In this document: positions 1 through 63,907 of the stretch, in pieces
Layout of the letters: the number at the start of each line of letters is the position of its first letter
How positions within the stretch are numbered: the first letter of the stretch is position 1
From: a virus
DNA length: 63,907 bases
Direction: 5' to 3' (one strand)
IMG/VR virus record: IMGVR_UViG_3300021598_000858
Location: 1 to 63,907 of that record
Notes under the pieces: model-generated
Seen by the model: only the letters and a program-made list of their open reading frames with translations
Database searches by the model: none
Told to the model about the DNA's origin: nothing
Translations under genes and position numbers: made by a program

Positions 1-22
1 CGAAAATGTCTGCGTAAACGCT

Positions 23-1648
23 TTACTTTTCGTACTCTTCTGGTACTCGCCTCTGTGGGAGGACGGTTCCATAAGCTTCGGTTACCAACTTGTTGCGGAG
101 GTCTGCTTCGCCCATATCGGCGGCGGTAAGAGCCTCATCCATTGTCGGTGGTAGTACCGCTGGGGCTCCAGCAGCACCTGGCTGTAGTGGCTGACCTGGC
201 TTGCCCCCAGTCTCTGGGTTAGGCATAGTGCCAGTAAGTTCAGCAATTTCTTGTTCAATTTGAGTCTGTAGCAACTTAAGGGCGCCATCGGCTGTAGCGT
301 CGTCAAGGAGTTCCTGACGAATTTCATTAAGTTTTTCAGTTGGGAACTCTTCACCGAGGGTGCGAAGCGCACCTTCCTTAGACTCAAGACCTAGAGACAG
401 CATCGACTGGACTTCATTAAGCGCAATCAACTTGTCTAGTGGCAGAGGTTGTGGGAAATGTACATATGTGAGGTAAGTCAATGGGTCATTAGGGTCAAGT
501 CTGTCAACTTGTCCCTTCTTAAGTTTAACGTTTCTAGTTGGGTCCCAGATAAAAAGCTCTGGTTCTTTAATAGCAATACTTCTAAGTATTAGGTCATTAA
601 TGCGCTCAAGACCACGTGCATACTGAATAATCTTTTGGTGGTAGCGGTTCATTAAAGGCTGGAATTGGATAGACAGAGCAACGCCAGATGTGTTAGAGAT
701 AGGCTGTGCTTGACCTAAAGCAGTTTCAGGAATACCAATCATTTCGTGCATAGACTTCTTAAGCATTGCTAGGAAATCCATAGCGCCCTTAAGACCTTGT
801 GCTCCACCTTCTAGGTTTTCTACCTTTGCGTCTTTTGGTAGACCACCCCAGACCTTGTTAGCGCCCTTTTCCAATTGTGAAGCTTTGGCACCAATGATGA
901 CTGTGACGGGAGCAGCGTGATAATTAACGATGTCAGCGATGTCAGTAGCAGTCTCGTTATAAGTACGGTTAATATTAATAACGTCATGACAATCGCTAAG
1001 ACCCCAAGCATTTATATACTCCTCAATAATGTCATCAGTGAGGATTTCAGTATAAGTAAACACTTGACGTGTGCCTTCAAGAGAAGTACCCCAAAAACGA
1101 TACTTTAATTTAAAACGGATGAGACGTTCGCGGTCATGTGGGTGAAACTCTGGAAAACAAAAAGATGCGTTAAGCGGAAGAATACGAACACGTCCTGGGT
1201 GTCCAAAACCAGAGGAGTCTGTCCAAGCTTCTTCGTATGCTACTTTAACAAAACAGTCTCCAGATACAGAGCCTTGCTGTCCCATCTCCCAAAGAACTGT
1301 TGCTTTATTGTTATCTACTTCCCAAACTCTTTCTAAGATATCTGGAACAATTGCTTCTGTTTCTTTTGGGGAACGGAAATTAACACCTTTACCAAAGGTG
1401 AAGTTAATAATAAAATCTGTGAATGCTCGGTAGTAATTAAGTACTAGTTGAGCGTCGCCTACCTGCCTGCGATAGGAGTAGTGGTGGCCAAGATACATAG
1501 CCCAGTTAAGAGAATAACGATTAAGACGCGGACCATGAACTTCGAATTCTTCATCTGCAAGCTCCACCAATCCTAACGGGGAAATGGAAATAGTTAAGTC
1601 AGAGGACGCTGCCCTATAACTTGGGGGAGAAAAATCAATGCCGCTCAA
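23..1648 (-). CDS. Portal protein
   Basis: A 541-residue protein with the size and character of a dodecameric phage portal, which forms the DNA-entry channel and docks the terminase. Visible portal-like features are an N-terminal segment with the patch NYYRAFTDFIINFTFGKGV (about residues 67-85), a central patch GSVSGDCFVKVAYEE (about 125-140), and a Pro/Gly/Ala-rich acidic C-terminus. It lies a short distance downstream of the terminase on the same strand, as in most tailed phages. It is complete, with its stop 22 nt from the window edge, so protease/capsid genes would be expected to the left, outside the window. The family call comes from overall pattern and context rather than a single catalytic motif. 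Confidence 0.72.
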   Translation of the reverse strand: MSGIDFSPPSYRAASSDLTISISPLGLVELADEEFEVHGPRLNRYSLNWAMYLGHHYSYRRQVGDAQLVLNYYRAFTDFIINFTFGKGVNFRSPKETEAIVPDILERVWEVDNNKATVLWEMGQQGSVSGDCFVKVAYEEAWTDSSGFGHPGRVRILPLNASFCFPEFHPHDRERLIRFKLKYRFWGTSLEGTRQVFTYTEILTDDIIEEYINAWGLSDCHDVININRTYNETATDIADIVNYHAAPVTVIIGAKASQLEKGANKVWGGLPKDAKVENLEGGAQGLKGAMDFLAMLKKSMHEMIGIPETALGQAQPISNTSGVALSIQFQPLMNRYHQKIIQYARGLERINDLILRSIAIKEPELFIWDPTRNVKLKKGQVDRLDPNDPLTYLTYVHFPQPLPLDKLIALNEVQSMLSLGLESKEGALRTLGEEFPTEKLNEIRQELLDDATADGALKLLQTQIEQEIAELTGTMPNPETGGKPGQPLQPGAAGAPAVLPPTMDEALTAADMGEADLRNKLVTEAYGTVLPQRRVPEEYEK

Positions 1649-1699
1649 CTATCCACCTTTTTCTTAAAACAACCAGGAAAGGGTACCACGCTATTTATT

Positions 1700-2008
1700 T
1701 TAGCGGAAGCGCTCGCCTCTGATATTACCCTTACCCACCTTCTTGGTGACCTTCTTCTTTTGTTGGTCTTCCTTTTTCTTTTTTTCTTCAGCGGCGTAGT
1801 CGCGAAAACGAGGGTCTACTTCCCTCTTGGATTTAACATACTGACCACCAAGTTGATTATAACGAGAACGAACCCAGTGGGCGGCGGCAGGGGAAGGATA
1901 AGTGGTGAACTTGGCGCGAGCCTGCGCAACTACCATGTTATAAAGTTTTGGATTAGCAGGTTCCTGCTTTTCCGTCTTCTTTACTTCTTTACCTTGAATC
2001 AGTGCCAT
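1700..2008 (-). CDS. Small basic virion-associated-type protein, unknown function
   Basis: A 102-residue protein with a Lys-rich C-terminal half (EEKKKKEDQQKKKVTKKVGK). The segment around residues 35-60 (YPSPAAAHWVRSRYNQLGG) resembles the short Ala/Tyr/Lys repeat proteins common in algal viruses and large phages, but I cannot assign a function. It sits between the portal gene and a hypothetical gene, read leftward, with a plausible ribosome site (AAAGAGGA-like leader) before the ATG. Its high positive charge suggests nucleic-acid or capsid-interior binding. That is inference only. Confidence 0.7.
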   Translation of the reverse strand: MALIQGKEVKKTEKQEPANPKLYNMVVAQARAKFTTYPSPAAAHWVRSRYNQLGGQYVKSKREVDPRFRDYAAEEKKKKEDQQKKKVTKKVGKGNIRGERFR

Positions 2009-2033
2009 AGTTAATCCTTAAATAGAAAGAGGA

Positions 2034-2070
2034 CCAACCCTGCGCTGGAATGTTGCGCAGGGGTGGGTTA
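2034..2070 (-). terminator. Hairpin between small genes, probable terminator
   Basis: On the minus strand CCCTGCGC and GCGCAGGG form an 8-bp GC stem that extends imperfectly outward, followed by a pyrimidine-rich stretch. It lies between the stop of the 132-residue gene and the start of the 102-residue gene. The U-tract is weak, so it may only attenuate. Confidence 0.5.
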
Positions 2071-2079
2071 GCTCTTTTA

Positions 2080-2478
2080 TTAGTCTTCGACTACTGCTGG
2101 GTTAGACTTATACTGGCGAGCGCCGTTGCGAACTTCTTGTTCGAAGCGGTTGTCACCGTGGTCTGCAAAAGCTCCAGCAGAAAACTCAGAAAGATTCTGT
2201 GGTGCTTCTACCCATGCAGCTGAACCAACGTGTGCACGCTCGCGCATTGTTTCCTCTGCGGTCTTTGTGTGCACTGGCTTATTACGATTAGGGCGTCCTG
2301 CAGCTGGCTCATAGCCCTGCATAGCACCATTAGTAAACTGTGTTGGGATGTCTGTATCTGTTGCAAGGCCTTCTTCAAAACGAAGTGGGCCACGCTGTCC
2401 AGGAGTCGCTGCAGAAACTTTACGGTCGTAAATATTTCCTGGACGCTCAGGGAACTTAGGGGTTGGGGCAATTGCCAT
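2080..2478 (-). CDS. Hypothetical protein next to terminase
   Basis: A 132-residue, Pro/Gly/Asn-rich, mostly hydrophilic protein with no recognisable domain and no transmembrane segment. It begins at an ATG preceded by AAGGAG about 8 nt upstream and ends just before a hairpin. It lies between terminase and portal, a position often held by small head-completion or decoration proteins. I do not recognise its family. Confidence 0.7.
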   Translation of the reverse strand: MAIAPTPKFPERPGNIYDRKVSAATPGQRGPLRFEEGLATDTDIPTQFTNGAMQGYEPAAGRPNRNKPVHTKTAEETMRERAHVGSAAWVEAPQNLSEFSAGAFADHGDNRFEQEVRNGARQYKSNPAVVED

Positions 2479-2518
2479 TTTTATACTCCTTATATAAAGG
2501 TTGAGGACCTCGTATAAA

Positions 2519-2547
2519 AGTGTCCTACGTATTTGCCGTAAAGTCAG
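2519..2547 (-). promoter_or_regulatory. Candidate leftward promoter (CTGACT-17-GACACT)
   Basis: On the minus strand TTTAGCCTGACT is followed 17 nt later by GACACT, about 40 nt before the ATG of the 2080-2478 gene. The same layout with the same GCC-TGAC core recurs at 6647-6675 and 8758-8786, and more loosely at 39751-39781 and 45477-45505. All these sites are at gene starts on this strand. No transcription data are available here. Confidence 0.45.
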
Positions 2548-2560
2548 GCTAAAGTAGTAA

Positions 2561-4148
2561 CTACCTAGAAAAGAACGGCGAGGTGGACACTTCTACGGAA
2601 GGCATGGTCATATCTAGGGTCAGGGACACGGCTATAGCCAAACTATCCGCATAATCGTCGTGGGCGTGGGCTTCGTCAGGGGAAGTTAGGTCCAGTAAAT
2701 TTAGTTTCCAAGTCTGTCATTTGTTGGTAAAAGCGTTTCCATGTGCGCAGTCTTCTAGTCTTTGCGTGAGCAGGCCAGCCAATCATTCGTCTGTCAATTA
2801 GAGCTTTTAGATGTTTCCAACGCTTAGATTGCTCGGGTTGGCTGCTGTTTAGGGCATGAACCTCTGCTCTTGGGAGGAGGAGTTTGAGTCGTTGAGCAAC
2901 TGCATCACCAACACCATTAGCGTCCACGCCAACAGCAAGTACGTCGTAATTCCCCAAAAAATTCGTGATTTGAAAATACTGGTCTTCCCAATCATCGCCT
3001 TGTAACTCCAACCAATTAAGGACACGGTGGTCAAAATACCCAAACTCATCTGGGCGGTCCCAATCTACCCAGACAACGGTAACAACAGTAGAGTCAAGTT
3101 TACGGGCTGGGTCAATCCCAACTACAACTGGGGAACGGTGCCAGGCTTTAACTGTCTCTTGAGATGTGTCTCCAAGTTCGTCCATGATTGCAGAGGTAAC
3201 GAACATTCCTCTTTCAAGTAGCCACTTACAGTTATAAGACATCTGAAACTCATCAGAGTCTTCTCCGATACGTAGCATCTCTTTCTTTATGAACTTTGCG
3301 TAGTTAGCGTTGTACTTAGAGACATCTTTGTAGTCCCACTCAAAGTGGTTCATACGAACAGACCTTGCTGTCTGTCTGCGTTTATTTAATTGGATAGAGC
3401 GATAAAAGTTATTTTTACTTGTAGTAGGGGTTCCCGTTTTAACCATGGTTCCTGAGTAGTAAGCCAACATAGGAGAGATTGATTTAGAGACTACAAAGTC
3501 ATCCGCTTCTTGACACTCATCAATAACAATAAGGTGAAAGGACTTAGACTCAATCTTTGCACGTGGGTTAGCAGTCATCATCATGAGGCTACTGCCTGAG
3601 TTTTTTAACTTTATCTGTCGTGTAACTCCAGGCACCTTACCCAGGCTATCGTCAATCTCTGGGTCGCCCATGATTTCTTGCGCTCGCTCGCTAGTAAGCC
3701 TATTAACAGTTCTACCAAATAGAGTTTCTACCTGACCTTCAACAGGAGCAAACATACCTACCCAAATACCATCTTTAAATTGACCAAGTAAATCTGGATA
3801 CATTTTTGCAAGGCGAGGTAATAGAACCATTAATGTAGCTACGGTGTTAGCAATAGTTTCTGATTTACCTGACTGACGTGCTGCGAGTGCTGTTATTTCT
3901 TCGCCGTCATTGATGATTACCGACTCAATGATGCGACGTGCTAAAGGCATTTGATATGGGTGCAACTCGTGCCCAACTAGGGCATTCATAAAAGTAATAG
4001 TTTTATCTATAAGCTTTTTAACAAATTCTTTGGAGAGCTCATCTAGTTCCTCTTCGGGCTCTTCTTGAGAAACCTCTTCTTCATCATCTAACTCATCGTC
4101 AGGAAAGAATTGGTCGTCTTCATCTTCTAGCACGTTGTAGTTCTCCAT
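2561..4148 (-). CDS. terL: Terminase large subunit, completed by apparent +1 frameshift
   Basis: DNA-packaging motor ATPase/nuclease. The first 490 codons (4148 to 2679) carry the Walker A-like RQSGKS (residues 91-96), Walker B VIDE (208-211), and two acidic nuclease positions, in GIDPARKLDS (about 346) and GVDANG (about 409). The zero frame then stops at TGA 2678-2676, directly after CCC. Skipping one base (CCC-T-GAC) opens 38 further codons to TAG at 2561. These read DEAHAHDDYADSLAIAV at the start, the classic terminase C-terminal motif that supplies the third metal ligand. Without the shift the nuclease would lack it. The full product would be 528 residues. The N-terminus is unusually acidic (residues 7-40). 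Either programmed +1 frameshifting or a recent one-base change explains the break. Confidence 0.88.
2676..2684 (-). promoter_or_regulatory. Candidate +1 ribosomal frameshift site (TTC CCC TGA)
   Basis: On the minus strand the zero-frame codons are TTC CCC TGA. A +1 slip of the proline tRNA from CCC to CCT places GAC in the A site and opens the frame encoding HDDYADSLA. A shift-prone proline codon directly before a UGA stop is an established layout for +1 recoding in phage genes. The conserved motif downstream supports use, but no protein data are available. Confidence 0.6.
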
Positions 4149-4168
4149 ATGGAAAGTTTAGGGGAAAA

Positions 4169-4198
4169 CAAAAAACCTGGATTCATAAAACCCAGGCT
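4169..4198 (-). terminator. Rho-independent terminator upstream of terminase
   Basis: On the minus strand CCTGG and CCAGG flank an 11-nt loop, with A-rich sequence before and TTTTTTG after the stem. It separates the small-gene operon (4254-5756) from the terminase gene. Confidence 0.6.
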
Positions 4199-4253
4199 TT
4201 TTGGCCATCACACGGGAGAGGAAGAGAGAGGCAAGACTAAGTCTATCATAATC

Positions 4254-4499
4254 CTATTTGATAGTCACGCGGCGATGCAACTCGTCAATGACGGCATGCA
4301 AAGCTTCAGAGCCTTTTAAAGCCTCGTCAATATATAGCTGGTCCCTGTTTTTAGAGTAACCAGACATGCATCTAGATATTTCAATCATTGCCTGCTCTGC
4401 CCACATCTCTAGTTCGGCAGTAGGTATTCTGGAGACTCTTTTGGCAACTTTTTCAGGGAAAGGCTTTACCCAAGGTTCTTTTTTAAAAAAACTCATCAT
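4254..4499 (-). CDS. Hypothetical 81-residue protein
   Basis: Small helical, charged protein (KKEPWVKPFPEKVAKRVSR near the N-terminus) with no recognised domain or signal peptide. Its start overlaps the end of the upstream gene at 4483, so the two are probably translationally coupled. It is the last gene before the terminator at 4169-4198. Confidence 0.65.
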   Translation of the reverse strand: MMSFFKKEPWVKPFPEKVAKRVSRIPTAELEMWAEQAMIEISRCMSGYSKNRDQLYIDEALKGSEALHAVIDELHRRVTIK

Positions 4500-4773
4500 A
4501 TGCTCCGTCCTCAGGTACCCAGGCTTTTCTGCCCTTCATGGCGTCTAAGAATATCTTATCTATAGCCTCGTCGTCATCAGGCGACACTTCTGGCTTGCTG
4601 TAAAAGATACCACAATAGTACCCAGGCTCTGTAAAAGGAGCCCTTACAACTAGACACTTGCCTTTACGAAAAGGGTAGTCAGTTTCTTGGGTTGTACCAA
4701 CCTCTATTACTGGTAAGGCTTTTTTATGCCAGTATCTGAGTTTGCCTACATATAGTGGTCCAAATGATTTCAA
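4483..4773 (-). CDS. Hypothetical 96-residue protein
   Basis: Small soluble protein with an acidic aromatic C-terminus (WVPEDGAYDEFF). There are no clear motifs. It overlaps the downstream gene by 17 nt and begins 3 nt after the upstream gene, a compact leftward operon. Function unknown. Confidence 0.65.
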   Translation of the reverse strand: MKSFGPLYVGKLRYWHKKALPVIEVGTTQETDYPFRKGKCLVVRAPFTEPGYYCGIFYSKPEVSPDDDEAIDKIFLDAMKGRKAWVPEDGAYDEFF

Positions 4774-4776
4774 GGT

Positions 4777-5277
4777 TTAGAACTCCGTATCTGCCTGCAT
4801 TCTCTTTGATACTTCTGCTGCATAGCTTAGCAACTCTTTTGATGATGCGGATAGCCCACCGTCTTCTGGCAAGTCTGAAACATTTGCAGGCCCCATATCT
4901 GGCCAAGCGTCTAATCCGCTTTCTCTAAGATATTTACCTGTTGAATCTGTTGTTTGTAAGTTTTGCCAATGAATGGCAGGACAGTTTCTATACTCCCACC
5001 AAGTTCCATCTCTAAACACAACATACAGGGTGTTAGTCTCGGAGTTGTACGCAATAGCCTGCGCTCTTGGACGAGATGGGTTAGAAGTGTTTGCTGTTAC
5101 TTGTCTAAATCCTTGAGATATCTCCATAGGGATAGCGGCAGAGAACGCCTTATCAATTGGTGATTCAACACCAAGTTTTTCAGCAAATGCTTGAGATAGG
5201 TTTAATACCCTATTAGATTGGTCAGCAGCACGCCTAAAGTAATTAGGGTTGTTATAACTCTTGTACTTCTTCGGCAT
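4777..5277 (-). CDS. KTSC-domain-like protein
   Basis: A 166-residue protein. Residues about 73-120 (IAYNSETNTLYVVFRDGTW, then WEYRNCP and TGKYLRESG) match the pattern of the KTSC domain: a short beta-rich module of the form 'Y-x-L-x-V-x-F-x-x-G-x-x-Y-x-Y-x-x-V/C-P'. KTSC domains occur in many phages and in lysyl-tRNA-synthetase-associated proteins, and their function is unknown. The N- and C-terminal thirds are unrelated helical segments. It overlaps the next upstream gene by 26 nt. Confidence 0.65.
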   Translation of the reverse strand: MPKKYKSYNNPNYFRRAADQSNRVLNLSQAFAEKLGVESPIDKAFSAAIPMEISQGFRQVTANTSNPSRPRAQAIAYNSETNTLYVVFRDGTWWEYRNCPAIHWQNLQTTDSTGKYLRESGLDAWPDMGPANVSDLPEDGGLSASSKELLSYAAEVSKRMQADTEF

Positions 5278-5542
5278 CTTCGTCTACGTCCTTGCAGATA
5301 TGGTCTTTAGTCTCAGACTGTAGCACTTTTTCAAAACAACGAGAACAGCGCATAACACGCTCATAATTATTTTGTACGGTGCCGCCTACGGGCACGTCTG
5401 CGCCGTCTTCGCCATAGGCAGGCTGATAGTCAGTGACTATACGCTGTTCTCTAAAAAGCTCTTTAGGAAAAGGGCCTTGTGGTTCCATTATCCTGTCTGG
5501 GACGGGGTGAACCTGTACAGCTTGTCTTCTAATTACCTTCAT
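5252..5542 (-). CDS. Small putative zinc-binding protein
   Basis: A 96-residue protein with a C-terminal CSRCFEKV...HICKD arrangement (C-x2-C ... H-x-C) that could bind zinc, and a proline-rich N-terminus. It overlaps both neighbours slightly, consistent with coupled translation. Family not recognised. Confidence 0.62.
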   Translation of the reverse strand: MKVIRRQAVQVHPVPDRIMEPQGPFPKELFREQRIVTDYQPAYGEDGADVPVGGTVQNNYERVMRCSRCFEKVLQSETKDHICKDVDEDAEEVQEL

Positions 5543-5756
5543 CTGCCGAAGTTGCTTCTTCTTTTACTTCAGCTTTTTTACGTGGCTTTTCAGTCCCAGG
5601 TATCTGCTCGACTAGTGGAAAGTGACCAGCCTCTGCTCTTTCTACCAACCATGATGGTAGACAGTCAGTGCAGTAGTTAACAGCGTTTACTCCAGGGTCA
5701 GCGCAAGTATAGGTTGCTGACTTATCGCAATTATCGCATTGTACTTTTGATGCCAT
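5529..5756 (-). CDS. Zinc-ribbon protein
   Basis: A 75-residue protein with paired knuckles CDNCDKSATYTC and YCTDCLPSWL in the first half and a Lys/Glu-rich tail. The four cysteines suggest a structural zinc site of the small host-interaction or nucleic-acid-binding type. It is the first gene of the 4254-5756 block, directly downstream of the holin. Confidence 0.68.
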   Translation of the reverse strand: MASKVQCDNCDKSATYTCADPGVNAVNYCTDCLPSWLVERAEAGHFPLVEQIPGTEKPRKKAEVKEEATSADEGN

Positions 5757-5767
5757 GTTTGCTTTCC

Positions 5768-6049
5768 TTACTTCTTCTTAGCTGATTTTTTAATTTCAGC
5801 TGCAATTTTCTTAGTAATTTCAGCAGCAGCGGCGTCTGCAACGCGGCCAAATGCTGGGTCTTTCTTGTTTACCCAACGAAGTGCGACTGGCACTAAAGAT
5901 GCCCAAAGAGCATTAGCTACTAAAAGCCACTCTGAAGCTCCAAAAGCTAGCGGGGTTGCTGCACCACTAGTTTGCATAACAATCATTACTGCACCAATAA
6001 CTTGACCAAGCAAGTTACGTGCGTAGGATTCCAAAACTGCTTTGTTCAT
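5768..6049 (-). CDS. Holin candidate (r1t-like)
   Basis: A 93-residue membrane protein with two hydrophobic segments (about residues 8-26 and 32-53), the junction ALRWVNKKDPAFG and a Lys/Ala-rich cytoplasmic tail. This layout is typical of actinophage r1t-type holins, which form membrane lesions that release endolysin. The start was chosen at 6049 because AGGAG lies 6-7 nt upstream. A longer in-frame reading to 6163 runs back into the endolysin gene and has no ribosome site. It is immediately downstream of the CHAP endolysin. Confidence 0.72.
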   Translation of the reverse strand: MNKAVLESYARNLLGQVIGAVMIVMQTSGAATPLAFGASEWLLVANALWASLVPVALRWVNKKDPAFGRVADAAAAEITKKIAAEIKKSAKKK

Positions 6050-6059
6050 ATTTAGCTCC

Positions 6060-6620
6060 TTATCGAATTGACTGCTTGCAAGTAGGACAGACGTTTGCTT
6101 CTGTTGCTGGCGCAGCAGCGGTACTTCCAGCAAATTTAGGACGACCAAAACCAACAATTCCAACTGTTAGTTTTTTAGCGTTGTTCTTTTTATAAGCGCG
6201 AATCTTTTTGCAACATTCGCCGCCATTGCGCTGATTACCCTTAGGGTCTCCTGCGGTATTTCCTTCTACGCAGGTTACAGTTCCATCTCCGTTGTCTTTT
6301 ACAACGATACCAACGTGTGAAATTCTATCGACGCCATCTGCTGGGAAATCAAAATAAACGATGTCTCCAGGCTGTGGATTATCTTCAAACCAGCGGCCAG
6401 ACTTTTTAAAAGACGCAGCGCCCGCTGGGGTATAAACAGTATTTGGAACTTTTACGCCAGCTTCGTTGGCGCACCACATAACAAAGCTGCCGCACCATGG
6501 CTGATAATTGGCTTTAGTAAATTTACCGTATTTGGTCTCGTTGTCCTTTGGACCTTCGATGTATCCAACCTCGGCTAGAGCAACTTCTACAAGTCTAGCG
6601 GCGGTACCTTGTTCTGCCAT
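6060..6620 (-). CDS. Endolysin, CHAP amidase/peptidase
   Basis: A 186-residue peptidoglycan hydrolase. The CHAP catalytic Cys is in PWCGSFVMWC (about residues 41-50), the His in RISHVGIVV (about 99-107), and an acidic/Asn third residue follows in CVEGN. The domain starts near the N-terminus with no signal peptide, so release depends on a holin, and one is encoded next. The C-terminus ends in a compact CPTCKQ pair that may bind zinc or act as a small wall-binding knob. It is preceded by AAAAGGAG and by a candidate promoter at 6647-6675. Confidence 0.88.
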   Translation of the reverse strand: MAEQGTAARLVEVALAEVGYIEGPKDNETKYGKFTKANYQPWCGSFVMWCANEAGVKVPNTVYTPAGAASFKKSGRWFEDNPQPGDIVYFDFPADGVDRISHVGIVVKDNGDGTVTCVEGNTAGDPKGNQRNGGECCKKIRAYKKNNAKKLTVGIVGFGRPKFAGSTAAAPATEANVCPTCKQSIR

Positions 6621-6646
6621 GAAAATCTCCTTTTAAGTCAACTACT

Positions 6647-6675
6647 AGTGTGCCTCAGGAGAAATGTAATGTCAG
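6647..6675 (-). promoter_or_regulatory. Candidate leftward promoter (CTGACA-17-CACACT)
   Basis: On the minus strand TTTAGCCTGACA is followed after exactly 17 nt by CACACT, 26 nt before the endolysin ATG. This is the second copy of the motif described at 2519-2547. Confidence 0.45.
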
Positions 6676-6681
6676 GCTAAA

Positions 6682-6933
6682 TTACTCTTTTCCGTCTTCT
6701 AGGTGCTGGGTAAAACGGCCCTCTAGACGGGCTACAGATATCCGTAGGTCGGTTAGCTCTGCGTGAATCTTATTAATGGTGTCCTTCATCGAGGAGCCCC
6801 CATTGGGCTTCAACTCGTGGACGTAATTTTTTAGGTAGTTTCTTAATACCCACGATGTGGCTGCGACAAGTGCGGCGCCAAATGCGGATAAGCTAGCTAG
6901 AGTAGCTGCCCAATCCATTAACGACATCTGCAT
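6682..6933 (-). CDS. Small membrane protein with coiled coil, possible second holin or antiholin
   Basis: An 83-residue protein with one hydrophobic segment (about residues 10-30, LASLSAFGAALVAATSWV) followed by a heptad-like amphipathic helix (TINKIHAELTDLRISVARL). One TM plus a coiled coil just upstream of an endolysin is a common actinophage lysis-cassette arrangement, usually called holin-like. AAAGGA precedes the ATG by 6 nt. Confidence 0.66.
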   Translation of the reverse strand: MQMSLMDWAATLASLSAFGAALVAATSWVLRNYLKNYVHELKPNGGSSMKDTINKIHAELTDLRISVARLEGRFTQHLEDGKE

Positions 6934-7114
6934 AAATTCCTTTGATAGTTAAATATAGAATACGCATGTATGTCGTCCGTGTAGCAATAAAATGCAGAAA
7001 TACCGTATTTATATTAAATACTGAGATTTTCTTTATGTCAGCGTAAAAAAAATATTTTTTCTAAGCGTGGCTTAACTTGACCGTGGCTGTAACTCTGTGG
7101 CAGTCTAGACCTTG

Positions 7115-7138
7115 AAAGGCTCCAGTAATGGAGCCTTT
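7115..7138 (+). promoter_or_regulatory. Leader hairpin / attenuator before secreted hydrolase gene
   Basis: AAAGGCTCC and GGAGCCTTT form a perfect 9-bp stem with a 6-nt loop, followed by TTTTG, 25 nt before the ATG at 7164. No plus-strand gene precedes it, so it looks like a leader attenuator rather than the end of an operon. TTGACC upstream at about 7077 may be part of its promoter. Confidence 0.5.
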
Positions 7139-7163
7139 TGCCACTACTGAGAGGAGCAATCAA

Positions 7164-7712
7164 ATGCTTAATATCAGCAAAGAGCAAACAAGCCAGCTGG
7201 CAATTATCGTGGCCTATGTCATGGTATTGATTGGGAGCCCTGTTGTACTTGCAGCAGCAAGAGCAGAAACGGTTACCCAAGAAACAGTGCGACCACAAGT
7301 CGTAGTTGTTGACCCGTTGGCTAAGTTTAAGGACGCCAAGTCATTAGACAAAGGTGAACTTAAAGACCTGCTTCAAGCGGTCGGGTTTGAGGGAAAGGCC
7401 CTCAGGACTGCTTGGGCTGTTGCGATGAAAGAATCCAATGGCCGACCTATTGCCCACAACGACAATACGAACACGGGAGACAACTCATATGGCGTCTTCC
7501 AAATCAATATGCTTGGTGACCTAGGAGCGGATAGGCGAGAAAAATTCAACCTAAAATCTAACAAAGACCTCCTTGACCCTGTAGCAAACGCAAAGATTGC
7601 GTACTACATGTCAAATCAAGGACAGGACTGGACATCGTGGAAGGTGTACCCAGGCCAGACAAATGGAGAAAGATTCGAAAACTTCTATAAGGAGTTTCCG
7701 ACAATAGACTAG
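7164..7712 (+). CDS. Secreted lytic-transglycosylase/lysozyme-like protein
   Basis: A 182-residue protein starting at 7164, where GAGAGGAG lies upstream. An upstream in-frame ATG at 7128 is inside the leader hairpin and is rejected. A hydrophobic N-terminal signal (about residues 10-32, ending LAAARA) predicts export. The C-terminal domain has the SLT/lysozyme-like pattern AVAMKESNGRP, then GDNSYGVFQINM, with the Glu of KESNG as the likely catalytic residue. It is the only rightward gene in the first 21 kb, with its own leader hairpin and strong terminator, as in a moron. Possible roles are wall remodelling during infection, superinfection exclusion or lysis help. Confidence 0.78.
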   Translation: MLNISKEQTSQLAIIVAYVMVLIGSPVVLAAARAETVTQETVRPQVVVVDPLAKFKDAKSLDKGELKDLLQAVGFEGKALRTAWAVAMKESNGRPIAHNDNTNTGDNSYGVFQINMLGDLGADRREKFNLKSNKDLLDPVANAKIAYYMSNQGQDWTSWKVYPGQTNGERFENFYKEFPTID

Positions 7713-7720
7713 TTTAAAAG

Positions 7721-7755
7721 AAAAAAGCCCCCTGCAGAACGCGGGGGGCTTTTTT
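7721..7755. terminator. Strong bidirectional terminator
   Basis: AAAAAAGCCCCC pairs with GGGGGCTTTTTT around a short loop, so it is a good terminator on both strands. It closes the rightward hydrolase gene (stop at 7712) and the leftward PASTA-protein gene, provided that gene ends at 7767 as proposed. Confidence 0.85.
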
Positions 7756-7766
7756 GTTGGGCGCTA

Positions 7767-8701
7767 TTAGGAAGCAGCAGCCCAAGGGGTGATAGTAATT
7801 GTTGCGTTGCGGTTGTAGCAACACCAGCAGCGGCTGCAGCTGTTGACTGAGCCTTGATTGTTCCAGCAACTGCCACAACTGCTCCAGTAATGCCTGTAAG
7901 AGCCAATGCTGTAGTTGCTGTGGTTGTGACTGTGAAGGTGTTGTCGGTGAGTTTGGTGATGGTATATGTTCCGTTAACAGAAGCATCAACAGATGAGATT
8001 GTGACCTTGTTACCAGTAACAAATCCGTGTGATGAGTCTGTGATTGTTGTAACGCCAGAACCTGCTGTACGAGAAGCTGCTGTTACAACGCCTGCAGCGT
8101 TTGTAGCTGCTGTAGCTGTAGTGATATTAGCTAGCTCGTAACCAGCGTCCTGTAGGGCATCCAAAGCTACTGCTGTTGTCATACCAAGAACGTCAGGAAC
8201 GATGATGTTTCCAAGACCTACGCCATCAGCTGCTGAAACAGCAGTTGTTGACTCAACCTTGCCGCGCTGACCTGTAATAAGGCCGCCGTTAGCTGCATTA
8301 GTAACTGTAAACTGTAGGGCGTTAGCGCTTGCTACAGTTGCGCTTGAAAGATTGTATGAAGATGCTGTAAGCCCAGTAATGTTTACGACGTCACCAGCGG
8401 CAAGCTTATTCTGTGCTTTGTAGGTAACAGTTGTTCCATTTCCTGAAGCTTCGGTAACCATATAGTTACCTGCAGCTGGAATAAATGAAGGGTATCCAGC
8501 CCAACCAGCCTCAACATTTGAGTGGTTATCTACAGCAGGGTTTAGACGAGCGCTTGCAACTTTGGTGGTTTGAGCCCAACCATAGTCGCCCGTAGAGCCG
8601 CCTGTGTTTGTAATGGTCGCTGCTCGGTCGTCGTTTGGTTGCATAGGGATATTGCCCCATACAAAATCAACGGCCTGTCGACCTGAAGAGTCTACTGACA
8701 T
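7767..8701 (-). CDS. Structural/fibre-type protein with PASTA domain, frame break near its end
   Basis: A Thr/Ala/Val-rich beta protein. About residues 165-200 (IIVPDVLGMTTAVALDALQ) form a PASTA-like module, flanked by two short repeated beta motifs (VNITGLTASSYN, VTISSVDASVNGTY). Read in one frame, the gene runs through the terminator at 7721-7755 to a stop at 7709. Shifting by -1 near 7800 instead gives a short tail ATITITPWAAAS and a stop at 7767, before the terminator. That geometry and the typical 'TITPWAAA' ending favour the shifted reading (about 311 residues). I see no classical slippery heptamer, so an indel is possible. PASTA modules bind peptidoglycan muropeptides, so a host-wall contact role is likely. 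Confidence 0.68.
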
Positions 8702-8757
8702 GTTGTACCTATTCTCTAGAGTGGTAGTGAACGCCTGATATCGGGGGCGCCTTTCCT

Positions 8758-8786
8758 ATTGTCTAAGAGTATTTACGGCTTGTCAG
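8758..8786 (-). promoter_or_regulatory. Candidate leftward promoter (CTGACA-17-GACAAT)
   Basis: On the minus strand GTTAGCCCTGACA is followed 17 nt later by GACAAT, about 57 nt before the PASTA-protein ATG. This is the third copy of the motif at 2519-2547 and 6647-6675. Confidence 0.45.
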
Positions 8787-8792
8787 GGCTAA

Positions 8793-9797
8793 CTACTCAT
8801 CAGAGGGATGAGGCGGCATGCCTTTTCTAGAAGGGTGTGGAGGAACACCGCGATACTTTATGAAGTCCATGCTTACGCTTTTATAATAGTCTCCTGATAT
8901 AGACATCCAAACTTTATCCATACCAGTTACCTCAAAAAACTCCTCTACCTTTTGTAGGGGCACATCTTCTAAGCCCTTTAAAATCCTGCCTAAATGATTT
9001 GTAGCCTCAACTACATGTTTCCAGTAAGCGTCGCTTCTACTGTCTCCCCACGGCCTTCTAACCCTCTTTGTCTCATCTCTTAGAGGGGCGTCATGGTGTT
9101 GGTGAAATACATCCTTAGCGCCAACCGCATAGACAGACCATCCTTTAGCAAATGTTCTAAGTGATTGATTAAACTCCTCAGTATTAAAAGAACCCGCACC
9201 ATCAACCCCAACTTCATCTACCCAAGCTTTTGGAGCAAATATGTACATGCAGGTAGTCCAATAAGTTTTGGCAATTTCAGTGCCGCGAAGACCAGCGTAA
9301 CCAGGGAACTCATATCCAGGAGCCAAACTGCTGTAATGCGTGGCACGTCTACCAAACAGGGTCTCGTCTTCCCAGATTCCCCAAACATCTACTCCATCTA
9401 CCGTAGAGTAGGATGGAGGAGCATAACAGACCATGACTTTTTCTTCTGGGAAAGCAGCTGTTAAATATAAATAGTTTGATAACCCTCTTTTGTCCCAGCC
9501 AGGTCTTCCCCTTGAGTGGGAGTCAAACTGAATAAAATAATCGTAATCAAAATCTACTTGTGTAGCTAGATTTCTAGCCCAGCACAGGCCGCCGTAATAC
9601 TCAGTTGCTGGATAATACCTGTAGATTAAATTAGACTCGGGTATAAAAGAAAAGTCTTTTGGTTCGTCATCCTCATCTACAAGGGAAAACACAAGTGAGT
9701 CTTTAAACTCTGCTGTTTCCCAAAGAGACTTTACAGTTGCATAAAACTCGGGGTCTTTATAACTAGCTATGCTTACTAGTATCTTGGGATTGTTCAT
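8793..9797 (-). CDS. GlcNAc-type glycosyltransferase
   Basis: A 334-residue protein matching the GlcNAc glycosyltransferase family (Pfam GlcNAc, PF11397), seen in eukaryotic Skp1 modification and in many phages. The GT-A start ILVSIASYKDPEFYATVKSL is followed by GLCWARNLA and the DxD-like YFIQFDSHSRGRPGWD. The start at 9797 was chosen because GAGGAG is 4-5 nt upstream. A longer start at 9815 would put that ribosome site inside the gene. It leads a cluster with two 2OG-Fe(II) oxygenases, which suggests modification of virion or host-surface proteins. The C-terminus carries a repeated PPHPS motif. Confidence 0.78.
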   Translation of the reverse strand: MNNPKILVSIASYKDPEFYATVKSLWETAEFKDSLVFSLVDEDDEPKDFSFIPESNLIYRYYPATEYYGGLCWARNLATQVDFDYDYFIQFDSHSRGRPGWDKRGLSNYLYLTAAFPEEKVMVCYAPPSYSTVDGVDVWGIWEDETLFGRRATHYSSLAPGYEFPGYAGLRGTEIAKTYWTTCMYIFAPKAWVDEVGVDGAGSFNTEEFNQSLRTFAKGWSVYAVGAKDVFHQHHDAPLRDETKRVRRPWGDSRSDAYWKHVVEATNHLGRILKGLEDVPLQKVEEFFEVTGMDKVWMSISGDYYKSVSMDFIKYRGVPPHPSRKGMPPHPSDE

Positions 9798-10071
9798 TTG
9801 ACTCCTCAAGGTCATCGGTGTTCATCCACTTATGTAACGGACACCAGGCTTTAGCAAGTTTTACCTTTAAATTCATAACGCAACCGCATTTTTTGCACTG
9901 ATTAGTTAACCCAATAAGTTCTGGGCATTCTCGACAGATACTAAGCCTACTTGCGGCAACCTCATCGGTAGCTCTAGGTTCTGACGTCTTTAGCATATGC
10001 CACGGCCTTACTGGTGGCGGAAGGCTTTTACCTTTTTCGCTATTGCGAAATCTTTCTGATATCTTACTCAT
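9763..10071 (-). CDS. Zinc-ribbon protein (DUF6171-like)
   Basis: A 102-residue protein whose centre, ICRECPEL...CKKCGCVMNLK...AWCPLHKW, has five or six conserved cysteines in the pattern C-x2-C ... C-x2-C-x-C ... CP. This resembles the small zinc-ribbon family DUF6171, found beside glycan- or protein-modifying genes in marine and freshwater phages. It overlaps the glycosyltransferase start by about 35 nt, so it is probably co-translated. Confidence 0.68.
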   Translation of the reverse strand: MSKISERFRNSEKGKSLPPPVRPWHMLKTSEPRATDEVAASRLSICRECPELIGLTNQCKKCGCVMNLKVKLAKAWCPLHKWMNTDDLEESNEQSQDTSKHS

Positions 10072-10796
10072 TTATAGTTCTTTTTCTCCCACATATGGTC
10101 TTGATACATTCCCGAGAATGTGGAGTTTATCAGATTTAATCTATCACGTACTTCTTGACTTCTTTCTTCCATAATTTCAGACTCCCAAGACTCTCTTTTA
10201 AAAGGTATTGCCTGAGCAATTGGGGTTCCGCGTTTAATAATGCCTTTATAACCTTTTTTAATGTGAAATGGCAACGCCCCAGCTGACGGCATGCCGTCCG
10301 TATCAATAATCCCAGTCATAGTCATAAATGGCAGGTCTGGTCTGTGTGATGGGGTAATTATAAGTGTGCTATATCCTTCTGGGGTTACGGCTGCCCAAAA
10401 AGGAACCCACCTCAATATATCTTTATGAAAGGTGTCATCTGTTGGATAGTCTCCAACTTGGTCGGGGTTGTGACTTAAAATAAACTCATAACGTGGGTTT
10501 CTCCACTTAGTTTGGATGTTGTGTGGGTCTGTAGAATCAATATAAATATCTACAGGACATAAAAAATAATACCCAGTGGTAAAAGTGTCAATCATAGACA
10601 TACACTTTTTGCCAGTTACATTTGCAAAATGACCGCCATTTGCAGAGTCCTCTGTTGCTTTTACGATTTGTTTTTCCTTAGTTAAATAAGGAGGTAGTTT
10701 TCTAAACCATTCTGGCATCATAGTACGAACAGGTACTGGAGGCGGCGCAAATCCGCCTACCTCTTCATCAGTTGGGTAGAACTTTATTACTGGCAT
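10068..10796 (-). CDS. Conserved phage protein, DUF6065-like
   Basis: A 242-residue soluble protein opening MPVIKFYPTDEEVGGFAPPP, then PEWFRKLPPY. The first-half pattern 'PxWxKxLPxY' and the repeated beta strands (GYYFLCPVDIYI, LIITPSHRPDLPF) resemble DUF6065, a family of unknown function near 2OG oxygenases in aquatic phages. Start and stop overlap both neighbours by 1-4 nt. I cannot assign an activity. Confidence 0.6.
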   Translation of the reverse strand: MPVIKFYPTDEEVGGFAPPPVPVRTMMPEWFRKLPPYLTKEKQIVKATEDSANGGHFANVTGKKCMSMIDTFTTGYYFLCPVDIYIDSTDPHNIQTKWRNPRYEFILSHNPDQVGDYPTDDTFHKDILRWVPFWAAVTPEGYSTLIITPSHRPDLPFMTMTGIIDTDGMPSAGALPFHIKKGYKGIIKRGTPIAQAIPFKRESWESEIMEERSQEVRDRLNLINSTFSGMYQDHMWEKKNYK

Positions 10797-11398
10797 TACA
10801 TTGCGGCTCTAGTGTCAGCAAGTATCTTTTGATAGTATTCTGGACCTTGAGTAAAGTACCAATGGTCTGGCTCAGCGTAATGTAAAAAAAGCATGTCTAC
10901 TATGTTTGAGTCTTTTTCTGGAAACGGCCCTCTCCAATGAAGTTGGTCTTCTCCATAAAAACACAGCGCTTGATTTGGCTTCAGTAGGTACTCTTTGTCT
11001 TCCACGTAAAGTGGCCAATCTACGCTAGAAGTTAGGCATAAATCTACGGTATAGGTGCAGGCGTTGCTGTCCATGTGTCTTAATAAATTAGCTCTTGCAC
11101 CTTTATATCTTACGTAACACGAATAGGTGGGAAGCAAAGTTTGGCTATCAAATATGTCTCTTGCTTTTTGTAAGCAATGCTCTAATAACTGGTCAGGCAT
11201 TTGACCAGCTGGATTCTTTAGCATAAAACGACCAAATGAACGGTCGTACTTAAGCTCATCAAGAGAGTACCCGTTTAAAGTGTTTAGTGTTTCTTGAAAC
11301 TTTTCTGGTGAAAGCACGTCGCTGACTATCACGGGCTCTTTTACTACTGGCCTTGTGCCCATTAATTCGTCATCAGCAAAATATTTTGTTTTAGCCAT
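10796..11398 (-). CDS. 2OG-Fe(II) oxygenase-like protein (first of two)
   Basis: A 200-residue protein with a double-stranded beta-helix look. LLRHMDSNAC supplies an H-x-D iron pair (about residues 107-109) and LHWRGPFP (about 153-160) the distal His with a nearby Arg for 2-oxoglutarate. It overlaps the second oxygenase gene by 8 nt. Substrates may be virion or host proteins, or nucleotides. The family assignment is moderately firm, the substrate unknown. Confidence 0.66.
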   Translation of the reverse strand: MAKTKYFADDELMGTRPVVKEPVIVSDVLSPEKFQETLNTLNGYSLDELKYDRSFGRFMLKNPAGQMPDQLLEHCLQKARDIFDSQTLLPTYSCYVRYKGARANLLRHMDSNACTYTVDLCLTSSVDWPLYVEDKEYLLKPNQALCFYGEDQLHWRGPFPEKDSNIVDMLFLHYAEPDHWYFTQGPEYYQKILADTRAAM

Positions 11399-12002
11399 TT
11401 GTTGCTTCCAATATCCACATCACGACAGCGTATTTAGTACCCTCTTTTACTGGGTGAGCTATGTGAGCGTAAATATAGTTAGAAGGAAAAAATAATATGG
11501 AATTTGCAGGTGGTTTTAATTTGTAGTTAAAATAAGGAAATTCAATCTCCCCACCCTCATATTCATCATTTACATACCAAACTAAAGATAGAACTCGGTT
11601 ATTTCCGCCACCTGCATCAGCGTGCAGTTTATATTCCTGTCCAGTTTGATACTTTAAAATAATTGGTGAAAGAGGCAAATCACCAGAGTTGACACTGTAA
11701 TAACCCTTATATAGGTTGTACGCGTCTTGAATGTTGTTTAACATCTTAACTGCTAGTGCTCCGCCTGCTGCTAACTCTGGGTTTTCAAGAGTGGCCCACT
11801 CTGCCTGTAGGTGAACAGATGAGTTAGTTCGGTACTCGCTGCGTACAGAACCTGTTTTGTCAGAGCCAACCATGGCTCTTTTCCATCTAATTACCTTAGA
11901 GGGGCAGTTAGTGACGGTTTCTATTTCCTGTATTAATTCTTTGTAGTCAGGCACTATGTTTTCAAATAACACTATTCCTGGTGCAACAATTTTTGATTCC
12001 AT
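11391..12002 (-). CDS. 2OG-Fe(II) oxygenase, prolyl-4-hydroxylase type
   Basis: A 203-residue protein with the P4H-like signature. YKLHADAGGGNN gives H-x-D (about residues 125-127), GGEIEFPYFN is the typical strand, FFPSNYIYAHIAHPV gives the distal His, and KYAVVMWI the 2OG-binding Lys. It would hydroxylate a side chain using Fe(II), O2 and 2-oxoglutarate. It directly follows the 610-residue Pro/Thr-rich fibre protein gene in transcription order, so that protein's repeats are a natural candidate substrate (inference). Confidence 0.8.
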   Translation of the reverse strand: MESKIVAPGIVLFENIVPDYKELIQEIETVTNCPSKVIRWKRAMVGSDKTGSVRSEYRTNSSVHLQAEWATLENPELAAGGALAVKMLNNIQDAYNLYKGYYSVNSGDLPLSPIILKYQTGQEYKLHADAGGGNNRVLSLVWYVNDEYEGGEIEFPYFNYKLKPPANSILFFPSNYIYAHIAHPVKEGTKYAVVMWILEATNG

Positions 12003-12013
12003 GTGTTTATCCT

Positions 12014-13846
12014 TTACTTGTTGTGTACTAGTATACCCTCTGCAAAGAACATATCATAGGGCTCGGTGCTCAATGTGCGAACTTTGAACCTAACGTTAGG
12101 CTCGTAGGTAATTGTAGAAACTGGTATCCAAGCTTCTAGGTCTCCATCAAACAACATGTCTCCCTCAACAAGTTGGGCGGCACGAGTATAGTAGTATCGA
12201 CCGTCAGCAGCTTCTTTAGCAATAAACGGGTGAGAGCCAGTTACCTGGATTCTATTGTTAATTGTATAGCGTCCAGTTTCTTCCCATTCTCTAACATTTA
12301 CAATAGTTGTAATATCAAGCTCTTTGTAGGTAAAGTTATCTGAACTCCAGGTGTCAACAATTAAATCAGCATTTGGGTCATCAGGGTCAATTTCTTCAAA
12401 CCTTGCAGAAATAACCTGGTCACCAATCTTTAAATCAGCAAGACGTTTATCACCATTTGGTGTTGGAATCATACTGTCAACAGATAGGCAGTAGTAAGGG
12501 TAACGAGGAACTGGAGCAAGTGGTGGTCCACCAACACCTGTGTAGAAGTATTCTGGCCAAGGAGCAAATGGTCCAGAAGCTGTTGGAGTAACAGTTGCTG
12601 TTGGGGTAACAGTTGCTGTTGGGGTAACCGTTGCTGTTGGGGTAACAGACCCTGTTGGTATACAACCTCTACCAACTCCAGCAAATCCTGTACCAGGAGG
12701 GCATCCAAATGCATCTGGTCCTGGAGCAGTTGGTGTTGGAGCTGTTGGGGTTGGAGCTGTTGGGGTTGGAGCTGTTGGTGTTACTGGTATAAATCCACCA
12801 CCACTTGGAATGCTACCACCGCCGCAAGTAGAAGCTGAAAGCAAACTTTCATATAAAGGACCAGTATTAGTTGCAGCAACACATGTCCAATTTGAGATAC
12901 CAGAAAGTTGTGACAAAATACCTGAACATGCTTGTGAGGTTGATGTCCAACCGCCGACTGAAATAGGCAGGGCGGAGTATCCATTCACCAATCCGTTTTG
13001 GCAATAAGCATAGGTAATATATTGTTCTGTTACTGGTGCTGTTGGAGTTACTGGCTGGCACTGGGATGCGTTAACAGTTATGGTTCTAGTTCCACACGAT
13101 GTCCCACAGCATGGGTCGACTCTATTAACTACTAAGTTAAGTCCAGAGCAATACGGGCTACCAGAGTCTTGGCAACACGCAGAACAACCACCACCGCTTG
13201 GTGCGGGGGCGGGTGCAGGTGCAGGTTGTGTAATAACAATGACTGAGGAGGGGTTGGAGTCTGCGCTAACTCCATTTGCATTTGTTGCTGTTACAACAAA
13301 GCTGTAAGAGCTTCCGTTTGTAAGTCCAGTAAAAGTTAAACTAGTACTGGTAGAAGTTAAAGTTGTCTGTGTTCCAACAACTCTTACTGTATATAAAGTA
13401 ATTGCGGAACCACCATTTGCTGGAGCTGTCCACGAAACACTTGCTTGACTGCCATTATTTAGGTTAGATGCTGTAACTCCAGTAGGAATATTAGGTTTAG
13501 TTGTAGCGCGAATAGGTCCTCTAGGATTAGAGTTTGCGCTAGTAGAGCTTTGATTTCTGGCACGGACCCTATAAGTATATTCAACACCAGAGCGTAAGCC
13601 AGTAACATTTCCAGTGGTTGTTAACCCCACCTGGGTAGTAACAACAGCTCCTCCATCAGCAGGAGTTGCTTCAATATCATAACCAACAAGTGGAGTTTTT
13701 CCATCAAAAGTAGGCGCAGTCCAAGTAAGATTGCAAGAGCCATTATCAAAGGCTCTATCAGACCCAGTGTCAGTTGCTGACTGAATTGTAGCTAATCCAG
13801 GCGGTACTTTTTTCTGGGAGTCAACTGGACCGACTCTAACTATCAT
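12014..13846 (-). CDS. FN3-repeat fibre protein with C-terminal Hint self-processing domain
   Basis: A 610-residue modular surface protein. Two fibronectin type III domains (about residues 15-125 and 120-210, with SWTAPANGGSAITLYTVRV) are followed by a Cys-rich region (GGCSACCQDSG, CCGTSCGT), Pro/Thr repeats (PTAPT units then TVTPTA units), and a Hint domain at 453-610. The Hint part starts CLSVDSMIPTPNGDKRLADL, contains the TxxH block TGSHPFI, and ends ILVHNK, so the splicing-type His-Asn is followed by only one residue. This matches bacterial intein-like autoprocessing domains rather than a splicing intein. Cleavage would free or chemically link the fibre portion. ATG overlaps the upstream stop (TAATG). 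Confidence 0.8.
   Translation of the reverse strand: MIVRVGPVDSQKKVPPGLATIQSATDTGSDRAFDNGSCNLTWTAPTFDGKTPLVGYDIEATPADGGAVVTTQVGLTTTGNVTGLRSGVEYTYRVRARNQSSTSANSNPRGPIRATTKPNIPTGVTASNLNNGSQASVSWTAPANGGSAITLYTVRVVGTQTTLTSTSTSLTFTGLTNGSSYSFVVTATNANGVSADSNPSSVIVITQPAPAPAPAPSGGGCSACCQDSGSPYCSGLNLVVNRVDPCCGTSCGTRTITVNASQCQPVTPTAPVTEQYITYAYCQNGLVNGYSALPISVGGWTSTSQACSGILSQLSGISNWTCVAATNTGPLYESLLSASTCGGGSIPSGGGFIPVTPTAPTPTAPTPTAPTPTAPGPDAFGCPPGTGFAGVGRGCIPTGSVTPTATVTPTATVTPTATVTPTASGPFAPWPEYFYTGVGGPPLAPVPRYPYYCLSVDSMIPTPNGDKRLADLKIGDQVISARFEEIDPDDPNADLIVDTWSSDNFTYKELDITTIVNVREWEETGRYTINNRIQVTGSHPFIAKEAADGRYYYTRAAQLVEGDMLFDGDLEAWIPVSTITYEPNVRFKVRTLSTEPYDMFFAEGILVHNK
12580..12648 (-). repeat. 18-bp tandem repeat inside fibre gene
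   Basis: Nearly four copies of the unit GCTGTTGGGGTAACAGTT (plus-strand orientation), encoding TVTPTA hexads in the linker before the Hint domain. Units differ by single bases, so copy number may vary between relatives. Confidence 0.75.
12729..12782 (-). repeat. 15-bp tandem repeat inside fibre gene
   Basis: About three and a half copies of GCTGTTGGGGTTGGA (plus-strand orientation), encoding the PTAPT linker repeats of the Hint-fibre protein. Confidence 0.75.
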
Positions 13847-14634
13847 TAGGCGCTCAAATCGCCAAGAAGAGTCCAGGTATTCTCAGCAAGTTTTATAAGA
13901 GTGGCTGCTGACCACTGAGTTCTTAGATTTGGACCAGGAGTTGCACCAATAACAACAGTTCCAGTTTCTCCAGCAAATGTAACGTTTTGATTTTGTCCTC
14001 TAACAAAAGTAATTTGAGAACCTGTAGGAAAAGCTTGGCTAGCATTTGTTGGAACTGTAACTGTTATTGCAGCCCCAGTATTGGTGCACCAAAAAACTTT
14101 GTTTTTATCTGCTAAAACTAAAGAAAAGTTTGCAGCTTTTTGTTCAATTGTTGCGTCTTGAGGAATTGCAGTAACGCTACCAACAATATTTGCTGCATTT
14201 ATGGTTCCAGTAAATAAACCTGTTGGAGTAACAGCCGCCTGTACAACACCGATACTGTCTTGCCATTCTTGTAGGTTTGCGGTCTGGTTTAATGCTCCTC
14301 GTACAATAATTCCACGATTTACAGAGCTTCCAGTATCAATTCTGTTGCTGTTTGCCCCATCAGCTGTTTTACGTAGGTACTGGGTGTGAGAATCAGCTAC
14401 AACACCGTTTTCTATATTAGCAAGACGTGCAGAAACGCTTCCATAAGTAACTGAGCTAGCATTAAAAGCTGTAGTTGGGTTAGCAGCGGTTGAAACATGT
14501 GGGTTAGTTCCAAGAATGCTTTGTGTAGCAACAACTTCTTCTTGTAGTGAGTTTGGGTGCGATGCGTCTACAGTGTCGGTAATGTTAAACTTGGTATCAA
14601 ACACACGCACTGAGCCTGGATATGATGCTGCCAT
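13846..14634 (-). CDS. Tail fibre / minor tail protein
   Basis: A 262-residue protein opening MAASYPGSVRVFDTKFNITD, then HPNSLQEEVVATQSILGTN, an N-terminal pattern common in phage fibre and appendage proteins of actinophages and cyanophages. The middle is low-complexity beta (NAANIVGSVTAIPQ). The C-terminal third (ITVTVPTNASQAFPTGSQIT, then WTLLGDLSA) is the repeat-like tip found in many short fibres. It directly precedes the Hint-fibre gene in transcription order, suggesting one appendage operon. Confidence 0.7.
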   Translation of the reverse strand: MAASYPGSVRVFDTKFNITDTVDASHPNSLQEEVVATQSILGTNPHVSTAANPTTAFNASSVTYGSVSARLANIENGVVADSHTQYLRKTADGANSNRIDTGSSVNRGIIVRGALNQTANLQEWQDSIGVVQAAVTPTGLFTGTINAANIVGSVTAIPQDATIEQKAANFSLVLADKNKVFWCTNTGAAITVTVPTNASQAFPTGSQITFVRGQNQNVTFAGETGTVVIGATPGPNLRTQWSAATLIKLAENTWTLLGDLSA

Positions 14635-14651
14635 TGTGGTCCTTTCAAATG

Positions 14652-14810
14652 CTAGTTCTGGCTTTCGCCATTTGGTCCTTTGCCTGGTTGATTCCAGACA
14701 ACAATACTAGGTTTTTCTTTATCTGTTGTAAACAGCTTGCGGATACCAAACCTTGAGTCATTAACTTGTATAGGTTTAGGCTCTGCTCTTTCAAACTCCT
14801 TATATCTCAT
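14652..14810 (-). CDS. Small hypothetical protein, 52 residues
   Basis: Starts MRYKEFERAEPKPIQVND and ends in a Gly/Pro/Asn-rich tail. Its ATG overlaps the stop of the upstream 58-residue gene (ATGA), which supports translational coupling. No domain is recognised. Confidence 0.55.
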   Translation of the reverse strand: MRYKEFERAEPKPIQVNDSRFGIRKLFTTDKEKPSIVVWNQPGKGPNGESQN

Positions 14811-14983
14811 GGGGACCAGCGGCTCCATTGTAGCGCATGAGTGTCCTTAGCCTTAATAGGAGACATAACATAGGTTTTGCGGTCTCTAAACTGCCTAGAC
14901 CTTGAATCACCCTTTACTGGCGATTGAGTTGACGAAGTAATCTCAGCTTTTAGAGATTCTTTGCTCTTTTTACGCCTTGCCAT
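14807..14983 (-). CDS. Small basic protein, 58 residues
   Basis: Starts MARRKKSKESLKAEITSSTQ and is strongly basic (many Arg/Lys). It overlaps the previous gene by 14 nt and the next by the ATGA junction. It is part of the series of basic microproteins typical of this phage. Function unknown. Confidence 0.55.
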   Translation of the reverse strand: MARRKKSKESLKAEITSSTQSPVKGDSRSRQFRDRKTYVMSPIKAKDTHALQWSRWSP

Positions 14984-15347
14984 TGAATTGTCTGCCTGTT
15001 AAGTCGACTGGAGGTAGATTTGAGGTATCTGAACCTGTTCCTCTGTACTCTGATTTAAGTTTTGCTTCACTTTTTGGCTTAGGTGCTGCTGTTTTTTTAG
15101 GTGCAGGTGATTTTGTAGCAGCTTTTTTAGCTGGAGCAGGTTTTGTAGCCGCCTTTTTTACATATTTGTTAGCAATTCTTGCTTCTTTGTCGCGTTTTGC
15201 GTAAATCTCACGAGTTGCTGTTTGGGTAGTCTTCATTTTTGGCATAGATTTGCGAGAACCAGAGGCGGCCCTTGCACTTAAAGCCTCAATTCCACTAGCT
15301 GCAACGTTTCTACCGCTACCACGGCCTTTATAACCTTTGCTTAGCAT
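14970..15347 (-). CDS. Lys/Ala/Pro-rich histone-H1-like protein
   Basis: A 125-residue protein with a Ser/Gly/Arg-rich start and a central run of AxxK/PAKKA repeats (KPAPAKKAATKSPAPKKTA), resembling bacterial or eukaryotic H1 tails that neutralise DNA charge. The start at 15347 sits 8 nt after GGA. An upstream ATG at 15353 is possible, but starts further back run into a terminator hairpin. It may coat DNA in the capsid or act on the host nucleoid (inference from composition). Confidence 0.6.
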   Translation of the reverse strand: MLSKGYKGRGSGRNVAASGIEALSARAASGSRKSMPKMKTTQTATREIYAKRDKEARIANKYVKKAATKPAPAKKAATKSPAPKKTAAPKPKSEAKLKSEYRGTGSDTSNLPPVDLTGRQFNGKA

Positions 15348-15381
15348 TGTCATATTCCGATTGTAGGCGCTTTCTAATAGT

Positions 15382-15424
15382 AAAACCGCATAAAGCACCC
15401 GTTTGGGTGCCTTATGCGGCTTTG
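15382..15424 (-). terminator. Long-stem terminator
   Basis: CCGCATAA-x-GCACCC pairs with GGGTGC-x-TTATGCGG around a 4-nt loop, followed on the minus strand by TTTTA. It closes the leftward block of membrane proteins (15437-18593). Confidence 0.75.
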
Positions 15425-15436
15425 TTTTTTAAGGAA

Positions 15437-15847
15437 TTAGTCCTTGTCCCACTCGTCGTCTGGGTCATGTGCGTCTGGCTGGTGATTTCCAACCTTAGCT
15501 GGACCTGATACTACCTCTTCTGCAGCCGCGTAAGTAACTGCGCCTGTGCCAGCAGCGATAGTAATGCTGTGTCCATTTTGCTTAGCTTCTACCTGTAGGT
15601 CTGCAGCGCTCTTTGCCTTTGTATCAACTGCAGCAAATGCTGCGTTAATCTCATCAAGGTCAAGCTTGCCATCATTCATAAAGCCACGTGCTAGCTTCTC
15701 TACGACTGCGGCAACAGCGGTTAGACCAGCAACAGCAACTGCTGTAAGCGTGTCAACGCCAGCAATAGCTCCAGCACCAATAACGGATAGTCCGCTAGCT
15801 GCAAATGTTGCAATAATTCTTAATAGAATATTTCCTGCTGATTTCAT
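15437..15847 (-). CDS. Small membrane protein with acidic tail
   Basis: A 136-residue protein. The N-terminal half contains two hydrophobic helices (about residues 5-48, IIATFAASGLSVIGAGAIAG and TLTAVAVAGLTAVAAVVEKL). Then comes NDGKLDLDEINAAF, which resembles one EF-hand-like loop but is not a complete calcium site, and an acidic His/Asp-rich C-terminus. It could be a holin-like or infection-membrane protein and is coupled to the gene at 15847-16029. Confidence 0.62.
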   Translation of the reverse strand: MKSAGNILLRIIATFAASGLSVIGAGAIAGVDTLTAVAVAGLTAVAAVVEKLARGFMNDGKLDLDEINAAFAAVDTKAKSAADLQVEAKQNGHSITIAAGTGAVTYAAAEEVVSGPAKVGNHQPDAHDPDDEWDKD

Positions 15848-16029
15848 TATTCCTCATCTTTCGGGTTACGGATTGGGTATGTAATTGCCCAAGCACCAAG
15901 GCTGAACAAGATTGCATAACCAACTACTGTCTTAGCGCTACCGTCTAAGACGACCCATGCAATGAACATACCTAGAAGAGTCCAGGTCTGGTCAATGAAG
16001 TCTTTAGCTAACTTCTTAATTAAGTTCAT
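15847..16029 (-). CDS. Small membrane protein, 60 residues
   Basis: Two predicted membrane helices (TWTLLGMFIAWVVLDG and VVGYAILFSLGAWAITYPI), a basic N-terminus and the acidic end NPKDEE. It is sandwiched by 1-4-nt overlaps between the secreted 855-residue protein gene and another membrane protein gene. A holin-like role is possible but unproven. Confidence 0.62.
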   Translation of the reverse strand: MNLIKKLAKDFIDQTWTLLGMFIAWVVLDGSAKTVVGYAILFSLGAWAITYPIRNPKDEE

Positions 16030-18593
16030 GAACGGCGTCTCCTAACGGCCTTACTATCTCCAGAGGGAGTTCCCCCTCCAGAATTACTGCTACCCCCACC
16101 ACTTGGTGCGGATGAGCCACCGACTGCTGCACCGACTGCATTAAGAGCCGCTCCAGCAGCTACGACAGTAGCAACAACCATTTTGGTTGCTTCTTCTCGT
16201 TCTTCTGGAGACATATCAGCACCTATACTTCCGAGTGCTGTTAAGACCTGACCTGGGTCATCGAATATTGCGCCTATGAGTTCTGCGGGGTTCTCTAATA
16301 AGACTAGCGCCGCAGCAACCTCTGCTTCAATTATAACGGGATTACCGTTCTCATCAGTACGAACGTCAGCCAGTGCTTCACTTATGGTTTCTTCTGGTGT
16401 ATTATCAGAGGATGTTTCTTCCAACTGATTATCTTGCTCTTGTTCTTCTGACTGTGGCTGTTCTGATTCTTCAGTATTACTCTCGGTCTGAGACTCGTCG
16501 GTTTCGCCTGTTTGTTCGGGGTCTGTTTCTGACGACTCTTGGTCTGTGGTTTGCTGTTCTTCTTCTGAGTCTGTAGGTTCATCAGATGAAGTATCAGTTG
16601 TCTCATCTGTTGAATCAGGTTCGTCACCATCAACGTTGTCAGTTGGAGTCTCAGGGTCAGTATCAGGAGTGGACGGTTCCTCTGGAGAAGGCTCTTGTTC
16701 GGGCTCTTGAGGATTTGTCTCTTCAGGAGAAGAAGGATTCTCTGGTTGAGGGTCCGTTGGTGGAGTTGTAGATGGACTTTCAGAATCTGTCTGAGGAGGA
16801 GTGGTTGGAGCACCGTCAGAAGGAGACGTTGGAGTACTTGGACCTTGTGGCTCAGTTGGCGTTGAAGAAGAAGCAGCTTGTTGAGCAGCAGCTGCAGCAG
16901 CAGCCTGTTGAGCAGCAAGCTCAGCAGCCGCTTGAGCCTCAGCCTGAGCCTCCGCTTCAATACGAGAGTTCGTACTGGAAACCACAGGAGCGATAGCGTT
17001 TGCTTTTTCAATAGCGGTATCAGCTAATTGATTAGCGGTAGTTAGTGCCGAATTAGCAGCAGAGGTGGCAGTTGTTGCATCTGCGGTAACCTGTGTAAGA
17101 GTTTCAGTAGTTGACACAACTGCAGCATCAGCAGTAGTTTTTGCCTCTTGGAGGTTAGTCAATGTTTGAGTCTCTGTTGTTAGTGTGGACTGAGCTGTTA
17201 CAAGCGCTGTCTCTGCTGTTGTTTTCTCTGCTGTAAGAGCGGTTAAAGTTACATTTTCTGCGGCAACCACCGCAGTTTGTTCTTGAATTTGTGTGGTTAA
17301 GGTTTCATTAGTCACATTAGTCATAGGTTTTACAGGTTGACCAGCAGCTTCACGAACACCTATACGAGGGCCGTTCCATAGATTTGTTGTATTACCTGAA
17401 ACAGTTCCTGTTCCCGTCCACTCACCTGTTGTTGGGTTAACGGTCATTGTCCAATTAACATTTGTAATAGGACCATTAGGGTCAGAAAATCTGTGTAAGT
17501 CCCAATCAACTGCAAGTGTAGTTTCAGTAGTTGTAACTGTTATACCAGCACCTGGTCCTGCACTTTGGAAGTCAGAACCAAATACAGAAATGCTTGGTCC
17601 ATTAGGGAAGTCCCACCAGTTAAAGTCGCCAGTTCCGAAAGTAATTGTGGCTTTAGAAGTTACATAAATCTGACTGGCTGTTCCTTGACCCTCATAGACG
17701 GTGTTACCCATTTTAATGTCAAATGGAGTTTGAATTTTAGTTGCGGCGTCATACATAGCGGGAAGAGTTGTGGTTGTGACTGTTGGAGTCTCTGGTGCAA
17801 CAGGGGCTACATACCCAGAAGTTGTGTAGGTCTTAGAATCAGAAGGGGTATTTTGTAGCGCAGTAAGCTCAGAAGTTTCTTGAGTTACTACAGTTTGCTG
17901 AACTTGAACTGCAGTAGTAGCGGCAGCGACTGTTGCAGTAGCAGACTCAACTGTAGTTGTTGCTGTTTGTACAACAGTTTCTTGTTGTGTAACAGCCGTA
18001 GCTGCAGCAGCAGCTGTGGTGGTAGCGGTTTCCACAGCCGCTGCGGCAGGTGCTATTAGTGCAGTAGCACTCTCAGCCTGCTGCACTAGAACTGTTGCGC
18101 TATCTACCGCTGTCTGTGCAGCGGCAATAGCGGTGTTGGCTTCAGAAACAGCAGTGACAACCGCTGTATCTGATGCTACTGTTGGTGAAGCTGTAGAAAT
18201 CGTTTCAGACACTGTTACTGTGGCGGTTTCAATCTTAGTTTGGATGGAGGTAACAGTAAGTGTCTCTGGAGTACTTGTTGGCGTTGTTGCTGGCTCTACC
18301 GATTGCGTGGGGGTTGGGGTGGATGATGGCGTTGAGGTATCTGAAGCTGAAGTCGATTGTGGAGTTGAATCAGTTGAAGGAGAGCTTGAAGCACTCTCAC
18401 TATTTGATTGAGGAGTTGACTCTGGCTGTGGAGCGGGCGAAGAAGAAGGCTCAGTAGTTGCTGTTGCGCCATCCACGGGGGCAGGCGTAATAACCTGCTC
18501 GGTGGCAGGTTCCTCAGCGTGAGCAGTTGATTGGCCAAGTAAAAATAGAAATGTTGCAAGAAATAGTGCTGCGAATATACGCAGTAGTGAGAT
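16026..18593 (-). CDS. Very long secreted STPE-rich membrane-anchored protein, non-canonical start
   Basis: About 855 residues if translation begins at ATC 18593, five nt after AGGAG. No ATG, GTG or TTG lies between the upstream in-frame stop and GTG 18476. Reading from 18593 gives a textbook signal peptide (SLLRIFAALFLATFLFLLG, then STAHA before EEP). Starting at GTG 18476 would remove it and has no ribosome site. The body has long Ser/Thr/Pro and Thr/Ala/Val coiled repeats, one folded beta region about residues 245-370 (GDFNWWDFPNGPSISVFG), a Pro/Glu/Asp stalk, and a C-terminal helix (VVATVVAAGAALNAVGAAV) with a RRRRS end suggesting membrane anchoring. It is probably a host-surface protein of the infected cell or an appendage. 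Function unknown. Confidence 0.72.
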   Translation of the reverse strand: MSLLRIFAALFLATFLFLLGQSTAHAEEPATEQVITPAPVDGATATTEPSSSPAPQPESTPQSNSESASSSPSTDSTPQSTSASDTSTPSSTPTPTQSVEPATTPTSTPETLTVTSIQTKIETATVTVSETISTASPTVASDTAVVTAVSEANTAIAAAQTAVDSATVLVQQAESATALIAPAAAAVETATTTAAAAATAVTQQETVVQTATTTVESATATVAAATTAVQVQQTVVTQETSELTALQNTPSDSKTYTTSGYVAPVAPETPTVTTTTLPAMYDAATKIQTPFDIKMGNTVYEGQGTASQIYVTSKATITFGTGDFNWWDFPNGPSISVFGSDFQSAGPGAGITVTTTETTLAVDWDLHRFSDPNGPITNVNWTMTVNPTTGEWTGTGTVSGNTTNLWNGPRIGVREAAGQPVKPMTNVTNETLTTQIQEQTAVVAAENVTLTALTAEKTTAETALVTAQSTLTTETQTLTNLQEAKTTADAAVVSTTETLTQVTADATTATSAANSALTTANQLADTAIEKANAIAPVVSSTNSRIEAEAQAEAQAAAELAAQQAAAAAAAQQAASSSTPTEPQGPSTPTSPSDGAPTTPPQTDSESPSTTPPTDPQPENPSSPEETNPQEPEQEPSPEEPSTPDTDPETPTDNVDGDEPDSTDETTDTSSDEPTDSEEEQQTTDQESSETDPEQTGETDESQTESNTEESEQPQSEEQEQDNQLEETSSDNTPEETISEALADVRTDENGNPVIIEAEVAAALVLLENPAELIGAIFDDPGQVLTALGSIGADMSPEEREEATKMVVATVVAAGAALNAVGAAVGGSSAPSGGGSSNSGGGTPSGDSKAVRRRRS

Positions 18594-18631
18594 AGCCTCT
18601 CCTAAAAATTAGGAAACGTAGACTTTATTTA

Positions 18632-18829
18632 TTATAAACGATTTAAATAATTTAACGGGTCAAACACATCAATAGATGTATTAAGAAGTGCTGAGCGTTT
18701 TTCTTTTGCATGATGACCACAGAAATATAAATCACCATTTAAAAATGTGGCTACAACTTGAGCGGCAGCACTGCAAAGGTCACACCTGTCCGCTGTTGTA
18801 AGTTGTTTTGTCTGTACAACAGTTTCCAT
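18632..18829 (-). CDS. Zinc protein of DUF7455 type
   Basis: A 65-residue protein with CDLCSAAAQVVATFLNGDLY then FCGHHAKEK. The pattern C-x2-C ... F-C-G-H-H is the hallmark of a small zinc-binding family widespread in actinobacteria and their phages. The role is unknown but host association is informative. The ATG is separated from the upstream gene by a few nt. Confidence 0.72.
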   Translation of the reverse strand: METVVQTKQLTTADRCDLCSAAAQVVATFLNGDLYFCGHHAKEKRSALLNTSIDVFDPLNYLNRL

Positions 18830-18831
18830 GA

Positions 18832-19185
18832 TTAACCTTTCTTCTTTTTAGCTCTGTATTCTTTTTTGTTTGGTAAACCTAAGTCTGCTGCTACGCCTCG
18901 ACGACCTTCTTTAGTCGTGGTCTCTCTTGCAGGACCGCCTGGTCGTGAACTAGTTCTTACTTCTACTCCCCACTTAGGGTCTCCCTCTTTAATAAGAGAA
19001 CGTGGGCCCTCGTTGTGCTTTTGAAATAAGCGGCCTTCAGCAGCAACTTGTTTCATAACATCTGGCGCTGTTCCTGCATGAGCCTGCCCTACACGGCCAA
19101 CTCTAGTCATTTGTCCGTCAACTTTTTGAGGAGCATGTACTGTAGAAGCAACAGCAACAAATTGGGATTCAGAACGCTTATCCAT
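18832..19185 (-). CDS. Hypothetical basic protein, 117 residues
   Basis: Hydrophilic, Arg/Lys/Gly-rich, with C-terminus EYRAKKKKG and no recognised domain. Start and stop abut neighbours by 1-2 nt within a leftward train of small genes (18.6-21.6 kb). Confidence 0.62.
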   Translation of the reverse strand: MDKRSESQFVAVASTVHAPQKVDGQMTRVGRVGQAHAGTAPDVMKQVAAEGRLFQKHNEGPRSLIKEGDPKWGVEVRTSSRPGGPARETTTKEGRRGVAADLGLPNKKEYRAKKKKG

Positions 19186-19478
19186 TATCGCCCCTTAATC
19201 CTTTTAATCTCTTTTTCTTTAGCCTGTTTTTGATTACGCATACCTGCAGTAAAGCGTTTCATATGGTCTGCGCTAACAGGGCCAAGGGTGTCCTTTCTTG
19301 GGTCAAATGCTGGACCAGCTGTTGCAGCTCTTTCAGCCCCAGTACGACCAGTGTTGTAGTCATACTCGGTAAGCTCTGCACCAGTCATATTGCGACGCTT
19401 AGTAGCTTCGCCAAGCTGTTGTGCAAGTGCAGATTTATGAAGTTCTGTAAGGTCATCACCTTTACGATAAATAGGCAT
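19185..19478 (-). CDS. Hypothetical basic protein, 97 residues
   Basis: Helical, charged protein (HKSALAQQLGEATKRRN, later QKQAKEKEIKRIKGR). It overlaps its neighbours by one base at each end (TAATG-type junctions). No family is recognised. Confidence 0.62.
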   Translation of the reverse strand: MPIYRKGDDLTELHKSALAQQLGEATKRRNMTGAELTEYDYNTGRTGAERAATAGPAFDPRKDTLGPVSADHMKRFTAGMRNQKQAKEKEIKRIKGR

Positions 19479-19768
19479 TATTTATCATTCTCCTTCTTGC
19501 CTGCACGGCGCTTATTTTCTTTAGCTGTATTTTTACCATGCTTTAACGCTCTTAAGTTTCCTTTAGAATCGTTGTTATGGTTATTATCTTTATGGTCAAC
19601 ATCTGTTCCTCGGGGTAGTTTTCCGTTCTTCGATTCATAGTCGGCGCGAGCCTTATTCTTCGAAGTGGTAACCCATTTACCGCCTACTTTTTTCTTGTAG
19701 ACGTAGATAGGACGACCTCCATTCTCTTTGGAGCCTTTATAAGGTCCAAATTTCTTAGTAGTTGCCAT
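19478..19768 (-). CDS. HNH-like protein
   Basis: A 96-residue protein. The C-terminal half, TDVDHKDNNHNNDSKGNLRA followed by NTAKENK, has the His-Asn-His spacing of small HNH endonucleases that cut near phage-specified sites. The N-terminal half resembles a small basic beta module (YVYKKKVGGKWV). It is embedded between other small genes with one-base overlaps rather than standing alone as a homing element would, so it may be a packaging or repair accessory. Confidence 0.68.
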   Translation of the reverse strand: MATTKKFGPYKGSKENGGRPIYVYKKKVGGKWVTTSKNKARADYESKNGKLPRGTDVDHKDNNHNNDSKGNLRALKHGKNTAKENKRRAGKKENDK

Positions 19769-19929
19769 TACTTAGAATCCTTTTTTGGTGGTCTGCTTGC
19801 TTCTGAACATCCGTGATGGTCAGGGTGAAAGGTTTGGTCAGCTGATTTAGTTCTAACACTTAGTACCTTTCCTCGAATCTCTCTCCCACAATTATCGCAT
19901 GTGGGAAATTGACTTTTGTTCTTTTTCAT
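19768..19929 (-). CDS. Cys/His microprotein, 53 residues
   Basis: Starts MKKNKSQFPTCDNCGREIRG and contains HPDHHGC further on, a likely single zinc site (C-x2-C ... H-x3-H/C). Both ends overlap neighbours as TAATG. Confidence 0.58.
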   Translation of the reverse strand: MKKNKSQFPTCDNCGREIRGKVLSVRTKSADQTFHPDHHGCSEASRPPKKDSK

Positions 19930-20138
19930 TACACAAAGTTTGGATATGAAGGTTGCTGTGGCTGCTGTTGTGGTGCGCCATCTTTCTGACCTTGAATCAT
20001 ATTAGAGACTCTACCAGCAACGCCTTGCTGAATACCAGCAACAGCGCCTTTCTTAGCGGCTTGACCTGCTGATGAGGCGCCAACACGTGCAACCATAGGT
20101 GCTAAACGTGCTGCAAGTCCTGCGACTGCTTGTATCAT
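19929..20138 (-). CDS. Small Ala/Gln-rich protein, 69 residues
   Basis: An amphipathic Ala/Val/Gly-rich N-terminal helix (MIQAVAGLAARLAPMVARVG) is followed by a Gln/Pro tail. It might bind membranes or bundle with partners. It overlaps the upstream gene by 4 nt. Family unknown. Confidence 0.58.
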   Translation of the reverse strand: MIQAVAGLAARLAPMVARVGASSAGQAAKKGAVAGIQQGVAGRVSNMIQGQKDGAPQQQPQQPSYPNFV

Positions 20139-20383
20139 CGTTCTCCTCGATTTCTGAATGAGTTATTTAATATATCACTCGCTTGCTCAGATACATTGTA
20201 TCTTCCATATGTTGGACGCGGACCCGAAAACATACCATTACGGTCATTTCTAAACTCATTGACGCGACTGCGTTTCTGCTTCAACGGAGGCTTTTTTTTC
20301 GTGTTTACACCTTTTTGTCCAGGTGCATCTTTACCGAAAGCACGTTGAGCTTTGTTACGTCCTAGCGCTGGGTCATTAATCAT
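20135..20383 (-). CDS. Small basic protein, 82 residues
   Basis: Highly basic and glycine-containing (KKKPPLKQKRSRVNEFRN). Four-nt overlaps with both neighbours indicate coupled translation. No domain is recognised, and it may bind nucleic acid. Confidence 0.58.
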   Translation of the reverse strand: MINDPALGRNKAQRAFGKDAPGQKGVNTKKKPPLKQKRSRVNEFRNDRNGMFSGPRPTYGRYNVSEQASDILNNSFRNRGER

Positions 20384-20661
20384 TTGTAATACTTCTTGTT
20401 ATAGTTGGGGTCTCTGTCAGCATATTCTGACTTCTTCATCATTGTGTAATTATGAAGTTTCTTAGATGGGTCATACTTTGGATTTAAGTCCTGAGCCTCT
20501 TCAAGATTAATGTGTCCACCTTCAAGAGCAGCATGAACTCGTCCAATGCTAGGTGTTCTATGGGTACCCTTTTTAGGGTCCCGTTCAGGTTTTACAGGTC
20601 TGCTACCCACCTCACGAATACGTGCAGCTAAAGCTGCAAATTGGTCTTCATTAGGGTTCAT
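20380..20661 (-). CDS. Small hydrophilic protein, 93 residues
   Basis: The start was set at ATG 20661, where ATGA overlaps the upstream stop. A longer reading to 20712 would overlap a better zinc-ribbon gene. The sequence contains FAALAARIREVGSRPVK and ends KKYYK. Function unknown. Confidence 0.58.
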   Translation of the reverse strand: MNPNEDQFAALAARIREVGSRPVKPERDPKKGTHRTPSIGRVHAALEGGHINLEEAQDLNPKYDPSKKLHNYTMMKKSEYADRDPNYNKKYYK

Positions 20662-20816
20662 ATGCTCCACCATCCTACGGTCTTCCAAGCATCTGGGTTT
20701 TCTTTTAACCACTTCTTCATAATCTTATTTTCTTTTTCCCAATTTATCTCATGTGTGGGACGACCGCATAAATTGCAGGTTTCAGTACCCATATTCTGAT
20801 ATACGTGGGGGCACAT
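20658..20816 (-). CDS. Zinc-ribbon microprotein, 52 residues
   Basis: Starts MCPHVYQNMGTETCNLCGRP, so two Cys/His pairs precede an amphipathic helix (EINWEKENKIMKKWLKE) with several Trp. The TAATG overlap upstream and ATGA overlap downstream support translation. Confidence 0.57.
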   Translation of the reverse strand: MCPHVYQNMGTETCNLCGRPTHEINWEKENKIMKKWLKENPDAWKTVGWWSI

Positions 20817-21088
20817 TAACAATCCCATTTACGAAGAGATTTGTTAATACGGCTATTAGGGTCACGTGCAGTCTTAGAGCTTGTGTTTTGCTTCTTCATA
20901 CCCTCCATACGTGCACAGAAGGATTTACGACGTGCTGCGCTCTTAGGAGACTTCTTAGCCTGTTTCGCGCTTACTGGTGGTTTAAGGTTGCTACCAGGAT
21001 TGGCTTTCTCATAGGACTTACGTCCCTTCTCATTAAGGCCGCCTTTAGAGTTCTTACCCTCTTTACGTTGCCATGCTTGACTAGCCAT
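20816..21088 (-). CDS. DUF6321-like basic protein
   Basis: A 90-residue protein starting MASQAWQRKEGKNSKGGLNE with RRKSFCARMEGMKKQ and LRKWDC near the end. This pattern (AWQRKEGKN-GGLN ... K-SFCARM-GM ... LRKWxC) is a widespread phage and algal-virus family (DUF6321) of unknown function. The start at 21088 follows AGAGGAT by 2-4 nt. A longer start at 21145 lacks support and overlaps another microprotein. Confidence 0.72.
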   Translation of the reverse strand: MASQAWQRKEGKNSKGGLNEKGRKSYEKANPGSNLKPPVSAKQAKKSPKSAARRKSFCARMEGMKKQNTSSKTARDPNSRINKSLRKWDC

Positions 21089-21182
21089 ATATCCTCTTTT
21101 CGCAAAAACAACTACATGCGTTCTCTGTACAGAGACCGTAAGCATCTAAGTTGTGCTCACACTTATTGCAGATGTCGCTCAC
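21081..21182 (-). CDS. Cys-rich microprotein, 33 residues
   Basis: A GTG start directly overlaps the previous stop (TAAGTG). The product MSDICNKCEHNLDAYGLC is followed by CSCFC, giving six Cys in 33 residues, a probable zinc knuckle. Very short, so only moderately certain. Confidence 0.45.
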   Translation of the reverse strand: MSDICNKCEHNLDAYGLCTENACSCFCEKRIYG

Positions 21183-21394
21183 TTACTTGGCTTCCATCCG
21201 TCGGGATTCCCCATCCGTAGAGCTTCATCAACATGCTTCTCAAAAGCTTCATTACGGGATGATGTGTCTAATGCGATGGGGACTACCTTACCCGTACGTT
21301 CTTTAACTTTCCGCGTTGCGGATAAGTCAATGACGCGTCGGGAGTCATTGGACCTACTAACTATGCCTTTTGCAATTGGGCCGAAGGGTTCCAT
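21179..21394 (-). CDS. Small hypothetical protein, 71 residues
   Basis: A charged soluble protein (RRVIDLSATRKVKERTGKVV) with a helical C-terminus. It sits in the left-arm small-gene train next to the origin-like region. No family is recognised. Confidence 0.58.
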   Translation of the reverse strand: MEPFGPIAKGIVSRSNDSRRVIDLSATRKVKERTGKVVPIALDTSSRNEAFEKHVDEALRMGNPDGWKPSK

Positions 21395-21408
21395 AACTTA
21401 AGTATCTC

Positions 21409-21636
21409 CTATCTTTCATTCATAGTACGGATATAAGTAACGTAAGTCTCCGTCAGCATATGTATCAATTGCGGGCTTGTTTCTGGATGTTTTTCTAAAA
21501 AGTGTCCCTTCCACGCGACTGCTCCCCACTCCAGTCTTCCACACCCATTGGATACATCTAGAAAGATAATCTTTGCAAAACGTGCGACACGCCCAGGGCA
21601 ATCTAAGTTATCGTTTAGAAAATTAATGAAATCCAC
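21409..21636 (-). CDS. First left-arm gene, hypothetical 75-residue protein
   Basis: Starts at GTG 21636 with no ribosome site but with a near-ideal promoter ending only about 12 nt upstream (-10 TAGAGT at 21648-21653), suggesting a leaderless or near-leaderless mRNA, common in actinobacteria. The product has a central aromatic core (CGRLEWGAVAWKGHF) and a helical end. Function unknown. Its position as first gene leftward from the divergence point suggests early expression. Confidence 0.6.
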   Translation of the reverse strand: MDFINFLNDNLDCPGRVARFAKIIFLDVSNGCGRLEWGAVAWKGHFLEKHPETSPQLIHMLTETYVTYIRTMNER

Positions 21637-21647
21637 GGAAATAGGGT

Positions 21648-21676
21648 ACTCTAAATTAAAAAGGCGTATTGGGCAA
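21648..21676 (-). promoter_or_regulatory. Leftward promoter at the divergence point
   Basis: On the minus strand TTGCCC, 17 nt, TAGAGT. The predicted start of transcription falls about 5 nt before GTG 21636. Confidence 0.55.
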
Positions 21677-21937
21677 TCGCACAGATGGGCTACTGCCTGA
21701 AATTTCTAGAGCTCATTAAAAATTTTTTGGACCCCCTCGGCTACTGCCTGCCCCAAGCCTATGTGGGGTATGGGTGAGACCTGGTGGCTTCCTAAGTTAT
21801 CCACAGGTTTAACCCTGGGGGGTGTGGATATGTGGATAAAAATGTTATCAAACTGAGACCAACTACGCTTGCGCTTGATAGGGCTATCACATATGTTTAG
21901 ACCGTGAGCAACAGGGCTCACAGTTAGGGGAATATAA
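21677..21937. other. Divergent intergenic region with clustered DnaA boxes, possible origin
   Basis: Leftward and rightward genes diverge here. Three DnaA-type boxes occur within 43 bp: inverted TTATCCACA at 21797-21805, TGTGGATAT at 21823-21831 (one mismatch) and TGTGGATAA at 21831-21839, followed by TGTTAT at 21843. Two copies of GGCTACTGCCTG lie nearby (21687 and 21739), and AT-rich runs flank them. Rightward promoter-like elements (TTGCGC, 17 nt, TATGTT) and a leader hairpin GTGAGC/GCTCAC (21904-21921) precede the first rightward gene. An origin, a control region or both are plausible. Confidence 0.5.
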
Positions 21938-22108
21938 ATGGTTCAAATGTCCGACACTATCGCCAATGCGGTGGCAACTATCGTCAAACTTACCGCACCA
22001 GATGTTCAGAAGGGCGTTCAGGATATCCTCATGAATGTAGTCGAGGCGTCATACAATCAGGGTATGCGCGACGGCATAGACACAGCAAAGCAAATCCTTA
22101 CCGCTTGA
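21938..22108 (+). CDS. First right-arm gene, small helical protein (56 residues)
   Basis: Starts MVQMSDTIANAVATIVKLTA after AGGGGAATATAA and ends with an amphipathic helix (QGMRDGIDTAKQILTA). No domain is recognised. Its place directly beside the DnaA-box cluster suggests very early expression. A GC-rich hairpin (22117-22142) follows. Confidence 0.58.
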   Translation: MVQMSDTIANAVATIVKLTAPDVQKGVQDILMNVVEASYNQGMRDGIDTAKQILTA

Positions 22109-22116
22109 TGGCTTCT

Positions 22117-22142
22117 ATCCCCCATCCGCAAGGGTGGGGGGT
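22117..22142 (+). terminator. GC hairpin after first rightward gene
   Basis: CCCCCATCC and a GGGTGGGGG strand pair around GCAA. A U-tract is lacking, so it is probably a weak terminator or attenuator between 22108 and the next gene. Confidence 0.4.
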
Positions 22143-22177
22143 GGTGGTTAGCAAGGCGCTAATCAGAAGGGGGAATT

Positions 22178-22429
22178 ATGGCAACACTATTAAATATCCG
22201 TAAGGTAGTCGAGGGCACATACAAGGTGGACTCTCTACCTTGCCCACGCTGTGGGGATGTTCTAACACTAGAACTAGAAGGGGCGAAACTCTACGCCTAC
22301 AATCAGGGCGCATACATTCAGGATGTATTCCCTAACCTTAACTCTGGCGAGCGCGAGCGCTTTATCTCTGGTATCTGCAATCCATGCTGGCAACAGATGT
22401 TCATGTATATGGATGATGAGGAGGAGTGA
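22178..22429 (+). CDS. Zinc-ribbon protein, 83 residues
   Basis: Paired motifs PCPRCGDVLTLELEG and CNPCWQQMF suggest a treble-clef-like zinc site, and the tail is acidic (MDDEEE). AGAAGGGGGAATT is a strong ribosome site. The stop overlaps the next ATG (TGATG). Function unknown. Confidence 0.65.
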   Translation: MATLLNIRKVVEGTYKVDSLPCPRCGDVLTLELEGAKLYAYNQGAYIQDVFPNLNSGERERFISGICNPCWQQMFMYMDDEEE

Positions 22430-22596
22430 TGACATACATAACTCTGACCAAAGCTTGCAGTATGTGCGACGGCATAGAGCACACATGGCAGGCAATACCA
22501 GGATGTGACCGTTGTGAGTCGAGCGCACATGGACCAAGCCATGAGCCATTCACACGAGGACACCGACCACATTGCACTGGTAATTGTTGTTGGTGA
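22429..22596 (+). CDS. Cys/His-rich microprotein, 55 residues
   Basis: Starts MTYITLTKACSMCDGIEHTW and contains GCDRCESSAHG and HCTGNCCW, giving seven Cys and several His for one or two zinc sites. It is coupled by TGATG to the upstream zinc-ribbon gene and followed by a strong terminator. Confidence 0.6.
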   Translation: MTYITLTKACSMCDGIEHTWQAIPGCDRCESSAHGPSHEPFTRGHRPHCTGNCCW

Positions 22597-22603
22597 CAGG
22601 ACA

Positions 22604-22634
22604 GGCCCGCGACTTCCCCCGCGGGCCTTTTCTT
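22604..22634 (+). terminator. Rho-independent terminator
   Basis: GGCCCGCG and CGCGGGCC stem followed by TTTTCTTATTT. It ends the 22178-22596 unit. Confidence 0.8.
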
Positions 22635-22664
22635 ATTTAGGGATGCCATACCCAAAGCCATGCT

Positions 22665-22676
22665 TGTTTGTGTTGG
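22665..22676 (+). repeat. Half-element of the palindrome family (left arm only)
   Basis: TGTTTGTGTTGG occurs without its partner arm, about 40 nt before the DnaA-box module at 22716. It is the first member of the intergenic palindrome series and appears truncated. Confidence 0.5.
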
Positions 22677-22715
22677 CCCGCCCACCCCGTTCTATTGGGA
22701 GTTAGTTAGAGAGCC

Positions 22716-22753
22716 TGTGGATAACTAGGCGCAAATCGTTATCATTTTGTAAT
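22716..22753 (+). promoter_or_regulatory. DnaA-box module, copy 2
   Basis: TGTGGATAA, 12 nt, CGTTAT, 5 nt, TGTAAT, the same spacing as the other copies. Here GATAAC and GTTATC also form an inverted repeat. It precedes the 22840 gene, with a leader hairpin ATAAGCGC/GCGCTTAT at 22798-22818 between. Confidence 0.7.
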
Positions 22754-22839
22754 CGTGTGCGCTTGGTGTTGTCGGTGTTGTAGTGTAGTTTTATCTCATA
22801 AGCGCAAGGGGCGCTTATAAGTTAGGAAAGAAGGTTGTT

Positions 22840-22980
22840 ATGTCAAAGTGTGGAGTTTGCGATACCTCAGAGAATATCGTGTTCTCAGGTGTTGATGCTT
22901 TCATTCTAGAATGTATGGAGCAGATTGAGCGCATTTGCTACGATTGCGCCAACGAGCAGAGGGCAAAGGTGTCCGCATGA
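22840..22980 (+). CDS. Cys-knuckle microprotein, 46 residues
   Basis: Starts MSKCGVCDTSENIVFSGVDA and contains ICYDCANEQ, giving two C-x2-C knuckles typical of a small treble-clef fold. GGAAAGAAGG lies before the ATG and ATGA joins it to the next gene. Confidence 0.62.
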   Translation: MSKCGVCDTSENIVFSGVDAFILECMEQIERICYDCANEQRAKVSA

Positions 22981-23204
22981 TGTTTTACAATGGTTTCAAT
23001 CTAATGATTGACCTAATCCTTGCGGGCGTTGTTGGTTTCTTCGCTTATCGCTCAGGTTGGTTTCGTGGATATAGTGAAGGACAAGCGGACGCGGTCTGTG
23101 ATGATTGCGAGCGCATGGCTAAACTTGAGGCTGAGTATGCCTATGACTCATGGATTGAGTCACGCATTGAGGAAGACTTGGAGGCAAAGCATGGCATCAA
23201 CTAG
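22977..23204 (+). CDS. Small membrane protein, 75 residues
   Basis: A hydrophobic segment LMIDLILAGVVGFFAYRSGW near the N-terminus, then a cytoplasmic charged helix with CDDCERMAKLEAE. The start overlaps the previous stop by 4 nt. An upstream in-frame ATG at 22935 lies inside the previous gene. Function unknown. Confidence 0.62.
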   Translation: MMFYNGFNLMIDLILAGVVGFFAYRSGWFRGYSEGQADAVCDDCERMAKLEAEYAYDSWIESRIEEDLEAKHGIN

Positions 23205-23373
23205 ATGGCACCGCGCAACCTACAAGGCGCACGCTGAGGTTATCAAGCAACTAATGAACCCAGCAAATGAGGAAGTATTAAAGAAGGTTGCCTATGAGTT
23301 GGCGATTATCTACGGCGCGGATAACGCTAACTTTCAAAGGGATAAGTTTCTCACCGCTTGCGGTGTGAAGTAA
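23191..23373 (+). CDS. Small helical protein, 60 residues
   Basis: Starts MASTRWHRATYKAHAEVIKQ after GGAGGCAAAGC and overlaps the membrane-protein gene by 14 nt. All-helical and soluble, with no recognised family. Confidence 0.6.
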   Translation: MASTRWHRATYKAHAEVIKQLMNPANEEVLKKVAYELAIIYGADNANFQRDKFLTACGVK

Positions 23374-23390
23374 CAACCCCCTAACCAACC

Positions 23391-23424
23391 AGCCCCCGCA
23401 GATTGCGGGGGCTGAGTTGTTTGT
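23391..23424 (+). terminator. Terminator whose tail doubles as palindrome arm
   Basis: AGCCCCCGCA and TGCGGGGGCT stem, followed by GAGTTGTTTGTGTT. The U-rich tail is also the left arm of the following palindrome, an arrangement repeated in later intergenic regions. Confidence 0.72.
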
Positions 23425-23508
23425 GTTGGGCTGCTTATGGCTCTGGGCTGGACTAGCAACTTGCGTTATAGCTAGTCCTAGTGCCCAATAAGCAGCCCAA
23501 CACAAACA
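23418..23508. repeat. Intergenic palindrome B (21-bp perfect arms)
   Basis: TGTTTGTGTTGGGCTGCTTAT (23418-23438) is the exact reverse complement of 23488-23508. Inner arms TGGGC/GCCCA and GGACTAGC/GCTAGTCC continue the hairpin. The outer arm sequence is shared with palindromes at 24647, 25287 and 26035, while the inner parts differ but stay complementary. Confidence 0.88.
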
Positions 23509-23516
23509 TGCGGGCC

Positions 23517-23554
23517 TGTGGATAACTGTAGAGAAAACGTTATGAAAATGTTAT
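23517..23554 (+). promoter_or_regulatory. DnaA-box module, copy 3
   Basis: TGTGGATAA, 12 nt, CGTTAT, 5 nt, TGTTAT, 8 nt downstream of palindrome B and about 30 nt before the DUF932 gene. Confidence 0.75.
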
Positions 23555-23584
23555 GCAGAGAATGAGATAGTACTAGCGCTCCCT

Positions 23585-24601
23585 ATGATAGGCTGGCCAT
23601 TGATAGGCACCCGCCTATCCTTATGCGAAAGGGGAGAATCCCTACGTGGCGCTCCTGCATGGCATGGGTTAGCAAATGCAACTTTTGACGTGGACGCGGA
23701 TATTACTACCGCTGACATGCTCAAGGGCGCATTGCTTAATGACTGGAATGTACGTCTTGAGCCAGTCATCTATCCTGCAGACTATCGCGCAAAATCCGCG
23801 CTCAACTATGTTGTGCGTACTAATCCCGTCGACGCTGGCATTGACGTGCTCTCCGTCGTAGGTGACCGCTATTCCGTATTCCAAAATGAGGACCTCTTCA
23901 ATTTTGGTGACAATATTTTGGACGGTGGCGCCAAATGGGAATCCGCGGGCTCAATCAAGGACGGCCGAATTGTATTCGGTAGCCTAGTTGTACCTCGCGA
24001 ATTCATTCTAGACCCGCAAGGCGTCGCTGATAAGACTGTCACTTATTTATTGGTGCACTCTTCACATGACGGTAGCGCCAGTGTTCAGGCGTCAATTACA
24101 CCTGTGCGCGTCGTATGCCAAAACACGCTGAACATGGCGTTAAAGTCCACTAAGCAATCTTTTAAAGTCCGTCACACTTTAAAAGTTGAGGGACGCGTCG
24201 CTGAGGCCCGCCGTGTGCTAGGCCTAACATTCAATCACATGGACGAATTCGAAACCATGGCGAAAGCCCTATTCGAAACGTCAATTGACAATGTCCAATG
24301 GGGTAAGTTGCTCACCGCTATATATCCGCTGGACGATAACGCGCCAAAAGGCACCGTCACTAAGCATGCGCAAAAAATCGATATCTTGAATGATTTATAT
24401 TTCAAGGCGCCTACTCAAGACGGAATCCGTGGCACCGCATGGGGCGCACTTAATGCGCTTACTGAGCGTCTGGACTATTTCCGTCCATCTCGCACCGCCA
24501 ATGGCGAGGCAATCAAGGCAGCAGCCAGTGGATTTGATGCCATGGTAAATGCCGAAAAGGCCCGCATTCTATCCGCGGTCCGCGAATTCGCTAACGCGTA
24601 A
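23585..24601 (+). CDS. DUF932 (phage/plasmid-like protein TIGR03299)
   Basis: About 338 residues. GAPAWHGLANATF near the N-terminus, GDRYSVFQNEDLFNFGDNIL (about residues 93-112) and the VVCQNTLNMAL core (about 179-189) fit the DUF932 family, abundant in phages and plasmids of actinobacteria and of unknown function. The start is uncertain. ATG 23585 has no ribosome site, whereas a strong AAAGGGGAG (23628-23636) and a hairpin GATAGGC/GCCTATC (23602-23619) lie downstream, as in the leaders of sister cassettes, but no usable in-frame start follows them. It is a monocistronic unit with terminator 24617-24643. Confidence 0.8.
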   Translation: MIGWPLIGTRLSLCERGESLRGAPAWHGLANATFDVDADITTADMLKGALLNDWNVRLEPVIYPADYRAKSALNYVVRTNPVDAGIDVLSVVGDRYSVFQNEDLFNFGDNILDGGAKWESAGSIKDGRIVFGSLVVPREFILDPQGVADKTVTYLLVHSSHDGSASVQASITPVRVVCQNTLNMALKSTKQSFKVRHTLKVEGRVAEARRVLGLTFNHMDEFETMAKALFETSIDNVQWGKLLTAIYPLDDNAPKGTVTKHAQKIDILNDLYFKAPTQDGIRGTAWGALNALTERLDYFRPSRTANGEAIKAAASGFDAMVNAEKARILSAVREFANA

Positions 24602-24616
24602 CACGCGAAAGCCCCC

Positions 24617-24651
24617 GAGCCCCTGGCCCTAGGCCAGGGGCTCTCTTGTTT
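24617..24651 (+). terminator. Terminator after DUF932 gene
   Basis: A perfect 12-bp stem GAGCCCCTGGCC/GGCCAGGGGCTC with a 3-nt loop, followed by TCTTGTTTGTGTT, again shared with the palindrome arm. Confidence 0.82.
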
Positions 24652-24727
24652 GTGTTGGGGCTATATATGAGCTTATGGGCAGGGTAGTTGTCTTTTCCTG
24701 CCCATATATATAGCCCCAACACAAACA
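24647..24727. repeat. Intergenic palindrome C
   Basis: TGTTTGTGTTGGGGCTATAT at 24647 pairs with 24703-24727, with one 2-nt TA insertion on the right. An alternative inner stem ATGGGCAGG/CCTGCCCAT (24675-24705) continues it. The outer arms match palindromes B, D and E. Confidence 0.86.
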
Positions 24728-24732
24728 TTGCC

Positions 24733-24770
24733 TGTGGATAAGTGAGAAGAAATCGTTATAGAGATGTTAT
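24733..24770 (+). promoter_or_regulatory. DnaA-box module, copy 4
   Basis: TGTGGATAA, 12 nt, CGTTAT, 5 nt, TGTTAT. A small leader hairpin TATCGG/CCGATA (24814-24830) and GAAAGGGG follow before the ATG at 24849. Confidence 0.75.
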
Positions 24771-24848
24771 CTAATAGGCTTGCGTTAGACAAGGAGTGAT
24801 GATTAGATAGTCCTATCGGAGATACCGATACAAGAGAAAGGGGCTTTT

Positions 24849-25244
24849 ATGGCTACCACCATAAAGGTAGATAGAGTAGTGCTAGTAGAGGCACTAAAGA
24901 AAAAGTTGGCAGAGCAGGATAAACTGCGTGCTGAGTATAAGAAAGCAGAAGAAAAATACAAGAAAGAACAAGAAGCCTTCGCTACTAAGGTTATTGCTCT
25001 TGCTAAGTCGGGGAAGTTAGAAATCGCCAGCACCAACTATCGCAGTTGGTCAGGAAGGTTGGAAATCGAGTTCAATGTTGATAAGACTCAAATCCCTGCC
25101 GAACCAAAGAACCCACAGACACCAGACGGGTGGCTTCACGATAGTGATTACCAAGAACTTGATAGGACTATCAAGTTGCTCGGTATGACCAGCGACCCAA
25201 GCGTTCCTACGAGCGTCTATAAGTCAGTAGCACAATGGCTCTAA
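24849..25244 (+). CDS. Hypothetical coiled-coil protein, 131 residues
   Basis: The N-terminal half is a long charged helix (LVEALKKKLAEQDKLRAEYK) likely to form a coiled coil. The C-terminal half is beta-like (SWSGRLEIEFNVDKTQIPAE). No known family. It is the only gene of its cassette, between copy 4 of the DnaA module and terminator 25262-25286. Confidence 0.68.
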   Translation: MATTIKVDRVVLVEALKKKLAEQDKLRAEYKKAEEKYKKEQEAFATKVIALAKSGKLEIASTNYRSWSGRLEIEFNVDKTQIPAEPKNPQTPDGWLHDSDYQELDRTIKLLGMTSDPSVPTSVYKSVAQWL

Positions 25245-25261
25245 AATAAGCCTAGCAAATG

Positions 25262-25291
25262 CCCCCGTGCCAAGCACGGGGGTTTTTGTTT
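25262..25291 (+). terminator. Terminator
   Basis: CCCCCGTGC/GCACGGGGG stem with a 3-nt loop, followed by TTTTTGTTTGTG. Confidence 0.85.
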
Positions 25292-25370
25292 GTGTTGGGC
25301 TGTCTGGCTGGCTATTTACTAGTCTTTCTACTAATGTTTTAGTAGAAAGCCAGACAGCCCAACACAAACA
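25287..25370. repeat. Intergenic palindrome D (23-bp perfect arms)
   Basis: 25287-25309 (starting TGTTTGTGTTGGGCTGTCTG) is the exact complement of 25348-25370. An inner hairpin CTTTCTACTA/TAGTAGAAAG occupies 25324-25349. Confidence 0.9.
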
Positions 25371-25379
25371 TCGGCAGCC

Positions 25380-25417
25380 TGTGGATAACTTCCCTGGAAT
25401 TGTTATCAAATCTTTAT
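25380..25417 (+). promoter_or_regulatory. DnaA-box module, copy 5
   Basis: TGTGGATAA, 12 nt, TGTTAT, 5 nt, CTTTAT. A leader hairpin GTAAGAG/CTCTTAC (25463-25481) and AGAGGGGG follow before ATG 25502. Confidence 0.72.
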
Positions 25418-25501
25418 CAACGAGAGTAGAGATTACCGCGTTCTTAATATAGATTAGCCCATGTAAGAGAAAGCCTCTTACAGAAAGAGGGGGACTACCC
25501 G

Positions 25502-25984
25502 ATGATTACAACGCCTGACGGTGTGAACATCTACACCGACCAAGACGTCCAAGAGAAGGTCGCAGAGGCTAAGACTACTGCAACCGACTCAGCAAACAGA
25601 TATACCAACCTACGTATCGCTGGTGTTGTTGAGACAACATTCAAGTCAGAGGTGCGCGAAGGTAACATGGAGGAAGACTATGCGGTCGGACTCTACAATA
25701 ACCTTGCTTCACAACTAGATTGGAGCACCATTGACAACCTCAGCGTTAAATACACAGCAACCGTCTATGCGTTCGACGACGAACTATTCACAATCAACGA
25801 CATTGAGGCAGACGACGAGCAAAGTGCTGAACAGTCCATTTGGGACGACCTTAATATCTCAAACGTTCGTCTTTCATTCGACGTCGAGGCAAATGGGGAA
25901 GGCGGTTACTTTAAAGGTGACGTCTATGACCTTGACGACTTCATCAACGATAACATCAAGATAGAGGTTACCGAACAGGATTAG
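25502..25984 (+). CDS. Hypothetical acidic protein, 160 residues
   Basis: A strongly acidic soluble protein (VYAFDDELFTINDIEADDEQ) with alternating beta segments and no recognised domain. The acidity could mimic nucleic acid, which would fit an anti-host role, but this is speculation. Single-gene cassette. Confidence 0.68.
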   Translation: MITTPDGVNIYTDQDVQEKVAEAKTTATDSANRYTNLRIAGVVETTFKSEVREGNMEEDYAVGLYNNLASQLDWSTIDNLSVKYTATVYAFDDELFTINDIEADDEQSAEQSIWDDLNISNVRLSFDVEANGEGGYFKGDVYDLDDFINDNIKIEVTEQD

Positions 25985-26001
25985 TCCCCCGACTAATACG
26001 A

Positions 26002-26039
26002 TAGGCTTGGCGTTCATGGGCGCCAAGCCTATTTTGTTT
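26002..26039 (+). terminator. Terminator
   Basis: TAGGCTTGGCG/CGCCAAGCCTA stem with an 8-nt loop, followed by TTTTGTTTG. Confidence 0.82.
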
Positions 26040-26119
26040 GTGTTGGGCTTGCTTGGCTATTAGTAGCTTTTATTGCTGGCAGGCCTGCCTGCCAGCAGCC
26101 AAGCAAGCCCAACACAAAC
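26035..26119. repeat. Intergenic palindrome E (23-bp perfect arms)
   Basis: 26036-26058 pairs perfectly with 26097-26119. An inner hairpin GCTGGCAGG/CCTGCCAGC lies at 26075-26096. The outer sequence matches B, C and D. Confidence 0.9.
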
Positions 26120-26133
26120 CTTATCGTGTGTCC

Positions 26134-26171
26134 TGTGGATAACTTCCTTCATATCGTTATATAAATGTTAT
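26134..26171 (+). promoter_or_regulatory. DnaA-box module, copy 6
   Basis: TGTGGATAA, 12 nt, CGTTAT, 5 nt, TGTTAT. A leader hairpin AGAGTG/CACTCT (26205-26220) and AAAGGGGAGAAT precede ATG 26238. Confidence 0.75.
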
Positions 26172-26237
26172 AGAGAATCCTTGCTACCGCGACCGCGCCG
26201 TAGTAGAGTGAGAGCACTCTCAAAGAAAGGGGAGAAT

Positions 26238-26744
26238 ATGTCTATGACGACAGAGGAGAGGAAATACCGCTTCTCAGAGATAATGACGGCTATTCATCTT
26301 ATCGCAGATGAACCCGAGGATATATCAGAGTTCCGACTTCCTAATGGAACGAAAGGACTATCAGACGGCAGACTAAAGAGTGCGATTATGTGCCAAGTAT
26401 TCAAAGAGGACGAGGAGTTCTCCGCGAGGCTTGTCAATGCGCTCGCTTCTACCGCTATGGAACGAGCAAATGAAGGCAATAAGCCTACGCGTGATGATAT
26501 GTCAGCGTTGTCTATTGCTATCCACACCTGTTGGGGTGTTGGCGCTTTTACACCACTACTAGCCTTACTAGGTGTTACTGGTAAGGTTGCCGAGGCTTTT
26601 GATGTCGAAGTTCCCGAGGAAATAAGCCTAGTGTTCCGTCCAAATGCTTTTGCCAAGAAGTTCGGCGAGTTCAATCCTCTCGATATGTGTGATGAGGATA
26701 AAGACGACGAAACCTACAATGCGATACTAGGTGGTGATAAGTAA
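26238..26744 (+). CDS. Hypothetical protein, 168 residues
   Basis: Starts at 26238 behind an excellent ribosome site. A longer reading from 26073 would run through palindrome E and the promoter module and is rejected. The protein is helical and acidic (RYRFSEIMTAIHLIADEPED-like start, CDEDKDDETYN end) and unrecognised. The stop overlaps the next start by one base. Confidence 0.66.
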   Translation: MSMTTEERKYRFSEIMTAIHLIADEPEDISEFRLPNGTKGLSDGRLKSAIMCQVFKEDEEFSARLVNALASTAMERANEGNKPTRDDMSALSIAIHTCWGVGAFTPLLALLGVTGKVAEAFDVEVPEEISLVFRPNAFAKKFGEFNPLDMCDEDKDDETYNAILGGDK

Positions 26745-27265
26745 TGGGTATGGACGTAATGGGTAATAACCCTATCAGCGAGCGCGGTGAGTACTTCCGC
26801 AACAATGTGTGGTGGTGGCGACCTCTATGGGATTACTGTTGTTATGTAGATAGTAGTCTTGGCGAGCGCGTACCTTATGGGCACTCTAACGACGGCGACG
26901 GTCTAAAGACGGCAGAGGAGTGCCAAGCACTAGCAAGGTTATTGTTAGAGAAACTTGAAAACGGCGAGGCGCTCGCTTATATCAAGGAACGAGATAAGGC
27001 TATCGCCGAGTTAGAGTGGGATACCTGCCGTCTATGTGAAGGTAGTGGTATCCGTACCGATAAGGTTGGCGTTGAAGGCGGTATGCCCGATAAAGAATTA
27101 CCTGAGGACATAGCACTCTTAGTAGGTAGGACGAAGGGTACTTGTAATGGTTGCCGAGGGTTCGGAAAAACCGAGCCTTGGGAGAGCCATTATCCGTTGA
27201 ACGAGGAGAACATTAGAGAGTTTGCAGGCTTCCTGCAAGACTGTGGTGGATTCTCTATCTGCTAA
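26744..27265 (+). CDS. Conserved phage protein with DnaJ-type zinc motif
   Basis: A 173-residue protein. The N-terminus MGMDVMGNNPISERGEYFRN, then NVWWWRPLWDYC, belongs to a conserved family found in many phages and some bacteria. The second half has C-x2-C-x-G-x-G pairs (CRLCEGSGI and CNGCRGFGK), as in the DnaJ zinc centre. Function unknown, possibly a zinc-dependent scaffolding or redox role. Confidence 0.75.
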   Translation: MGMDVMGNNPISERGEYFRNNVWWWRPLWDYCCYVDSSLGERVPYGHSNDGDGLKTAEECQALARLLLEKLENGEALAYIKERDKAIAELEWDTCRLCEGSGIRTDKVGVEGGMPDKELPEDIALLVGRTKGTCNGCRGFGKTEPWESHYPLNEENIREFAGFLQDCGGFSIC

Positions 27266-27280
27266 GTTCCCCTTTCTCTA

Positions 27281-27322
27281 GTAAGCCTATCGCTGATACC
27301 CTTGGCGATAGGCTTACTTTTT
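27281..27322 (+). terminator. Terminator
   Basis: A 13-bp stem GTAAGCCTATCGC/GCGATAGGCTTAC followed by TTTTTG. Confidence 0.88.
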
Positions 27323-27722
27323 GTCACTCTCCGCCGCCGAGTGCTACTTGCGAGTAACTTCGGCGCGGAAATGTTTGTGTTGACCCACCCATCTTATATT
27401 AGATTACCCACCCTATTTGAAGGCCCTTGCGGGCCTACTCCGCATATTGGCCATAGGCTTTAGCCTATGGCCAACACAAACCCTGTGGCGCATATCACAA
27501 GAGAGCAACGGCGTGTCGGCTTGACTAGCCGAGAGAGTTAGGCTACTGCCACGACGAGAGATAGGCTTATTAGGCTTATTAGGCGTAAGGCCAGACCTAC
27601 GGCTAGGGTCGAGAGAGCCGTATATGATAAGAGAGCGTAGGCCTATCCCACCCTTCCTTCCCTCTCTCTCTATATAACAAGAGATAACCCTATTACCGCG
27701 CCGTCGGGGGCATAGAAGGGGT
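27323..27722. other. 400-nt structured non-coding region with degenerate palindrome F
   Basis: No convincing gene. The left arm TGTTTGTGTTG (27372-27382) and right arm CCAACACAAAC (27471-27481) flank inner hairpins GGCCCTTGCGGGCC (27422-27435) and TTGGCCATAGGCT/AGCCTATGGCCAA (27447-27474). Here, unlike B-E, the arms do not extend into one long stem. Downstream are a duplicated TAGGCTTAT unit and several purine-rich GAGAGA tracts. It may hold a non-coding RNA or long leader for the MoxR gene. Confidence 0.5.
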
Positions 27723-27760
27723 TGTGGATAAGTAAGAGAAAATCGTTATACAAACGTTAT
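27723..27760 (+). promoter_or_regulatory. DnaA-box module, copy 7
   Basis: TGTGGATAA, 12 nt, CGTTAT, 5 nt, CGTTAT. A leader hairpin TAGGC/GCCTA (27816-27831) and AGAAGGG follow before the ATPase gene at 27854. Confidence 0.75.
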
Positions 27761-27853
27761 CAAAATAGAGCCTTCGGGAGTGGAATTAAATACGGAAATA
27801 GGCTTAGATAGGAACTAGGCAACAAGGCCTACAAGAAGGGAAACCCGAACCAA

Positions 27854-29311
27854 ATGTCACTCGCACTACTCGTCGTATCAGACGACCAACTCGAGGGCTT
27901 ACCTGCCCAAGCGCAGACACTCATCTTATCCGACGATACCGAGGTATATACATACCACCGCGTATCGAACGGCATGAAAGGTCGAGGTCAGGCGTGGAAG
28001 CAAGTATCACCCGCACAACTACCAAACAACCCTATCTCTCATGAACCATGCGCAGTAGTCTTATCAGACCGCGACCGCGACATGATGAAACTAGGTCAGA
28101 TTACCAATGTCGGTATCAAGGTGTTATACGCACTAGAAACAACTCCTACCGCAACCGCGCCCGAGGCGCACAATGAGGTCGCAGGTAGCCTTATCGCTCG
28201 ACTAGAAATCGGTGACAATAGCCTTAACGACTACATCACCGACAAGCGCCGTAACCAAGGTGTATCTATTAGGCCTATCGTGAAAGGTGTTGATACGCCT
28301 ATCGCGCAAGTAGCACAAGTGGCAGAGGTCGCTACTAAGGTTATCGTCGAAACCCCACGACCAACCTTATCGCTCGTAAATGCCATGGTAAGCGTACCCG
28401 ACAAGAAATGGGCAGAGGCTTATATCAACCGCAAGTTCAAAGCCGACGACCGCGATATCACAGACTTCGAAATCTATGATTACGCAAGGGAAAACGCCAT
28501 GAACGTTCTAATTGAAGGTCACGCAGGAAGCGGTAAGACTATGAGCGTTCAAGCATACGCAAGCGCTCGAGGCATGCGTTACTTCAACGTCGCATGTCAT
28601 ATCGGGCTAGAAGCCTCTCACCTAATCGGTCGTTGGATACCAACCGCCGACGGTCACTTCAAATGGCAAGACGGCGCAGTTACAGAGATAGTTCGTAACG
28701 GTGGCGTACTCCTATTTAACGAGATTAACTTCATGCCCGAGCGCCTATCAACGTTCATATTCTCACTCGTTGATTACCGCCGAGAAATCCAAATCATGGA
28801 AAACAATGGTGAGGTTATCAAGGCTCACCCTAACCTTATTATCTTAGGTGACATGAACCCCGACTATCGCGGTACTCGACCACTCAACCAAGCGTTCGCA
28901 GACCGATTCTCAATAAGATTATCGTTCCCATACGATAAGGCTATCGAGAGCAAACTTCTCAAGTGTAAAGCGCTCGTTGAAATGGCAAACCAACTACGCG
29001 ACGAGTTCAATAAGGGTACGCTCGCTACTCCTATCTCAACTCGTTCTCTCGTAGCGTTCGTGACTAACGCAAAGACGTTAGGCATGGAGTTCGCTATCAA
29101 TAACTACATCAACTCCTTCGAAGGTGATGAGGAACGCTCGGCGGTACGGTTGGTAGTCAATACTCACCGCGACAATATCGCAGAGGAATTAGGGTTAGCG
29201 GTACTTTCAATTAAGACCGACGAAACTAAAGTAGAAATGCTAGAGGATAACCTTACTAGCAACTCAACTACTTTTAATATCCCTATCACCAACCATACGG
29301 CGGTAATCTAA
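27854..29311 (+). CDS. MoxR/CobS-type AAA+ ATPase
   Basis: A 485-residue protein. The N-terminal 180 residues are unassigned. The AAA+ core has Walker A GHAGSGKT (222-229), Walker B LLFNE (286-290) and the sensor/arginine-finger region MNPDYRGTRPLNQAFADRF. It is the dynein-related AAA_5/MoxR class, which remodels protein complexes with VWA partners. In T4-like marine phages similar genes are annotated cobS. The VWA partner follows 3 nt downstream, so the two surely act together. It is preceded by copy 7 of the DnaA module. Confidence 0.86.
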   Translation: MSLALLVVSDDQLEGLPAQAQTLILSDDTEVYTYHRVSNGMKGRGQAWKQVSPAQLPNNPISHEPCAVVLSDRDRDMMKLGQITNVGIKVLYALETTPTATAPEAHNEVAGSLIARLEIGDNSLNDYITDKRRNQGVSIRPIVKGVDTPIAQVAQVAEVATKVIVETPRPTLSLVNAMVSVPDKKWAEAYINRKFKADDRDITDFEIYDYARENAMNVLIEGHAGSGKTMSVQAYASARGMRYFNVACHIGLEASHLIGRWIPTADGHFKWQDGAVTEIVRNGGVLLFNEINFMPERLSTFIFSLVDYRREIQIMENNGEVIKAHPNLIILGDMNPDYRGTRPLNQAFADRFSIRLSFPYDKAIESKLLKCKALVEMANQLRDEFNKGTLATPISTRSLVAFVTNAKTLGMEFAINNYINSFEGDEERSAVRLVVNTHRDNIAEELGLAVLSIKTDETKVEMLEDNLTSNSTTFNIPITNHTAVI

Positions 29312-29313
29312 TC

Positions 29314-31218
29314 ATGGGTTACAGATACTCTCAAGATAGCGCCGACCAACTACTACGCGAGTTATACAACACTCAAGAGTGGAATAGCGAGTTAGGTCGC
29401 TTCGAGTACGACGAGGAAGCGTTCGAGGCCAAGCAAGAGGCTTATCAAGCGCACAAAGAAAAACTATCGTCGGTCGGTGTTATCTACTCAAAGGCCGATA
29501 GCATTATCACAGGTGACAAGATAGAAGTACGCGTTGATGATTCGCCCGAGTTAGAAACCACCGCATATAACGACGGTAAGGCTATCGTGTTCAACGCACA
29601 CTTACTCGAGGATATCGACGATAACACTATCGTTAGCCTTCATGGGTTCAACTATCATGAGGTCGCACACGTTCTTTATACTCCACGCGCTAACTCCGAG
29701 TTAGGTCAATGGGTTATAGAGCAAGGTTATCGCCGAGCCATGAACATACTCGAGGATAGTCGTATCGAACGACTTATCGTTGCTAAGTATCCTGCCGTTC
29801 AACCGTTCGTAGAGGCTTCAACGCTTGACTACATACTCAAGGGTGATTCGAGCGAGTGGGCTTCCTTATTTATATTAATTACAGGTCGCAAATACTTAGA
29901 TTACGATATTCGACAAGATATCGCTACGCGCTTCGCTAAGCAGTTCGGCAAAGCAACCGCGATAGCCTTAGCGGATATTATCCATGAGTATCGAACACTA
30001 GCCTTCCCTTCCGACTACGACCGAGCAAAGCGACTTATCGCAGAGTTCGCAAAGTACGTTGGTAATGATGAGCAAAATCCACCGCCTATCGTGCCACAAA
30101 ACGGCAACGGCTCATGCGACGGTCATATCGACCGCCAAATGATGAGGAAAGGTCGAGCCGAGGGCAACAAGGAACAACAACGCCTACAAGATAAGGCTAA
30201 CGCTTCCGAGCAAAACTCAAAGCGTGAGGAGTTCAACGGCGACAACGGCGACAAAGAAGTCGGCGACGGCGCTCAAGGTGTCGGCGACCAAATCACCACC
30301 AAAGAAGTTCAAGATGAGTTCTCTGATGAGGATAAGGCGCTCAAAGATAAGATTAACGCCGAGTTATCTAATATAAGAAACAACGATAACGTTCGCCGAG
30401 ATACCGCAGAAGTTCGTAGAGCGATTATGGATAACGACGTTATGCGTTCAGGTGTTAAGAGCGCTAACTATAAATACATGAGCGTACCTATGACCGCCAA
30501 CGCGAGCGCTCGTAGATTCGCTTCGGAGTTAGAGCGTATTCGTATCGATAACGACCCTGCTTGGGAGTTAGAGAAAGAAAGCGGTAGGCTTAACATACAA
30601 CGTGCTATGCACTCTGATATCAACGATATCAATAAACTATTCGACCGTTGGAGTGAGGGAAACTCTGCCAACGATATCGAAGCGGTAATCCTAGTGGATA
30701 CGTCGGGTAGTATGGGCGGTCGTATCTATAAAACTATGGAAACCGCATGGATATTGAAGCGCGGTATCGAGCGTATCAACGGTAGGGTAACGGTGTATAA
30801 GTTCAACCATGATAGCCGTATTATCTACAAAGCAGACGAGAAGGCTAAGGCCGACGAGTTTAGATTCGTAGATAGTAGTGGTAGCACTAACCCCTTCAAG
30901 GCGCTTATGGAAGCCGAGCGCGTTCTTAACTCAAGCCGTAAGAATATAAAGATATGCTTCATGATTACCGACGGCGAGTGGGATAGTACCGACGTTAATA
31001 ATGGGATTATCTCACGCATGAACAACGCAGGTGTTCTTACAAGTGTCGTATTCCTTGGCAACTTAAACTATGTCAAAGAGCATGACCGCGAGCGCTACGA
31101 GGAATACTTAATAACCTTGCGCCATGGCGCTAAGTTCTTTCGTATCGTTGATGAAGCCAAAGATATTCTCGACGTAGCCAAAGACCTAGTTAAATCTCAA
31201 ATGAGGTCGAGGCACTAA
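29314..31218 (+). CDS. VWA protein with HExxH motif (CobT/NorD-like partner of MoxR ATPase)
   Basis: A 634-residue protein. HEVAH at 115-119 followed by an acidic helix (NILEDSRIE) suggests the metallopeptidase-like N-terminal domain seen in some VWA proteins. A disordered charged centre (about 250-330) leads to a VWA domain with a complete MIDAS: DTSGSMGG (462-469), the Thr in SSGSTNP and the TDGEWD acidic loop. VWA-MoxR pairs act as metal-dependent protein-remodelling chaperones. The target is unknown. The gene ends at terminator 31228-31259. Confidence 0.85.
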   Translation: MGYRYSQDSADQLLRELYNTQEWNSELGRFEYDEEAFEAKQEAYQAHKEKLSSVGVIYSKADSIITGDKIEVRVDDSPELETTAYNDGKAIVFNAHLLEDIDDNTIVSLHGFNYHEVAHVLYTPRANSELGQWVIEQGYRRAMNILEDSRIERLIVAKYPAVQPFVEASTLDYILKGDSSEWASLFILITGRKYLDYDIRQDIATRFAKQFGKATAIALADIIHEYRTLAFPSDYDRAKRLIAEFAKYVGNDEQNPPPIVPQNGNGSCDGHIDRQMMRKGRAEGNKEQQRLQDKANASEQNSKREEFNGDNGDKEVGDGAQGVGDQITTKEVQDEFSDEDKALKDKINAELSNIRNNDNVRRDTAEVRRAIMDNDVMRSGVKSANYKYMSVPMTANASARRFASELERIRIDNDPAWELEKESGRLNIQRAMHSDINDINKLFDRWSEGNSANDIEAVILVDTSGSMGGRIYKTMETAWILKRGIERINGRVTVYKFNHDSRIIYKADEKAKADEFRFVDSSGSTNPFKALMEAERVLNSSRKNIKICFMITDGEWDSTDVNNGIISRMNNAGVLTSVVFLGNLNYVKEHDRERYEEYLITLRHGAKFFRIVDEAKDILDVAKDLVKSQMRSRH

Positions 31219-31227
31219 TAAGGTTAG

Positions 31228-31263
31228 GCGCGGTGGGCTACCCCTTCCCCCCACCGCGCTTAT
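31228..31263 (+). terminator. Terminator
   Basis: A GCGCGGTGGG/CCCACCGCGC stem with a 12-nt loop, followed by TTATC. Confidence 0.7.
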
Positions 31264-31273
31264 CAACACAAAC
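31264..31273 (+). repeat. Half-element of palindrome family (right arm only)
   Basis: CAACACAAAC appears directly after the terminator with no left arm nearby. It mirrors the half-element at 22665, so the series runs between 22.7 and 31.3 kb. Confidence 0.45.
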
Positions 31274-31307
31274 CCGCAAACGGAAGAAATCACAGAAGCA
31301 GGAAGTT

Positions 31308-31508
31308 ATGGAAATAGAAATCACCGAGGAAACAAATATAGATTACAAAGTTCTATTAAAGGAAACGTTACTTAAACTCGTTGGCGCTACTGAAGCAAGC
31401 GACCACCCCCAAGCAGAATATCTGAACAACTTAGCGCTAACCGCTATTGACTACTCGTTCTATTTAGAGGATAATTCGAAGCAGTACCAAGTACGAAAGG
31501 GAAAATAA
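31308..31508 (+). CDS. Small acidic protein, 66 residues
   Basis: Starts MEIEITEETNIDYKVLLKET after GGAAGTT. A reading from 31233 would include the terminator loop and is rejected. Helical, no recognised family. Confidence 0.6.
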   Translation: MEIEITEETNIDYKVLLKETLLKLVGATEASDHPQAEYLNNLALTAIDYSFYLEDNSKQYQVRKGK

Positions 31509-31509
31509 A

Positions 31510-31821
31510 ATGGGTGCTATGAAAGACTTACTTATGTCAAGGCAATACGCAGACGTAGTAGAGAAATATCTACAAGGAGATTCAAACGCTATATATCTAA
31601 TAGATACCGCTATTGGTGCGACGTTAGATATATGCGCCTTACGAACCGACGACGACCAAAGACTATCGGAGTTATTCGATTACCACGACGCACGCGGAGA
31701 AATTGATATGGCTATTGATAGTATTGAACCGCACGCAGAAGCGCTAGGATTAAGAGCGCCTATCTACGACGAAGCCGACGAACGTGACCTTGAAAACGGT
31801 TACGGAATAGACGGAGAGTGA
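31510..31821 (+). CDS. Hypothetical protein, 103 residues
   Basis: An acidic helical protein (LFDYHDARGEIDMAIDSIEP). It starts 2 nt after the previous stop and belongs to the rightward operon of small genes up to 33.8 kb. Function unknown. Confidence 0.62.
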   Translation: MGAMKDLLMSRQYADVVEKYLQGDSNAIYLIDTAIGATLDICALRTDDDQRLSELFDYHDARGEIDMAIDSIEPHAEALGLRAPIYDEADERDLENGYGIDGE

Positions 31822-31823
31822 CC

Positions 31824-31910
31824 ATGGCAACGTGTACATGGTGCGGTGATGAAATGGGCACTAGCAGGTGGGATAACCACAAGTGTATCGAGCCCGACGA
31901 CGAGGAATAA
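31824..31910 (+). CDS. C2HC zinc microprotein, 28 residues
   Basis: MATCTWCGDEMGTSRWDNHK followed by C: Cys-x2-Cys ... His-x-Cys, a single zinc-finger unit. GGAGAGTGACC precedes the ATG. Very short but well spaced. Confidence 0.5.
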   Translation: MATCTWCGDEMGTSRWDNHKCIEPDDEE

Positions 31911-31954
31911 ATATAATATAGAAACCAAGCCCGACTACAAGAAAGAGGCAACGC

Positions 31955-32377
31955 ATGAGTGCTGAGTACTACGACGAGTACGGCAACGAAATTATAGACG
32001 CTGAGATTATTAGCGAGAGCGACGACGCGGTAGAGGAATTACCGCCGTTATGGAACGAGGTTGGACATCACCTCAAAACTAGATTCGATAAACCAATACC
32101 CTTATCAATGATAGACCCTTGCTTAGAGGCTATCGAGAGAGCGAACAACGGTGAGTGGGATTCAATGATTACACTACCCGACGGCAACTTATACAAAGGA
32201 GAACCACAAGCCAGCGTTAGAACCATAGTGGATAGCCATGCGCTTCAACAATGGATAAAGAACCAAGAACTTATCACCATATCCGACGACGAAGGCAATA
32301 TTGTGTGGCAAGGGTACGGAAAGAAAATAACCCTAGCCGAAGGTGTTGCGAGAGAGGAAGGTCAAGATGAGCAGTAA
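31955..32377 (+). CDS. Hypothetical acidic protein, 140 residues
   Basis: An acidic N-terminal 35 residues (EIISESDDAVEELPP) and then an alpha/beta region (QQWIKNQELITISDDEGNIV). GAAAGAGGC lies before the ATG. Not recognised. Confidence 0.62.
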   Translation: MSAEYYDEYGNEIIDAEIISESDDAVEELPPLWNEVGHHLKTRFDKPIPLSMIDPCLEAIERANNGEWDSMITLPDGNLYKGEPQASVRTIVDSHALQQWIKNQELITISDDEGNIVWQGYGKKITLAEGVAREEGQDEQ

Positions 32378-32507
32378 AAAGGATTACTGTTGTTGGGAGT
32401 TTGGTGGAGAGAGAAACCACCAGTACTCGTTGTGGTGTGAGTGCTGTACGGGTTGGTGTAAGACTTGCTCGTATCCTATTGGCTATAAATTAATTGAAAG
32501 TAGGTAA
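32367..32507 (+). CDS. Cys-rich microprotein, 46 residues
   Basis: MSSKKDYCCWEFGGERNHQY followed by CECCTGWCKTC, seven Cys and likely metal-binding. It overlaps the end of the preceding gene by 11 nt. Confidence 0.52.
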   Translation: MSSKKDYCCWEFGGERNHQYSLWCECCTGWCKTCSYPIGYKLIESR

Positions 32508-32512
32508 ATCAA

Positions 32513-32668
32513 ATGAGAGATAATGCAGGAAATGAGATTCTATACACTCCAGCAGAAGAACCAGCTCAACGCTGCGGCTGCGGAGATGCTTGCCCATGTA
32601 GCAAAGAGAGTTCAAATATAGATAACGGACTTCCTATTATAAGTAAGGAAAGAGAGTTACCGCTATGA
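32513..32668 (+). CDS. Cys-cluster microprotein, 51 residues
   Basis: Contains RCGCGDACPCSKESS, with four Cys in nine residues. ATGA overlap with the next gene. Function unknown. Confidence 0.52.
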   Translation: MRDNAGNEILYTPAEEPAQRCGCGDACPCSKESSNIDNGLPIISKERELPL

Positions 32669-32811
32669 AATGCTCAAAGTGTTTGGTCGAATACGACAAC
32701 GGCGAGGTAATCGCCCCTATTGATGAGAGCGCTATTGACGAAGCAAGTGAAATGGGTGTAGCGTTCTGCGTAATGTGCGTGCCACCGAAAGGTGACCAAG
32801 CACCGTTCTAA
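32665..32811 (+). CDS. Zinc-knuckle microprotein, 48 residues
   Basis: Starts MKCSKCLVEYDNGEVIAPID and contains FCVMCVPP, two C-x2-C pairs of a treble-clef-like fold. It is coupled to both neighbours. Confidence 0.56.
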   Translation: MKCSKCLVEYDNGEVIAPIDESAIDEASEMGVAFCVMCVPPKGDQAPF

Positions 32812-32820
32812 GGAGAAAAA

Positions 32821-33243
32821 GTGCAGACGTTCTTACCGCTTCCTGACTTCAAAGAGAGCGCTCGAGTTCTTGACGATAAGAGATTAGGTAAGCAGAGAGT
32901 TGAAGCCTATCAAGTCATGCGTGTATTAGCGGGCATGACAAAAGGTTGGCGCAACCACCCCGCCGTTCTTATGTGGAGAGATTACGAGGGCGCGTTGTAT
33001 GAGTACGGCCGATTAGTTTGTGTCGAGTGGCGCGAACGTGGCTTCAATGATTCCCTATTGGAAGCCTTCCCCAAAGATAAGGTAGTATTACCACCATGGC
33101 TAGGTTACGACGAGTTCCACACTTCGCACCAAGCCAACTTAGTCAGGAAATTACCCGAGCATTATCGTAAGTACTTTCCCGAAGTAGATGAACACTTGCC
33201 CTACTATTGGCCTACAAAGGAGACAACATGGCTAGAAAAATAG
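32821..33243 (+). CDS. Pyrimidine-dimer-glycosylase-like protein (MSMEG_6728 family)
   Basis: A 140-residue protein with a GTG start, 4 nt after AGGAGA. MQTFLPLPDFKESARVLDDK, then RLGKQRVEAYQV and GWRNHPAVLMWRDYE, match the MSMEG_6728/Pyr_excise family related to T4 endonuclease V, which removes UV pyrimidine dimers. In T4 EndoV the nucleophile is the N-terminal Thr. Here the equivalent position is Gln/Thr (MQT), so activity is not certain. Confidence 0.75.
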   Translation: MQTFLPLPDFKESARVLDDKRLGKQRVEAYQVMRVLAGMTKGWRNHPAVLMWRDYEGALYEYGRLVCVEWRERGFNDSLLEAFPKDKVVLPPWLGYDEFHTSHQANLVRKLPEHYRKYFPEVDEHLPYYWPTKETTWLEK

Positions 33244-33533
33244 AAAGAACCTTCAAAGCAACGTTGATGAAAAATACCGTAAAAGGTGGCGCGTGGAAGG
33301 TTACATACACAATTACCGAAAGCCGTAGCAACGGTTTAGGCGGATATGATGAAATTGAAATTGATAACAACGTTACTGCGTGGGCTAATGCGAGCGCGGG
33401 AAAGAGATATATTAAAGAAAGAGTTCAGCAACTTACGCCAAGAAAGAGCGTAAAGCTCACTGTGGCCAATGAAGATGAGAACGGCAAACCGATTAAACTT
33501 CAAGGTACTTTAATATATAAGCAGGATATTTAA
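33228..33533 (+). CDS. Hypothetical basic beta protein, 101 residues
   Basis: The start at 33228 follows GGAGACAAC. Alternating polar/hydrophobic strands (TFKATLMKNTVKGGAWKVTY), no known family. It overlaps the end of the glycosylase-like gene by 16 nt. Confidence 0.6.
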   Translation: MARKIERTFKATLMKNTVKGGAWKVTYTITESRSNGLGGYDEIEIDNNVTAWANASAGKRYIKERVQQLTPRKSVKLTVANEDENGKPIKLQGTLIYKQDI

Positions 33534-33629
33534 ATGAGTAATCCAATTATCCCTGAACCTCTGTGGGATAGGCCGATGCCCAATATACCTGACGAAGAGA
33601 TTTACGAAGACGACGACGATGAAGATTAG
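33534..33629 (+). CDS. Acidic peptide, 31 residues
   Basis: MSNPIIPEPLWDRPMPNIPD and an Asp/Glu tail. The ATG overlaps the preceding stop (TAAATG). Short and without a motif. Confidence 0.4.
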   Translation: MSNPIIPEPLWDRPMPNIPDEEIYEDDDDED

Positions 33630-33768
33630 AGATGAAGTTATGGCGTTGTTTCTGCGTAGGAGAGCCGACAAAGCGTTTAAATTAGCCACTTGCTACACCT
33701 GCAATAGAACAATGCTTGTAACCAAAGAGAACCTTAGGGTGTATAACTACTGTTCCTCATGTAAATAG
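33619..33768 (+). CDS. Zinc-knuckle microprotein, 49 residues
   Basis: A basic N-terminus (ALFLRRRADKAFKLA) and then TCYTCNRT...YCSSCK, a four-Cys knuckle. It is the last gene of the rightward operon before terminator 33814-33851. Confidence 0.55.
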   Translation: MKIRDEVMALFLRRRADKAFKLATCYTCNRTMLVTKENLRVYNYCSSCK

Positions 33769-33813
33769 TCTTTTATCCAAAGCGTTTAGGGTCAGCCTCT
33801 ACCCCTTAACGCA

Positions 33814-33853
33814 AGAAAGGCCACCTAGTTTCGGGTCTAGGTGGCCTTTCTGC
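33814..33853. terminator. Strong convergent terminator
   Basis: A 15-bp stem AGAAAGGCCACCTAG/CTAGGTGGCCTTTCT with an 8-nt loop. It separates the rightward block from the leftward nrdJ block. Confidence 0.85.
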
Positions 33854-33982
33854 TTAGTGCCCTGTTAAAGAGCGCCAAATATCTACGCTTATCCTGTTTG
33901 CTATGTATAGGGCAAATAGATTTAAAATAAGTTGCGGTAGTACTCCGTTAGTCTTTTTCTTTATTGGTGTTAAGACGGCCAT
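33854..33982 (-). CDS. Small membrane peptide, 42 residues
   Basis: MAVLTPIKKKTNGVLPQLIL with a hydrophobic centre (LPQLILNLFALYIA) and a basic start. It overlaps the 3' end of the secreted-protein gene by 13 nt, and its stop abuts the convergent terminator. Modest confidence because of size. Confidence 0.48.
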   Translation of the reverse strand: MAVLTPIKKKTNGVLPQLILNLFALYIANRISVDIWRSLTGH

Positions 33983-34398
33983 TTTACGTTTCCATTAACT
34001 ACGAATACTAACCCTAGAGAGTCTCCCTTGGATAGATAAACTTCGTTGATTCCTGTTTGCGCCCAACCCCACTCGTTAAATAAAGGTAGAACGCTGTGTC
34101 TTTTAATTAGAATAGCCCAATATGCTTCTGCTGGTGGCATGTCTTTGCATAGCTCCATCGAGGCATCTGGTCTGCCATTCACTCTACATACGACTGCATT
34201 TCCATATTTTTCGGTGCCTTCTATTTTATAATCCGCATTTTTTAATAGAACTAGGGCATTTGTATTGTCTGCCGCGGATATACAGCTCGAGCTCACCTGG
34301 TTGACGTTGTCATCTACATAAAGATTTATGCAGTTATCAGGCTTATTAACATAGAATAAGCCACCTACAATTAAAGCGATTCCCGCAAGAAACTTCAT
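33970..34398 (-). CDS. Secreted protein, DUF4430/SCO2322-like
   Basis: A 142-residue protein starting at 34398 (ATGA overlap with the reductase stop). The N-terminal signal MKFLAGIALIVGGLFYV predicts export or anchoring. The C-terminal pattern (YWAILIKR ... WGWAQTGINEVYLSKGDSLG) resembles DUF4430/transcobalamin-like modules of actinobacterial secreted proteins. If that is right, a corrinoid-related role next to the AdoCbl-dependent reductase would be notable, but the match is distant. Confidence 0.6.
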   Translation of the reverse strand: MKFLAGIALIVGGLFYVNKPDNCINLYVDDNVNQVSSSCISAADNTNALVLLKNADYKIEGTEKYGNAVVCRVNGRPDASMELCKDMPPAEAYWAILIKRHSVLPLFNEWGWAQTGINEVYLSKGDSLGLVFVVNGNVKWPS

Positions 34399-36422
34399 GC
34401 TTGTGGCACCTCGCAATAATCATTTGAGCAATACTTCTCACCAATTGCGTCCGCGGCCATACCAGCATAGACATCTGTGAAGTCAATAGGCAGTAATTTG
34501 AAAGTGTACTTTTCGTATTCTGCTTCTGTTATCTGTGTATATGGCATTTGCGGGTAAGTCTCGTTCCCCATGGGTAAGAAGGAAACGGTTTTGAGTTGCC
34601 CGTCAAACATGTGTAGAACTGTTCCTACGGCGTCTTTTTCAGTATTTGAATTAAAGGATACTGTAACGCTAACGCTGTTGTCTGACCAATGGCGCTGTGC
34701 AGTTGCCGCCAGTGACATCTTTTCGTAGATTGATACATCTTTTTCTGACCTTAGAGCATCTGATTTAATAGGGAAGTAGACAACGCTAGTAGTCTTAGGA
34801 GATTCCGAGGCCTTTTCTACTTTATAACCTGACGCTTTAAATAAAGGTAGCATTGGGTCTTCGTTGCTGAAACGAATAGCTCGCAAGAAGTATTGGCCGC
34901 CAGGAGTCCAGTGAACTCCAGGAGATTCTCCCGCTAATATAGAAACCGTGCCAGAAGGCTTGACTGTGGTTGTTTTAATTGATTCTCGAATGCCAAGCCA
35001 CTCAGAGTAAACGCGGTCATAGTCCTGAATGACGGAATAACCCTCGTCCATCCACTCACGTAATACGGGAAGCCCTACGCGGTCTGCAAAATTAGCCACA
35101 CCAGACATAGAGGTTCCAATACGACGATTGCGTTGCATGATTGCGTTAGTTTCTTCCCAGTGGGTAGGCAACAACGTAACAGTCTTAGCGTATAGGTAAG
35201 CAAACTTTAAAGTACGAAGATAATCTTCTTTAGATTCATGGCGGTTGAGATAGGTCTCTACCAAAGTACAGCACTCAAAGGATTCCAAAGATTGCTCAGC
35301 GCATGGATTGTAGCCCGCGGCTCTCCAGTCCTTGTTGTTGGCAGGGTCAGCCAAACGACCGTACTTGCGAGTAACATCCATCCAGATAACACCAGGCTCA
35401 CCGTTCAAAGAAATGCCTGAAACTATGTGTTCTAAATTAGAACCAACGGATACTTCTACAGAGTTGTTGGACATCCAGGCCCAGCCAGGAGCTGCGGCAT
35501 CGTACGAGTTACGTTCAGGGTATTTAGCGGGGTTCTTTAAATTAAGAAACTCTTGGTCATCAAGTCTTCCCATCAACAGCTCAGCTGAACGTCTCACATT
35601 GCCAGAGACTACGCAAACTCCAATTAGATTACCCAAATCGGCAATATCTACTCTTGTTAATTTAGAACCCGCCCTCTTTTTATTAAAGATGCGGCGAATA
35701 TGATTGTGAAGCTTCTCAAGCGGCTCATGACCTGCAGCTGTGCCGCCAAAGGTTTTGATAGGGGTACCTGCTGGTCTTATCAGGGAGTAATCAAATACAT
35801 AAATGGACTGTTCTGGTTTTAAGTAGGAGTTAATAAGCAGGCTAACTGACTCCACCCATCCCTCCCTGGTATCAGGAATCTGGATTGTTACCTCTGGGAG
35901 TTTTGGTTCATAAATTAAAAAGTCTTTGTCCGCACCCTTGTCATCAAAGCCGACTCCAACGCCCAACATTGATGCTTCCATGAGGAAAGCAAATGGTTTA
36001 GCGGGGTCTAACTTAGTCATGCTAGAGGTAGACACAAAAGCACAGTTTTGTAAAGCCGCGGAGTTCTTGAGCTCATTCACCAGCGGAGTTCCCATAACCC
36101 ACAGCCCACGTCCAGGCGGGGTCCACTTTAAATTAAATAGGCGGTCAAACGCTTCTTTGGCGGAAGACTGCGCCTTGGCGTCATTCCATGGAAGGCGGCT
36201 AGTTTTAGCGTGGTCCTTCTGAAGTGAGTACATGCCCTCGATTACTCGTTGGCAAACATCTACCCAAGTCTCTTTGGTGCCGTCCTCTTTTAGTCGGGAG
36301 TAGGTGCGAAGGAAAGTAATCTCTCCTACCGAGTTACCTGCCGCATCTTTATAACCCCAAGGTACTTTCTTACTGCGATAGTCCTTTAGGAAATCTTCTG
36401 CTAGTCGGAAACTCAGTGCCAT
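34395..36422 (-). CDS. nrdJ: Adenosylcobalamin-dependent ribonucleoside-triphosphate reductase (class II)
   Basis: A 675-residue monomeric-type class II RNR that reduces NTPs to dNTPs using 5'-deoxyadenosylcobalamin. Features are LQNCAFVST (first redox Cys region, about residue 125), MLGVGVGFDDKG, NPCAEQSLESFECC (thiyl-radical Cys region), TVKPSGTVSILAGESPGVHW, and a C-terminal Cys pair region (KYCSNDYCEV) for re-reduction. The length matches Lactobacillus-type RTPR (about 700). A good ribosome site (AAGGGAG) precedes the ATG. The phage also encodes a cob(I)alamin adenosyltransferase (55280-55879). Confidence 0.9.
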   Translation of the reverse strand: MALSFRLAEDFLKDYRSKKVPWGYKDAAGNSVGEITFLRTYSRLKEDGTKETWVDVCQRVIEGMYSLQKDHAKTSRLPWNDAKAQSSAKEAFDRLFNLKWTPPGRGLWVMGTPLVNELKNSAALQNCAFVSTSSMTKLDPAKPFAFLMEASMLGVGVGFDDKGADKDFLIYEPKLPEVTIQIPDTREGWVESVSLLINSYLKPEQSIYVFDYSLIRPAGTPIKTFGGTAAGHEPLEKLHNHIRRIFNKKRAGSKLTRVDIADLGNLIGVCVVSGNVRRSAELLMGRLDDQEFLNLKNPAKYPERNSYDAAAPGWAWMSNNSVEVSVGSNLEHIVSGISLNGEPGVIWMDVTRKYGRLADPANNKDWRAAGYNPCAEQSLESFECCTLVETYLNRHESKEDYLRTLKFAYLYAKTVTLLPTHWEETNAIMQRNRRIGTSMSGVANFADRVGLPVLREWMDEGYSVIQDYDRVYSEWLGIRESIKTTTVKPSGTVSILAGESPGVHWTPGGQYFLRAIRFSNEDPMLPLFKASGYKVEKASESPKTTSVVYFPIKSDALRSEKDVSIYEKMSLAATAQRHWSDNSVSVTVSFNSNTEKDAVGTVLHMFDGQLKTVSFLPMGNETYPQMPYTQITEAEYEKYTFKLLPIDFTDVYAGMAADAIGEKYCSNDYCEVPQA

Positions 36423-36533
36423 ATTTTTTTCTCCCTTATCTAAAAAGTTAATTCTACTAGTGCGTTACAGTGCTTGGGAAACTATGCTGTTTCAGGGTCT
36501 TGCATGGTTCTCTTATATGATAATAAGAAAGCC

Positions 36534-38000
36534 TTACTCTTCGATGGCACCCTTGATTATTTGAGTGGTTTGCTCCTCATTTAACCCGCCATTTGGCAAC
36601 TCTCTAAGTGCTTGAGCCTTGTCTCCGAAGATAGAACTTAGCACACCAGCGCTGCCTTGTCGCTCTACCGTCATGCGAATAAACTCACGAGAATCGTCCA
36701 ATTCTTTTGTTGTTTTGATTAATTTAAACAGGCGGTCTATCTCCTGAGAAACGTTAGGGTCAGCATATCCACCATTCATTTCTTCAGCAAAACGCATAAA
36801 AGCAACTCTTTGGCCCTGCATTTCTATAACAGCATTAATTAAAGCCTTAAGTTGTTCTTTACTCTTTACCTCTACTGGTAACTTAAAAGCACACATAGAT
36901 TGAGGTTTAAAAGCGGGGCAGTTAGCGGCTACAAAACAGGTGTCACATGCCCTAAGTGAAGTGCTATGGGATGAAACTGTGGTGACATCTTTAATGACGC
37001 CATCGGCATCAATTTCACTCTTTGTATCAAATCCAAAGACGGGAAGATTGGCGTATTCGTCAGCATTTCGTGGTTCAAGTTTCCGTGTATGAATACCCTT
37101 ATTATCATATACGGCAGGTGGGGTTTCCCCACTTTGCTCCACTTCTCTCCCCTCACTATTATCATATAACAGCGGGTCATCTGGGCTATTGGTCATCTTG
37201 TTCATCCTTATCTCGAACTGCTCATAAGACCACACCGCTAACTTACAGACTTCCTGCGGGTCATCCTCGATTATCTTATCAATGTCCAAGCCAGCCTTTT
37301 CGTAGATTGCCTTGTACCTTGGGCGTGCTTGTTCCTTCATCTTCTTTGGATAACGAACTAGTCTAGTGCCATCCCAAATGATTGTTTCACCGTGCATCAT
37401 CGGTGAAAGCCACGATAAGGTGCTGGCACTTTCAAATATAATAGAACGCAGGTTGTCAGGTTTGGCACACCCTAATGCATGCCACCTGGTCCCTTCCCGC
37501 TTGCTGTGTAGGCGGGTAGCGCTGGCAAGTCTGCTATCTATCTCAATAGCGTCTCCTGGGATAGCGATGTCCAAATAGTAGTCAACTAGCCTTTGAAGCC
37601 CATTTAAATCGGTCTGTGGTTGCCATACAGGAATGAACTTACCTGGTGGTAGCTCGGACCATACCTTCTGTCTGTGGCTCTCTACCCAAGCTGGGTCAAT
37701 GGTGGGGCTGTTAATCTCAAATACGGTATTGAGCCTATCTATATTAACGGCTACGAAATGTTCGTACCCTGCGGCAAACTCTTCGAGCTCATCAGCTGAC
37801 AGCTTCAGGGTTTTAGGTAAGCCTGGGTGTACATAAATATAGAAATCTTTATTAAAGTAATTTTCTAATAGATACTCTTTGGTCTTAGGTAGACCGCGGC
37901 TCACCAGGCGATGGTAGCTGACGCCAACGTGGTTGGCGGTTGTCTCTTCAAGAATTACTCTATTTGAAGGTACCTCAGCGCCTAAATAGACAATTTTCAC
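36534..38000 (-). CDS. Large protein with possible TGT/DpdA-like TIM barrel
   Basis: A 488-residue protein with GTG start overlapping the preceding TGA. The first 250 residues (DFYIYVHPGLPKTLKLSADE, then FIPVWQPQTD, GDAIEIDSRLA, GTRWHALGCAKPD, TLSWLSPMMHGE) have the strand/loop rhythm of a TIM barrel like tRNA-guanine transglycosylases, including DpdA enzymes that insert 7-deazaguanines into DNA. The C-terminal half has a Cys cluster (CDTCFVAANCPAFKPQSMC) and a long helical region. No preQ0 synthesis genes (queC/D/E, folE) are in the window, so the assignment is tentative. Confidence 0.5.
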   Translation of the reverse strand: MKIVYLGAEVPSNRVILEETTANHVGVSYHRLVSRGLPKTKEYLLENYFNKDFYIYVHPGLPKTLKLSADELEEFAAGYEHFVAVNIDRLNTVFEINSPTIDPAWVESHRQKVWSELPPGKFIPVWQPQTDLNGLQRLVDYYLDIAIPGDAIEIDSRLASATRLHSKREGTRWHALGCAKPDNLRSIIFESASTLSWLSPMMHGETIIWDGTRLVRYPKKMKEQARPRYKAIYEKAGLDIDKIIEDDPQEVCKLAVWSYEQFEIRMNKMTNSPDDPLLYDNSEGREVEQSGETPPAVYDNKGIHTRKLEPRNADEYANLPVFGFDTKSEIDADGVIKDVTTVSSHSTSLRACDTCFVAANCPAFKPQSMCAFKLPVEVKSKEQLKALINAVIEMQGQRVAFMRFAEEMNGGYADPNVSQEIDRLFKLIKTTKELDDSREFIRMTVERQGSAGVLSSIFGDKAQALRELPNGGLNEEQTTQIIKGAIEE

Positions 38001-38110
38001 TTACGCTTGCTCCAGGTGATTCCACACTTGGAGCATAAATATGCTTCTCCGCTAACGTAATCTAATACATTACCATCGCATCCACGAGGGCAGGTTATCT
38101 TTTCACTCAT
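37997..38110 (-). CDS. Zinc-ribbon microprotein, 37 residues
   Basis: MSEKITCPRGCDGNVLDYVS and CSKCGITWSKRK, a C-x3-C ... C-x2-C ribbon. ATGA overlap upstream and GTGA overlap downstream. Confidence 0.58.
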   Translation of the reverse strand: MSEKITCPRGCDGNVLDYVSGEAYLCSKCGITWSKRK

Positions 38111-38565
38111 AGCCGTGGGTCCTCCTTGAAGGCATCCTGTTGTTTTTCAATCTCTTCTACGATTTCAGACCAGGCTTTGACACCCTTACGGCTGTCAGGC
38201 CTGAACTCTTCTCTTATGTACAACGGCTGTAAAAATACCAAAGTCGTCATACCAATTTCAAGTAACTGGGTCACTAATTCTGGGTCGGATGTTATTACAT
38301 ACTCTACAGGGCCCTGAGACCTTACCCACTCAACCTGTCTTAGTTTTGGGTTATCGCCAATGGAAGGAACTTTTTTGTAATCAATTAAATCATCAAAGTT
38401 ATTGATACGCTGTTGGCGTAGCCAATGGTCGTCTTTATCTACGTCTTCACATAGAACAAGAACGCGATGTTTTTCTTTTAAACTTCTGTACAGCGCCATA
38501 CCATTTGGGATGGGGGCGCTTTTATCATTTCTTAGTACGCCGTCTAAAAATACTAATATTGCCAC
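38107..38565 (-). CDS. HAD-like protein
   Basis: A 152-residue Rossmannoid protein. The N-terminal LVFLDGVLRN is a HAD motif I variant (a single Asp where DxD is usual), followed by VLVLCEDVDKDD and EYVITSDPELVTQLLEIG. The missing second Asp may reduce phosphatase activity. It lies between the nucleotidyltransferase-like gene and a zinc microprotein. Substrate unknown. Confidence 0.6.
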   Translation of the reverse strand: MAILVFLDGVLRNDKSAPIPNGMALYRSLKEKHRVLVLCEDVDKDDHWLRQQRINNFDDLIDYKKVPSIGDNPKLRQVEWVRSQGPVEYVITSDPELVTQLLEIGMTTLVFLQPLYIREEFRPDSRKGVKAWSEIVEEIEKQQDAFKEDPRL

Positions 38566-38577
38566 AGATAGACCCTA

Positions 38578-39507
38578 TCACTTGTAGTGTGTAGCCGCTC
38601 TCCTTATCAGAGTGCTAGTCGATGGCAATTCCATGCCATACGTTTGTGCTTCAAACTCTTTTTTGGTTTTTGCTGAAATTTCTTTTAGTTGCTTTAACGC
38701 TTGTACAACTCCAGATGCTTTTCCAGCTTGCCAACGATAATTATATACATCAGCGTATCCTTGTCCAGAGGCGCTAAATGCGTATTTGCGGCCATGGTGG
38801 ATATCTTCAAATAAAGCAGCGCCCTGTTCTACCGCAAGCTTTAATGCAGCTTCCGCATTGCGCCTTGCAACATCAGTTGTTGCTGCCCCTACTGTTGTTA
38901 AGGCGTCAGAATATCTAGACAAAATGTCAACTGCCATAGACTTATCCTGTTCTACCTTTCTATTCCATATTTGATTCTGCGGAACTCCGCGAACCTCTGG
39001 CATCACAGTCCAATCATCGTTTGTCAAGCTATAGGCTGCATACGGTTTTATGGAACGGATGTCAGACTGTACATTAACATAGAATGTCAATTCAAATACA
39101 TCTAGAAAATTTGATGTCGCCTGGTGGAGGGTTTGGAATCCCTCGTTAAACATCTGGGAAATCTCTTTATCGCTAAGCCCTTTGTATTTAGGATTAGACT
39201 GTCTAAACATTAAATAGTTAATTCCAATTAAACAATCAAGGTCCGCTGGTTTGCGAGCTGCTGACCACTGGTAGCTTACAGCTGAGCCAGCTAGCCAAAC
39301 ATGTGCGTAGGCCTCTGGGTTATAAAAGCTCTGCTTTAAATGGTCAAATAGGATTCTTAAAATTAAAGAACGGATATGAGGAACAATCTTGCCGTTCCTA
39401 AACAACCTAGGGTCAAGCCCAGCTCCAGGGGTGCTGAAGTATGAGGTTTCTGACGGCGTTAGGGCAACTGGTTGTGCTTGCCGTACAAGCGCGTCGTAAT
39501 AACTCAT
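38578..39507 (-). CDS. Nucleotidyltransferase-fold protein
   Basis: A 309-residue protein. VWLAGSAVSYQWSAARKPAD followed by LDCLIGI has the G-S ... D-x-D signature of the pol-beta nucleotidyltransferase superfamily (about residues 70-96). A helical C-terminus follows. It could modify nucleic acid, protein or small molecules. Similar genes occur in large actinophages. The start follows a modest ribosome site. Confidence 0.64.
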   Translation of the reverse strand: MSYYDALVRQAQPVALTPSETSYFSTPGAGLDPRLFRNGKIVPHIRSLILRILFDHLKQSFYNPEAYAHVWLAGSAVSYQWSAARKPADLDCLIGINYLMFRQSNPKYKGLSDKEISQMFNEGFQTLHQATSNFLDVFELTFYVNVQSDIRSIKPYAAYSLTNDDWTVMPEVRGVPQNQIWNRKVEQDKSMAVDILSRYSDALTTVGAATTDVARRNAEAALKLAVEQGAALFEDIHHGRKYAFSASGQGYADVYNYRWQAGKASGVVQALKQLKEISAKTKKEFEAQTYGMELPSTSTLIRRAATHYK

Positions 39508-39514
39508 TTAGGTA

Positions 39515-39733
39515 TTATAGTTCTTTTTCCCGCCGCTCTTTGTGCATAACATCCGTATCGAGGTTGAATTTGCTTGGATGTTCCGCTTTATCTGTCTTTA
39601 TTGGTGTCATATAGCCACATTGACTATGAGCATTAATAAATTGTTGTGCCCACATCATGACCATTGACTCATTCTCTTCAACTTCTGCTTGAAAAGATGC
39701 CACGCATACGCATGTCATTTCTACGAACGCCAT
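39515..39733 (-). CDS. Hypothetical protein, 72 residues
   Basis: A small protein with TCVCVASFQAEVEENES and a charged C-terminus (HKERREKEL). A promoter-like sequence lies upstream (39751-39781). No family is recognised. Confidence 0.58.
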   Translation of the reverse strand: MAFVEMTCVCVASFQAEVEENESMVMMWAQQFINAHSQCGYMTPIKTDKAEHPSKFNLDTDVMHKERREKEL

Positions 39734-39750
39734 AGGACCCGCCCCCTTGT

Positions 39751-39781
39751 AGTGTATTTACAGTATACTCCTGCGGTACAG
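39751..39781 (-). promoter_or_regulatory. Weak copy of leftward promoter motif
   Basis: On the minus strand TTTAGCCTGTAC followed by TACACT at 19-nt spacing. It resembles the motif at 2519, 6647 and 8758 but with poorer spacing. Confidence 0.3.
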
Positions 39782-39794
39782 GCTAAATACGGGC

Positions 39795-40079
39795 TTACTG
39801 TTCGTCAGAAATCAGCGGTTTGATTAAATCTAGGACCTGATAGGCAATTGCCGACTGGTTCATGCTGTCCACAATGTCCTGACACCCGTGTTTGATGTCG
39901 TCTAGGGTTGCCTGACGGTCAACGGTTAGGGTGGTTGCTAGGTCTGCTGTAGCGTACCAATCACCAGTAGGCTTTTTTACAATAATAAAGGCAGTGATAC
40001 CGCCGTTTTCTTCTGTTGGCTGGTTTTCTGCAATACCTTCTGGAATAACTACTGCGTCTTCTACTACTTCTTCGCTCAT
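39795..40079 (-). CDS. Hypothetical protein, 94 residues
   Basis: An acidic N-terminus, then a mixed alpha/beta region (GGITAFIIVKKPTGDWYATA, then TLDDIKHGCQDIVDSM). Four-nt overlap with the upstream gene. A conserved-looking phage protein without known function. Confidence 0.62.
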   Translation of the reverse strand: MSEEVVEDAVVIPEGIAENQPTEENGGITAFIIVKKPTGDWYATADLATTLTVDRQATLDDIKHGCQDIVDSMNQSAIAYQVLDLIKPLISDEQ

Positions 40080-40636
40080 TTATATAGTCCTTTGCTTTCG
40101 TTGAACTTCTTCATGTTGTATGACTTAACAGGGCAGAAATCACACAAGTGCATCTTTGGCATCTTACTTGAATCAAGCCCAGCTTCCCTGCGGTCTTTTG
40201 CTGTGTCTGGTTTTAACAATTTCTTGTCTGACTTGTAGTCAGAACACTGACCTTGTGGACGATTATGTTCCGCATAACAACGCATGGCGTCTGAGGAGTA
40301 ATTATCCTTGGTGTCATAGAAGTTTGTACCAAATACATCTAAGCCTGGTGAACCTTTTTGGAATTGTTCAGTAATTTGTCGTTTTCCATCTGGGTGTTGC
40401 CAAATAACTAAATCAGCATCAGCCAGGGTGCCCTTGTGGGAAGGTCCGTGTTTTTCCACTACAGCATTTAAGAATGGATTACGGTTTTGGTCATGACCTG
40501 GTCTATCTGTAAATGGGAATCGGTCATCGTATGGAATTTCTTCTACCGACTTGCATGTAAAACAGGCAAGCAGAAGAACTTTTGGCCGCTTATCAGGCGG
40601 AGTATCTTTATTTAGATAGGAAAGGTCAAGTACCAT
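40076..40636 (-). CDS. Putative zinc-binding protein, 186 residues
   Basis: Contains LLACFTCKSVEE, a central RCYAEHNRPQGQCSDY and a final HLCDFCPVKSYN. The seven Cys plus His residues suggest two metal sites, possibly a nucleic-acid-binding protein. Not assigned to a family. Confidence 0.63.
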   Translation of the reverse strand: MVLDLSYLNKDTPPDKRPKVLLLACFTCKSVEEIPYDDRFPFTDRPGHDQNRNPFLNAVVEKHGPSHKGTLADADLVIWQHPDGKRQITEQFQKGSPGLDVFGTNFYDTKDNYSSDAMRCYAEHNRPQGQCSDYKSDKKLLKPDTAKDRREAGLDSSKMPKMHLCDFCPVKSYNMKKFNESKGLYK

Positions 40637-40667
40637 GTGGTCAGCCTACCACACACTTTCAAATTGT

Positions 40668-41114
40668 CTACTTACCCTTGGCTTTTTTTATTTGGGCGTT
40701 TCTTGCCGCAATAGCCTCTGGAGTATCTTTACGTTTAGCTGAGCGTACTTGGTCTACGTTCAGCGCCGTGGCTACTGCCTTGACTGGGCTCGATGCTGTT
40801 GATTTTTTTGAGGGACCCATAGCATCACTAATAAGCCTATGCTGTAGATGGCTTTTCATGGGTGCTTTTTCGTGTGGCTTTCTTGTTGCCGCTTTTGGTA
40901 CAGAAAACATGCCTCCGCTATGTATGGCAAGCCCTTCTACGTAATTAGGGTGCTCTTTATCTGCGGAGGCGCTCAGTAATGCCCTGTGAGACGGTGACTC
41001 TTTATCAAATTTGATGTATTGGTGTTCTTTGGGATTCATAGCAGGAACTGCCGATATCTTTATTTCACCTTTTTCATCTCTTGTTCCAGAGAACTGTAGC
41101 TCGCTAGGGTTCAC
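40668..41114 (-). CDS. Basic hydrophilic protein, 148 residues
   Basis: Lys/Ala/Ser-rich (KAATRKPHEKAPMKSHLQHR) and probably largely disordered. It overlaps the upstream gene by 4 nt. It is one of six consecutive small genes (40.7-42.9 kb) resembling the basic-protein train at 18.8-21.4 kb. Confidence 0.6.
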   Translation of the reverse strand: MNPSELQFSGTRDEKGEIKISAVPAMNPKEHQYIKFDKESPSHRALLSASADKEHPNYVEGLAIHSGGMFSVPKAATRKPHEKAPMKSHLQHRLISDAMGPSKKSTASSPVKAVATALNVDQVRSAKRKDTPEAIAARNAQIKKAKGK

Positions 41115-41302
41115 TTCTTATTCCTTAATTTATTAACTGCAGCCATGCCGCCTTTATCAAATGCGGCTTCTTCTGCTTGATGGGCTTCTTGACGTGCTCG
41201 TGCTGCATAAAAATCATCTGGACTTACATGTGCGCCCATACCAATAGGTGTAGGCCATGGCCCACCTTGTCTTTTAGTATCGTTGTCTCGGCGCTGTGGC
41301 AT
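41111..41302 (-). CDS. Small hypothetical protein, 63 residues
   Basis: MPQRRDNDTKRQGGPWPTPI and an Ala/Glu helix (AARARQEAHQAEEAAFDK). One- to four-base overlaps with both neighbours. Function unknown. Confidence 0.58.
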   Translation of the reverse strand: MPQRRDNDTKRQGGPWPTPIGMGAHVSPDDFYAARARQEAHQAEEAAFDKGGMAAVNKLRNKK

Positions 41303-41571
41303 TATTTTTTAACTTCTACGTGTCCGCCAGAGTCACGTGGTGTTTGACGTTCTTTTGAAGGCGAGCGCTTTTCTCCAGTAGAACTTGTGTAAACAGCTTC
41401 TGGGTCACCTGCAGCGTAGCGACGACGTTGTGCTTGCTCTGGGCTATCACTGTTAACTTTTACGGAAGCGCGAAGTAACCCAAGCATTGTGTCTTTGTGC
41501 GCTTTAATCGATGACTCCGTTGCCTTTGATTGGCGACGTGCATCCATTTCTCTACGGATGCCTTTAATCAT
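41302..41571 (-). CDS. Basic protein, 89 residues
   Basis: A charged N-terminal helix (MIKGIRREMDARRQSKATES) and a disordered Ser/Arg/Lys tail. Overlaps both neighbours by one base. Confidence 0.58.
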   Translation of the reverse strand: MIKGIRREMDARRQSKATESSIKAHKDTMLGLLRASVKVNSDSPEQAQRRRYAAGDPEAVYTSSTGEKRSPSKERQTPRDSGGHVEVKK

Positions 41572-41780
41572 TAGTTACCCGCTGGGTTTACTTTAGAAGT
41601 CTCTTCTGAATTAATAAATCCATAGTTCATATATGGATGTAGGTCTGCACGATTCTGTACTACAAGCTGGTCACCCATGCCTGGTTGAACTGTGGTATTT
41701 GGACGACGCTTACGATATTTGCCGTCTGTTGCGCCCTCGTTCATGTCACCATTGAGGGAACGTGATTGATTAACTGCCAT
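41571..41780 (-). CDS. Small hypothetical protein, 69 residues
   Basis: Hydrophilic, Asn/Gly-rich, with KYRKRRPNTTVQPGMG in the middle. Coupled to its neighbours. Not recognised. Confidence 0.57.
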   Translation of the reverse strand: MAVNQSRSLNGDMNEGATDGKYRKRRPNTTVQPGMGDQLVVQNRADLHPYMNYGFINSEETSKVNPAGN

Positions 41781-41989
41781 TATGCCATCCGTCCTTTAAC
41801 TAGTCTTGATGCCTTACGTCTAGTACAACTTGGGCACAGACTCTGGTCTTTCAACGATTGTACTGGGTTCATTGAAATACCACATGCCTTACAGGCCTTA
41901 GTGCCGTTATAAATGGTCTCCAAACTGACGTCTGTAGCCCCAGCCATGCCTTCGCCAGTGCTGTCTGTAAATAATCCTGGGTCTTTCAT
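41780..41989 (-). CDS. Zinc-ribbon protein, 69 residues
   Basis: KACKACGISMNPVQSLKDQS followed by LCPSCTRRKASR, a C-x2-C ... C-x2-C ribbon with a basic tail suggestive of nucleic-acid binding. Confidence 0.63.
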   Translation of the reverse strand: MKDPGLFTDSTGEGMAGATDVSLETIYNGTKACKACGISMNPVQSLKDQSLCPSCTRRKASRLVKGRMA

Positions 41990-42378
41990 ACCGAACCTCC
42001 TAGGGTGTTGCGGCTAGTAGATTGTGGAGTGTTAGGTGTGTTGGAGAAGTCTGACTCCACACGCTGACCTGCTTGGTTTCCACTTCTACCTGGTAGGTCA
42101 ATAATATCTTCAATACCTATTTCTTCTGTAACAAATCCGTATCTGTCAGGGAATAGATTAACTTGTGGAAGGTTAGGACGCACATACTCTTGAATTTCTT
42201 CGCTAGTCATAGTCCAAGTGGCAAGCGCTTGATTAAGTAAGCGGTCTTGGTTAGATTGAAAAGGTCCTAGATAATCTTGTGGGGGAAACGCAGCTTCTAT
42301 TGGCGTGTGATAAGGCTTGCGGCCATCATCTTGCCATGGCTTGCGACCATAGGTACCGTCTGCGTATTTACCTGGCAT
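41986..42378 (-). CDS. Hypothetical protein, 130 residues
   Basis: The N-terminus is Gly/Lys/Tyr-rich, the centre is predicted helical (LLNQALATWTMTSEEIQEYV), and the C-terminus is Ser/Thr/Asn-rich and disordered. Four-nt overlap downstream. Not recognised. Confidence 0.6.
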   Translation of the reverse strand: MPGKYADGTYGRKPWQDDGRKPYHTPIEAAFPPQDYLGPFQSNQDRLLNQALATWTMTSEEIQEYVRPNLPQVNLFPDRYGFVTEEIGIEDIIDLPGRSGNQAGQRVESDFSNTPNTPQSTSRNTLGGSV

Positions 42379-42381
42379 CTT

Positions 42382-42921
42382 TTACTTCCACTGTGGACGC
42401 ATACGAGACATTTGCTCTACGCGTACCTTGTTAATGTTGTATGGGGAATCGCTTCTTACTGATGGGCCAGCCTTACCGTCATTTGGTAAGTGTGGTGCTG
42501 GAACTAGTGTTGTTACTTCTACGTTTCTCTTTATACGATAAACGTTTCCGTCTTTAACAGCTTTCATTTGACGCTCAATACCACGCATGTTATCTAAACC
42601 TGCAGGGTAATAGTAATCAGACTGGTCAATGCGCTCACCGCGGTGAACACCGCGTTGGTATGAGCGCTGACCTATTCTAACTTTAAGTGAGTCTGATACT
42701 CGCTCTGACTGACCGTTAGGACGGCCACGGTCATCGCGACGTGTACGTATCGTTCCTAAGTAACCGTCTGGATACTCAGCTTGTGGTACACGACCAACGC
42801 CAAGGCGCAGGAAGTCGAGCTCTGAACGAGCGACAGGGGTTCCACCTCCACCATAATTGGTGTAGGTGCCCTGCATGCCAGCAGCGCCTAAGTTTTGCGT
42901 ATTTTGATGTGGTGCACCCAT
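42382..42921 (-). CDS. Hypothetical protein, 179 residues
   Basis: A Gly/Arg/Tyr-rich protein (GTIRTRRDDRGRPNGQSERV) with repeated basic patches and little hydrophobic core. It is the first gene of the second small-protein train, just after the metallophosphoesterase. A virion or nucleoid-binding role is possible. Confidence 0.6.
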   Translation of the reverse strand: MGAPHQNTQNLGAAGMQGTYTNYGGGGTPVARSELDFLRLGVGRVPQAEYPDGYLGTIRTRRDDRGRPNGQSERVSDSLKVRIGQRSYQRGVHRGERIDQSDYYYPAGLDNMRGIERQMKAVKDGNVYRIKRNVEVTTLVPAPHLPNDGKAGPSVRSDSPYNINKVRVEQMSRMRPQWK

Positions 42922-42944
42922 ACGTCAATGATACGCCTGTAAAA

Positions 42945-43967
42945 CTATAGGGTCGCTGTAAACTCTTTGCCTTCGTATACAGCCCAGCCGTCCATAATAT
43001 GGATAGGTTGCAGGGTAAATGACTCATCTGCTCTAACCCAGCCAATCATGACTCCTTGTTGCCAATCTTCCCAGTGTTTTACTGGTCGACCGTTATCGTT
43101 AAGTCCAGAACCATAGGAAGGAACTGCGCCATCGATACGGCATAGGCATCCAGGACTTGCAGACACACTGCGGATAGGACCATCTTGGTCATGCACAGTT
43201 TTGTACTGCATTTCTTGTCTGTGGACGTGTCCAAACACTGTTGAGATGTGTGGGTTCTTATTTATATAAGCGCTGGCAGTTGAGCCACCTGAACGAACGG
43301 TGGTGCCATGAATAGCACGAAGGTATTTGGTAACCCAATACTCTCCTGCTGGATAGGCGCCAATATATTCCACCTTAATATCATCTAAACGTAGAAGGTA
43401 TGGGATGGACATAACAGGCCAGTCTTCTGGCTTAGCTCCCGCTCTTTTAATACCTTTAGAAGCCATAGCATTTGCAACAACATATCGTTGCATGCGGCAG
43501 TCGTGATTACCTTCAAGCATAACAATCTTTGCGTCAGGACATGTGGCACGCTGCTTTGCTAATAAATTATGGCCGTAATCAATTGCTGGTTGAACAGTGT
43601 GAGCAAACATTTCTTCTTGTGCGTACTTGCCCATTGTTGGTAGGTCTAGGTAATCACCAAGATGAATAATTTCGTCAACACCATATTTATCTTCTAAATA
43701 AGCAAGTAATTGGAAGTGTACGTCAATTGCTGCGTCATCATGGAATGGGTCTAGTGTCCCGTCTTCATACTTACGGTACCCAATCTGTGGGTCTGGCACG
43801 AACATAATTAAACGTGTGCCGTCTTTCTTCCCTTTACGTTCTTTATAAGTTGCTGGCTTAATTACTGTTGGTTTTGCTGGTTGTATTGGTGGCCAAGCCC
43901 AGTCACCAGTTGCTGTGGAAACTTCTAGAGCCTGGTCTAGTATGTCCCCTAACGATAGTTTTGTCAT
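42945..43967 (-). CDS. Calcineurin-like metallophosphoesterase
   Basis: A 340-residue protein with the complete motif set: VPDPQIGYR (a variant of D-x-H), HLGDYLDLP (GDxxD), LEGNHDCRM (GNHD), and TVFGHVHRQ (GHxH). It binds two metals and hydrolyses phosphodiesters or monoesters. Relatives in phages are near recombination genes (SbcD-like) but this one has no SbcC partner nearby. It overlaps the 99-residue gene upstream by one base. Confidence 0.85.
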   Translation of the reverse strand: MTKLSLGDILDQALEVSTATGDWAWPPIQPAKPTVIKPATYKERKGKKDGTRLIMFVPDPQIGYRKYEDGTLDPFHDDAAIDVHFQLLAYLEDKYGVDEIIHLGDYLDLPTMGKYAQEEMFAHTVQPAIDYGHNLLAKQRATCPDAKIVMLEGNHDCRMQRYVVANAMASKGIKRAGAKPEDWPVMSIPYLLRLDDIKVEYIGAYPAGEYWVTKYLRAIHGTTVRSGGSTASAYINKNPHISTVFGHVHRQEMQYKTVHDQDGPIRSVSASPGCLCRIDGAVPSYGSGLNDNGRPVKHWEDWQQGVMIGWVRADESFTLQPIHIMDGWAVYEGKEFTATL

Positions 43968-44266
43968 TAATTCAATTCTTTCTCTTGTTTAAAGCATGAG
44001 CACTTTTTCCTGAAGTGCATGTAGAAAGTGGTTTTTTCTAGTGGAATTTCTGGGTACACTTCTTTGATAGCAAAAAAGTAATTAGATATATCTACTAGAA
44101 TTTTTGGACCACTAAAAGCTTTATACATGCGGTCAACTGTATCTTTATCAATAGTTTCTAACCATCTACCGCAGATGCATAGACCTGCGCTTCTACGTCT
44201 TTTTGGATTTGCTTCTAACTCAGATAGCAAATCGCCAAGACTCTTTTTGTCCGATGTTTTCGGCAC
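43967..44266 (-). CDS. Hypothetical protein with Cys pairs, 99 residues
   Basis: A GTG start with AAAGGAAC upstream. The protein has LCICGRWLETIDKDTVDRMY and ends HFRKKCSCFKQEKELN. Two C-x-C pairs and an HTH-like middle suggest a small DNA-binding or zinc protein. It is probably expressed from promoter P2 (44309-44337). Confidence 0.6.
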   Translation of the reverse strand: MPKTSDKKSLGDLLSELEANPKRRRSAGLCICGRWLETIDKDTVDRMYKAFSGPKILVDISNYFFAIKEVYPEIPLEKTTFYMHFRKKCSCFKQEKELN

Positions 44267-44308
44267 TACAAGTTCCTTTCATCCCGTCTTGCACTTCGAC
44301 TTAAGCGT

Positions 44309-44337
44309 ATCATAAAGATTCGGTAAGTAAATGTAAA
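44309..44337 (-). promoter_or_regulatory. Promoter P2 (TTTACA-17-TATGAT)
   Basis: On the minus strand TTTACA, 17 nt, TATGAT, a near-consensus housekeeping promoter about 43 nt before GTG 44266, directly after the hairpin at 44342-44368. Confidence 0.65.
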
Positions 44338-44341
44338 GTAA

Positions 44342-44368
44342 CCCCCTGCAAAAATATTTTGCAGGGGG
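44342..44368. terminator. Terminator between promoters P1 and P2
   Basis: CCCCCTGCAAAA/TTTTGCAGGGGG, a perfect 12-bp stem with a 3-nt loop. It closes the Hsp20 transcript and would also end a transcript from P1 after about 50 nt. Confidence 0.75.
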
Positions 44369-44392
44369 CTTTGTACAAGAAGGGGGAGTCGT

Positions 44393-44421
44393 ACTATAAC
44401 AGTCTTACTGTCATATTGCAA
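44393..44421 (-). promoter_or_regulatory. Promoter P1 (TTGCAA-17-TATAGT)
   Basis: On the minus strand TTGCAA, 17 nt, TATAGT. It lies upstream of the hairpin at 44342-44368, so it would drive only a very short RNA unless the terminator is bypassed. Confidence 0.6.
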
Positions 44422-44427
44422 GGTTGT

Positions 44428-44463
44428 TGTACAACAATGGACATCTATGTACAACCATGGACA
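44428..44463. repeat. Direct repeats, putative operator
   Basis: TGTACAACAATGGACA (44428-44443) and TGTACAACCATGGACA (44448-44463) are 15/16 identical at a 20-bp period (two helical turns), immediately upstream of P1. They look like a tandem regulator-binding site. Confidence 0.55.
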
Positions 44464-44464
44464 A

Positions 44465-44965
44465 CTATTCTATTTCAATAGTTTTAGCTTTCTTAGCCTC
44501 TGGGATAATGCGCTCCAGGGCTATGGTTAGAAAACCGTCCTCCAGCTTTGCTCCTTTGACAACCACGTCGTCTGATACAGCGAAGCGTTGTAAGAAAGTG
44601 CGGCCAGCGATGCCTTTGTAGGCATAGGTTGCGGAGTCATCATCAGCTCTTTCTCCGCTGACTGATATGACATTTTCTTTGTACTCTATATTAATTTCTG
44701 ACCTTTTAAAGCCCGCAACGGCAATCTGAATCTCAGCTTTGTCATCGGGTAGGGTCACGATGTTGTAAGGCGGGTATGTTGATTTAACCCTGAGGTCCTC
44801 TAACTGTCTAAACATATCTAAATGTCTATCAAAACCAAAGGTCCACGGTTGCAACATACTATTTAATGTTGCAAATGGGTCCTGGGTTTGAGGAAAGATT
44901 TCCTTGTTATAGTTTATTTTTGGGGCGTCGTTTCCGCGCCATTGAATTGGGTAGCCTGAAGCCAT
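44465..44965 (-). CDS. Small heat-shock protein (Hsp20/alpha-crystallin)
   Basis: A 166-residue protein. The alpha-crystallin domain spans about residues 65-160: YNIVTLPDDKAEIQIAVAGF, the INIEYKENVISVSGER strand pair, and the end signature KLEDGFLTIALERIIPE with the I-x-I-like tail KTIEIE. It is an ATP-independent holdase. Hsp20 genes are frequent in T4-like marine phages, where they may aid folding of virion proteins. AAAGGAGA precedes the ATG. Confidence 0.88.
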   Translation of the reverse strand: MASGYPIQWRGNDAPKINYNKEIFPQTQDPFATLNSMLQPWTFGFDRHLDMFRQLEDLRVKSTYPPYNIVTLPDDKAEIQIAVAGFKRSEINIEYKENVISVSGERADDDSATYAYKGIAGRTFLQRFAVSDDVVVKGAKLEDGFLTIALERIIPEAKKAKTIEIE

Positions 44966-45066
44966 AATATATCTCCTTTAGACGATATAACTTTTTGTGA
45001 CCCTCGTTGTTGAGCAGTCATCAGTAGTATATAACAATCTAAATTAAAATATATTCCTATAAATGC

Positions 45067-45090
45067 CAAAGGCCCCTTGCGGGGCCCTTG
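45067..45090 (-). terminator. Terminator
   Basis: On the minus strand GGCCCC-GCAA-GGGGCC followed by TTTGG. It ends the 45103-45447 gene. Confidence 0.65.
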
Positions 45091-45102
45091 CGCTATTTAG
45101 TT

Positions 45103-45447
45103 TTAATTGCCGTGCGACCCGCCGCCGTCCTGAAAGTTAGGACGCTGACGACGAACTGCTGGTGAGAACATACGGCCGTTTGCCTGTGTTGCTCCAGCTT
45201 CTGGTGCTACGGTCTTCTGGAACTTTACGCGAATGCCATAACGTGCACCACCACGAGCAAGTTTGCCCATGATGTTTGAACGTGCTGGCTTTGGTTGCTT
45301 GTATGGGTCGCCAGCCTGAGCTCCACCTTTTTTAACAAGTGTGCCTTTTACAGGCTTTGCAACCTGAGGTTTAGCTCCTGCAGCGTTTTTTGGGTCAGTT
45401 GATGTAGGACCCAATGGTGCTGGGTTCTTACTAGAATCTTTTTTCAT
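45103..45447 (-). CDS. Basic, Gly/Pro/Lys-rich protein, 114 residues
   Basis: Low complexity (KPQVAKPVKGTLVKKGGAQ) with a more ordered C-terminal part (LARGGARYGIRVKFQKT) and an Arg-rich tail. It has its own promoter-like site and a terminator. Possibly DNA- or capsid-binding. Not recognised. Confidence 0.62.
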   Translation of the reverse strand: MKKDSSKNPAPLGPTSTDPKNAAGAKPQVAKPVKGTLVKKGGAQAGDPYKQPKPARSNIMGKLARGGARYGIRVKFQKTVAPEAGATQANGRMFSPAVRRQRPNFQDGGGSHGN

Positions 45448-45476
45448 TTATTTTCCTTTGGCCAAGGGTTTAAATA

Positions 45477-45505
45477 AGGGTAGCCTTATTACTGGATAAA
45501 TACAG
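45477..45505 (-). promoter_or_regulatory. Candidate leftward promoter (CTGTAT-17-TACCCT)
   Basis: On the minus strand CCCTGTAT followed after 17 nt by TACCCT, a looser copy of the motif at 2519, 6647 and 8758. It precedes ATG 45447. Confidence 0.35.
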
Positions 45506-45507
45506 GG

Positions 45508-45786
45508 TTAACTTGCCTTTACTTCAAAGACAATTGCAGAAATCTGACCATCATGGCTCTCGATGCTTGAAAAGCCTGGAACGCAAATAAGGTCAAGACC
45601 GCGGGGAGCGGTATAACCGCGAGCAATAGCGATAGCCTTTACAGCTTGATTAACTGCGCCTGCACCAACAGCACGAATCTTGCAATTGCGTGTCTCATAG
45701 ATACTGTGGGCGATTGCTGATGCCACAGCCTGTGGATTGGACCCAGCGCTAACACGCAGGATTTGTTCTTGGGGTTGTTCGGACAT
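45508..45786 (-). CDS. spoVS: SpoVS-family protein
   Basis: A 92-residue protein closely matching SpoVS: ILRVSAGSNPQAVASAIAHS, then IRAVGAGAVNQAVKAIAIAR and GLDLICVPGF. SpoVS is a small Alba-like, probably nucleic-acid-binding dimer that modulates septation and sporulation in Bacillus and is widespread in other bacteria. A phage copy could influence host division or nucleoid organisation. The match is strong over the whole length. Confidence 0.87.
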   Translation of the reverse strand: MSEQPQEQILRVSAGSNPQAVASAIAHSIYETRNCKIRAVGAGAVNQAVKAIAIARGYTAPRGLDLICVPGFSSIESHDGQISAIVFEVKAS

Positions 45787-45837
45787 GTGTACCTCGGTTT
45801 ACGAATAGTGGGGCTCCCGTAAGTACAATTATGAAGT

Positions 45838-46074
45838 CTAAATTAGATTTGGTCTGTCTAAAGGGGTGGGCGCCCTGCCGTAGGTACCGCAGCTGCTGCA
45901 CTCCATGTCCAAGAAATACTGGGCTATCTCATAGTCTTGAAAGGACGCTTTAATATTCCAAATACTGGATTGGCAAATAGGGCATTCATGAAGGACCTCG
46001 TCTGCGTAGTCCATAGACCCGCTGTAATCAGGCTTTAGTTCTCTAATGTTTCTTGTCACAGGCGATTGTTCCAA
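45838..46074 (-). CDS. Zinc-ribbon protein, 78 residues
   Basis: HECPICQSSIW ... MECSSCGTYGRAP: two C-x2-C pairs about 30 residues apart, a classical zinc ribbon. It overlaps the end of the next upstream gene by 32 nt. Role unknown. Confidence 0.64.
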   Translation of the reverse strand: MEQSPVTRNIRELKPDYSGSMDYADEVLHECPICQSSIWNIKASFQDYEIAQYFLDMECSSCGTYGRAPTPLDRPNLI

Positions 46075-46264
46075 AATTAGATAGGACGTTATTGGCTATC
46101 TCTATGTAAATATGAGCGTTCACTATAAGGTCCTCTGGATGGTGTAGCTCGCCTGCTTTTCCTGGCCAATTACTTTTTAAATAATCATGTAAACCAGGGG
46201 TCAGTTTGCTCATGAACTCATCGATTGTAAGGTATCCATGAGCTCTTAAATGTTTATTATCCAT
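46043..46264 (-). CDS. Hypothetical protein, 73 residues
   Basis: A helical protein (TIDEFMSKLTPGLHDYLKSN) with HHPEDLIVNAHIYIEIANNV. The start overlaps the Ntn-hydrolase stop. No family is recognised. Confidence 0.58.
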   Translation of the reverse strand: MDNKHLRAHGYLTIDEFMSKLTPGLHDYLKSNWPGKAGELHHPEDLIVNAHIYIEIANNVLSNFGTIACDKKH

Positions 46265-46814
46265 TGTCTTTCTTTTGCTCTAGGATTAAGAAGGGGCCTG
46301 AAGTATACACATCTAAGTCTTCTGCTATCTGCAGCGCTTTTTCAATAGGCGCACCCGCATGAAGAGCTCCTAATGCATACCCTGAACCATTACCAACGCC
46401 GTAGAAACCTGTCTCTGCTTGACAGACTGATAGGTCTTCGCTGACATCAAATATCTCACCATTAACAGCAATTAAGAAATGAAAACGTTGTCCTTTGTCA
46501 TTCTTTGGACGCTCTTCATCAAAGTTATATCCATTGTTCTTTAAACAATCTCTTAAAGATGGAATTAATTTAGATATAACAAAGTGGTATGTGTCAGTCT
46601 TGTCTTTGGCGGTCATCTTTGGGGGTTTCCACAGATGCTGGGCAATATCACATGCTCCAACCTCACCTGCACCAGCTAACAACACGCCGTTTGCCAACTG
46701 AGATATCTTTACCATGTTCTTATGTCTGAAGATACGACCATCATCATCTGTTACTTGATTATCCGCACCTAAAACACACTTGTTTCTATGTTGTACGCCA
46801 ACAATCGTTGTCAT
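46257..46814 (-). CDS. Proteasome/HslV-like Ntn hydrolase
   Basis: A 185-residue protein with the N-terminus MTTIVGVQHRNKCVLGADNQ. Removal of Met would expose Thr as nucleophile, followed by the strand pattern of 20S proteasome beta subunits and HslV, with GADNQ at the position of the conserved GADxxxT loop and a later GVGNGSGYALGALHAG matching the 'GSG--A---L' helix. It may form a self-compartmentalised protease or a single-ring peptidase. The partner ATPase is not obvious, though a MoxR ATPase is encoded at 27854. Confidence 0.8.
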   Translation of the reverse strand: MTTIVGVQHRNKCVLGADNQVTDDDGRIFRHKNMVKISQLANGVLLAGAGEVGACDIAQHLWKPPKMTAKDKTDTYHFVISKLIPSLRDCLKNNGYNFDEERPKNDKGQRFHFLIAVNGEIFDVSEDLSVCQAETGFYGVGNGSGYALGALHAGAPIEKALQIAEDLDVYTSGPFLILEQKKDNG

Positions 46815-47372
46815 TTATCTTTCCCTAAAGTCCGCGCCTTGTAACTTATCATACACTTCTTTTTCGTAAGCCAATCCATGCATTCCCGCCACCAAGCGGG
46901 CTAACGCGTATGAATCTGCGGCGTTATCGTCAGTAAATTCTACTCCCCACTTCTTATAGATGTAAAGGAGCATCTGGGCCTTTTGTACGCCTGTGCCCTT
47001 GCCTGTCACATACTTCTTTAAGCTTGTAGGGGGGACTAACATCGGATAGTACCCAGCATCCTTGCATACAAGCTTGACCATCCCACCCAGCTCACCTAGG
47101 TGAAACACCTTGCCCATACCCGCGTAAGCGTAATCTTCCATAGCAATATCATCTATGGGAAATGGGGAAGAATCTATTTGTTCTTTTAAAAATGCGCGAA
47201 TCTCTGCAAGCCTGTCAATGCCTCTGAGTTCCGATTTAAAGACAGTTGTCTGATATGTCCCATTTGTTGAAAACAACGTGCAAGCAAAACCGCTGTAAGA
47301 CTGGTCAATACCCATGTACAAACGGCTACTGCCTGGAACGGACAACTTACCTTCAAATTTTTTTATGGTCAT
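46815..47372 (-). CDS. RuvC-like Holliday junction resolvase
   Basis: A 185-residue RNase H-fold nuclease: YMGIDQSYSGFACTLF (first Asp), DDIAMEDYAYAGMG (catalytic Glu), and DDNAADSYALARL (terminal Asp pair). The layout matches RuvC, which cleaves four-way junctions before packaging. Its stop is adjacent to the Ntn-hydrolase start, within a recombination-gene cluster (RecA, Cas4-like, Hjc-like). Confidence 0.85.
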   Translation of the reverse strand: MTIKKFEGKLSVPGSSRLYMGIDQSYSGFACTLFSTNGTYQTTVFKSELRGIDRLAEIRAFLKEQIDSSPFPIDDIAMEDYAYAGMGKVFHLGELGGMVKLVCKDAGYYPMLVPPTSLKKYVTGKGTGVQKAQMLLYIYKKWGVEFTDDNAADSYALARLVAGMHGLAYEKEVYDKLQGADFRER

Positions 47373-47863
47373 GGGATAAATCTATTTCCAAATCCAGACC
47401 GACTGTTAGACGTACGTCTTGTTAACTCCCTGCTAGTAAGCGAGTAGTACCGCTCTAAATTTTCTAACGCTGTCTCTAACAGCTTACGATATGCGTGGGC
47501 ATAGTTCTTGGCCTTTTCTAAAACTAATACGTGGTCATCTGTTGACACTGATGCCTTTAACATGACTGCTTTCTCTGTGGTTTTACCAGTAGTTTTAGTA
47601 AGCAACCCTCTGGCTACTTCTATCTCATAATCGTTAGTAGCCTCAAGCTCAGCTAAGGATGCACAAGCTACTTGAGTTCTAAGGAAGTTTAGATTCTCCA
47701 TGTATTTGGCAGCCATAATCATCAAGTCTTGGTCATCAACAAGGGTGATATCTTCTGGAAATGCTGGCGGGTCAATGTTCATGTTTCTTTTTATTGGCAG
47801 TCCTTGTGCCTCTAGTTGTTGAAGAACCAACTCACTGATGCCCGTTGCTACTAGTTCACTCAT
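47369..47863 (-). CDS. Helical protein in recombination cluster, 164 residues
   Basis: Mostly coiled-coil helices (DDQDLMIMAAKYMENLNFLR and LLETALENLERYYSL), an Arg/Ser tail and no enzymatic motif. It overlaps both the resolvase and the Cas4-like nuclease genes by a few nt, so it is a candidate accessory factor of recombination. Confidence 0.62.
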   Translation of the reverse strand: MSELVATGISELVLQQLEAQGLPIKRNMNIDPPAFPEDITLVDDQDLMIMAAKYMENLNFLRTQVACASLAELEATNDYEIEVARGLLTKTTGKTTEKAVMLKASVSTDDHVLVLEKAKNYAHAYRKLLETALENLERYYSLTSRELTRRTSNSRSGFGNRFIP

Positions 47864-48707
47864 TGTAACCTCCGCACTTTGTACATCCGCCCCATTTATC
47901 TAAGTTACATGGGGGAGGGGTGTTGTTATTGATAGCTTCGACAATCATAGCTGCTGCCTCAAACAAAGGGGCAATAGCAAAATCTGTTTTAGGTACAACA
48001 AACTCTTTTACATCCTGTGTTGCTTTGTTCTCATATATAAGAACAGCTTCTCTTGGATAATTTTCATACTCTAATAACTCTGCAAGCTTCATATATATTT
48101 GAACTTGAGTTACGTGCTTAGCAAAAGGGGCTTTAATCTCTGGCCAAACCTTTTCCATAGTCCCAAACTCTGCGGCTAACTCTGGGTTTTCCCACCGTAT
48201 AGTTCCAAAGCCAATTGACTTTACTTCTAACATGAGTGGGTCACCAAAGTTTGTAAGCCAACCATCAGCGTGACCAAAGATGCGAAGTGGTTCATAGAAC
48301 AGCGGGACCTCTTTGTATTCTAATGGTCCCTCATGGCAATCGGAACCGCCCCAGAAATACTCATCACACTCTTTGCAGTACCACTTGCCATATAAGTTTC
48401 CCATTTCTTGAAACCAACGTTGCCACTTAGCATGGATGCCGTGACCTTCTGCAAATACTGATTGAAGTCGCAAGCTATTACGACGTGAACTTTCTAGTGG
48501 TTGGTGCCCTTTTAATTGAAAATAGGATGCTCTGTGGCACCACTCATCGCCTGCCATCTCTGATGGATGTAGGACATCTGTGCGTCTACTTTTGTCTGTT
48601 GGCTTAGATAAAACGTAACGTTCTACTGAACCTAAGACGCGGGAAGGTTTTTTGCCTGCATCTAAAAATGATTTCAATGCCCCCGTTGGCTTGTACTTTT
48701 CTGTCAT
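47856..48707 (-). CDS. Cas4/RecB-like PD-(D/E)xK exonuclease
   Basis: A 283-residue protein. HPSEMAGDEWCHRASYF gives the N-terminal Cys, FGHADGWL and MLEVKSIGF the catalytic D ... E-x-K core, and QVQIYMKLAE the Q-x3-Y motif. CNLDKWGGCTKCGG near the C-terminus provides further Cys for an iron-sulphur cluster, as in Cas4/AddB-type nucleases. A zinc-like insert CKECDEYFWGGSDC precedes the core. It would resect DNA ends for RecA-mediated recombination. Confidence 0.84.
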   Translation of the reverse strand: MTEKYKPTGALKSFLDAGKKPSRVLGSVERYVLSKPTDKSRRTDVLHPSEMAGDEWCHRASYFQLKGHQPLESSRRNSLRLQSVFAEGHGIHAKWQRWFQEMGNLYGKWYCKECDEYFWGGSDCHEGPLEYKEVPLFYEPLRIFGHADGWLTNFGDPLMLEVKSIGFGTIRWENPELAAEFGTMEKVWPEIKAPFAKHVTQVQIYMKLAELLEYENYPREAVLIYENKATQDVKEFVVPKTDFAIAPLFEAAAMIVEAINNNTPPPCNLDKWGGCTKCGGYNE

Positions 48708-48719
48708 ACGGATACCGTA

Positions 48720-49037
48720 TCACACGTCTTCAGTAAGTATCCACTCCTCAAGTGACTTGCCCTGTTTTTTAGCTTTACGCTTAAGCGCGTTACGCTCACG
48801 ATGCGACATGCCGCCCCATATGCCGTGCTGTTCTTCCATAGCCTCTGCATAGAGCAAACAATCTTTACGCACGGGACACTCAGGTAACCCGTCTCGTCCA
48901 AAGCATACGCCTTTGGATACGGTTGCAATTTTTTTATACTTAGCTTTATCTCTGGGAGGAAACCAGAGCTCTGTGTCCATCCCCCGACACTTCGCTTGAT
49001 GGCGCCAGCCCTCTAAGTGGCCGATGTCTTCGAACAA
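48720..49037 (-). CDS. WhiB-family transcription factor
   Basis: A 105-residue protein. The four cluster-binding Cys lie in AKCRGMD, GVCFGRD and ECPVRKDCLLYA. GIWGGMSHRERNALKR is the WhiB turn and AT-hook-like basic end. WhiB proteins carry a 4Fe-4S cluster, bind the primary sigma factor and occur only in actinobacteria and their phages, so this is the best host indicator in the window. Phage WhiB proteins can repress host promoters and cause superinfection exclusion. Confidence 0.92.
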   Translation of the reverse strand: MFEDIGHLEGWRHQAKCRGMDTELWFPPRDKAKYKKIATVSKGVCFGRDGLPECPVRKDCLLYAEAMEEQHGIWGGMSHRERNALKRKAKKQGKSLEEWILTEDV

Positions 49038-49354
49038 CTACACTCCTGAAGTTTCTGGCGTAGTTCTAGAAAATCATCCTCCAACAACATTACGTAGTTT
49101 TCATCGTTGAGACTGAAACCAAGTACAGGAGTGCGACTGTCAAGGATAGCTTCCTTAACAATCTTTTCTAGAACCGTGGCCTTGATAGTCACGGTGGCTT
49201 TGCCAGTCCACTTGTGTTCTATTAACAAGTCCTTAGACCGAACATCACCCTTACGACTCCAAAACGCTCCGCTACCTGCGTTTCGTTTGCCATTTATTTT
49301 TTTGGCAAGTCGTTCCTCGTGTCTCTTCGACTCCTTCTGACCCTTACTCTTCAT
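49013..49354 (-). CDS. Hjc-like small PD-(D/E)xK nuclease
   Basis: A 113-residue protein. RNAGSGAFWSRKGDVRSKDL followed by LIEHKWT gives the D ... E-x-K pattern of archaeal Hjc/phage resolvase-like nucleases. It overlaps the RecA stop and the WhiB start. A second junction-processing enzyme next to RuvC-like is unusual, so it may act on other structures. Confidence 0.74.
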   Translation of the reverse strand: MKSKGQKESKRHEERLAKKINGKRNAGSGAFWSRKGDVRSKDLLIEHKWTGKATVTIKATVLEKIVKEAILDSRTPVLGFSLNDENYVMLLEDDFLELRQKLQECSCSKTSAT

Positions 49355-50396
49355 CCTCGGCTACCAGTTTGGAGCCTTGTTTGATAGAAGCAAGAACGTC
49401 ACTTTCGAGTGTCTCCTTTAAATCAACTTCTTCCCGTATAGAATCAAGCATAGCATCGGAGCCTTGCCACTGTCTATCCGCGTAACGGTAGTAGGCACCT
49501 GCTCTAGTTATCACTTTATTGACAATTCCAATAGCTAAGATTTCCTTAGCAAAATCGATGTCTCCAGCCAATAAACCGTTGCCTTTTGCAAAATAAAAGT
49601 CAAAAGTAGCCACCTGGGATGGTGGGGCTGACTTGTTTTTTAATACTCGTACCTTAATGCCCTGACCTACACGGCGCTTATCTTGGCCAGTCCCTACCTC
49701 AATCCACTCATCTCTGCGAACCTCGCAGCGGGTGAAGAAAGCGTAGTCCTTACCTAGCCCACCTGGGGTGGTGCGTGGGTCACCGTACATAACGCCAATT
49801 TTGGAGCGCCACTGGTTAATAACAATTCCTATGAATGGACGTTCTGGTTCCACCAAAGAACGTTTAGATGCTTTGCCCACTTTACGGAAGAACTTGTTAG
49901 TAAGAAGTGCTCCACGACCTACAGTAGATTCCTCCATCTCCTTATCGTCTTCTGTTGTAGGGACCAAGGCAGGTAAAGAATCAATAACAATACAATCGAC
50001 CGCTTTACTTTCTGTAATCTGGATGACAGACTCATATGCTTCCTCCATAACATTTGTTGAAACTACATATACTCTGCTGGAATCTACTCCGCACATCTCT
50101 GCATAGCTAGGAACCCACTGCTCTGCTGCTACCCAAACAGTAGTAAAGTCGGGGTTTTTCTTTTGATTAGCCGCAATAGTCTTTAGTGCTATTGCTGTTT
50201 TTCCGTTGCTTGCTTCTCCAATAATTTCGTGCCATTGATTAACAGGCCAACCACCGCCTAAGGCAACATCTAAACTTACTGAACCACTTGTGTAACGCTG
50301 TGAGACATCAGTTCTAATCTCAGAACCAAGAATGATTGTGTCATCGCCATATTTTTTATTTATCTTTTGTAATACTTTTACTAATTCTGCATTCAT
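49344..50396 (-). CDS. recA: RecA recombinase
   Basis: A 350-residue protein: SGSVSLDVALGGGWPVNQWH, Walker A GEASNGKT (a variant of GPESSGKT), CIVIDSLPALVP (Walker B), FIGIVINQWRSKIGVMYG and GGLGKDYAFF, and a family-typical C-terminus. It forms filaments on ssDNA for strand exchange. It is co-directional with the resolvases and the polymerase. Confidence 0.9.
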   Translation of the reverse strand: MNAELVKVLQKINKKYGDDTIILGSEIRTDVSQRYTSGSVSLDVALGGGWPVNQWHEIIGEASNGKTAIALKTIAANQKKNPDFTTVWVAAEQWVPSYAEMCGVDSSRVYVVSTNVMEEAYESVIQITESKAVDCIVIDSLPALVPTTEDDKEMEESTVGRGALLTNKFFRKVGKASKRSLVEPERPFIGIVINQWRSKIGVMYGDPRTTPGGLGKDYAFFTRCEVRRDEWIEVGTGQDKRRVGQGIKVRVLKNKSAPPSQVATFDFYFAKGNGLLAGDIDFAKEILAIGIVNKVITRAGAYYRYADRQWQGSDAMLDSIREEVDLKETLESDVLASIKQGSKLVAEDEE

Positions 50397-50752
50397 TAAA
50401 TTTTCCCTATGATTGTGGTTGGGTTATATCCGCCTGTATCTATCTGTCGTGCTGGTTGAGCTGGCCCTGCTCCTGCTTGACCAGTCGTTACTCCACGCAC
50501 TCCAGTACCCGATTGTACTATTGGATACCCGCAATCGTAACAACGCTTTCTAGACTCAGGGGTGGCACCGCCGTAGTTTGAACTACCGCATCCAGGGCAA
50601 CGTTCTGCTGTAGGGGTTATCTGTTGGGAAGGTGGATACTGCGGTTGCTGTGGTTGTGCATAGGTTGCTGGCTGAGGCTGTACAACACCTTGTCTTTGAG
50701 GTTGCTGAGGTGCTGGAGCTCCTAGCTTTTGCGCCCACCAAGAACTACTCAT
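50396..50752 (-). CDS. Pro/Gln-rich zinc-ribbon protein, 118 residues
   Basis: A Gln/Pro-rich N-terminal half (QPATYAQPQQPQYPPSQQ), then RCPGCGSSNYG and KRCYDCGYPI (zinc ribbon) and a Gly/Thr tail. ATG 50752 follows the coupled stop of the upstream gene. It is probably an adaptor or ssDNA/RNA-binding factor in the replication cluster. Confidence 0.65.
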   Translation of the reverse strand: MSSSWWAQKLGAPAPQQPQRQGVVQPQPATYAQPQQPQYPPSQQITPTAERCPGCGSSNYGGATPESRKRCYDCGYPIVQSGTGVRGVTTGQAGAGPAQPARQIDTGGYNPTTIIGKI

Positions 50753-51227
50753 CAAAACCCTCCAACTTTTTAAACTCTAAACTGGTATTAGAAACATTCC
50801 CTGGTTGTATTAAACCAAGATTTACTCCTGAAGACAAGCCCCCTAAAAGGGAAGAAAAAGCAACCATTTTGTACATCATGTGCATCATGTCTTGCTCGCG
50901 TTCCATTTCCCTAACATTATCTGGGTCTCGTTTTTTAATCTCATCAAGTTGAACGCTGGTTATCACGTCAGCTGTCATCTCAGATACCATGTCTATAAAT
51001 GGAAGTAGGTATTCTATTTGGTCTAATCTCTTTTCGCTTTCATTAAACTCATGTTCATCTCCTTCTTCACTTACAGGAGTCATGCCTAATATTTTTGCAA
51101 TAGTGTTTGGTTCTTCTGCTAAATCTGTATCATATAAAAACCAACGCATCAGGGTACCTATAGGTATCTCGTTATTAATAGTTTCAAATTCTATATTTAA
51201 GGGCTTCTTCTTTTTAAACGGCCACAT
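50745..51227 (-). CDS. Hypothetical protein in replication cluster, 160 residues
   Basis: The start was set at ATG 51227 (TAATG with the polymerase stop). The protein has an acidic central region (GDEHEFNESEKRLDQIEYL) and a helical C-terminal half. No recognised domain. Confidence 0.63.
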   Translation of the reverse strand: MWPFKKKKPLNIEFETINNEIPIGTLMRWFLYDTDLAEEPNTIAKILGMTPVSEEGDEHEFNESEKRLDQIEYLLPFIDMVSEMTADVITSVQLDEIKKRDPDNVREMEREQDMMHMMYKMVAFSSLLGGLSSGVNLGLIQPGNVSNTSLEFKKLEGFDE

Positions 51228-53200
51228 TATTTTGCCTCGCCCCATCTCTGAACTGTTGTAATGTCAGCAATAAGAGGAACCTCAAGAAGCTGTATACCTT
51301 CCATAGCTTCCCTAATTGCCGCTGCTGTCTCTTCAGCAAGACTGTTAGGTGTCAAGGTAACCAACTCATCATGCACGGTTAACAATATGCTGGCTTCCTT
51401 TGGAATAAGATTATGTGCTCTAATCATAGCAAGCTTCATGATGTCTGCGGCAGAGCCTTGAATTCGTGTGTTGAACGCCTGTCTTTCTGCACTACCACGC
51501 TTTATAAAGTCGCTAGAGTTAATGTCTGGAATGTACCTTTTGCGACCCATGATGGTGGTCACGTACTTTTTAACCTTGGTAGCTCCTACGACCTTTATTC
51601 TATAGGAGTTAACAGCACTAAACTTAGAAGCAAAGTCTCCTAAAAGTGTTCTAGCCTCTGTGACTGAGCAACCAATAGACCTGGCAATCTTATCGGGGCC
51701 TACACCATACGCCATAGAAAGAACAAGGACCTTGCCTGCCTGACGATTAACCCCCATAACATCTCCTACAGTTGTATAGATGTCTTGACCTTCTAGGTAG
51801 TTTTTCATCATGGTCTTGTCTTTAGACATAGACGCAATGATACGAGGTTCAATCTGAGAGTAGTCAGCAACCACTAACTTATAGCCCTCTGGGGCATAAA
51901 ATAGATTACGAATAGCTTTGCCGTTGTCGCTAGCAGACGGATTAGGTATGTTCTGTAGGTTTGGATTACGGCTAGAAAAACGGCCAGTCTCAGCCCCATG
52001 TTGAACAAAGTCAGCGTGCACGCGGCCACTAACTAAAAGACTTTCTTTGTATTCTACTTTAGACTTGCCGCTGACAGTTCGTACAACATCGCCTCCAAGG
52101 TATGGCACAACGTATGTGCTAAGCAATTTATTTAGGTCAGCGTACTCAAGCAAAGCATGAACCATCGGGTCTTTCTCACGATAGGGCTCTAAAGCTTCTG
52201 CTGATACTGAGTAGTCCATGTAGTCAAGGTCCTTGCCTTGCATCTCTTTTTCAAGACCTTTGTTGGTAAGAATTTTTGGTTTAAGACCTCTACCACCTGA
52301 AGACTTTGGGCTATACAAAAGGTATTGTTTTTCTTGATTAGAATTAATATTAAATACTCGACCTGCAACCTTGTATATCTGAGCGCGTGCCTTCTCAATG
52401 TCCTCCTCTAACCGTGTGTGCAGGGTGGTTAGGGCATCTGTATCAATAGGTGCGCCAGTAAGCTTCATGTGGCACAGAACCTCTAGAACATCCATCTCTA
52501 ACTTCATGATGTTTTCTACGTCGGCTTCTTTAATTTTATCTCGTACCACCTTCCAAAGCATGAAGGTGTACTTAGCATCTAAGTATGCGTACTTAGCAAC
52601 AGTACTAAAGGCGTGAATTTCTACTTGAGCTCCAACACCTTTTTCCATTTTGTAACCAAGCTCTCGCTCTAGACAATCATCAAGACCGCATCGGTTTTTA
52701 TTACGGTTGTCATATATAAATGAGCCAACCATGGTGTCGAAATAGGGAGCGGTAGGTATGGTTTTGTCAAAATACTTTGCTACTGAGCAAAGGTCAAAAA
52801 CTAAATTGTGACCAATCTTTAACTTGTCACTAAAAAATAAAGGTTTTAAAGCAGCAAAGACTTCCGCTGGGTGTAGTTGTTCAGGAGCTTCGCCGAAAGT
52901 TTTAACAGCTTTGCGCTTGTCCCTAGAGTAATCGCTTTCCCTAGCCTGAAGGCCAGCTTGTACGCGCTTTTCTCCTTGCCCTGTAAGTGGGAAAACTTCA
53001 GATATAAATTCACCATGTGGGTGGCCCATCGGGATAACATCCCCACGACCATAAGTCGCAAGACTAAGCCATAGTACTTGATTAACAACTGGAACTCCTC
53101 TTCTATCTCCTACTGTTTCTACGTCAAATGCAAATGCGTCTTGTGTTAGGTAGTAATCAACGAGTTCTTTTAGTTGCTCAGTTGTCGTAATAATATTCAA
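51227..53200 (-). CDS. polA: DNA polymerase I, family A
   Basis: A 657-residue replicative-type family A polymerase: 3'-5' exonuclease (FAFDVETVGD, then FDTMVGSFIYD and a YLDAKYT region), then motif A VVADYSQIEPR, motif B-like RQAGKVLVLSMAYGVG and motif C VHDELV. It lacks the 5'-3' exonuclease domain, as usual for phage polymerases. Downstream are the adjacent 160-residue gene, RecA and nuclease genes. Upstream is a probable ssDNA-binding protein. Confidence 0.93.
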   Translation of the reverse strand: MNIITTTEQLKELVDYYLTQDAFAFDVETVGDRRGVPVVNQVLWLSLATYGRGDVIPMGHPHGEFISEVFPLTGQGEKRVQAGLQARESDYSRDKRKAVKTFGEAPEQLHPAEVFAALKPLFFSDKLKIGHNLVFDLCSVAKYFDKTIPTAPYFDTMVGSFIYDNRNKNRCGLDDCLERELGYKMEKGVGAQVEIHAFSTVAKYAYLDAKYTFMLWKVVRDKIKEADVENIMKLEMDVLEVLCHMKLTGAPIDTDALTTLHTRLEEDIEKARAQIYKVAGRVFNINSNQEKQYLLYSPKSSGGRGLKPKILTNKGLEKEMQGKDLDYMDYSVSAEALEPYREKDPMVHALLEYADLNKLLSTYVVPYLGGDVVRTVSGKSKVEYKESLLVSGRVHADFVQHGAETGRFSSRNPNLQNIPNPSASDNGKAIRNLFYAPEGYKLVVADYSQIEPRIIASMSKDKTMMKNYLEGQDIYTTVGDVMGVNRQAGKVLVLSMAYGVGPDKIARSIGCSVTEARTLLGDFASKFSAVNSYRIKVVGATKVKKYVTTIMGRKRYIPDINSSDFIKRGSAERQAFNTRIQGSAADIMKLAMIRAHNLIPKEASILLTVHDELVTLTPNSLAEETAAAIREAMEGIQLLEVPLIADITTVQRWGEAK

Positions 53201-53281
53201 ATGATTACCTCGATTAATGTAGGTGTCTGGGAGCCAGCGACGAAAGGGGATTAAGTTTACTGGCCCCCAGAACTCTAGTGA

Positions 53282-53944
53282 TTAAAGAAGAGAGTTTGCA
53301 ATCTCTTCTAGTTCAGCCCATGTGTGTTCTTTGATTACAGAGCGTTCGAATGGCTTGACTTGTGCCACGCCTTCTTCGGCCATCTTCTCATCAATACCCC
53401 AGTCTTCCATGAGGTCACGAGGCTTTACTGCGTTGAGGTGATACACAGTTTGTTGCATTTTGCCTGTACGGCTAATAGCCCAGTAGTTCTTAGTCAAAGG
53501 TCCTTGTGGGGAAAACTCTGCTGCGTACAATGTCTTGTACAAACGTGGGCTTGCAATAAGCATCTGGCGAACAACGCCTGAAGGAGTAATCACTGCAATA
53601 GTGAACGCTCTTTTATCTTCTGGCTTGCTACCAAGCTTGGTGCATAGTGGGTCGTTAGGCCCAAGTGAAACATACGAACGCTTGCCAACAGTTTTCTGCT
53701 GTAGGAAGTGTTGCTTGTAGATTGCAAATGGACCATTCTGGTCAATGAACTTAACAATTGTGAACTCACCGTCAACAAATTTAAATTCTGTTGGGTAGTC
53801 ACCTGCGGTTGTTGACAGCTTTTCTGCTGCATCCCAACCAGACTGCACAGCATTTGTTGTTGCTGCTGCAGGACGTTCTTCGATGGTTGCGGTGTCGAAC
53901 TCATCGTTTTGTGGAAGATATTCTTCCGTACGGTTTACTGCCAT
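53282..53944 (-). CDS. Probable ssDNA-binding / replication accessory protein
   Basis: A 220-residue protein. The central beta-rich segment (VDGEFTIVKFIDQNGPFAIY, VGKRSYVSLGP, AFTIAVITPSGVVRQMLIA) could be an OB-fold, and the acidic ends are typical of phage SSBs. It directly precedes the polymerase gene. I infer the role mainly from position. Confidence 0.58.
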   Translation of the reverse strand: MAVNRTEEYLPQNDEFDTATIEERPAAATTNAVQSGWDAAEKLSTTAGDYPTEFKFVDGEFTIVKFIDQNGPFAIYKQHFLQQKTVGKRSYVSLGPNDPLCTKLGSKPEDKRAFTIAVITPSGVVRQMLIASPRLYKTLYAAEFSPQGPLTKNYWAISRTGKMQQTVYHLNAVKPRDLMEDWGIDEKMAEEGVAQVKPFERSVIKEHTWAELEEIANSLL

Positions 53945-53951
53945 AGTTTTT

Positions 53952-54323
53952 TTATTCCTTTGTTTCAGTTGTTTTAGAGTCTTCGACTTGGATATTCTTC
54001 CAAGCCTCAGCGATTGCGTTAGTCAATTGCTGATTAGGCCACTTTACATTCTTCTTTGTAGGAAGTCTGTAAGGTGATGGCGGTAGGTATCCTGTTTTTA
54101 TCCATTGACGGATAGTAATTACGGGACGTCCCAACGCTTGTGCGAGAGCGCCAATGGTGTAGAACTCCATGTCCTTGCCATTAGGCAGAGTCTTTTTGTA
54201 GGACTTTGATTCCCACGTGTCATCGACTTCTACCTCGGGAGCTTTTGGTTCCCTGCGCTTTCGTTTACTGCCTGGATAATAACTATCCAAGTCAGAAAAC
54301 ATTTTATCTATTTCATCTGTCAT
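53952..54323 (-). CDS. MerR-like helix-turn-helix protein
   Basis: A 123-residue protein. FYTIGALAQALGRPVITIRQ followed by WIKTGYLPPSPYRLP has the MerR/excisionase winged-helix DNA-binding pattern (about residues 54-90). It could regulate replication genes. It lies just upstream of the SSB-like gene. Confidence 0.72.
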   Translation of the reverse strand: MTDEIDKMFSDLDSYYPGSKRKRREPKAPEVEVDDTWESKSYKKTLPNGKDMEFYTIGALAQALGRPVITIRQWIKTGYLPPSPYRLPTKKNVKWPNQQLTNAIAEAWKNIQVEDSKTTETKE

Positions 54324-54324
54324 A

Positions 54325-54453
54325 TTAAAGCAGCTTAAGTAGTATGTAAATCTGAAGGCACAAAACCATTATTGGTACAACAGTTCTTATAAGTTCCATT
54401 GTGTGGTTGTACTCGTCAAGTTTACGTTCTAACCTATTTCTAGTTGTTGACAT
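54325..54453 (-). CDS. Small membrane protein, 42 residues
   Basis: MSTTRNRLERKLDEYNHTME and a hydrophobic tail (TVVPIMVLCLQIYILLKLL). One TM, basic N-terminus, TAATG junction with the upstream stop. Function unknown. Confidence 0.52.
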   Translation of the reverse strand: MSTTRNRLERKLDEYNHTMELIRTVVPIMVLCLQIYILLKLL

Positions 54454-54863
54454 TATTTCCCAACGATAAATGCATAGGTAACCTTTGAAGGAAACATAGT
54501 GTCAATGTCTTCTTCAGTAAGGTAGCCTTCATAAAAAGCAGCCATGATTGCAGCCTCATCAATTTGAGGAACCATCTTAACGCATTTATCTTTTAGACCT
54601 TTTTTAGTAAGAATGGTTTCTGCAAGGTCCATGTCTAAATTTTTAGAAACACGACGTTGCTTCATAATTTGAAGGTCGTCTTCTTCTGATGTATCTGTAG
54701 GAACGCTTAGTACAATATGACCGCGTTCATCTGTTGAACCAAACTCATCAATAGTTTTTGTAAGACGAGTTTTAAGTTCTGTCTGTCGCTTTGATAAAGT
54801 TTCTACTTCATCTTTTAAAGCAACGTACTGCTTGATATAAGCACGTACTGAGGTGACGTCCAT
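54453..54863 (-). CDS. Conserved hypothetical protein, 136 residues
   Basis: An N-terminal helix (KQYVALKDEVETLSKRQTEL) leads to a mixed region (GHIVLSVPTDTSEEDDLQIM) and a Lys/Ile-rich C-terminus. It resembles a small nucleic-acid-associated phage protein but I cannot name it. AAAGGGGAT precedes the ATG. Confidence 0.64.
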   Translation of the reverse strand: MDVTSVRAYIKQYVALKDEVETLSKRQTELKTRLTKTIDEFGSTDERGHIVLSVPTDTSEEDDLQIMKQRRVSKNLDMDLAETILTKKGLKDKCVKMVPQIDEAAIMAAFYEGYLTEEDIDTMFPSKVTYAFIVGK

Positions 54864-54923
54864 GTAATCCCCTTTGGTTGTTGTTGTTTACATAGACAAC
54901 CTAATACAGGGGTGGGATACCTG

Positions 54924-55079
54924 TCAACTTATCTTTTTACGAGCCTCCGCGGCTGTATAACTGCGGAACCCAGTCTTACGTGGGTTCATGCTGCCAGGCT
55001 TCTTGTATCCAGAACCCTTGGGCATTGTCTCCTGACGCCACTTAAGAGCAGCGGCAACCTTATCGTGGTGTTTTCCCAT
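54924..55079 (-). CDS. Small basic protein, 51 residues
   Basis: MGKHHDKVAAALKWRQETMP and a Gly/Lys/Arg-rich remainder. It starts directly after the stop of the RHH gene (TAAATG). Possibly a DNA-binding accessory. Confidence 0.52.
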   Translation of the reverse strand: MGKHHDKVAAALKWRQETMPKGSGYKKPGSMNPRKTGFRSYTAAEARKKIS

Positions 55080-55229
55080 TTAATTATCTTCTTTAATATA
55101 GTTTTCAAGGGCTTCGATAATAATGCTGGTCACTGTAACCTTCTCAGCTGCAGCTTTCTTTTGGACCGCTGTCCACAGCTGGTCTGATACGCGGATAGTA
55201 CGCGTAGGGGTTTTAGGTGCGTTAGGCAT
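55080..55229 (-). CDS. Ribbon-helix-helix (RHH) DNA-binding protein
   Basis: A 49-residue protein with PTRTIRVSDQLWTAVQKKAA then VTSIIIEALENYI, the strand-helix-helix of CopG/Arc-type repressors. It would dimerise to bind operator DNA. It lies just downstream of the tRNA-Gln on the same strand, upstream of another small gene. Target unknown. Confidence 0.72.
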   Translation of the reverse strand: MPNAPKTPTRTIRVSDQLWTAVQKKAAAEKVTVTSIIIEALENYIKEDN

Positions 55230-55271
55230 CCTTATAGTTTATTTACTATATGGCTGTATGTACTGCTAAAG

Positions 55272-55344
55272 CTGGCAGACTAGGGGTCGAACCTAGAGTC
55301 TCCTGGTCCAGAGCCAGGCGTGTTGCCAGTTACACCATCTGCCA
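55272..55344 (-). tRNA. tRNA-Gln (CTG anticodon)
   Basis: A 73-nt cloverleaf: acceptor TGGCAGA/TCTGCCA, anticodon stem CCTGG/CCAGG with loop CTCTGGA (anticodon CTG), T stem CTAGG/CCTAG with TTCGACC. CCA is not encoded. It overlaps the 3' end of the adenosyltransferase reading frame by 65 nt. Confidence 0.88.
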
Positions 55345-55879
55345 ATAGTTTTACTTGCGGCTCCCACAGTATATCTTTACCACCATTCAGGTACCTAGCT
55401 AGGACAAACAGCAGGTCAGATAGCCTGTTGAGGTATTTAGCTATAAGAGGGTTGGTCTCCCTTTGGTTTACAGAATCCCAAACACAACGCTCTGCCCTAC
55501 GAACTATTGTTCTAGATAGGTGTAGGTAGGAAGAAGCCTTGCTCCCTGAAGGTAGTACAAAAGATTCCAGTGGCTTTAACTGGTCGTTGTACAAATCTAT
55601 ATTAGTTTCAAGATAAGTAATGTGAGCGTCTGTAACCGACACTTTTGGCGAAGCAAGGTCGGCACCCAAATCAAACAAATCGTTCTGTATATTCTTTAAC
55701 AAAGTGTAGACGTCTTCTTTATCTACATAACACATGGCAATACCAATAGATGAGTTTGCTTCATCGACTGTGCCTATAGCATTAAAGATTAAATCTTCTT
55801 TTGGATGACGGTCATTGCCTGCGAGCGCAGACGTGCCTGCATCACCAGTCTTTGTATATATCCTAGTTAATCTAACCAC
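55280..55879 (-). CDS. Cob(I)alamin adenosyltransferase, PduO type
   Basis: A 199-residue protein with GTG start: RIYTKTGDAGTSALAGNDR, FNAIGTVDEANSSIGIA, LDLGADLASP-like middle, FVLPSGSKASSYLHLSRTIV followed by RRAERC. This is the PduO/ATR family, which makes adenosylcobalamin from cobalamin and ATP. It would supply the cofactor of the class II reductase at 34395. The last 17 codons or so are read from within tRNA-Gln, an unusual overlap. The family length (about 190) argues the core ends near 55340. Confidence 0.88.
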   Translation of the reverse strand: MVRLTRIYTKTGDAGTSALAGNDRHPKEDLIFNAIGTVDEANSSIGIAMCYVDKEDVYTLLKNIQNDLFDLGADLASPKVSVTDAHITYLETNIDLYNDQLKPLESFVLPSGSKASSYLHLSRTIVRRAERCVWDSVNQRETNPLIAKYLNRLSDLLFVLARYLNGGKDILWEPQVKLLADGVTGNTPGSGPGDSRFDP

Positions 55880-55880
55880 G

Positions 55881-55953
55881 AGCGGACGACGGGGCTCGAA
55901 CCCGCGGCCTAGACCTTGGCAAGGTCTCGCGCTACCAACTGCGCCACGTCCGC
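55881..55953 (-). tRNA. tRNA-Gly (GCC anticodon)
   Basis: 73 nt: acceptor GCGGACG/CGTCCGC, anticodon stem AGACC/GGTCT with loop TTGCCAA (anticodon GCC), T stem GCGGG/CCCGT with TTCGAGC. It is immediately upstream of the GTG start of the adenosyltransferase. Confidence 0.9.
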
Positions 55954-55960
55954 AATACTG

Positions 55961-56033
55961 CTGTCTAGCCTGGGCTCGAACCAGGGACCTGGCGATTAAC
56001 AGTCGCCTGCTCTGCCAACTGAGCTACTAGACA
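55961..56033 (-). tRNA. tRNA-Asn (GTT anticodon)
   Basis: 73 nt: acceptor TGTCTAG/CTAGACA, anticodon stem GGCGA/TCGCC with loop CTGTTAA (anticodon GTT), T stem CCTGG/CCAGG with TTCGAGC. The stop codon of the SNF2 helicase gene (TAG) falls in its first seven bases. Confidence 0.9.
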
Positions 56034-57616
56034 ATTGCTGCTTGTAAAAACTGTTTTAGACTTCCAACACTTAACGGCATATTACCGTTATCATCAAACC
56101 CTTCGCCATCAATTACAGCGCTAGCCACTGCACTTTTCTGTTGTAGAGCTTCGTGTTGTCTTTCCTCTATAGAACCAGAGATAATAATATCCTGAATTAC
56201 TATTGTCGGCCAAGTTGATGACGCTCTTTGTATGCGGCCATTCCTTTGCGTTGCACTTCCCGAAGACCAAGGGAGGTCGTAATTGATAAGAAGATTAGCA
56301 GCAGGAAGGTCCACACCGTAACCCCCAGCGTCAGAACTAACCAGTACGCGTACGCTGGGATTATTATTGAAGTCAGTTTTGTTAAGTTCTTTAGTACGAG
56401 CATCTAATTTACCTGAGTACTTTCTGCACATGTCTTCGCCAAATGCTGCGACTATCTTATCAAGCATGTCAACATAGGTTGCAAAGACAACCACTTTGTT
56501 GTTGTCATCCTGTTCTAGGTGGTCTTTTACATACTGGATTAAGTAGTCTAGTTTTGGTGAAGAAACAATGCCATCTAGTGAACCGCTGTCCACAAGCTCT
56601 GCAATGTAAGCGGAGCCTTCTCCACCCATCTGTTTAAACTTAGCCGCACTTGTTTTTAATAACTCGGGGTGCGAGCAGAGCATTTTTAATGCGCCAATCT
56701 TAGACATAATTTTTCCACGCATCTCATCCTCAGGACCACCACGTCTAGACTCTAACCCGTAGTGAGCCATGATGTTAAAGTTGCTGCCAAATAAATCTTG
56801 AGCTTCGTCTAAATCTGATAAAAGATTTTCTACTATGCGTGTATATAACTTAGAGGTCTTTCTATCAAAAAATATTTTTGCTGGTTCTTTGTGAATAGTG
56901 TCGGGAAGATAGGGGGCAACGTCTGGGTCTTTCTGTGCTTTACGTACAGAAGCCTCTTTCATCTTCTCATGTAAAGTCTTTAAGTTGCGATAATACTGCG
57001 GTGCGCCCCAAGAGTTTCTTACAATAAAAGCAGCATCAAAGATGTCAAACCTACCAAGTACGTTGGCGTCAACGAACTGCATAATGCTGTACAGCTCTTC
57101 AGGCTTGCCATTTTCAATAGGGGTACCAGTGAGCGCGAACCTGTAGGGGGAGTTGACAAGTTTTTTAACTGCTCTGGAGCGTTTAGATTTAAAAGACTTG
57201 ATTGCTGTGGCTTCGTCAAGGACGACAAATCCTCGCGGTAATTCTTTGACGTAGTCCCAGTCGTTAACAATCTGCTCGTAGTTAAGAATGATGTAATCAA
57301 TACCTGTATTACGCCAGTCGATGGCTTCAGCGTACTGCTCTGCTCTTTGCTTCGGCGTTCCATCCACAACCAAAGAGTGTGAAGTTCCATTAGTAAATTT
57401 CTCAATCTGATTAGCCCATTGATATTTCAATGAGGATAAGCAAATTATAAGGCCTGGTTCTTTAATTTTGTTCTCATCCATAAGGCGCTCTATAGCGGCA
57501 ATGGTTAGAACAGTTTTTCCCAACCCTAAGTCATAGGCGACAAGCATCCTGCCTCGTTGGCACATCCTGTCTACAGCCTCAGGTTGATAAGGCAGAAGGG
57601 TTCCTGTAAATGTCAC
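56027..57616 (-). CDS. SNF2-family DNA helicase/ATPase
   Basis: A 529-residue superfamily 2 ATPase: LLPYQPEAVDRMCQRGRMLV (Q-like), DLGLGKTVLTIAAIE (Walker A), FVVLDEATAIKS (DEAT box), ALTGTPIENG (motif III), and SSDAGGYGVDLPAANLLINY, RNGRIQRASS (motifs V and VI). SNF2 translocases remodel protein-DNA complexes, and phage versions are thought to aid replication or recombination. Its last codons overlap tRNA-Asn by 7 nt. Confidence 0.9.
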   Translation of the reverse strand: MTFTGTLLPYQPEAVDRMCQRGRMLVAYDLGLGKTVLTIAAIERLMDENKIKEPGLIICLSSLKYQWANQIEKFTNGTSHSLVVDGTPKQRAEQYAEAIDWRNTGIDYIILNYEQIVNDWDYVKELPRGFVVLDEATAIKSFKSKRSRAVKKLVNSPYRFALTGTPIENGKPEELYSIMQFVDANVLGRFDIFDAAFIVRNSWGAPQYYRNLKTLHEKMKEASVRKAQKDPDVAPYLPDTIHKEPAKIFFDRKTSKLYTRIVENLLSDLDEAQDLFGSNFNIMAHYGLESRRGGPEDEMRGKIMSKIGALKMLCSHPELLKTSAAKFKQMGGEGSAYIAELVDSGSLDGIVSSPKLDYLIQYVKDHLEQDDNNKVVVFATYVDMLDKIVAAFGEDMCRKYSGKLDARTKELNKTDFNNNPSVRVLVSSDAGGYGVDLPAANLLINYDLPWSSGSATQRNGRIQRASSTWPTIVIQDIIISGSIEERQHEALQQKSAVASAVIDGEGFDDNGNMPLSVGSLKQFLQAAIV

Positions 57617-57852
57617 AGAGGTATCTCGTTAACTCTATCTTTAGACCAATGGACATAAGACCTAATATAGACAAGAGCGTAGGCAAGAGCAGAGAAGATA
57701 AAACCGTACTGGTCAGTAGTTAGCGCGTAACCAATCCACAAGACTTCGTTAAAAAGAAGCACTAGCCAGCCCCAGATAGTTTTACGTCCAACAAAATAGA
57801 TTCCTCCGACACCTATAACGGCAAGGACCCAGGACCCATACTCCATAATCAT
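57613..57852 (-). CDS. Small membrane protein, 79 residues
   Basis: Three hydrophobic helices (WVLAVIGVGGIYFVG, TIWGWLVLLFNEVLWIGYAL, FIFSALAYALVYIRSYVHW) and a charged tail. This layout is typical of short actinophage membrane proteins of unknown function. It overlaps both neighbours by 4 nt. Confidence 0.66.
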   Translation of the reverse strand: MIMEYGSWVLAVIGVGGIYFVGRKTIWGWLVLLFNEVLWIGYALTTDQYGFIFSALAYALVYIRSYVHWSKDRVNEIPL

Positions 57853-58397
57853 ACGTATGCTCTCATGCGAACATTAACTAATGCCCGCAGGTCTTCAATG
57901 GTGCCTGCGTTATAAAAAATTTGGTCTACTTTGTAGTCTTCCATCTCAGACTCTGATACATGGTTATTGACTGGGCCGTATCCAGGTCTCTTTACCCTCC
58001 AAAGCTGGGAGTCTGGAAACATCTTTATAGCCTCTGCTTCATTTACAAAACGAACGTCTGTAATAACGACCTTGTCTCCTTCAGAAATTTTAGTTGGGCT
58101 AAGCGCCTGAGCTACCCAGAACAATTCTCCAAATTGATTACGAGCAGCAACTCCCACGTTCTGTAAAAGTCTACGAACAGACTGATTTTGTTTAGCGTTT
58201 TCCCAACCATCTCTATCAACAACAGTACGTAGAAGAGTGTCTTCGTTAGCGACGTGACCAATTACTGGGTTTACCTCATAGCAGAAATCACGTATAGGGT
58301 CAGCAAAAGCAACACGTTTAAATCCATATTGTTCTACAAGTATGTTTGCTAAAGTGTCTTTTCCTGATTGGGCGTAGCCAGTTAATCCAATAATCAT
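57849..58397 (-). CDS. Deoxynucleoside monophosphate kinase
   Basis: A 182-residue P-loop kinase: IIGLTGYAQSGKDTLANIL (Walker A), RVAFADPIRDF, VVITDVRFVNEAEAI. It resembles T4-type dNMP kinases, which make dNDPs for phage DNA synthesis. It is upstream of the small membrane-protein gene and overlaps the HAD gene by 4 nt. Confidence 0.82.
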   Translation of the reverse strand: MIIGLTGYAQSGKDTLANILVEQYGFKRVAFADPIRDFCYEVNPVIGHVANEDTLLRTVVDRDGWENAKQNQSVRRLLQNVGVAARNQFGELFWVAQALSPTKISEGDKVVITDVRFVNEAEAIKMFPDSQLWRVKRPGYGPVNNHVSESEMEDYKVDQIFYNAGTIEDLRALVNVRMRAYV

Positions 58398-58891
58398 GTT
58401 CCGTCCCAGTCTCCTATTTTTGTAGTTGGAATGCCGTATTCAGACCAAAGTCTAATGACATTTGGGTTATCGTCAACTGCATGTTCAACATCCCAAAAAA
58501 GTCTGATGTGTTCTAATATGTCTTTTTTGACCTCATAGTCAGGTCTGTAGTCTTTATTACCTCGCATGAACAAAGCTTGATGTGGGATGTTTGCCACATC
58601 TGCTAACCAGTACGAAGTGTGTGAACGCCACTCCTCTCGTCTAGCAGTTACTACAAGGATGTCTTTGTCTTTGGTAATAGCGGTCCAAACCATATCCACC
58701 ACGTGTTCGTGGAAAGGAACGTGGATAGACTCTCTGTGAAACTTATCAAAATCTTTTTTAAAGTTATCGTTGTCGTCTTTGTTTACTATGTACTTTAATA
58801 TTGAATCTACGTTAGCCAGTGTTCCATCTACGTCAACTATCCAAGCTGGTCTTTTCTTTATTCGACGTTTTCTTTTGACCAAATTTTCCAC
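58394..58891 (-). CDS. HAD phosphatase (polynucleotide 3'-phosphatase-like)
   Basis: A 165-residue HAD protein: WIVDVDGTLANVD (DxDGT), ILVVTARREEW (Thr motif) and a later Lys/Asp region (AVDDNPNVIRLW). It resembles the phosphatase half of T4 polynucleotide kinase, without the kinase domain. GTG 58891 is right at the ribosome site. TTG 58882 is 8 nt after GAGGAG and may be the real start. Confidence 0.76.
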   Translation of the reverse strand: MENLVKRKRRIKKRPAWIVDVDGTLANVDSILKYIVNKDDNDNFKKDFDKFHRESIHVPFHEHVVDMVWTAITKDKDILVVTARREEWRSHTSYWLADVANIPHQALFMRGNKDYRPDYEVKKDILEHIRLFWDVEHAVDDNPNVIRLWSEYGIPTTKIGDWDGT

Positions 58892-58986
58892 TCCTCTGCA
58901 AGCTCTGCAATATCAATTGATGGGTAGTGTCCCCATTCGTGCAGGTGCTCAATAAAATCTTCATCAGCTATTAATAGGGGAAGCAT
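58858..58986 (-). CDS. Small acidic protein, 42 residues
   Basis: MLPLLIADEDFIEHLHEWGH and an acidic helix (IAELAEEWKIWSKEN). GGAGAGT precedes the ATG by 1-2 nt. It overlaps the primase end by 23 nt and the HAD gene start by 34 nt. Confidence 0.52.
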   Translation of the reverse strand: MLPLLIADEDFIEHLHEWGHYPSIDIAELAEEWKIWSKENVE

Positions 58987-59920
58987 ACTCTCCATGTAAA
59001 GCCTTCTTTCCGTTTACCATGTGTCTTGCATTCTCTAAACCATAGACTATCTCAGATTTGCTCATAGCACCAACGTCCTTCATGTCTGTTTGGTTGTAGT
59101 TAAAGAACCAAGCATCTACTCCATACTCCTGACATAAAATTAATAAGTTGACCGATGACTCTTTTCCCGCCTGGTCATTGTCCATAGCAAAAATAAGCCT
59201 ATCAGCTCCACGCATAATGTTGAATTGTTGCATAGAGACTATGGCGCCGTAGGTGCTCACTCCACCTGATATACCCACTGATGCAAGCCTTACTACATCT
59301 AAAGGTGACTCAACCACAATCATGTCTCCGCCCTTGTATTGCTTGTATCCAAACAAAGCGTTGCTCTTTGGAACACCGACTGGTTGATTTCTAAAAAACC
59401 TAGAGGTGTGGCCCTTCTCTTGCCAACCAAGAAGCTTGTGGGTGTGTGGGTCTCTTATAACAGTAACCCAATTGCTATGGCGCTCACTCCAAAGAACTTC
59501 ATACTCTTGCGCTGCTGGCAGTGTTAAGCCTCTTGCTTTAAGAGCATCAGCTGGCGGGTCGCCAAAAGCAGCCAGCATCGATTCGGTTATAAACGTTAAC
59601 TCTTCAAAAACTTTCTTTGGTTTGATTGCTTTTTGTAAAGAAGCCGCAAGGTTAGTTGTCCCGTCATTAAGCCACTCTTTTGATTTTTCATAGTCCCATT
59701 TTTGAATATAGGAAACCAGGGACAACAGTCCGCCTTTGTAGTGGCATGAAAAACAGATATGTGCACCAGTGTCTGAGTTAATCCACCACGATGGGTTACG
59801 GTCTTCGTGACCTGTTCTCTCAACGTGTGCAGGACAATAGCTTTGGATTTCTGAACCTCTAGTGGATACGACTTCAAGTCCGAGCCTTTCTAAAGTATCT
59901 TCCATCTCTTCTAATGTCAT
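58964..59920 (-). CDS. DNA primase (CHC2 zinc-finger/TOPRIM)
   Basis: A 318-residue primase: SYCPAHVERTGHEDRNPSWW and ICFSCHYKGGLL form the zinc finger (C-H ... C-C/H), followed by the TOPRIM core MIVVESPLDVVRL and AMDNDQAGK, with YNQTDMKDVG near the end. It would lay RNA primers for the family A polymerase. It is adjacent to DnaB, forming a replisome cluster. Confidence 0.88.
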   Translation of the reverse strand: MTLEEMEDTLERLGLEVVSTRGSEIQSYCPAHVERTGHEDRNPSWWINSDTGAHICFSCHYKGGLLSLVSYIQKWDYEKSKEWLNDGTTNLAASLQKAIKPKKVFEELTFITESMLAAFGDPPADALKARGLTLPAAQEYEVLWSERHSNWVTVIRDPHTHKLLGWQEKGHTSRFFRNQPVGVPKSNALFGYKQYKGGDMIVVESPLDVVRLASVGISGGVSTYGAIVSMQQFNIMRGADRLIFAMDNDQAGKESSVNLLILCQEYGVDAWFFNYNQTDMKDVGAMSKSEIVYGLENARHMVNGKKALHGEYASPINS

Positions 59921-61140
59921 AGGTCATCGCTTTCAAGCTCTCTAAACTGGCCCGTGTTCCAGTCCCACATAAGGGTAACTTCTCCACGTCCAGAGTTACG
60001 GCTGTCAAGAATCTTTAACACACGTGTGTCATCTACTGCTTCGTCTTCTCGTTGCAAACCAAAGATTACATCGGCGTCTTGGTGAAAAGAAGAAGAGTAA
60101 CCAATTGAGTCAGCAGTTACTTGTCCCTTTTTCATCTTCCACTTCAAAGCCTGAGTCGAGATAACAATAGGCACTTTAAATCTTTGAGCCATACGTTTCA
60201 ATGAACGGGTAATGTTAGTAATGGCTTGTGGAGTGTTTGCTTCTCCAGTCTGTTCATCAATCATCAAGTAAGTACCATCAATAAATACAACGTCTGGGTG
60301 TAAAACCTGTATTTTGCTTGAGATACCTGTTACTGTCATACCCGCAGCTGAGTCAACTAACCAAAACTTTTCTCGCATTTTTTCAATGCTGGCAAGCTTA
60401 GCTTTATAACGACCCTCTTCTTCTGGGGTTAATAAACCGTTGATAAGTCTAGAGTGAGATATACGTGCTCTCATAGCATCGTAACGAGTTAGTTGTTCAT
60501 GGTTGCTCATCTCAAAAGATTGAAACATAACTCGTTTATCTTTCATGTGAACATTCTGAGCAATCTGCAAAGCAAGTGTTGACTTACCTGTTTTAGGTGG
60601 AGCAACAATAACAATTAACTGACCGTTTTGAAGCCCTCCTGTTGCTGAATCCATAGTATGGAACCCTGTTGCTACTCCAAGTAGTCCTGGGTTGTTCTTT
60701 CTGTATTCGTATTCGTCGTAACGCTTTTGCGCATCAATTGTTAAATCTAAATCGCTGGTGCCACTAAGTCCATCAGACTCTAATTGACTAAGACTTGATT
60801 GGATGGCAAGTAGTGCTGTTTCGTGGTCCTGTTGTTCTATGTGTTTGATAGCGGTGTCAACCATCTTTATGGTTGAAGCTCTACGACGCTCATCAACTAC
60901 TGCATCTACAAGGTACTCAAGGCTATCTTGTACCTGAACTAATTTGTAGTTTGGATAGTTAGAACTAATAACATCAAGGCTTGGAACTTCTCCGTAAGCA
61001 AAATAATGCTCGCGTACTAGCTTCCATACGTTTTTATTTTCTGGGTCTACAAACCACTGGTCGTTCGCACCTTTATCAAACAGTACGGTGATAGACCTGT
61101 CCTGTAGTACTTTACTTAGTAATCGCGTTTCGTTATTCAT
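59917..61140 (-). CDS. dnaB: Replicative DnaB-like helicase
   Basis: A 407-residue RecA-fold hexameric helicase: LIVIVAPPKTGKSTLALQIA (Walker A), RVMFQSFEMSNHEQ (H1a), VVFIDGTYLM (Walker B), IVISTQALKWKMKK (H3) and DADVIFGLQRED, with a DnaB-type N-terminal domain (residues 1-120). It overlaps the primase gene by 4 nt. A loader ATPase is encoded at 61860. Confidence 0.9.
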   Translation of the reverse strand: MNNETRLLSKVLQDRSITVLFDKGANDQWFVDPENKNVWKLVREHYFAYGEVPSLDVISSNYPNYKLVQVQDSLEYLVDAVVDERRRASTIKMVDTAIKHIEQQDHETALLAIQSSLSQLESDGLSGTSDLDLTIDAQKRYDEYEYRKNNPGLLGVATGFHTMDSATGGLQNGQLIVIVAPPKTGKSTLALQIAQNVHMKDKRVMFQSFEMSNHEQLTRYDAMRARISHSRLINGLLTPEEEGRYKAKLASIEKMREKFWLVDSAAGMTVTGISSKIQVLHPDVVFIDGTYLMIDEQTGEANTPQAITNITRSLKRMAQRFKVPIVISTQALKWKMKKGQVTADSIGYSSSFHQDADVIFGLQREDEAVDDTRVLKILDSRNSGRGEVTLMWDWNTGQFRELESDDL

Positions 61141-61544
61141 AGTTCGTTTATGTTACGTCCCCAGTGCCCGTACATTAGCATCCTTGATTGTATATCAACG
61201 ACACCAACAACCTCGGGTCTGAGTGGTAACTCTTGCACCAAGTGTTGTACCGATTGGTATGCCGTAAAGTATCTAAATGGATTGGTACCTAGTCTGTCAA
61301 GTCCATCAACAAATTTTTCTAAATCAGTTTCATTAAGCTCATAAGAAATAAGCTCTAGAGTTGTCCCTGTCCTAGATGTGTACAGGTATAGCCAACTAAG
61401 CACGCCTCTATCAATTTTTTTATCTACCTTTATGGTAGGAATAATTTTAAACTTACGTTGCTTTGTAAGTTCAATGCGTGAAAATATATCTGTAGTAACG
61501 AGTATTCTTTTTGGCAGTTCGTTACTTATGTCCCCGTTCTTCAC
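61137..61544 (-). CDS. Hypothetical replication-region protein, 135 residues
   Basis: A basic N-terminal half (TKQRKFKIIPTIKVDKKID), a beta-rich centre and the compact ending VDIQSRMLMYGHWGRNI. It sits between the helicase and a SWIM-like protein. Not recognised. Confidence 0.62.
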   Translation of the reverse strand: MKNGDISNELPKRILVTTDIFSRIELTKQRKFKIIPTIKVDKKIDRGVLSWLYLYTSRTGTTLELISYELNETDLEKFVDGLDRLGTNPFRYFTAYQSVQHLVQELPLRPEVVGVVDIQSRMLMYGHWGRNINEL

Positions 61545-61548
61545 GGGA

Positions 61549-61863
61549 TTAGAATACCTCTATCTTGCCGAACTTAATAATAAATTCACGGAACTTAGAG
61601 TTAGATATCCGCGCTTGGTCTGCATCGTCTTTGGATGCACGATTAGAAATCTCTAGAGGATAGTTTCCATTATTGTTTTCAATACGGGCTTTTACAAACT
61701 TTGTGTGTTTGCAGGAACCTCGTCCATTGAATCCTGGGCATGTGCAGAACAATCTCTCGGTTCCTTCTTGAACCGATACTTCGTAGATGCCAGGTCCAGG
61801 GGTTTGAGTTTGACTCAAGAACACCTGAACTAGTCTTAGTTCTTCATTCACCGCATTCCTCAT
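61549..61863 (-). CDS. SWIM-like zinc finger protein
   Basis: A 104-residue protein. RLFCTCPGFNGRGSCKHTKF matches the SWIM zinc finger (C-x-C ... C-x-H), used in SNF2- and MULE-related DNA/protein interactions. It may be an adaptor for the SNF2 helicase or the loader. Four-nt overlap with the loader gene. Confidence 0.7.
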   Translation of the reverse strand: MRNAVNEELRLVQVFLSQTQTPGPGIYEVSVQEGTERLFCTCPGFNGRGSCKHTKFVKARIENNNGNYPLEISNRASKDDADQARISNSKFREFIIKFGKIEVF

Positions 61864-62549
61864 CGACGTAGGTCTCCTTTTTCTGCCACGACTGGTAGGT
61901 AAGCAAACGCCCCGCGTGCGAAACTTTCTGTCGCATCACCGTAGAGGCCTGCCCAATCTTCTAGTTTTACGTTTGTTGTTACGATAGTTGGTAGTCCATT
62001 GTTGTAACGAGTGCGAAGAAGATGATGAAGCATATTCTTCTGCCACCCAGAGAGCCCCGCATGTTCCTTTCCAACATCGTCTAGAACAAGTATACGAATG
62101 TTGTAGGCGTCTGCCAAGCATTCTCCTAAGACACCATGATAGAGGGTGTCCTGAGCATCTGTCGGGTCATCCATCATGGAACCTTTTAACTCTAAAAAGT
62201 CATTAAAAGTCATGAAATAGCAAGGTTTTATCAGAGTATCCCCAGGCTTTACACCAAAAGCATCTAGTGGAAGTCTAAGCATCATCTCTTGAATAGCTGA
62301 TAAGGCTAGCGTTGTTTTACCTCTGCCAGGGTTTCCATCTAACAACAACCCTTTGCCACAAGATTTATTACCTGTAGCTCTAATGATTACGCCTTTACTT
62401 ACAGCGGTAATCCATTTGCGAATATTTTCAACATCCGATGGGTCAGACTCTACGCAATCCTCTAATATCCAACCCTGCATAGCAGGAGGAATGTTTGCTG
62501 CTTGTATCCAAGTACGGCGACGAATCTTTTGTTCTTCTAGTTTATACAT
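61860..62549 (-). CDS. DnaC/IstB-type helicase loader
   Basis: A 229-residue AAA+ protein: LLLDGNPGRGKTTLALSAIQ (Walker A), IRILVLDDVGKEHAG (Walker B), TIVTTNVKLEDWAGLYG (sensor 1/Arg finger) and a preceding helical N-terminus. The DnaC/IstB class delivers DnaB to the origin. It overlaps the probable initiator gene by 8 nt. Confidence 0.87.
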   Translation of the reverse strand: MYKLEEQKIRRRTWIQAANIPPAMQGWILEDCVESDPSDVENIRKWITAVSKGVIIRATGNKSCGKGLLLDGNPGRGKTTLALSAIQEMMLRLPLDAFGVKPGDTLIKPCYFMTFNDFLELKGSMMDDPTDAQDTLYHGVLGECLADAYNIRILVLDDVGKEHAGLSGWQKNMLHHLLRTRYNNGLPTIVTTNVKLEDWAGLYGDATESFARGAFAYLPVVAEKGDLRR

Positions 62550-63462
62550 CTAGACCTTCCCATGATTTAGCAGCTTGCTCTCGTAATGCTACAACATCAT
62601 CATCAGTTCTTAAAGAAGCCTTTGTGTCATTAAGCATTTGCGGTGCTCGCTTGATAAACATACGCCATATGAGGTCGGGGTTGTCAAGTCCCTTATCATG
62701 CCTAATCGTAGAAAAAAATCTATCAATCAGTTTCTTTTCAATAGCGCCATCGGTGTGGTGGTTCATTCTTAGAGTTTCAATAGCACCTTTGAAAGCACTA
62801 CGACTAGTCCACTCAGGAATGCGCCAGTTCATTTGTTTCATCTGGTCAGCAAAGTATTCTGCTAACTGAGTTGGAGTCCAATCCTCAACGGGGCGGGAGG
62901 CGATGTGTTTAATCTTATCTACCCTACGAGACTCCTTGTTCTCGCGGCGCTTTGCCCTTTTCTTTTCTTCCCACTTTTTCTTTTCGGCATCGGCATCATC
63001 TGGGTCGAGTGGCGTGCTTCCTAGCATTTGGTCTCCAATCTTTAGTGGCACCTTTTCAAATTCTTCTCTTTCGTCGGACTCCGTCCGACCCTCTTTTAAT
63101 ATCGAATTAGCTCTCTTACTATACGGAGTATTAGCTGAGTAGCTATTCTGTGAAATGGAGTTGCCTATTTTAGGAGACGGTCCGTCTGCCTTTTTGGATG
63201 TCCGTCCGTCTGCCTTTTTGGCATACCGTGAAGCGTACTTAACCCCAGCTTCAGTAATCAAAACCTCTGACCAGTACTGACCAGTCTGGCCTCTGCCCTT
63301 ATTCAGGTCTATAAGGCCATTAGAGCGGAGCTCCTGTAGGCCTGTGTAGATTCCCTTAATACCCGTCTCAAATGCCTCTGAGAGGCCCTCAGCGCCCCGT
63401 AGAGCCCCGAAGGAGTGTATGTGCATGAGGAGACCTAGGGCCTTAGGGCTTAGGGGTTTCAT
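62542..63462 (-). CDS. Probable replication initiator / winged-helix protein
   Basis: A 306-residue protein. The start was chosen at ATG 63462 over TTG 63483, which has no upstream ribosome site. The N-terminal domain (ALGLLMHIHSFGALRGAEGL, then IYTGLQELRSNGLIDLNKGR) reads as a winged helix. A charged linker leads to a C-terminal helical domain (PVEDWTPTQLAEYFADQMKQ), reminiscent of phage DnaA/DnaT-like initiators that precede helicase loaders. Confidence 0.68.
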   Translation of the reverse strand: MKPLSPKALGLLMHIHSFGALRGAEGLSEAFETGIKGIYTGLQELRSNGLIDLNKGRGQTGQYWSEVLITEAGVKYASRYAKKADGRTSKKADGPSPKIGNSISQNSYSANTPYSKRANSILKEGRTESDEREEFEKVPLKIGDQMLGSTPLDPDDADAEKKKWEEKKRAKRRENKESRRVDKIKHIASRPVEDWTPTQLAEYFADQMKQMNWRIPEWTSRSAFKGAIETLRMNHHTDGAIEKKLIDRFFSTIRHDKGLDNPDLIWRMFIKRAPQMLNDTKASLRTDDDVVALREQAAKSWEGLDV

Positions 63463-63550
63463 TGGCTTTTTTCCATTCCTCAATCAACACCTTAGCAAAG
63501 ATACGGGCAACCGCTTCAACGCCCTCATATAGGCCGTGGTCCAAGGCCAT
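63443..63550 (-). CDS. Small hypothetical protein, 35 residues
   Basis: MALDHGLYEGVEAVARIFAK, then VLIEEWKKANETPKP. It overlaps the upstream SLOG-like gene by 26 nt and the initiator start. Short, so uncertain. Confidence 0.42.
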   Translation of the reverse strand: MALDHGLYEGVEAVARIFAKVLIEEWKKANETPKP

Positions 63551-63875
63551 TGGTTAAATCAAAGCATGGAATATTTGCATCTCGGCAGTAAGTCAATATG
63601 ACCTGTGAGTCATTGTCTTCATCTGCCCATAAAATAAAAGCAGATGGGTTATTTCCTTTAGCCTCATCAGCGGCGGCAGCAAATGGTTCTGTTGTTAGTA
63701 CAACACTGGATGATGGAATGTTGTCATATGTTGCGCCTTCTGGTGCAAAGATAACAATATCTTTTCCATTGTCTTTTGAGTATTGGGCAGCAAACACCTG
63801 TCCTTGAGATGGTTTCTCAGTGTATGGAAGAAGCAGTGTTCCGCCATCACCACCAGCATAATAATAATCTTCCAT
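63525..63875 (-). CDS. SLOG/DUF2493-like nucleotide-binding protein
   Basis: A 116-residue Rossmannoid protein: PFAAAADEAKGNNPSAFILW, then ADEDNDSQVILTYCRDANIP and CFDLTNGL. The pattern fits the SLOG superfamily (relatives include YspA), which senses or processes nucleotides or NAD derivatives. It is complete within the window and the first gene at the right edge. The next gene upstream lies outside. Confidence 0.62.
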   Translation of the reverse strand: MEDYYYAGGDGGTLLLPYTEKPSQGQVFAAQYSKDNGKDIVIFAPEGATYDNIPSSSVVLTTEPFAAAADEAKGNNPSAFILWADEDNDSQVILTYCRDANIPCFDLTNGLGPRPI

Positions 63876-63907
63876 CAGAGCTTCTATGTTTGCTCTGCTA
63901 GTTGCGC

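Follow-up and report, generated by a model that had tools for sequence, protein, structure and literature searches.

Long interrupted palindromes stand between the early genes of a group of uncultured phages, and comparison of the sequences indicates that whole genes are gained, lost and reordered in these phages with joints in or beside the palindromes. We tentatively propose, with somewhat less than even confidence, that the palindromes serve as double-stranded DNA borders of early-gene cassettes, which related phages would exchange, gain or lose by recombination through these borders.

Palindromes of the window and their surroundings

The window (the whole stretch of DNA that was analysed) spans 63,907 bases and is a virus record from IMG/VR. 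Its palindromic elements, the sites beside them and the genes between them are as follows.

22665-22676, plus strand: arm half-copy, with a terminator and a DnaA-like box placed as they are around the elements
22714-22724, plus strand: DnaA-box-like CCTGTGGATAA, past the half-copy at 22665
23390-23414, plus strand: intrinsic terminator before element 1
23418-23508, no strand: palindromic element 1, separating a small gene from the DUF932 gene; perfect arms of 21 bp and inner hairpin
23515-23525, plus strand: DnaA-box-like CCTGTGGATAA, 6 nt past element 1
23585-24601, plus strand: F5 cassette gene, DUF932; ATG at 23585 chosen by script, a later start being possible
24617-24643, plus strand: intrinsic terminator before element 2
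24647-24727, no strand: palindromic element 2, between the DUF932 gene and 24849-25244; 22-bp arms and inner hairpin
24731-24741, plus strand: DnaA-box-like CCTGTGGATAA, past element 2
24849-25244, plus strand: F107 cassette gene, no known family; F125 stands in its place in G015
25261-25283, plus strand: intrinsic terminator before element 3
25287-25370, no strand: palindromic element 3, between 24849-25244 and 25502-25984; 23-bp arms and inner hairpin
25378-25388, plus strand: DnaA-box-like CCTGTGGATAA, past element 3
25502-25984, plus strand: F72 cassette gene, no known family; missing from the G005 and G020 arrays
26000-26033, plus strand: intrinsic terminator before element 4
26035-26120, no strand: palindromic element 4, between 25502-25984 and 26238-26744; 23-bp arms and inner hairpin
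26132-26142, plus strand: DnaA-box-like CCTGTGGATAA, past element 4
26238-27265, plus strand: F45 + F86 cassette, no known family
27372-27482, no strand: long variant (degenerate) element, preceding an AAA/VWA gene pair
31263-31274, minus strand: arm half-copy, directly 3' of a hairpin downstream of the VWA gene

An earlier note on this DNA had described four complete palindromes with inner hairpins, placed between genes, and all of this was confirmed: the four are near-perfect, and no other inverted repeat in the window is as strong. Their perfect arms measure 21, 22, 23 and 23 bp and enclose gaps of 37-49 nt. As single DNA strands they fold with energies between -33 and -39 kcal/mol and z-scores between -9 and -12, and no shuffled sequence was as stable. 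All four share an arm, as had been claimed, but since element 2 reads TGTTTGTGTTGGGGCT the common part has to be corrected to TGTTTGTGTTGGG. With up to two mismatches, TGTTTGTGTTGG is found 20 times in the window against 6.8 expected (0 of 100 shuffles reached this), and its exact copies all lie within 22.6-27.5 kb. The degenerate copy also stood (fold z -5.2); its complementarity is limited to the outer arms, the interior consisting of hairpins and CCCACCC tracts, and many relatives have long elements at the same place. It is followed, past the last element, by genes for an AAA_5 ATPase and a VWA protein. Both half-copies are present as described, but the one at 22665-22676 does not fold (z 0.2); single arms similar to the other occur in G004, G008 and G018.

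Throughout the family the order is intrinsic terminator, element and then the upstream region of the next gene, usually with a DnaA-box-like TGTGGATAA, and relatives keep the terminator-element order. In all four complete elements the left arm overlaps the tail of the preceding terminator, which bears out the proposal that it doubles as the U-tract. Because they follow one gene's terminator and precede the next gene's upstream region, the elements probably lie outside both transcripts. A DnaA-like box was found past the element in 51 of 84 cases at a median spacing of ~10 nt; in the window the boxes are followed by GTTAT motifs, in some cases by a TTAGAT-like motif, and then by the ribosome site. 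The site after the element varies by phage (DnaA-like, CTGAGAG or CRP-like) while the element stays, and parS-like sites occur near some elements. As a simple scan for a sigma70-like promoter consensus was uninformative here (8 sites against 12.5 expected by chance), the putative promoter is placed by anatomy; TTAGAT-like motifs ~50 nt before starts are enriched. N4-type hairpin promoters have a short hairpin at the start site that is read by a giant virion RNA polymerase; the present elements lie ~80-150 nt before the start codon, and the window stems measure at least 21 bp. No U-run follows the palindrome hairpin on either strand, and a role as an extra terminator was therefore rejected.

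Distribution, anatomy and pairing of the family

An exact-pattern scan of IMG/VR returned 35 stretches, and a second scan with two variable arm positions returned 44 stretches on 37 contigs (own count), in support of the dispersed family that the earlier note had recognised within the window. The set analysed in detail comprises 84 distinct elements from 31 of the 37 phage contigs. Nearly all copies of each phage are located within one early-gene array of a few kb, whose gene neighbourhood is the same in most relatives. Among the long interrupted palindromes of 31 related contigs (~1.8 Mb), 63 of 65 belong to this family; it was absent from nine sampled regions of cultured actinophages.

The outer pairs 1-7 show no variation in the 84 elements, pair 8 can be either T-A or C-G, and pair 9 is nearly always paired, a constancy that is partly built in, as the search pattern required the arms. 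A less strict script had brought up the C-G variants of pair 8, and the second scan bore them out. Because contigs L148-L156 keep the same ends around up to three inner hairpins, the invariant part amounts to ~8 bp at the ends, GTTTGTG(T)/(A)CACAAAC. In 53 of the 84 elements (class 1) the stem continues perfectly for 8-12 bp past the arms, with 29 different octamers. The other 31 (class 2) are paired over only ~11 bp and contain separate hairpins, with matching at pairs 12-19 at chance level (58/248). The earlier description of arms that differ completely and still pair, or covary, is thus valid for about two thirds of the family; the loss of complementarity in relatives, which the note had named as an argument against it, is in part seen, namely in the class 2 elements. 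Orthologous elements are often more conserved than the neighbouring genes, loops included (e.g. 0.97 vs 0.54-0.62), a pattern that speaks for recognition of a specific sequence or for recent exchange, and not for pairing alone.

Since pairs 1-15 define the 53 fully paired elements, only deeper pairs constitute a fair test. At pairs 16-19 these elements have 210 Watson-Crick pairs out of 212, against a shuffled mean of 85. When each distinct octamer was represented by a single element, pairs 16-21 yielded 159 Watson-Crick, 4 G-T, 0 A-C and 11 other combinations; the four G-T resemble random mismatches at stem ends, and there is consequently no sign of tolerated wobble. The arms change jointly: the element between F5 and F107 differs between G000 and G014 solely by an A-T pair that has become T-A, and even in the conserved part GTTTGTGCTGG occurs with CCAGCACAAAC and GTTTGTGTCGG with CCGACACAAAC. 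Watson-Crick pairing without wobble excess, joint arm changes and the location after a terminator and ahead of an upstream region all favour an element that acts as DNA rather than RNA. The earlier note had taken covariation as strong evidence for selection on pairing, which holds only in part. Pairing is indeed maintained, but both sides change at once and G-T is not seen more often than other mismatches; the same pattern can arise without selection on a folded RNA, when one arm is copied from the other in a hairpin. The concerted change may thus reflect selection or such copying, between which the data do not separate. It offers a clean natural case for hairpin-templated palindrome evolution, and a warning that covariation by itself is no proof of RNA.

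Cassette exchange and recombination enzymes

The order of cassettes differs between the window and its relatives, as listed below.

Window: F5, F107, F72, F45+F86
G015: F5, F125, F72, F45+F86
G013: F125, F5, F72, F45+F185+F86
G012: as G013, with F127 inserted between F5 and F72
G005 and G020: F5, F125+F107, F45+F86
G022: as G005 and G020, with F72 added

These gene families come from a simple ORF caller combined with BLAST, a procedure that may overlook individual small genes. Where G012 and G013 differ by F127, agreement runs through the left arm of one element and resumes from the right arm of the next. In G000 and G015, two conserved elements enclose different genes, F107 in the former and F125 in the latter, the right joint falling exactly at the left edge of the palindrome and the other just past the DnaA-like box. 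The F72 cassette of G022, which is absent in G005 and G020, lies between two sibling elements, to the first of which the G005 element is ~97% alike. F125 is also found in different positions, before F5 in G012, G013 and G029 and after F5 in G015. Homology break-points fall in elements in 107 of 1032 cases against 67.7 expected by length, a 1.6-fold enrichment over pairs that are not independent, and many other break-points lie elsewhere between genes. Some neighbouring cassette genes have no intervening element (F125 and F107; F72 and F45).

The window encodes four enzymes of recombination.

46815-47372, minus strand: RuvC-like Holliday-junction resolvase (phrog_159)
47856-48707, minus strand: exonuclease (phrog_2506, Cas4-like)
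49013-49354, minus strand: Holliday-junction resolvase (phrog_2002)
49344-50396, minus strand: RecA/UvsX-like recombinase

Every one of the ten contigs that reach 75 kb encodes RecA, the exonuclease and the phrog_2002 resolvase, and nine of them the RuvC-like resolvase. No tyrosine recombinase (PF00589) was detected in 24 contigs, which may be incomplete (14 of 14 controls were positive), and neither a Y1 transposase nor a serine recombinase was found in 12 contigs; we therefore propose exchange by general phage recombination. Enzymes of the RecA, exonuclease and resolvase kinds act on junctions and recombination intermediates, which makes a folded palindrome a plausible substrate.

A cassette would consist of upstream region, gene and terminator, and could be expressed independently. 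While the DNA is replicated, or where it is negatively supercoiled, the palindrome would adopt a hairpin or cruciform form, and the phage exonuclease, RecA and Holliday-junction resolvases might act on it and cut it. The folded copy could then be joined to another copy via the shared arms, while hairpin-templated synthesis would keep the arms complementary as their sequence drifts. Under this recombination mechanism, we infer, promoting exchange would be the selected function of the palindromes rather than a by-product of repeated sequence; shuffling may nonetheless be a side effect, since recombination could take place at any sequence that is repeated between genes. Among the functions listed in the earlier note, recombination sites fit best, and RNA processing or stability fit poorly.

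Alternative explanations and related systems

The main rival, which we regard as rather unlikely, is a regulatory or insulating DNA site, at which a phage or host protein would bind both arms, as a dimer or on a cruciform, and control the promoter just downstream or isolate neighbouring transcription units, with shuffling as a by-product. Invariant arm ends around a free interior are what a protein's paired half-sites would give, and the fixed place shortly before the DnaA-like box and the conservation of orthologous elements above that of neighbouring genes point the same way, as do the ESAS inverted repeats at cluster K phage promoters, which are suspected operators (PMC11373665). Such a site leaves unexplained the perfect pairing past the arms in 29 different sequences and the inner hairpins, and the element stays where the site that follows it changes. 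DnaA-like boxes beside most elements, with parS-like sites near some, could also mark a replication origin or packaging-related hairpins; we consider this very improbable, as the boxes come singly at each gene border and not in a cluster, a genome has several copies, and CRP-like or CTGAGAG motifs take the same place in other phages.

T7 has RNase III sites between its early genes, and the likeness of very stable hairpins between early genes to these would suit an RNA element in read-through transcripts (an RNase III processing site, a stabiliser or an antitermination signal, the last of which could let the terminators be read through). This is improbable given the position between the terminator of one gene and the upstream region of the one after it, the census without wobble excess and the missing U-run; in an Rfam search only tRNAs reached thresholds, with no match for the elements, so that a described RNA family was rejected. 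A selfish, non-autonomous MITE-type element copied into cassette borders seems equally improbable: short conserved terminal inverted repeats with a variable interior and sibling copies inside one genome (G003, G022) would fit it, but target-site duplications were not found (k = 4, 1 observed vs 1.1 expected; k of at least 5, none), all but 2 of the 65 long palindromes are family members at known element sites, and the enzyme searches, which covered Y1 transposases and serine recombinases in 12 contigs and tyrosine recombinases in 24, gave none of these. On the duplications and the first two of these enzymes the MITE was rejected.

Integron attC sites share conserved ends, a self-complementary variable interior, an asymmetric bulge and a place at the border of single-gene cassettes; here, in contrast, GTTRRRY is not conserved and has the inverse orientation, and each cassette apparently has an upstream region of its own. 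A true attC/integron was rejected as no tyrosine recombinase was found in the 24 contigs, where a host enzyme could act instead. Only slightly less improbable than the RNA or MITE explanation is an integron-like system in which an unrecognised enzyme, or the resolvase and RecA set, would read the folded single strand via the invariant ends, the interior being constrained in shape. Should the palindromes drive exchange as cassette borders, as we propose, phages would have in them a counterpart to integron cassette sites, one that relies on general recombination enzymes.

Arbiol in 2010 and Comeau in 2014, as cited in PMC4503421, are reported to have described PeSL (promoter early stem-loop) cassettes in T4-type phages. 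These are repeated intergenic terminator-plus-promoter units between small early genes, through which relatives shuffle genes. Here, a stem-loop terminator precedes all four elements between small early genes, and modular shuffling with joints in the units was found, although break-point enrichment was only 1.6-fold. Unlike PeSL, the present units have a separate long palindrome with invariant ends and a mostly paired free interior between terminator and upstream region, the promoter is putative, and the phages relate to actinophages, not T4. By analogy, the arrangement may be viewed as PeSL-like cassettes with the palindrome family as an added part; the family was not found in the open-access papers searched. 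In cluster K mycobacteriophages, ESAS are 17-bp imperfect repeats with a mostly 4-13 bp spacer, which overlap a SigA-like promoter and are themselves followed by the 13-bp SAS (PMC3203893, PMC11373665). They too are inverted repeats recurring upstream of several actinophage genes and tied to particular genes, whereas the present arms are perfect over 21-23 bp in the window (~11 bp in some relatives), enclose inner hairpins and are separated in the window by 37-49 nt. A search for SAS GGGATAGGAGCCC gave one SAS-like match with 2 mismatches against 0.84 expected, and an ESAS/SAS identity was rejected on the gap and on the lack of SAS beside the elements.

The gain and loss of single early genes in phages is mostly described afterwards as mosaicism. 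With one recognisable element marking the borders, metagenomes reveal the cassette joints directly, and these become testable.

The nearest cultured relatives of the DNA polymerase, AAA and DUF932 proteins belong to Streptomyces, Brevibacterium and Gordonia phages (~40-50% identity), and these uncultured viruses therefore likely infect actinobacteria. A host-borne element was rejected, as the single match in 84,980 genomes (L129, an Acetobacteraceae MAG) is about what chance would give (estimate 0.45). In two ~95-kb contigs elements lie near both ends, consistent with circular permutation, and the window is thus probably two thirds of a genome.

Regulator-like sites beside the elements

The same spot 3' of the elements holds sites like those of host global regulators, their kind varying among phages. 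A DnaA-box-like TGTGGATAA follows 51 of the 84 distinct elements analysed, whereas the contigs of other phages (L148, L152 and L156) instead carry a CRP/GlxR-like TGTGATCTACATCACA in this place.

DnaA-box-like TGTGGATAA after elements or the half-copy, window positions
22714
23515
24731
25378
26132

DnaA-like boxes also occur, on both strands, in the divergent intergenic region that separates the leftward from the rightward gene block (window 21797-21839). ParS-like TTTCACGTGAAA adjoins elements in the related phage contigs G003, G010 and G022.

Likeness and variation among elements

Within the G003 and G022 arrays, inner hairpins are common to the elements of one genome while the outer stems differ, which suggests copying or conversion of elements within each of these genomes. 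The long variant preceding the AAA gene (window 27372-27482, and the long elements of G005, G012, G013, G020, G022 and G029) contains several hairpins together with CCCACCC tracts, complementary in style to the GGGTGGG tracts of other elements.

Other observations

A possible sign of 7-deazaguanine modification, of either DNA or tRNA, is provided by one further gene of the window:

36534-38000, queuine tRNA-ribosyltransferase-like gene

The single palindrome in an Acetobacteraceae MAG (L129, 303-373), with 11-bp arms identical to those of the element family, is probably a chance match.
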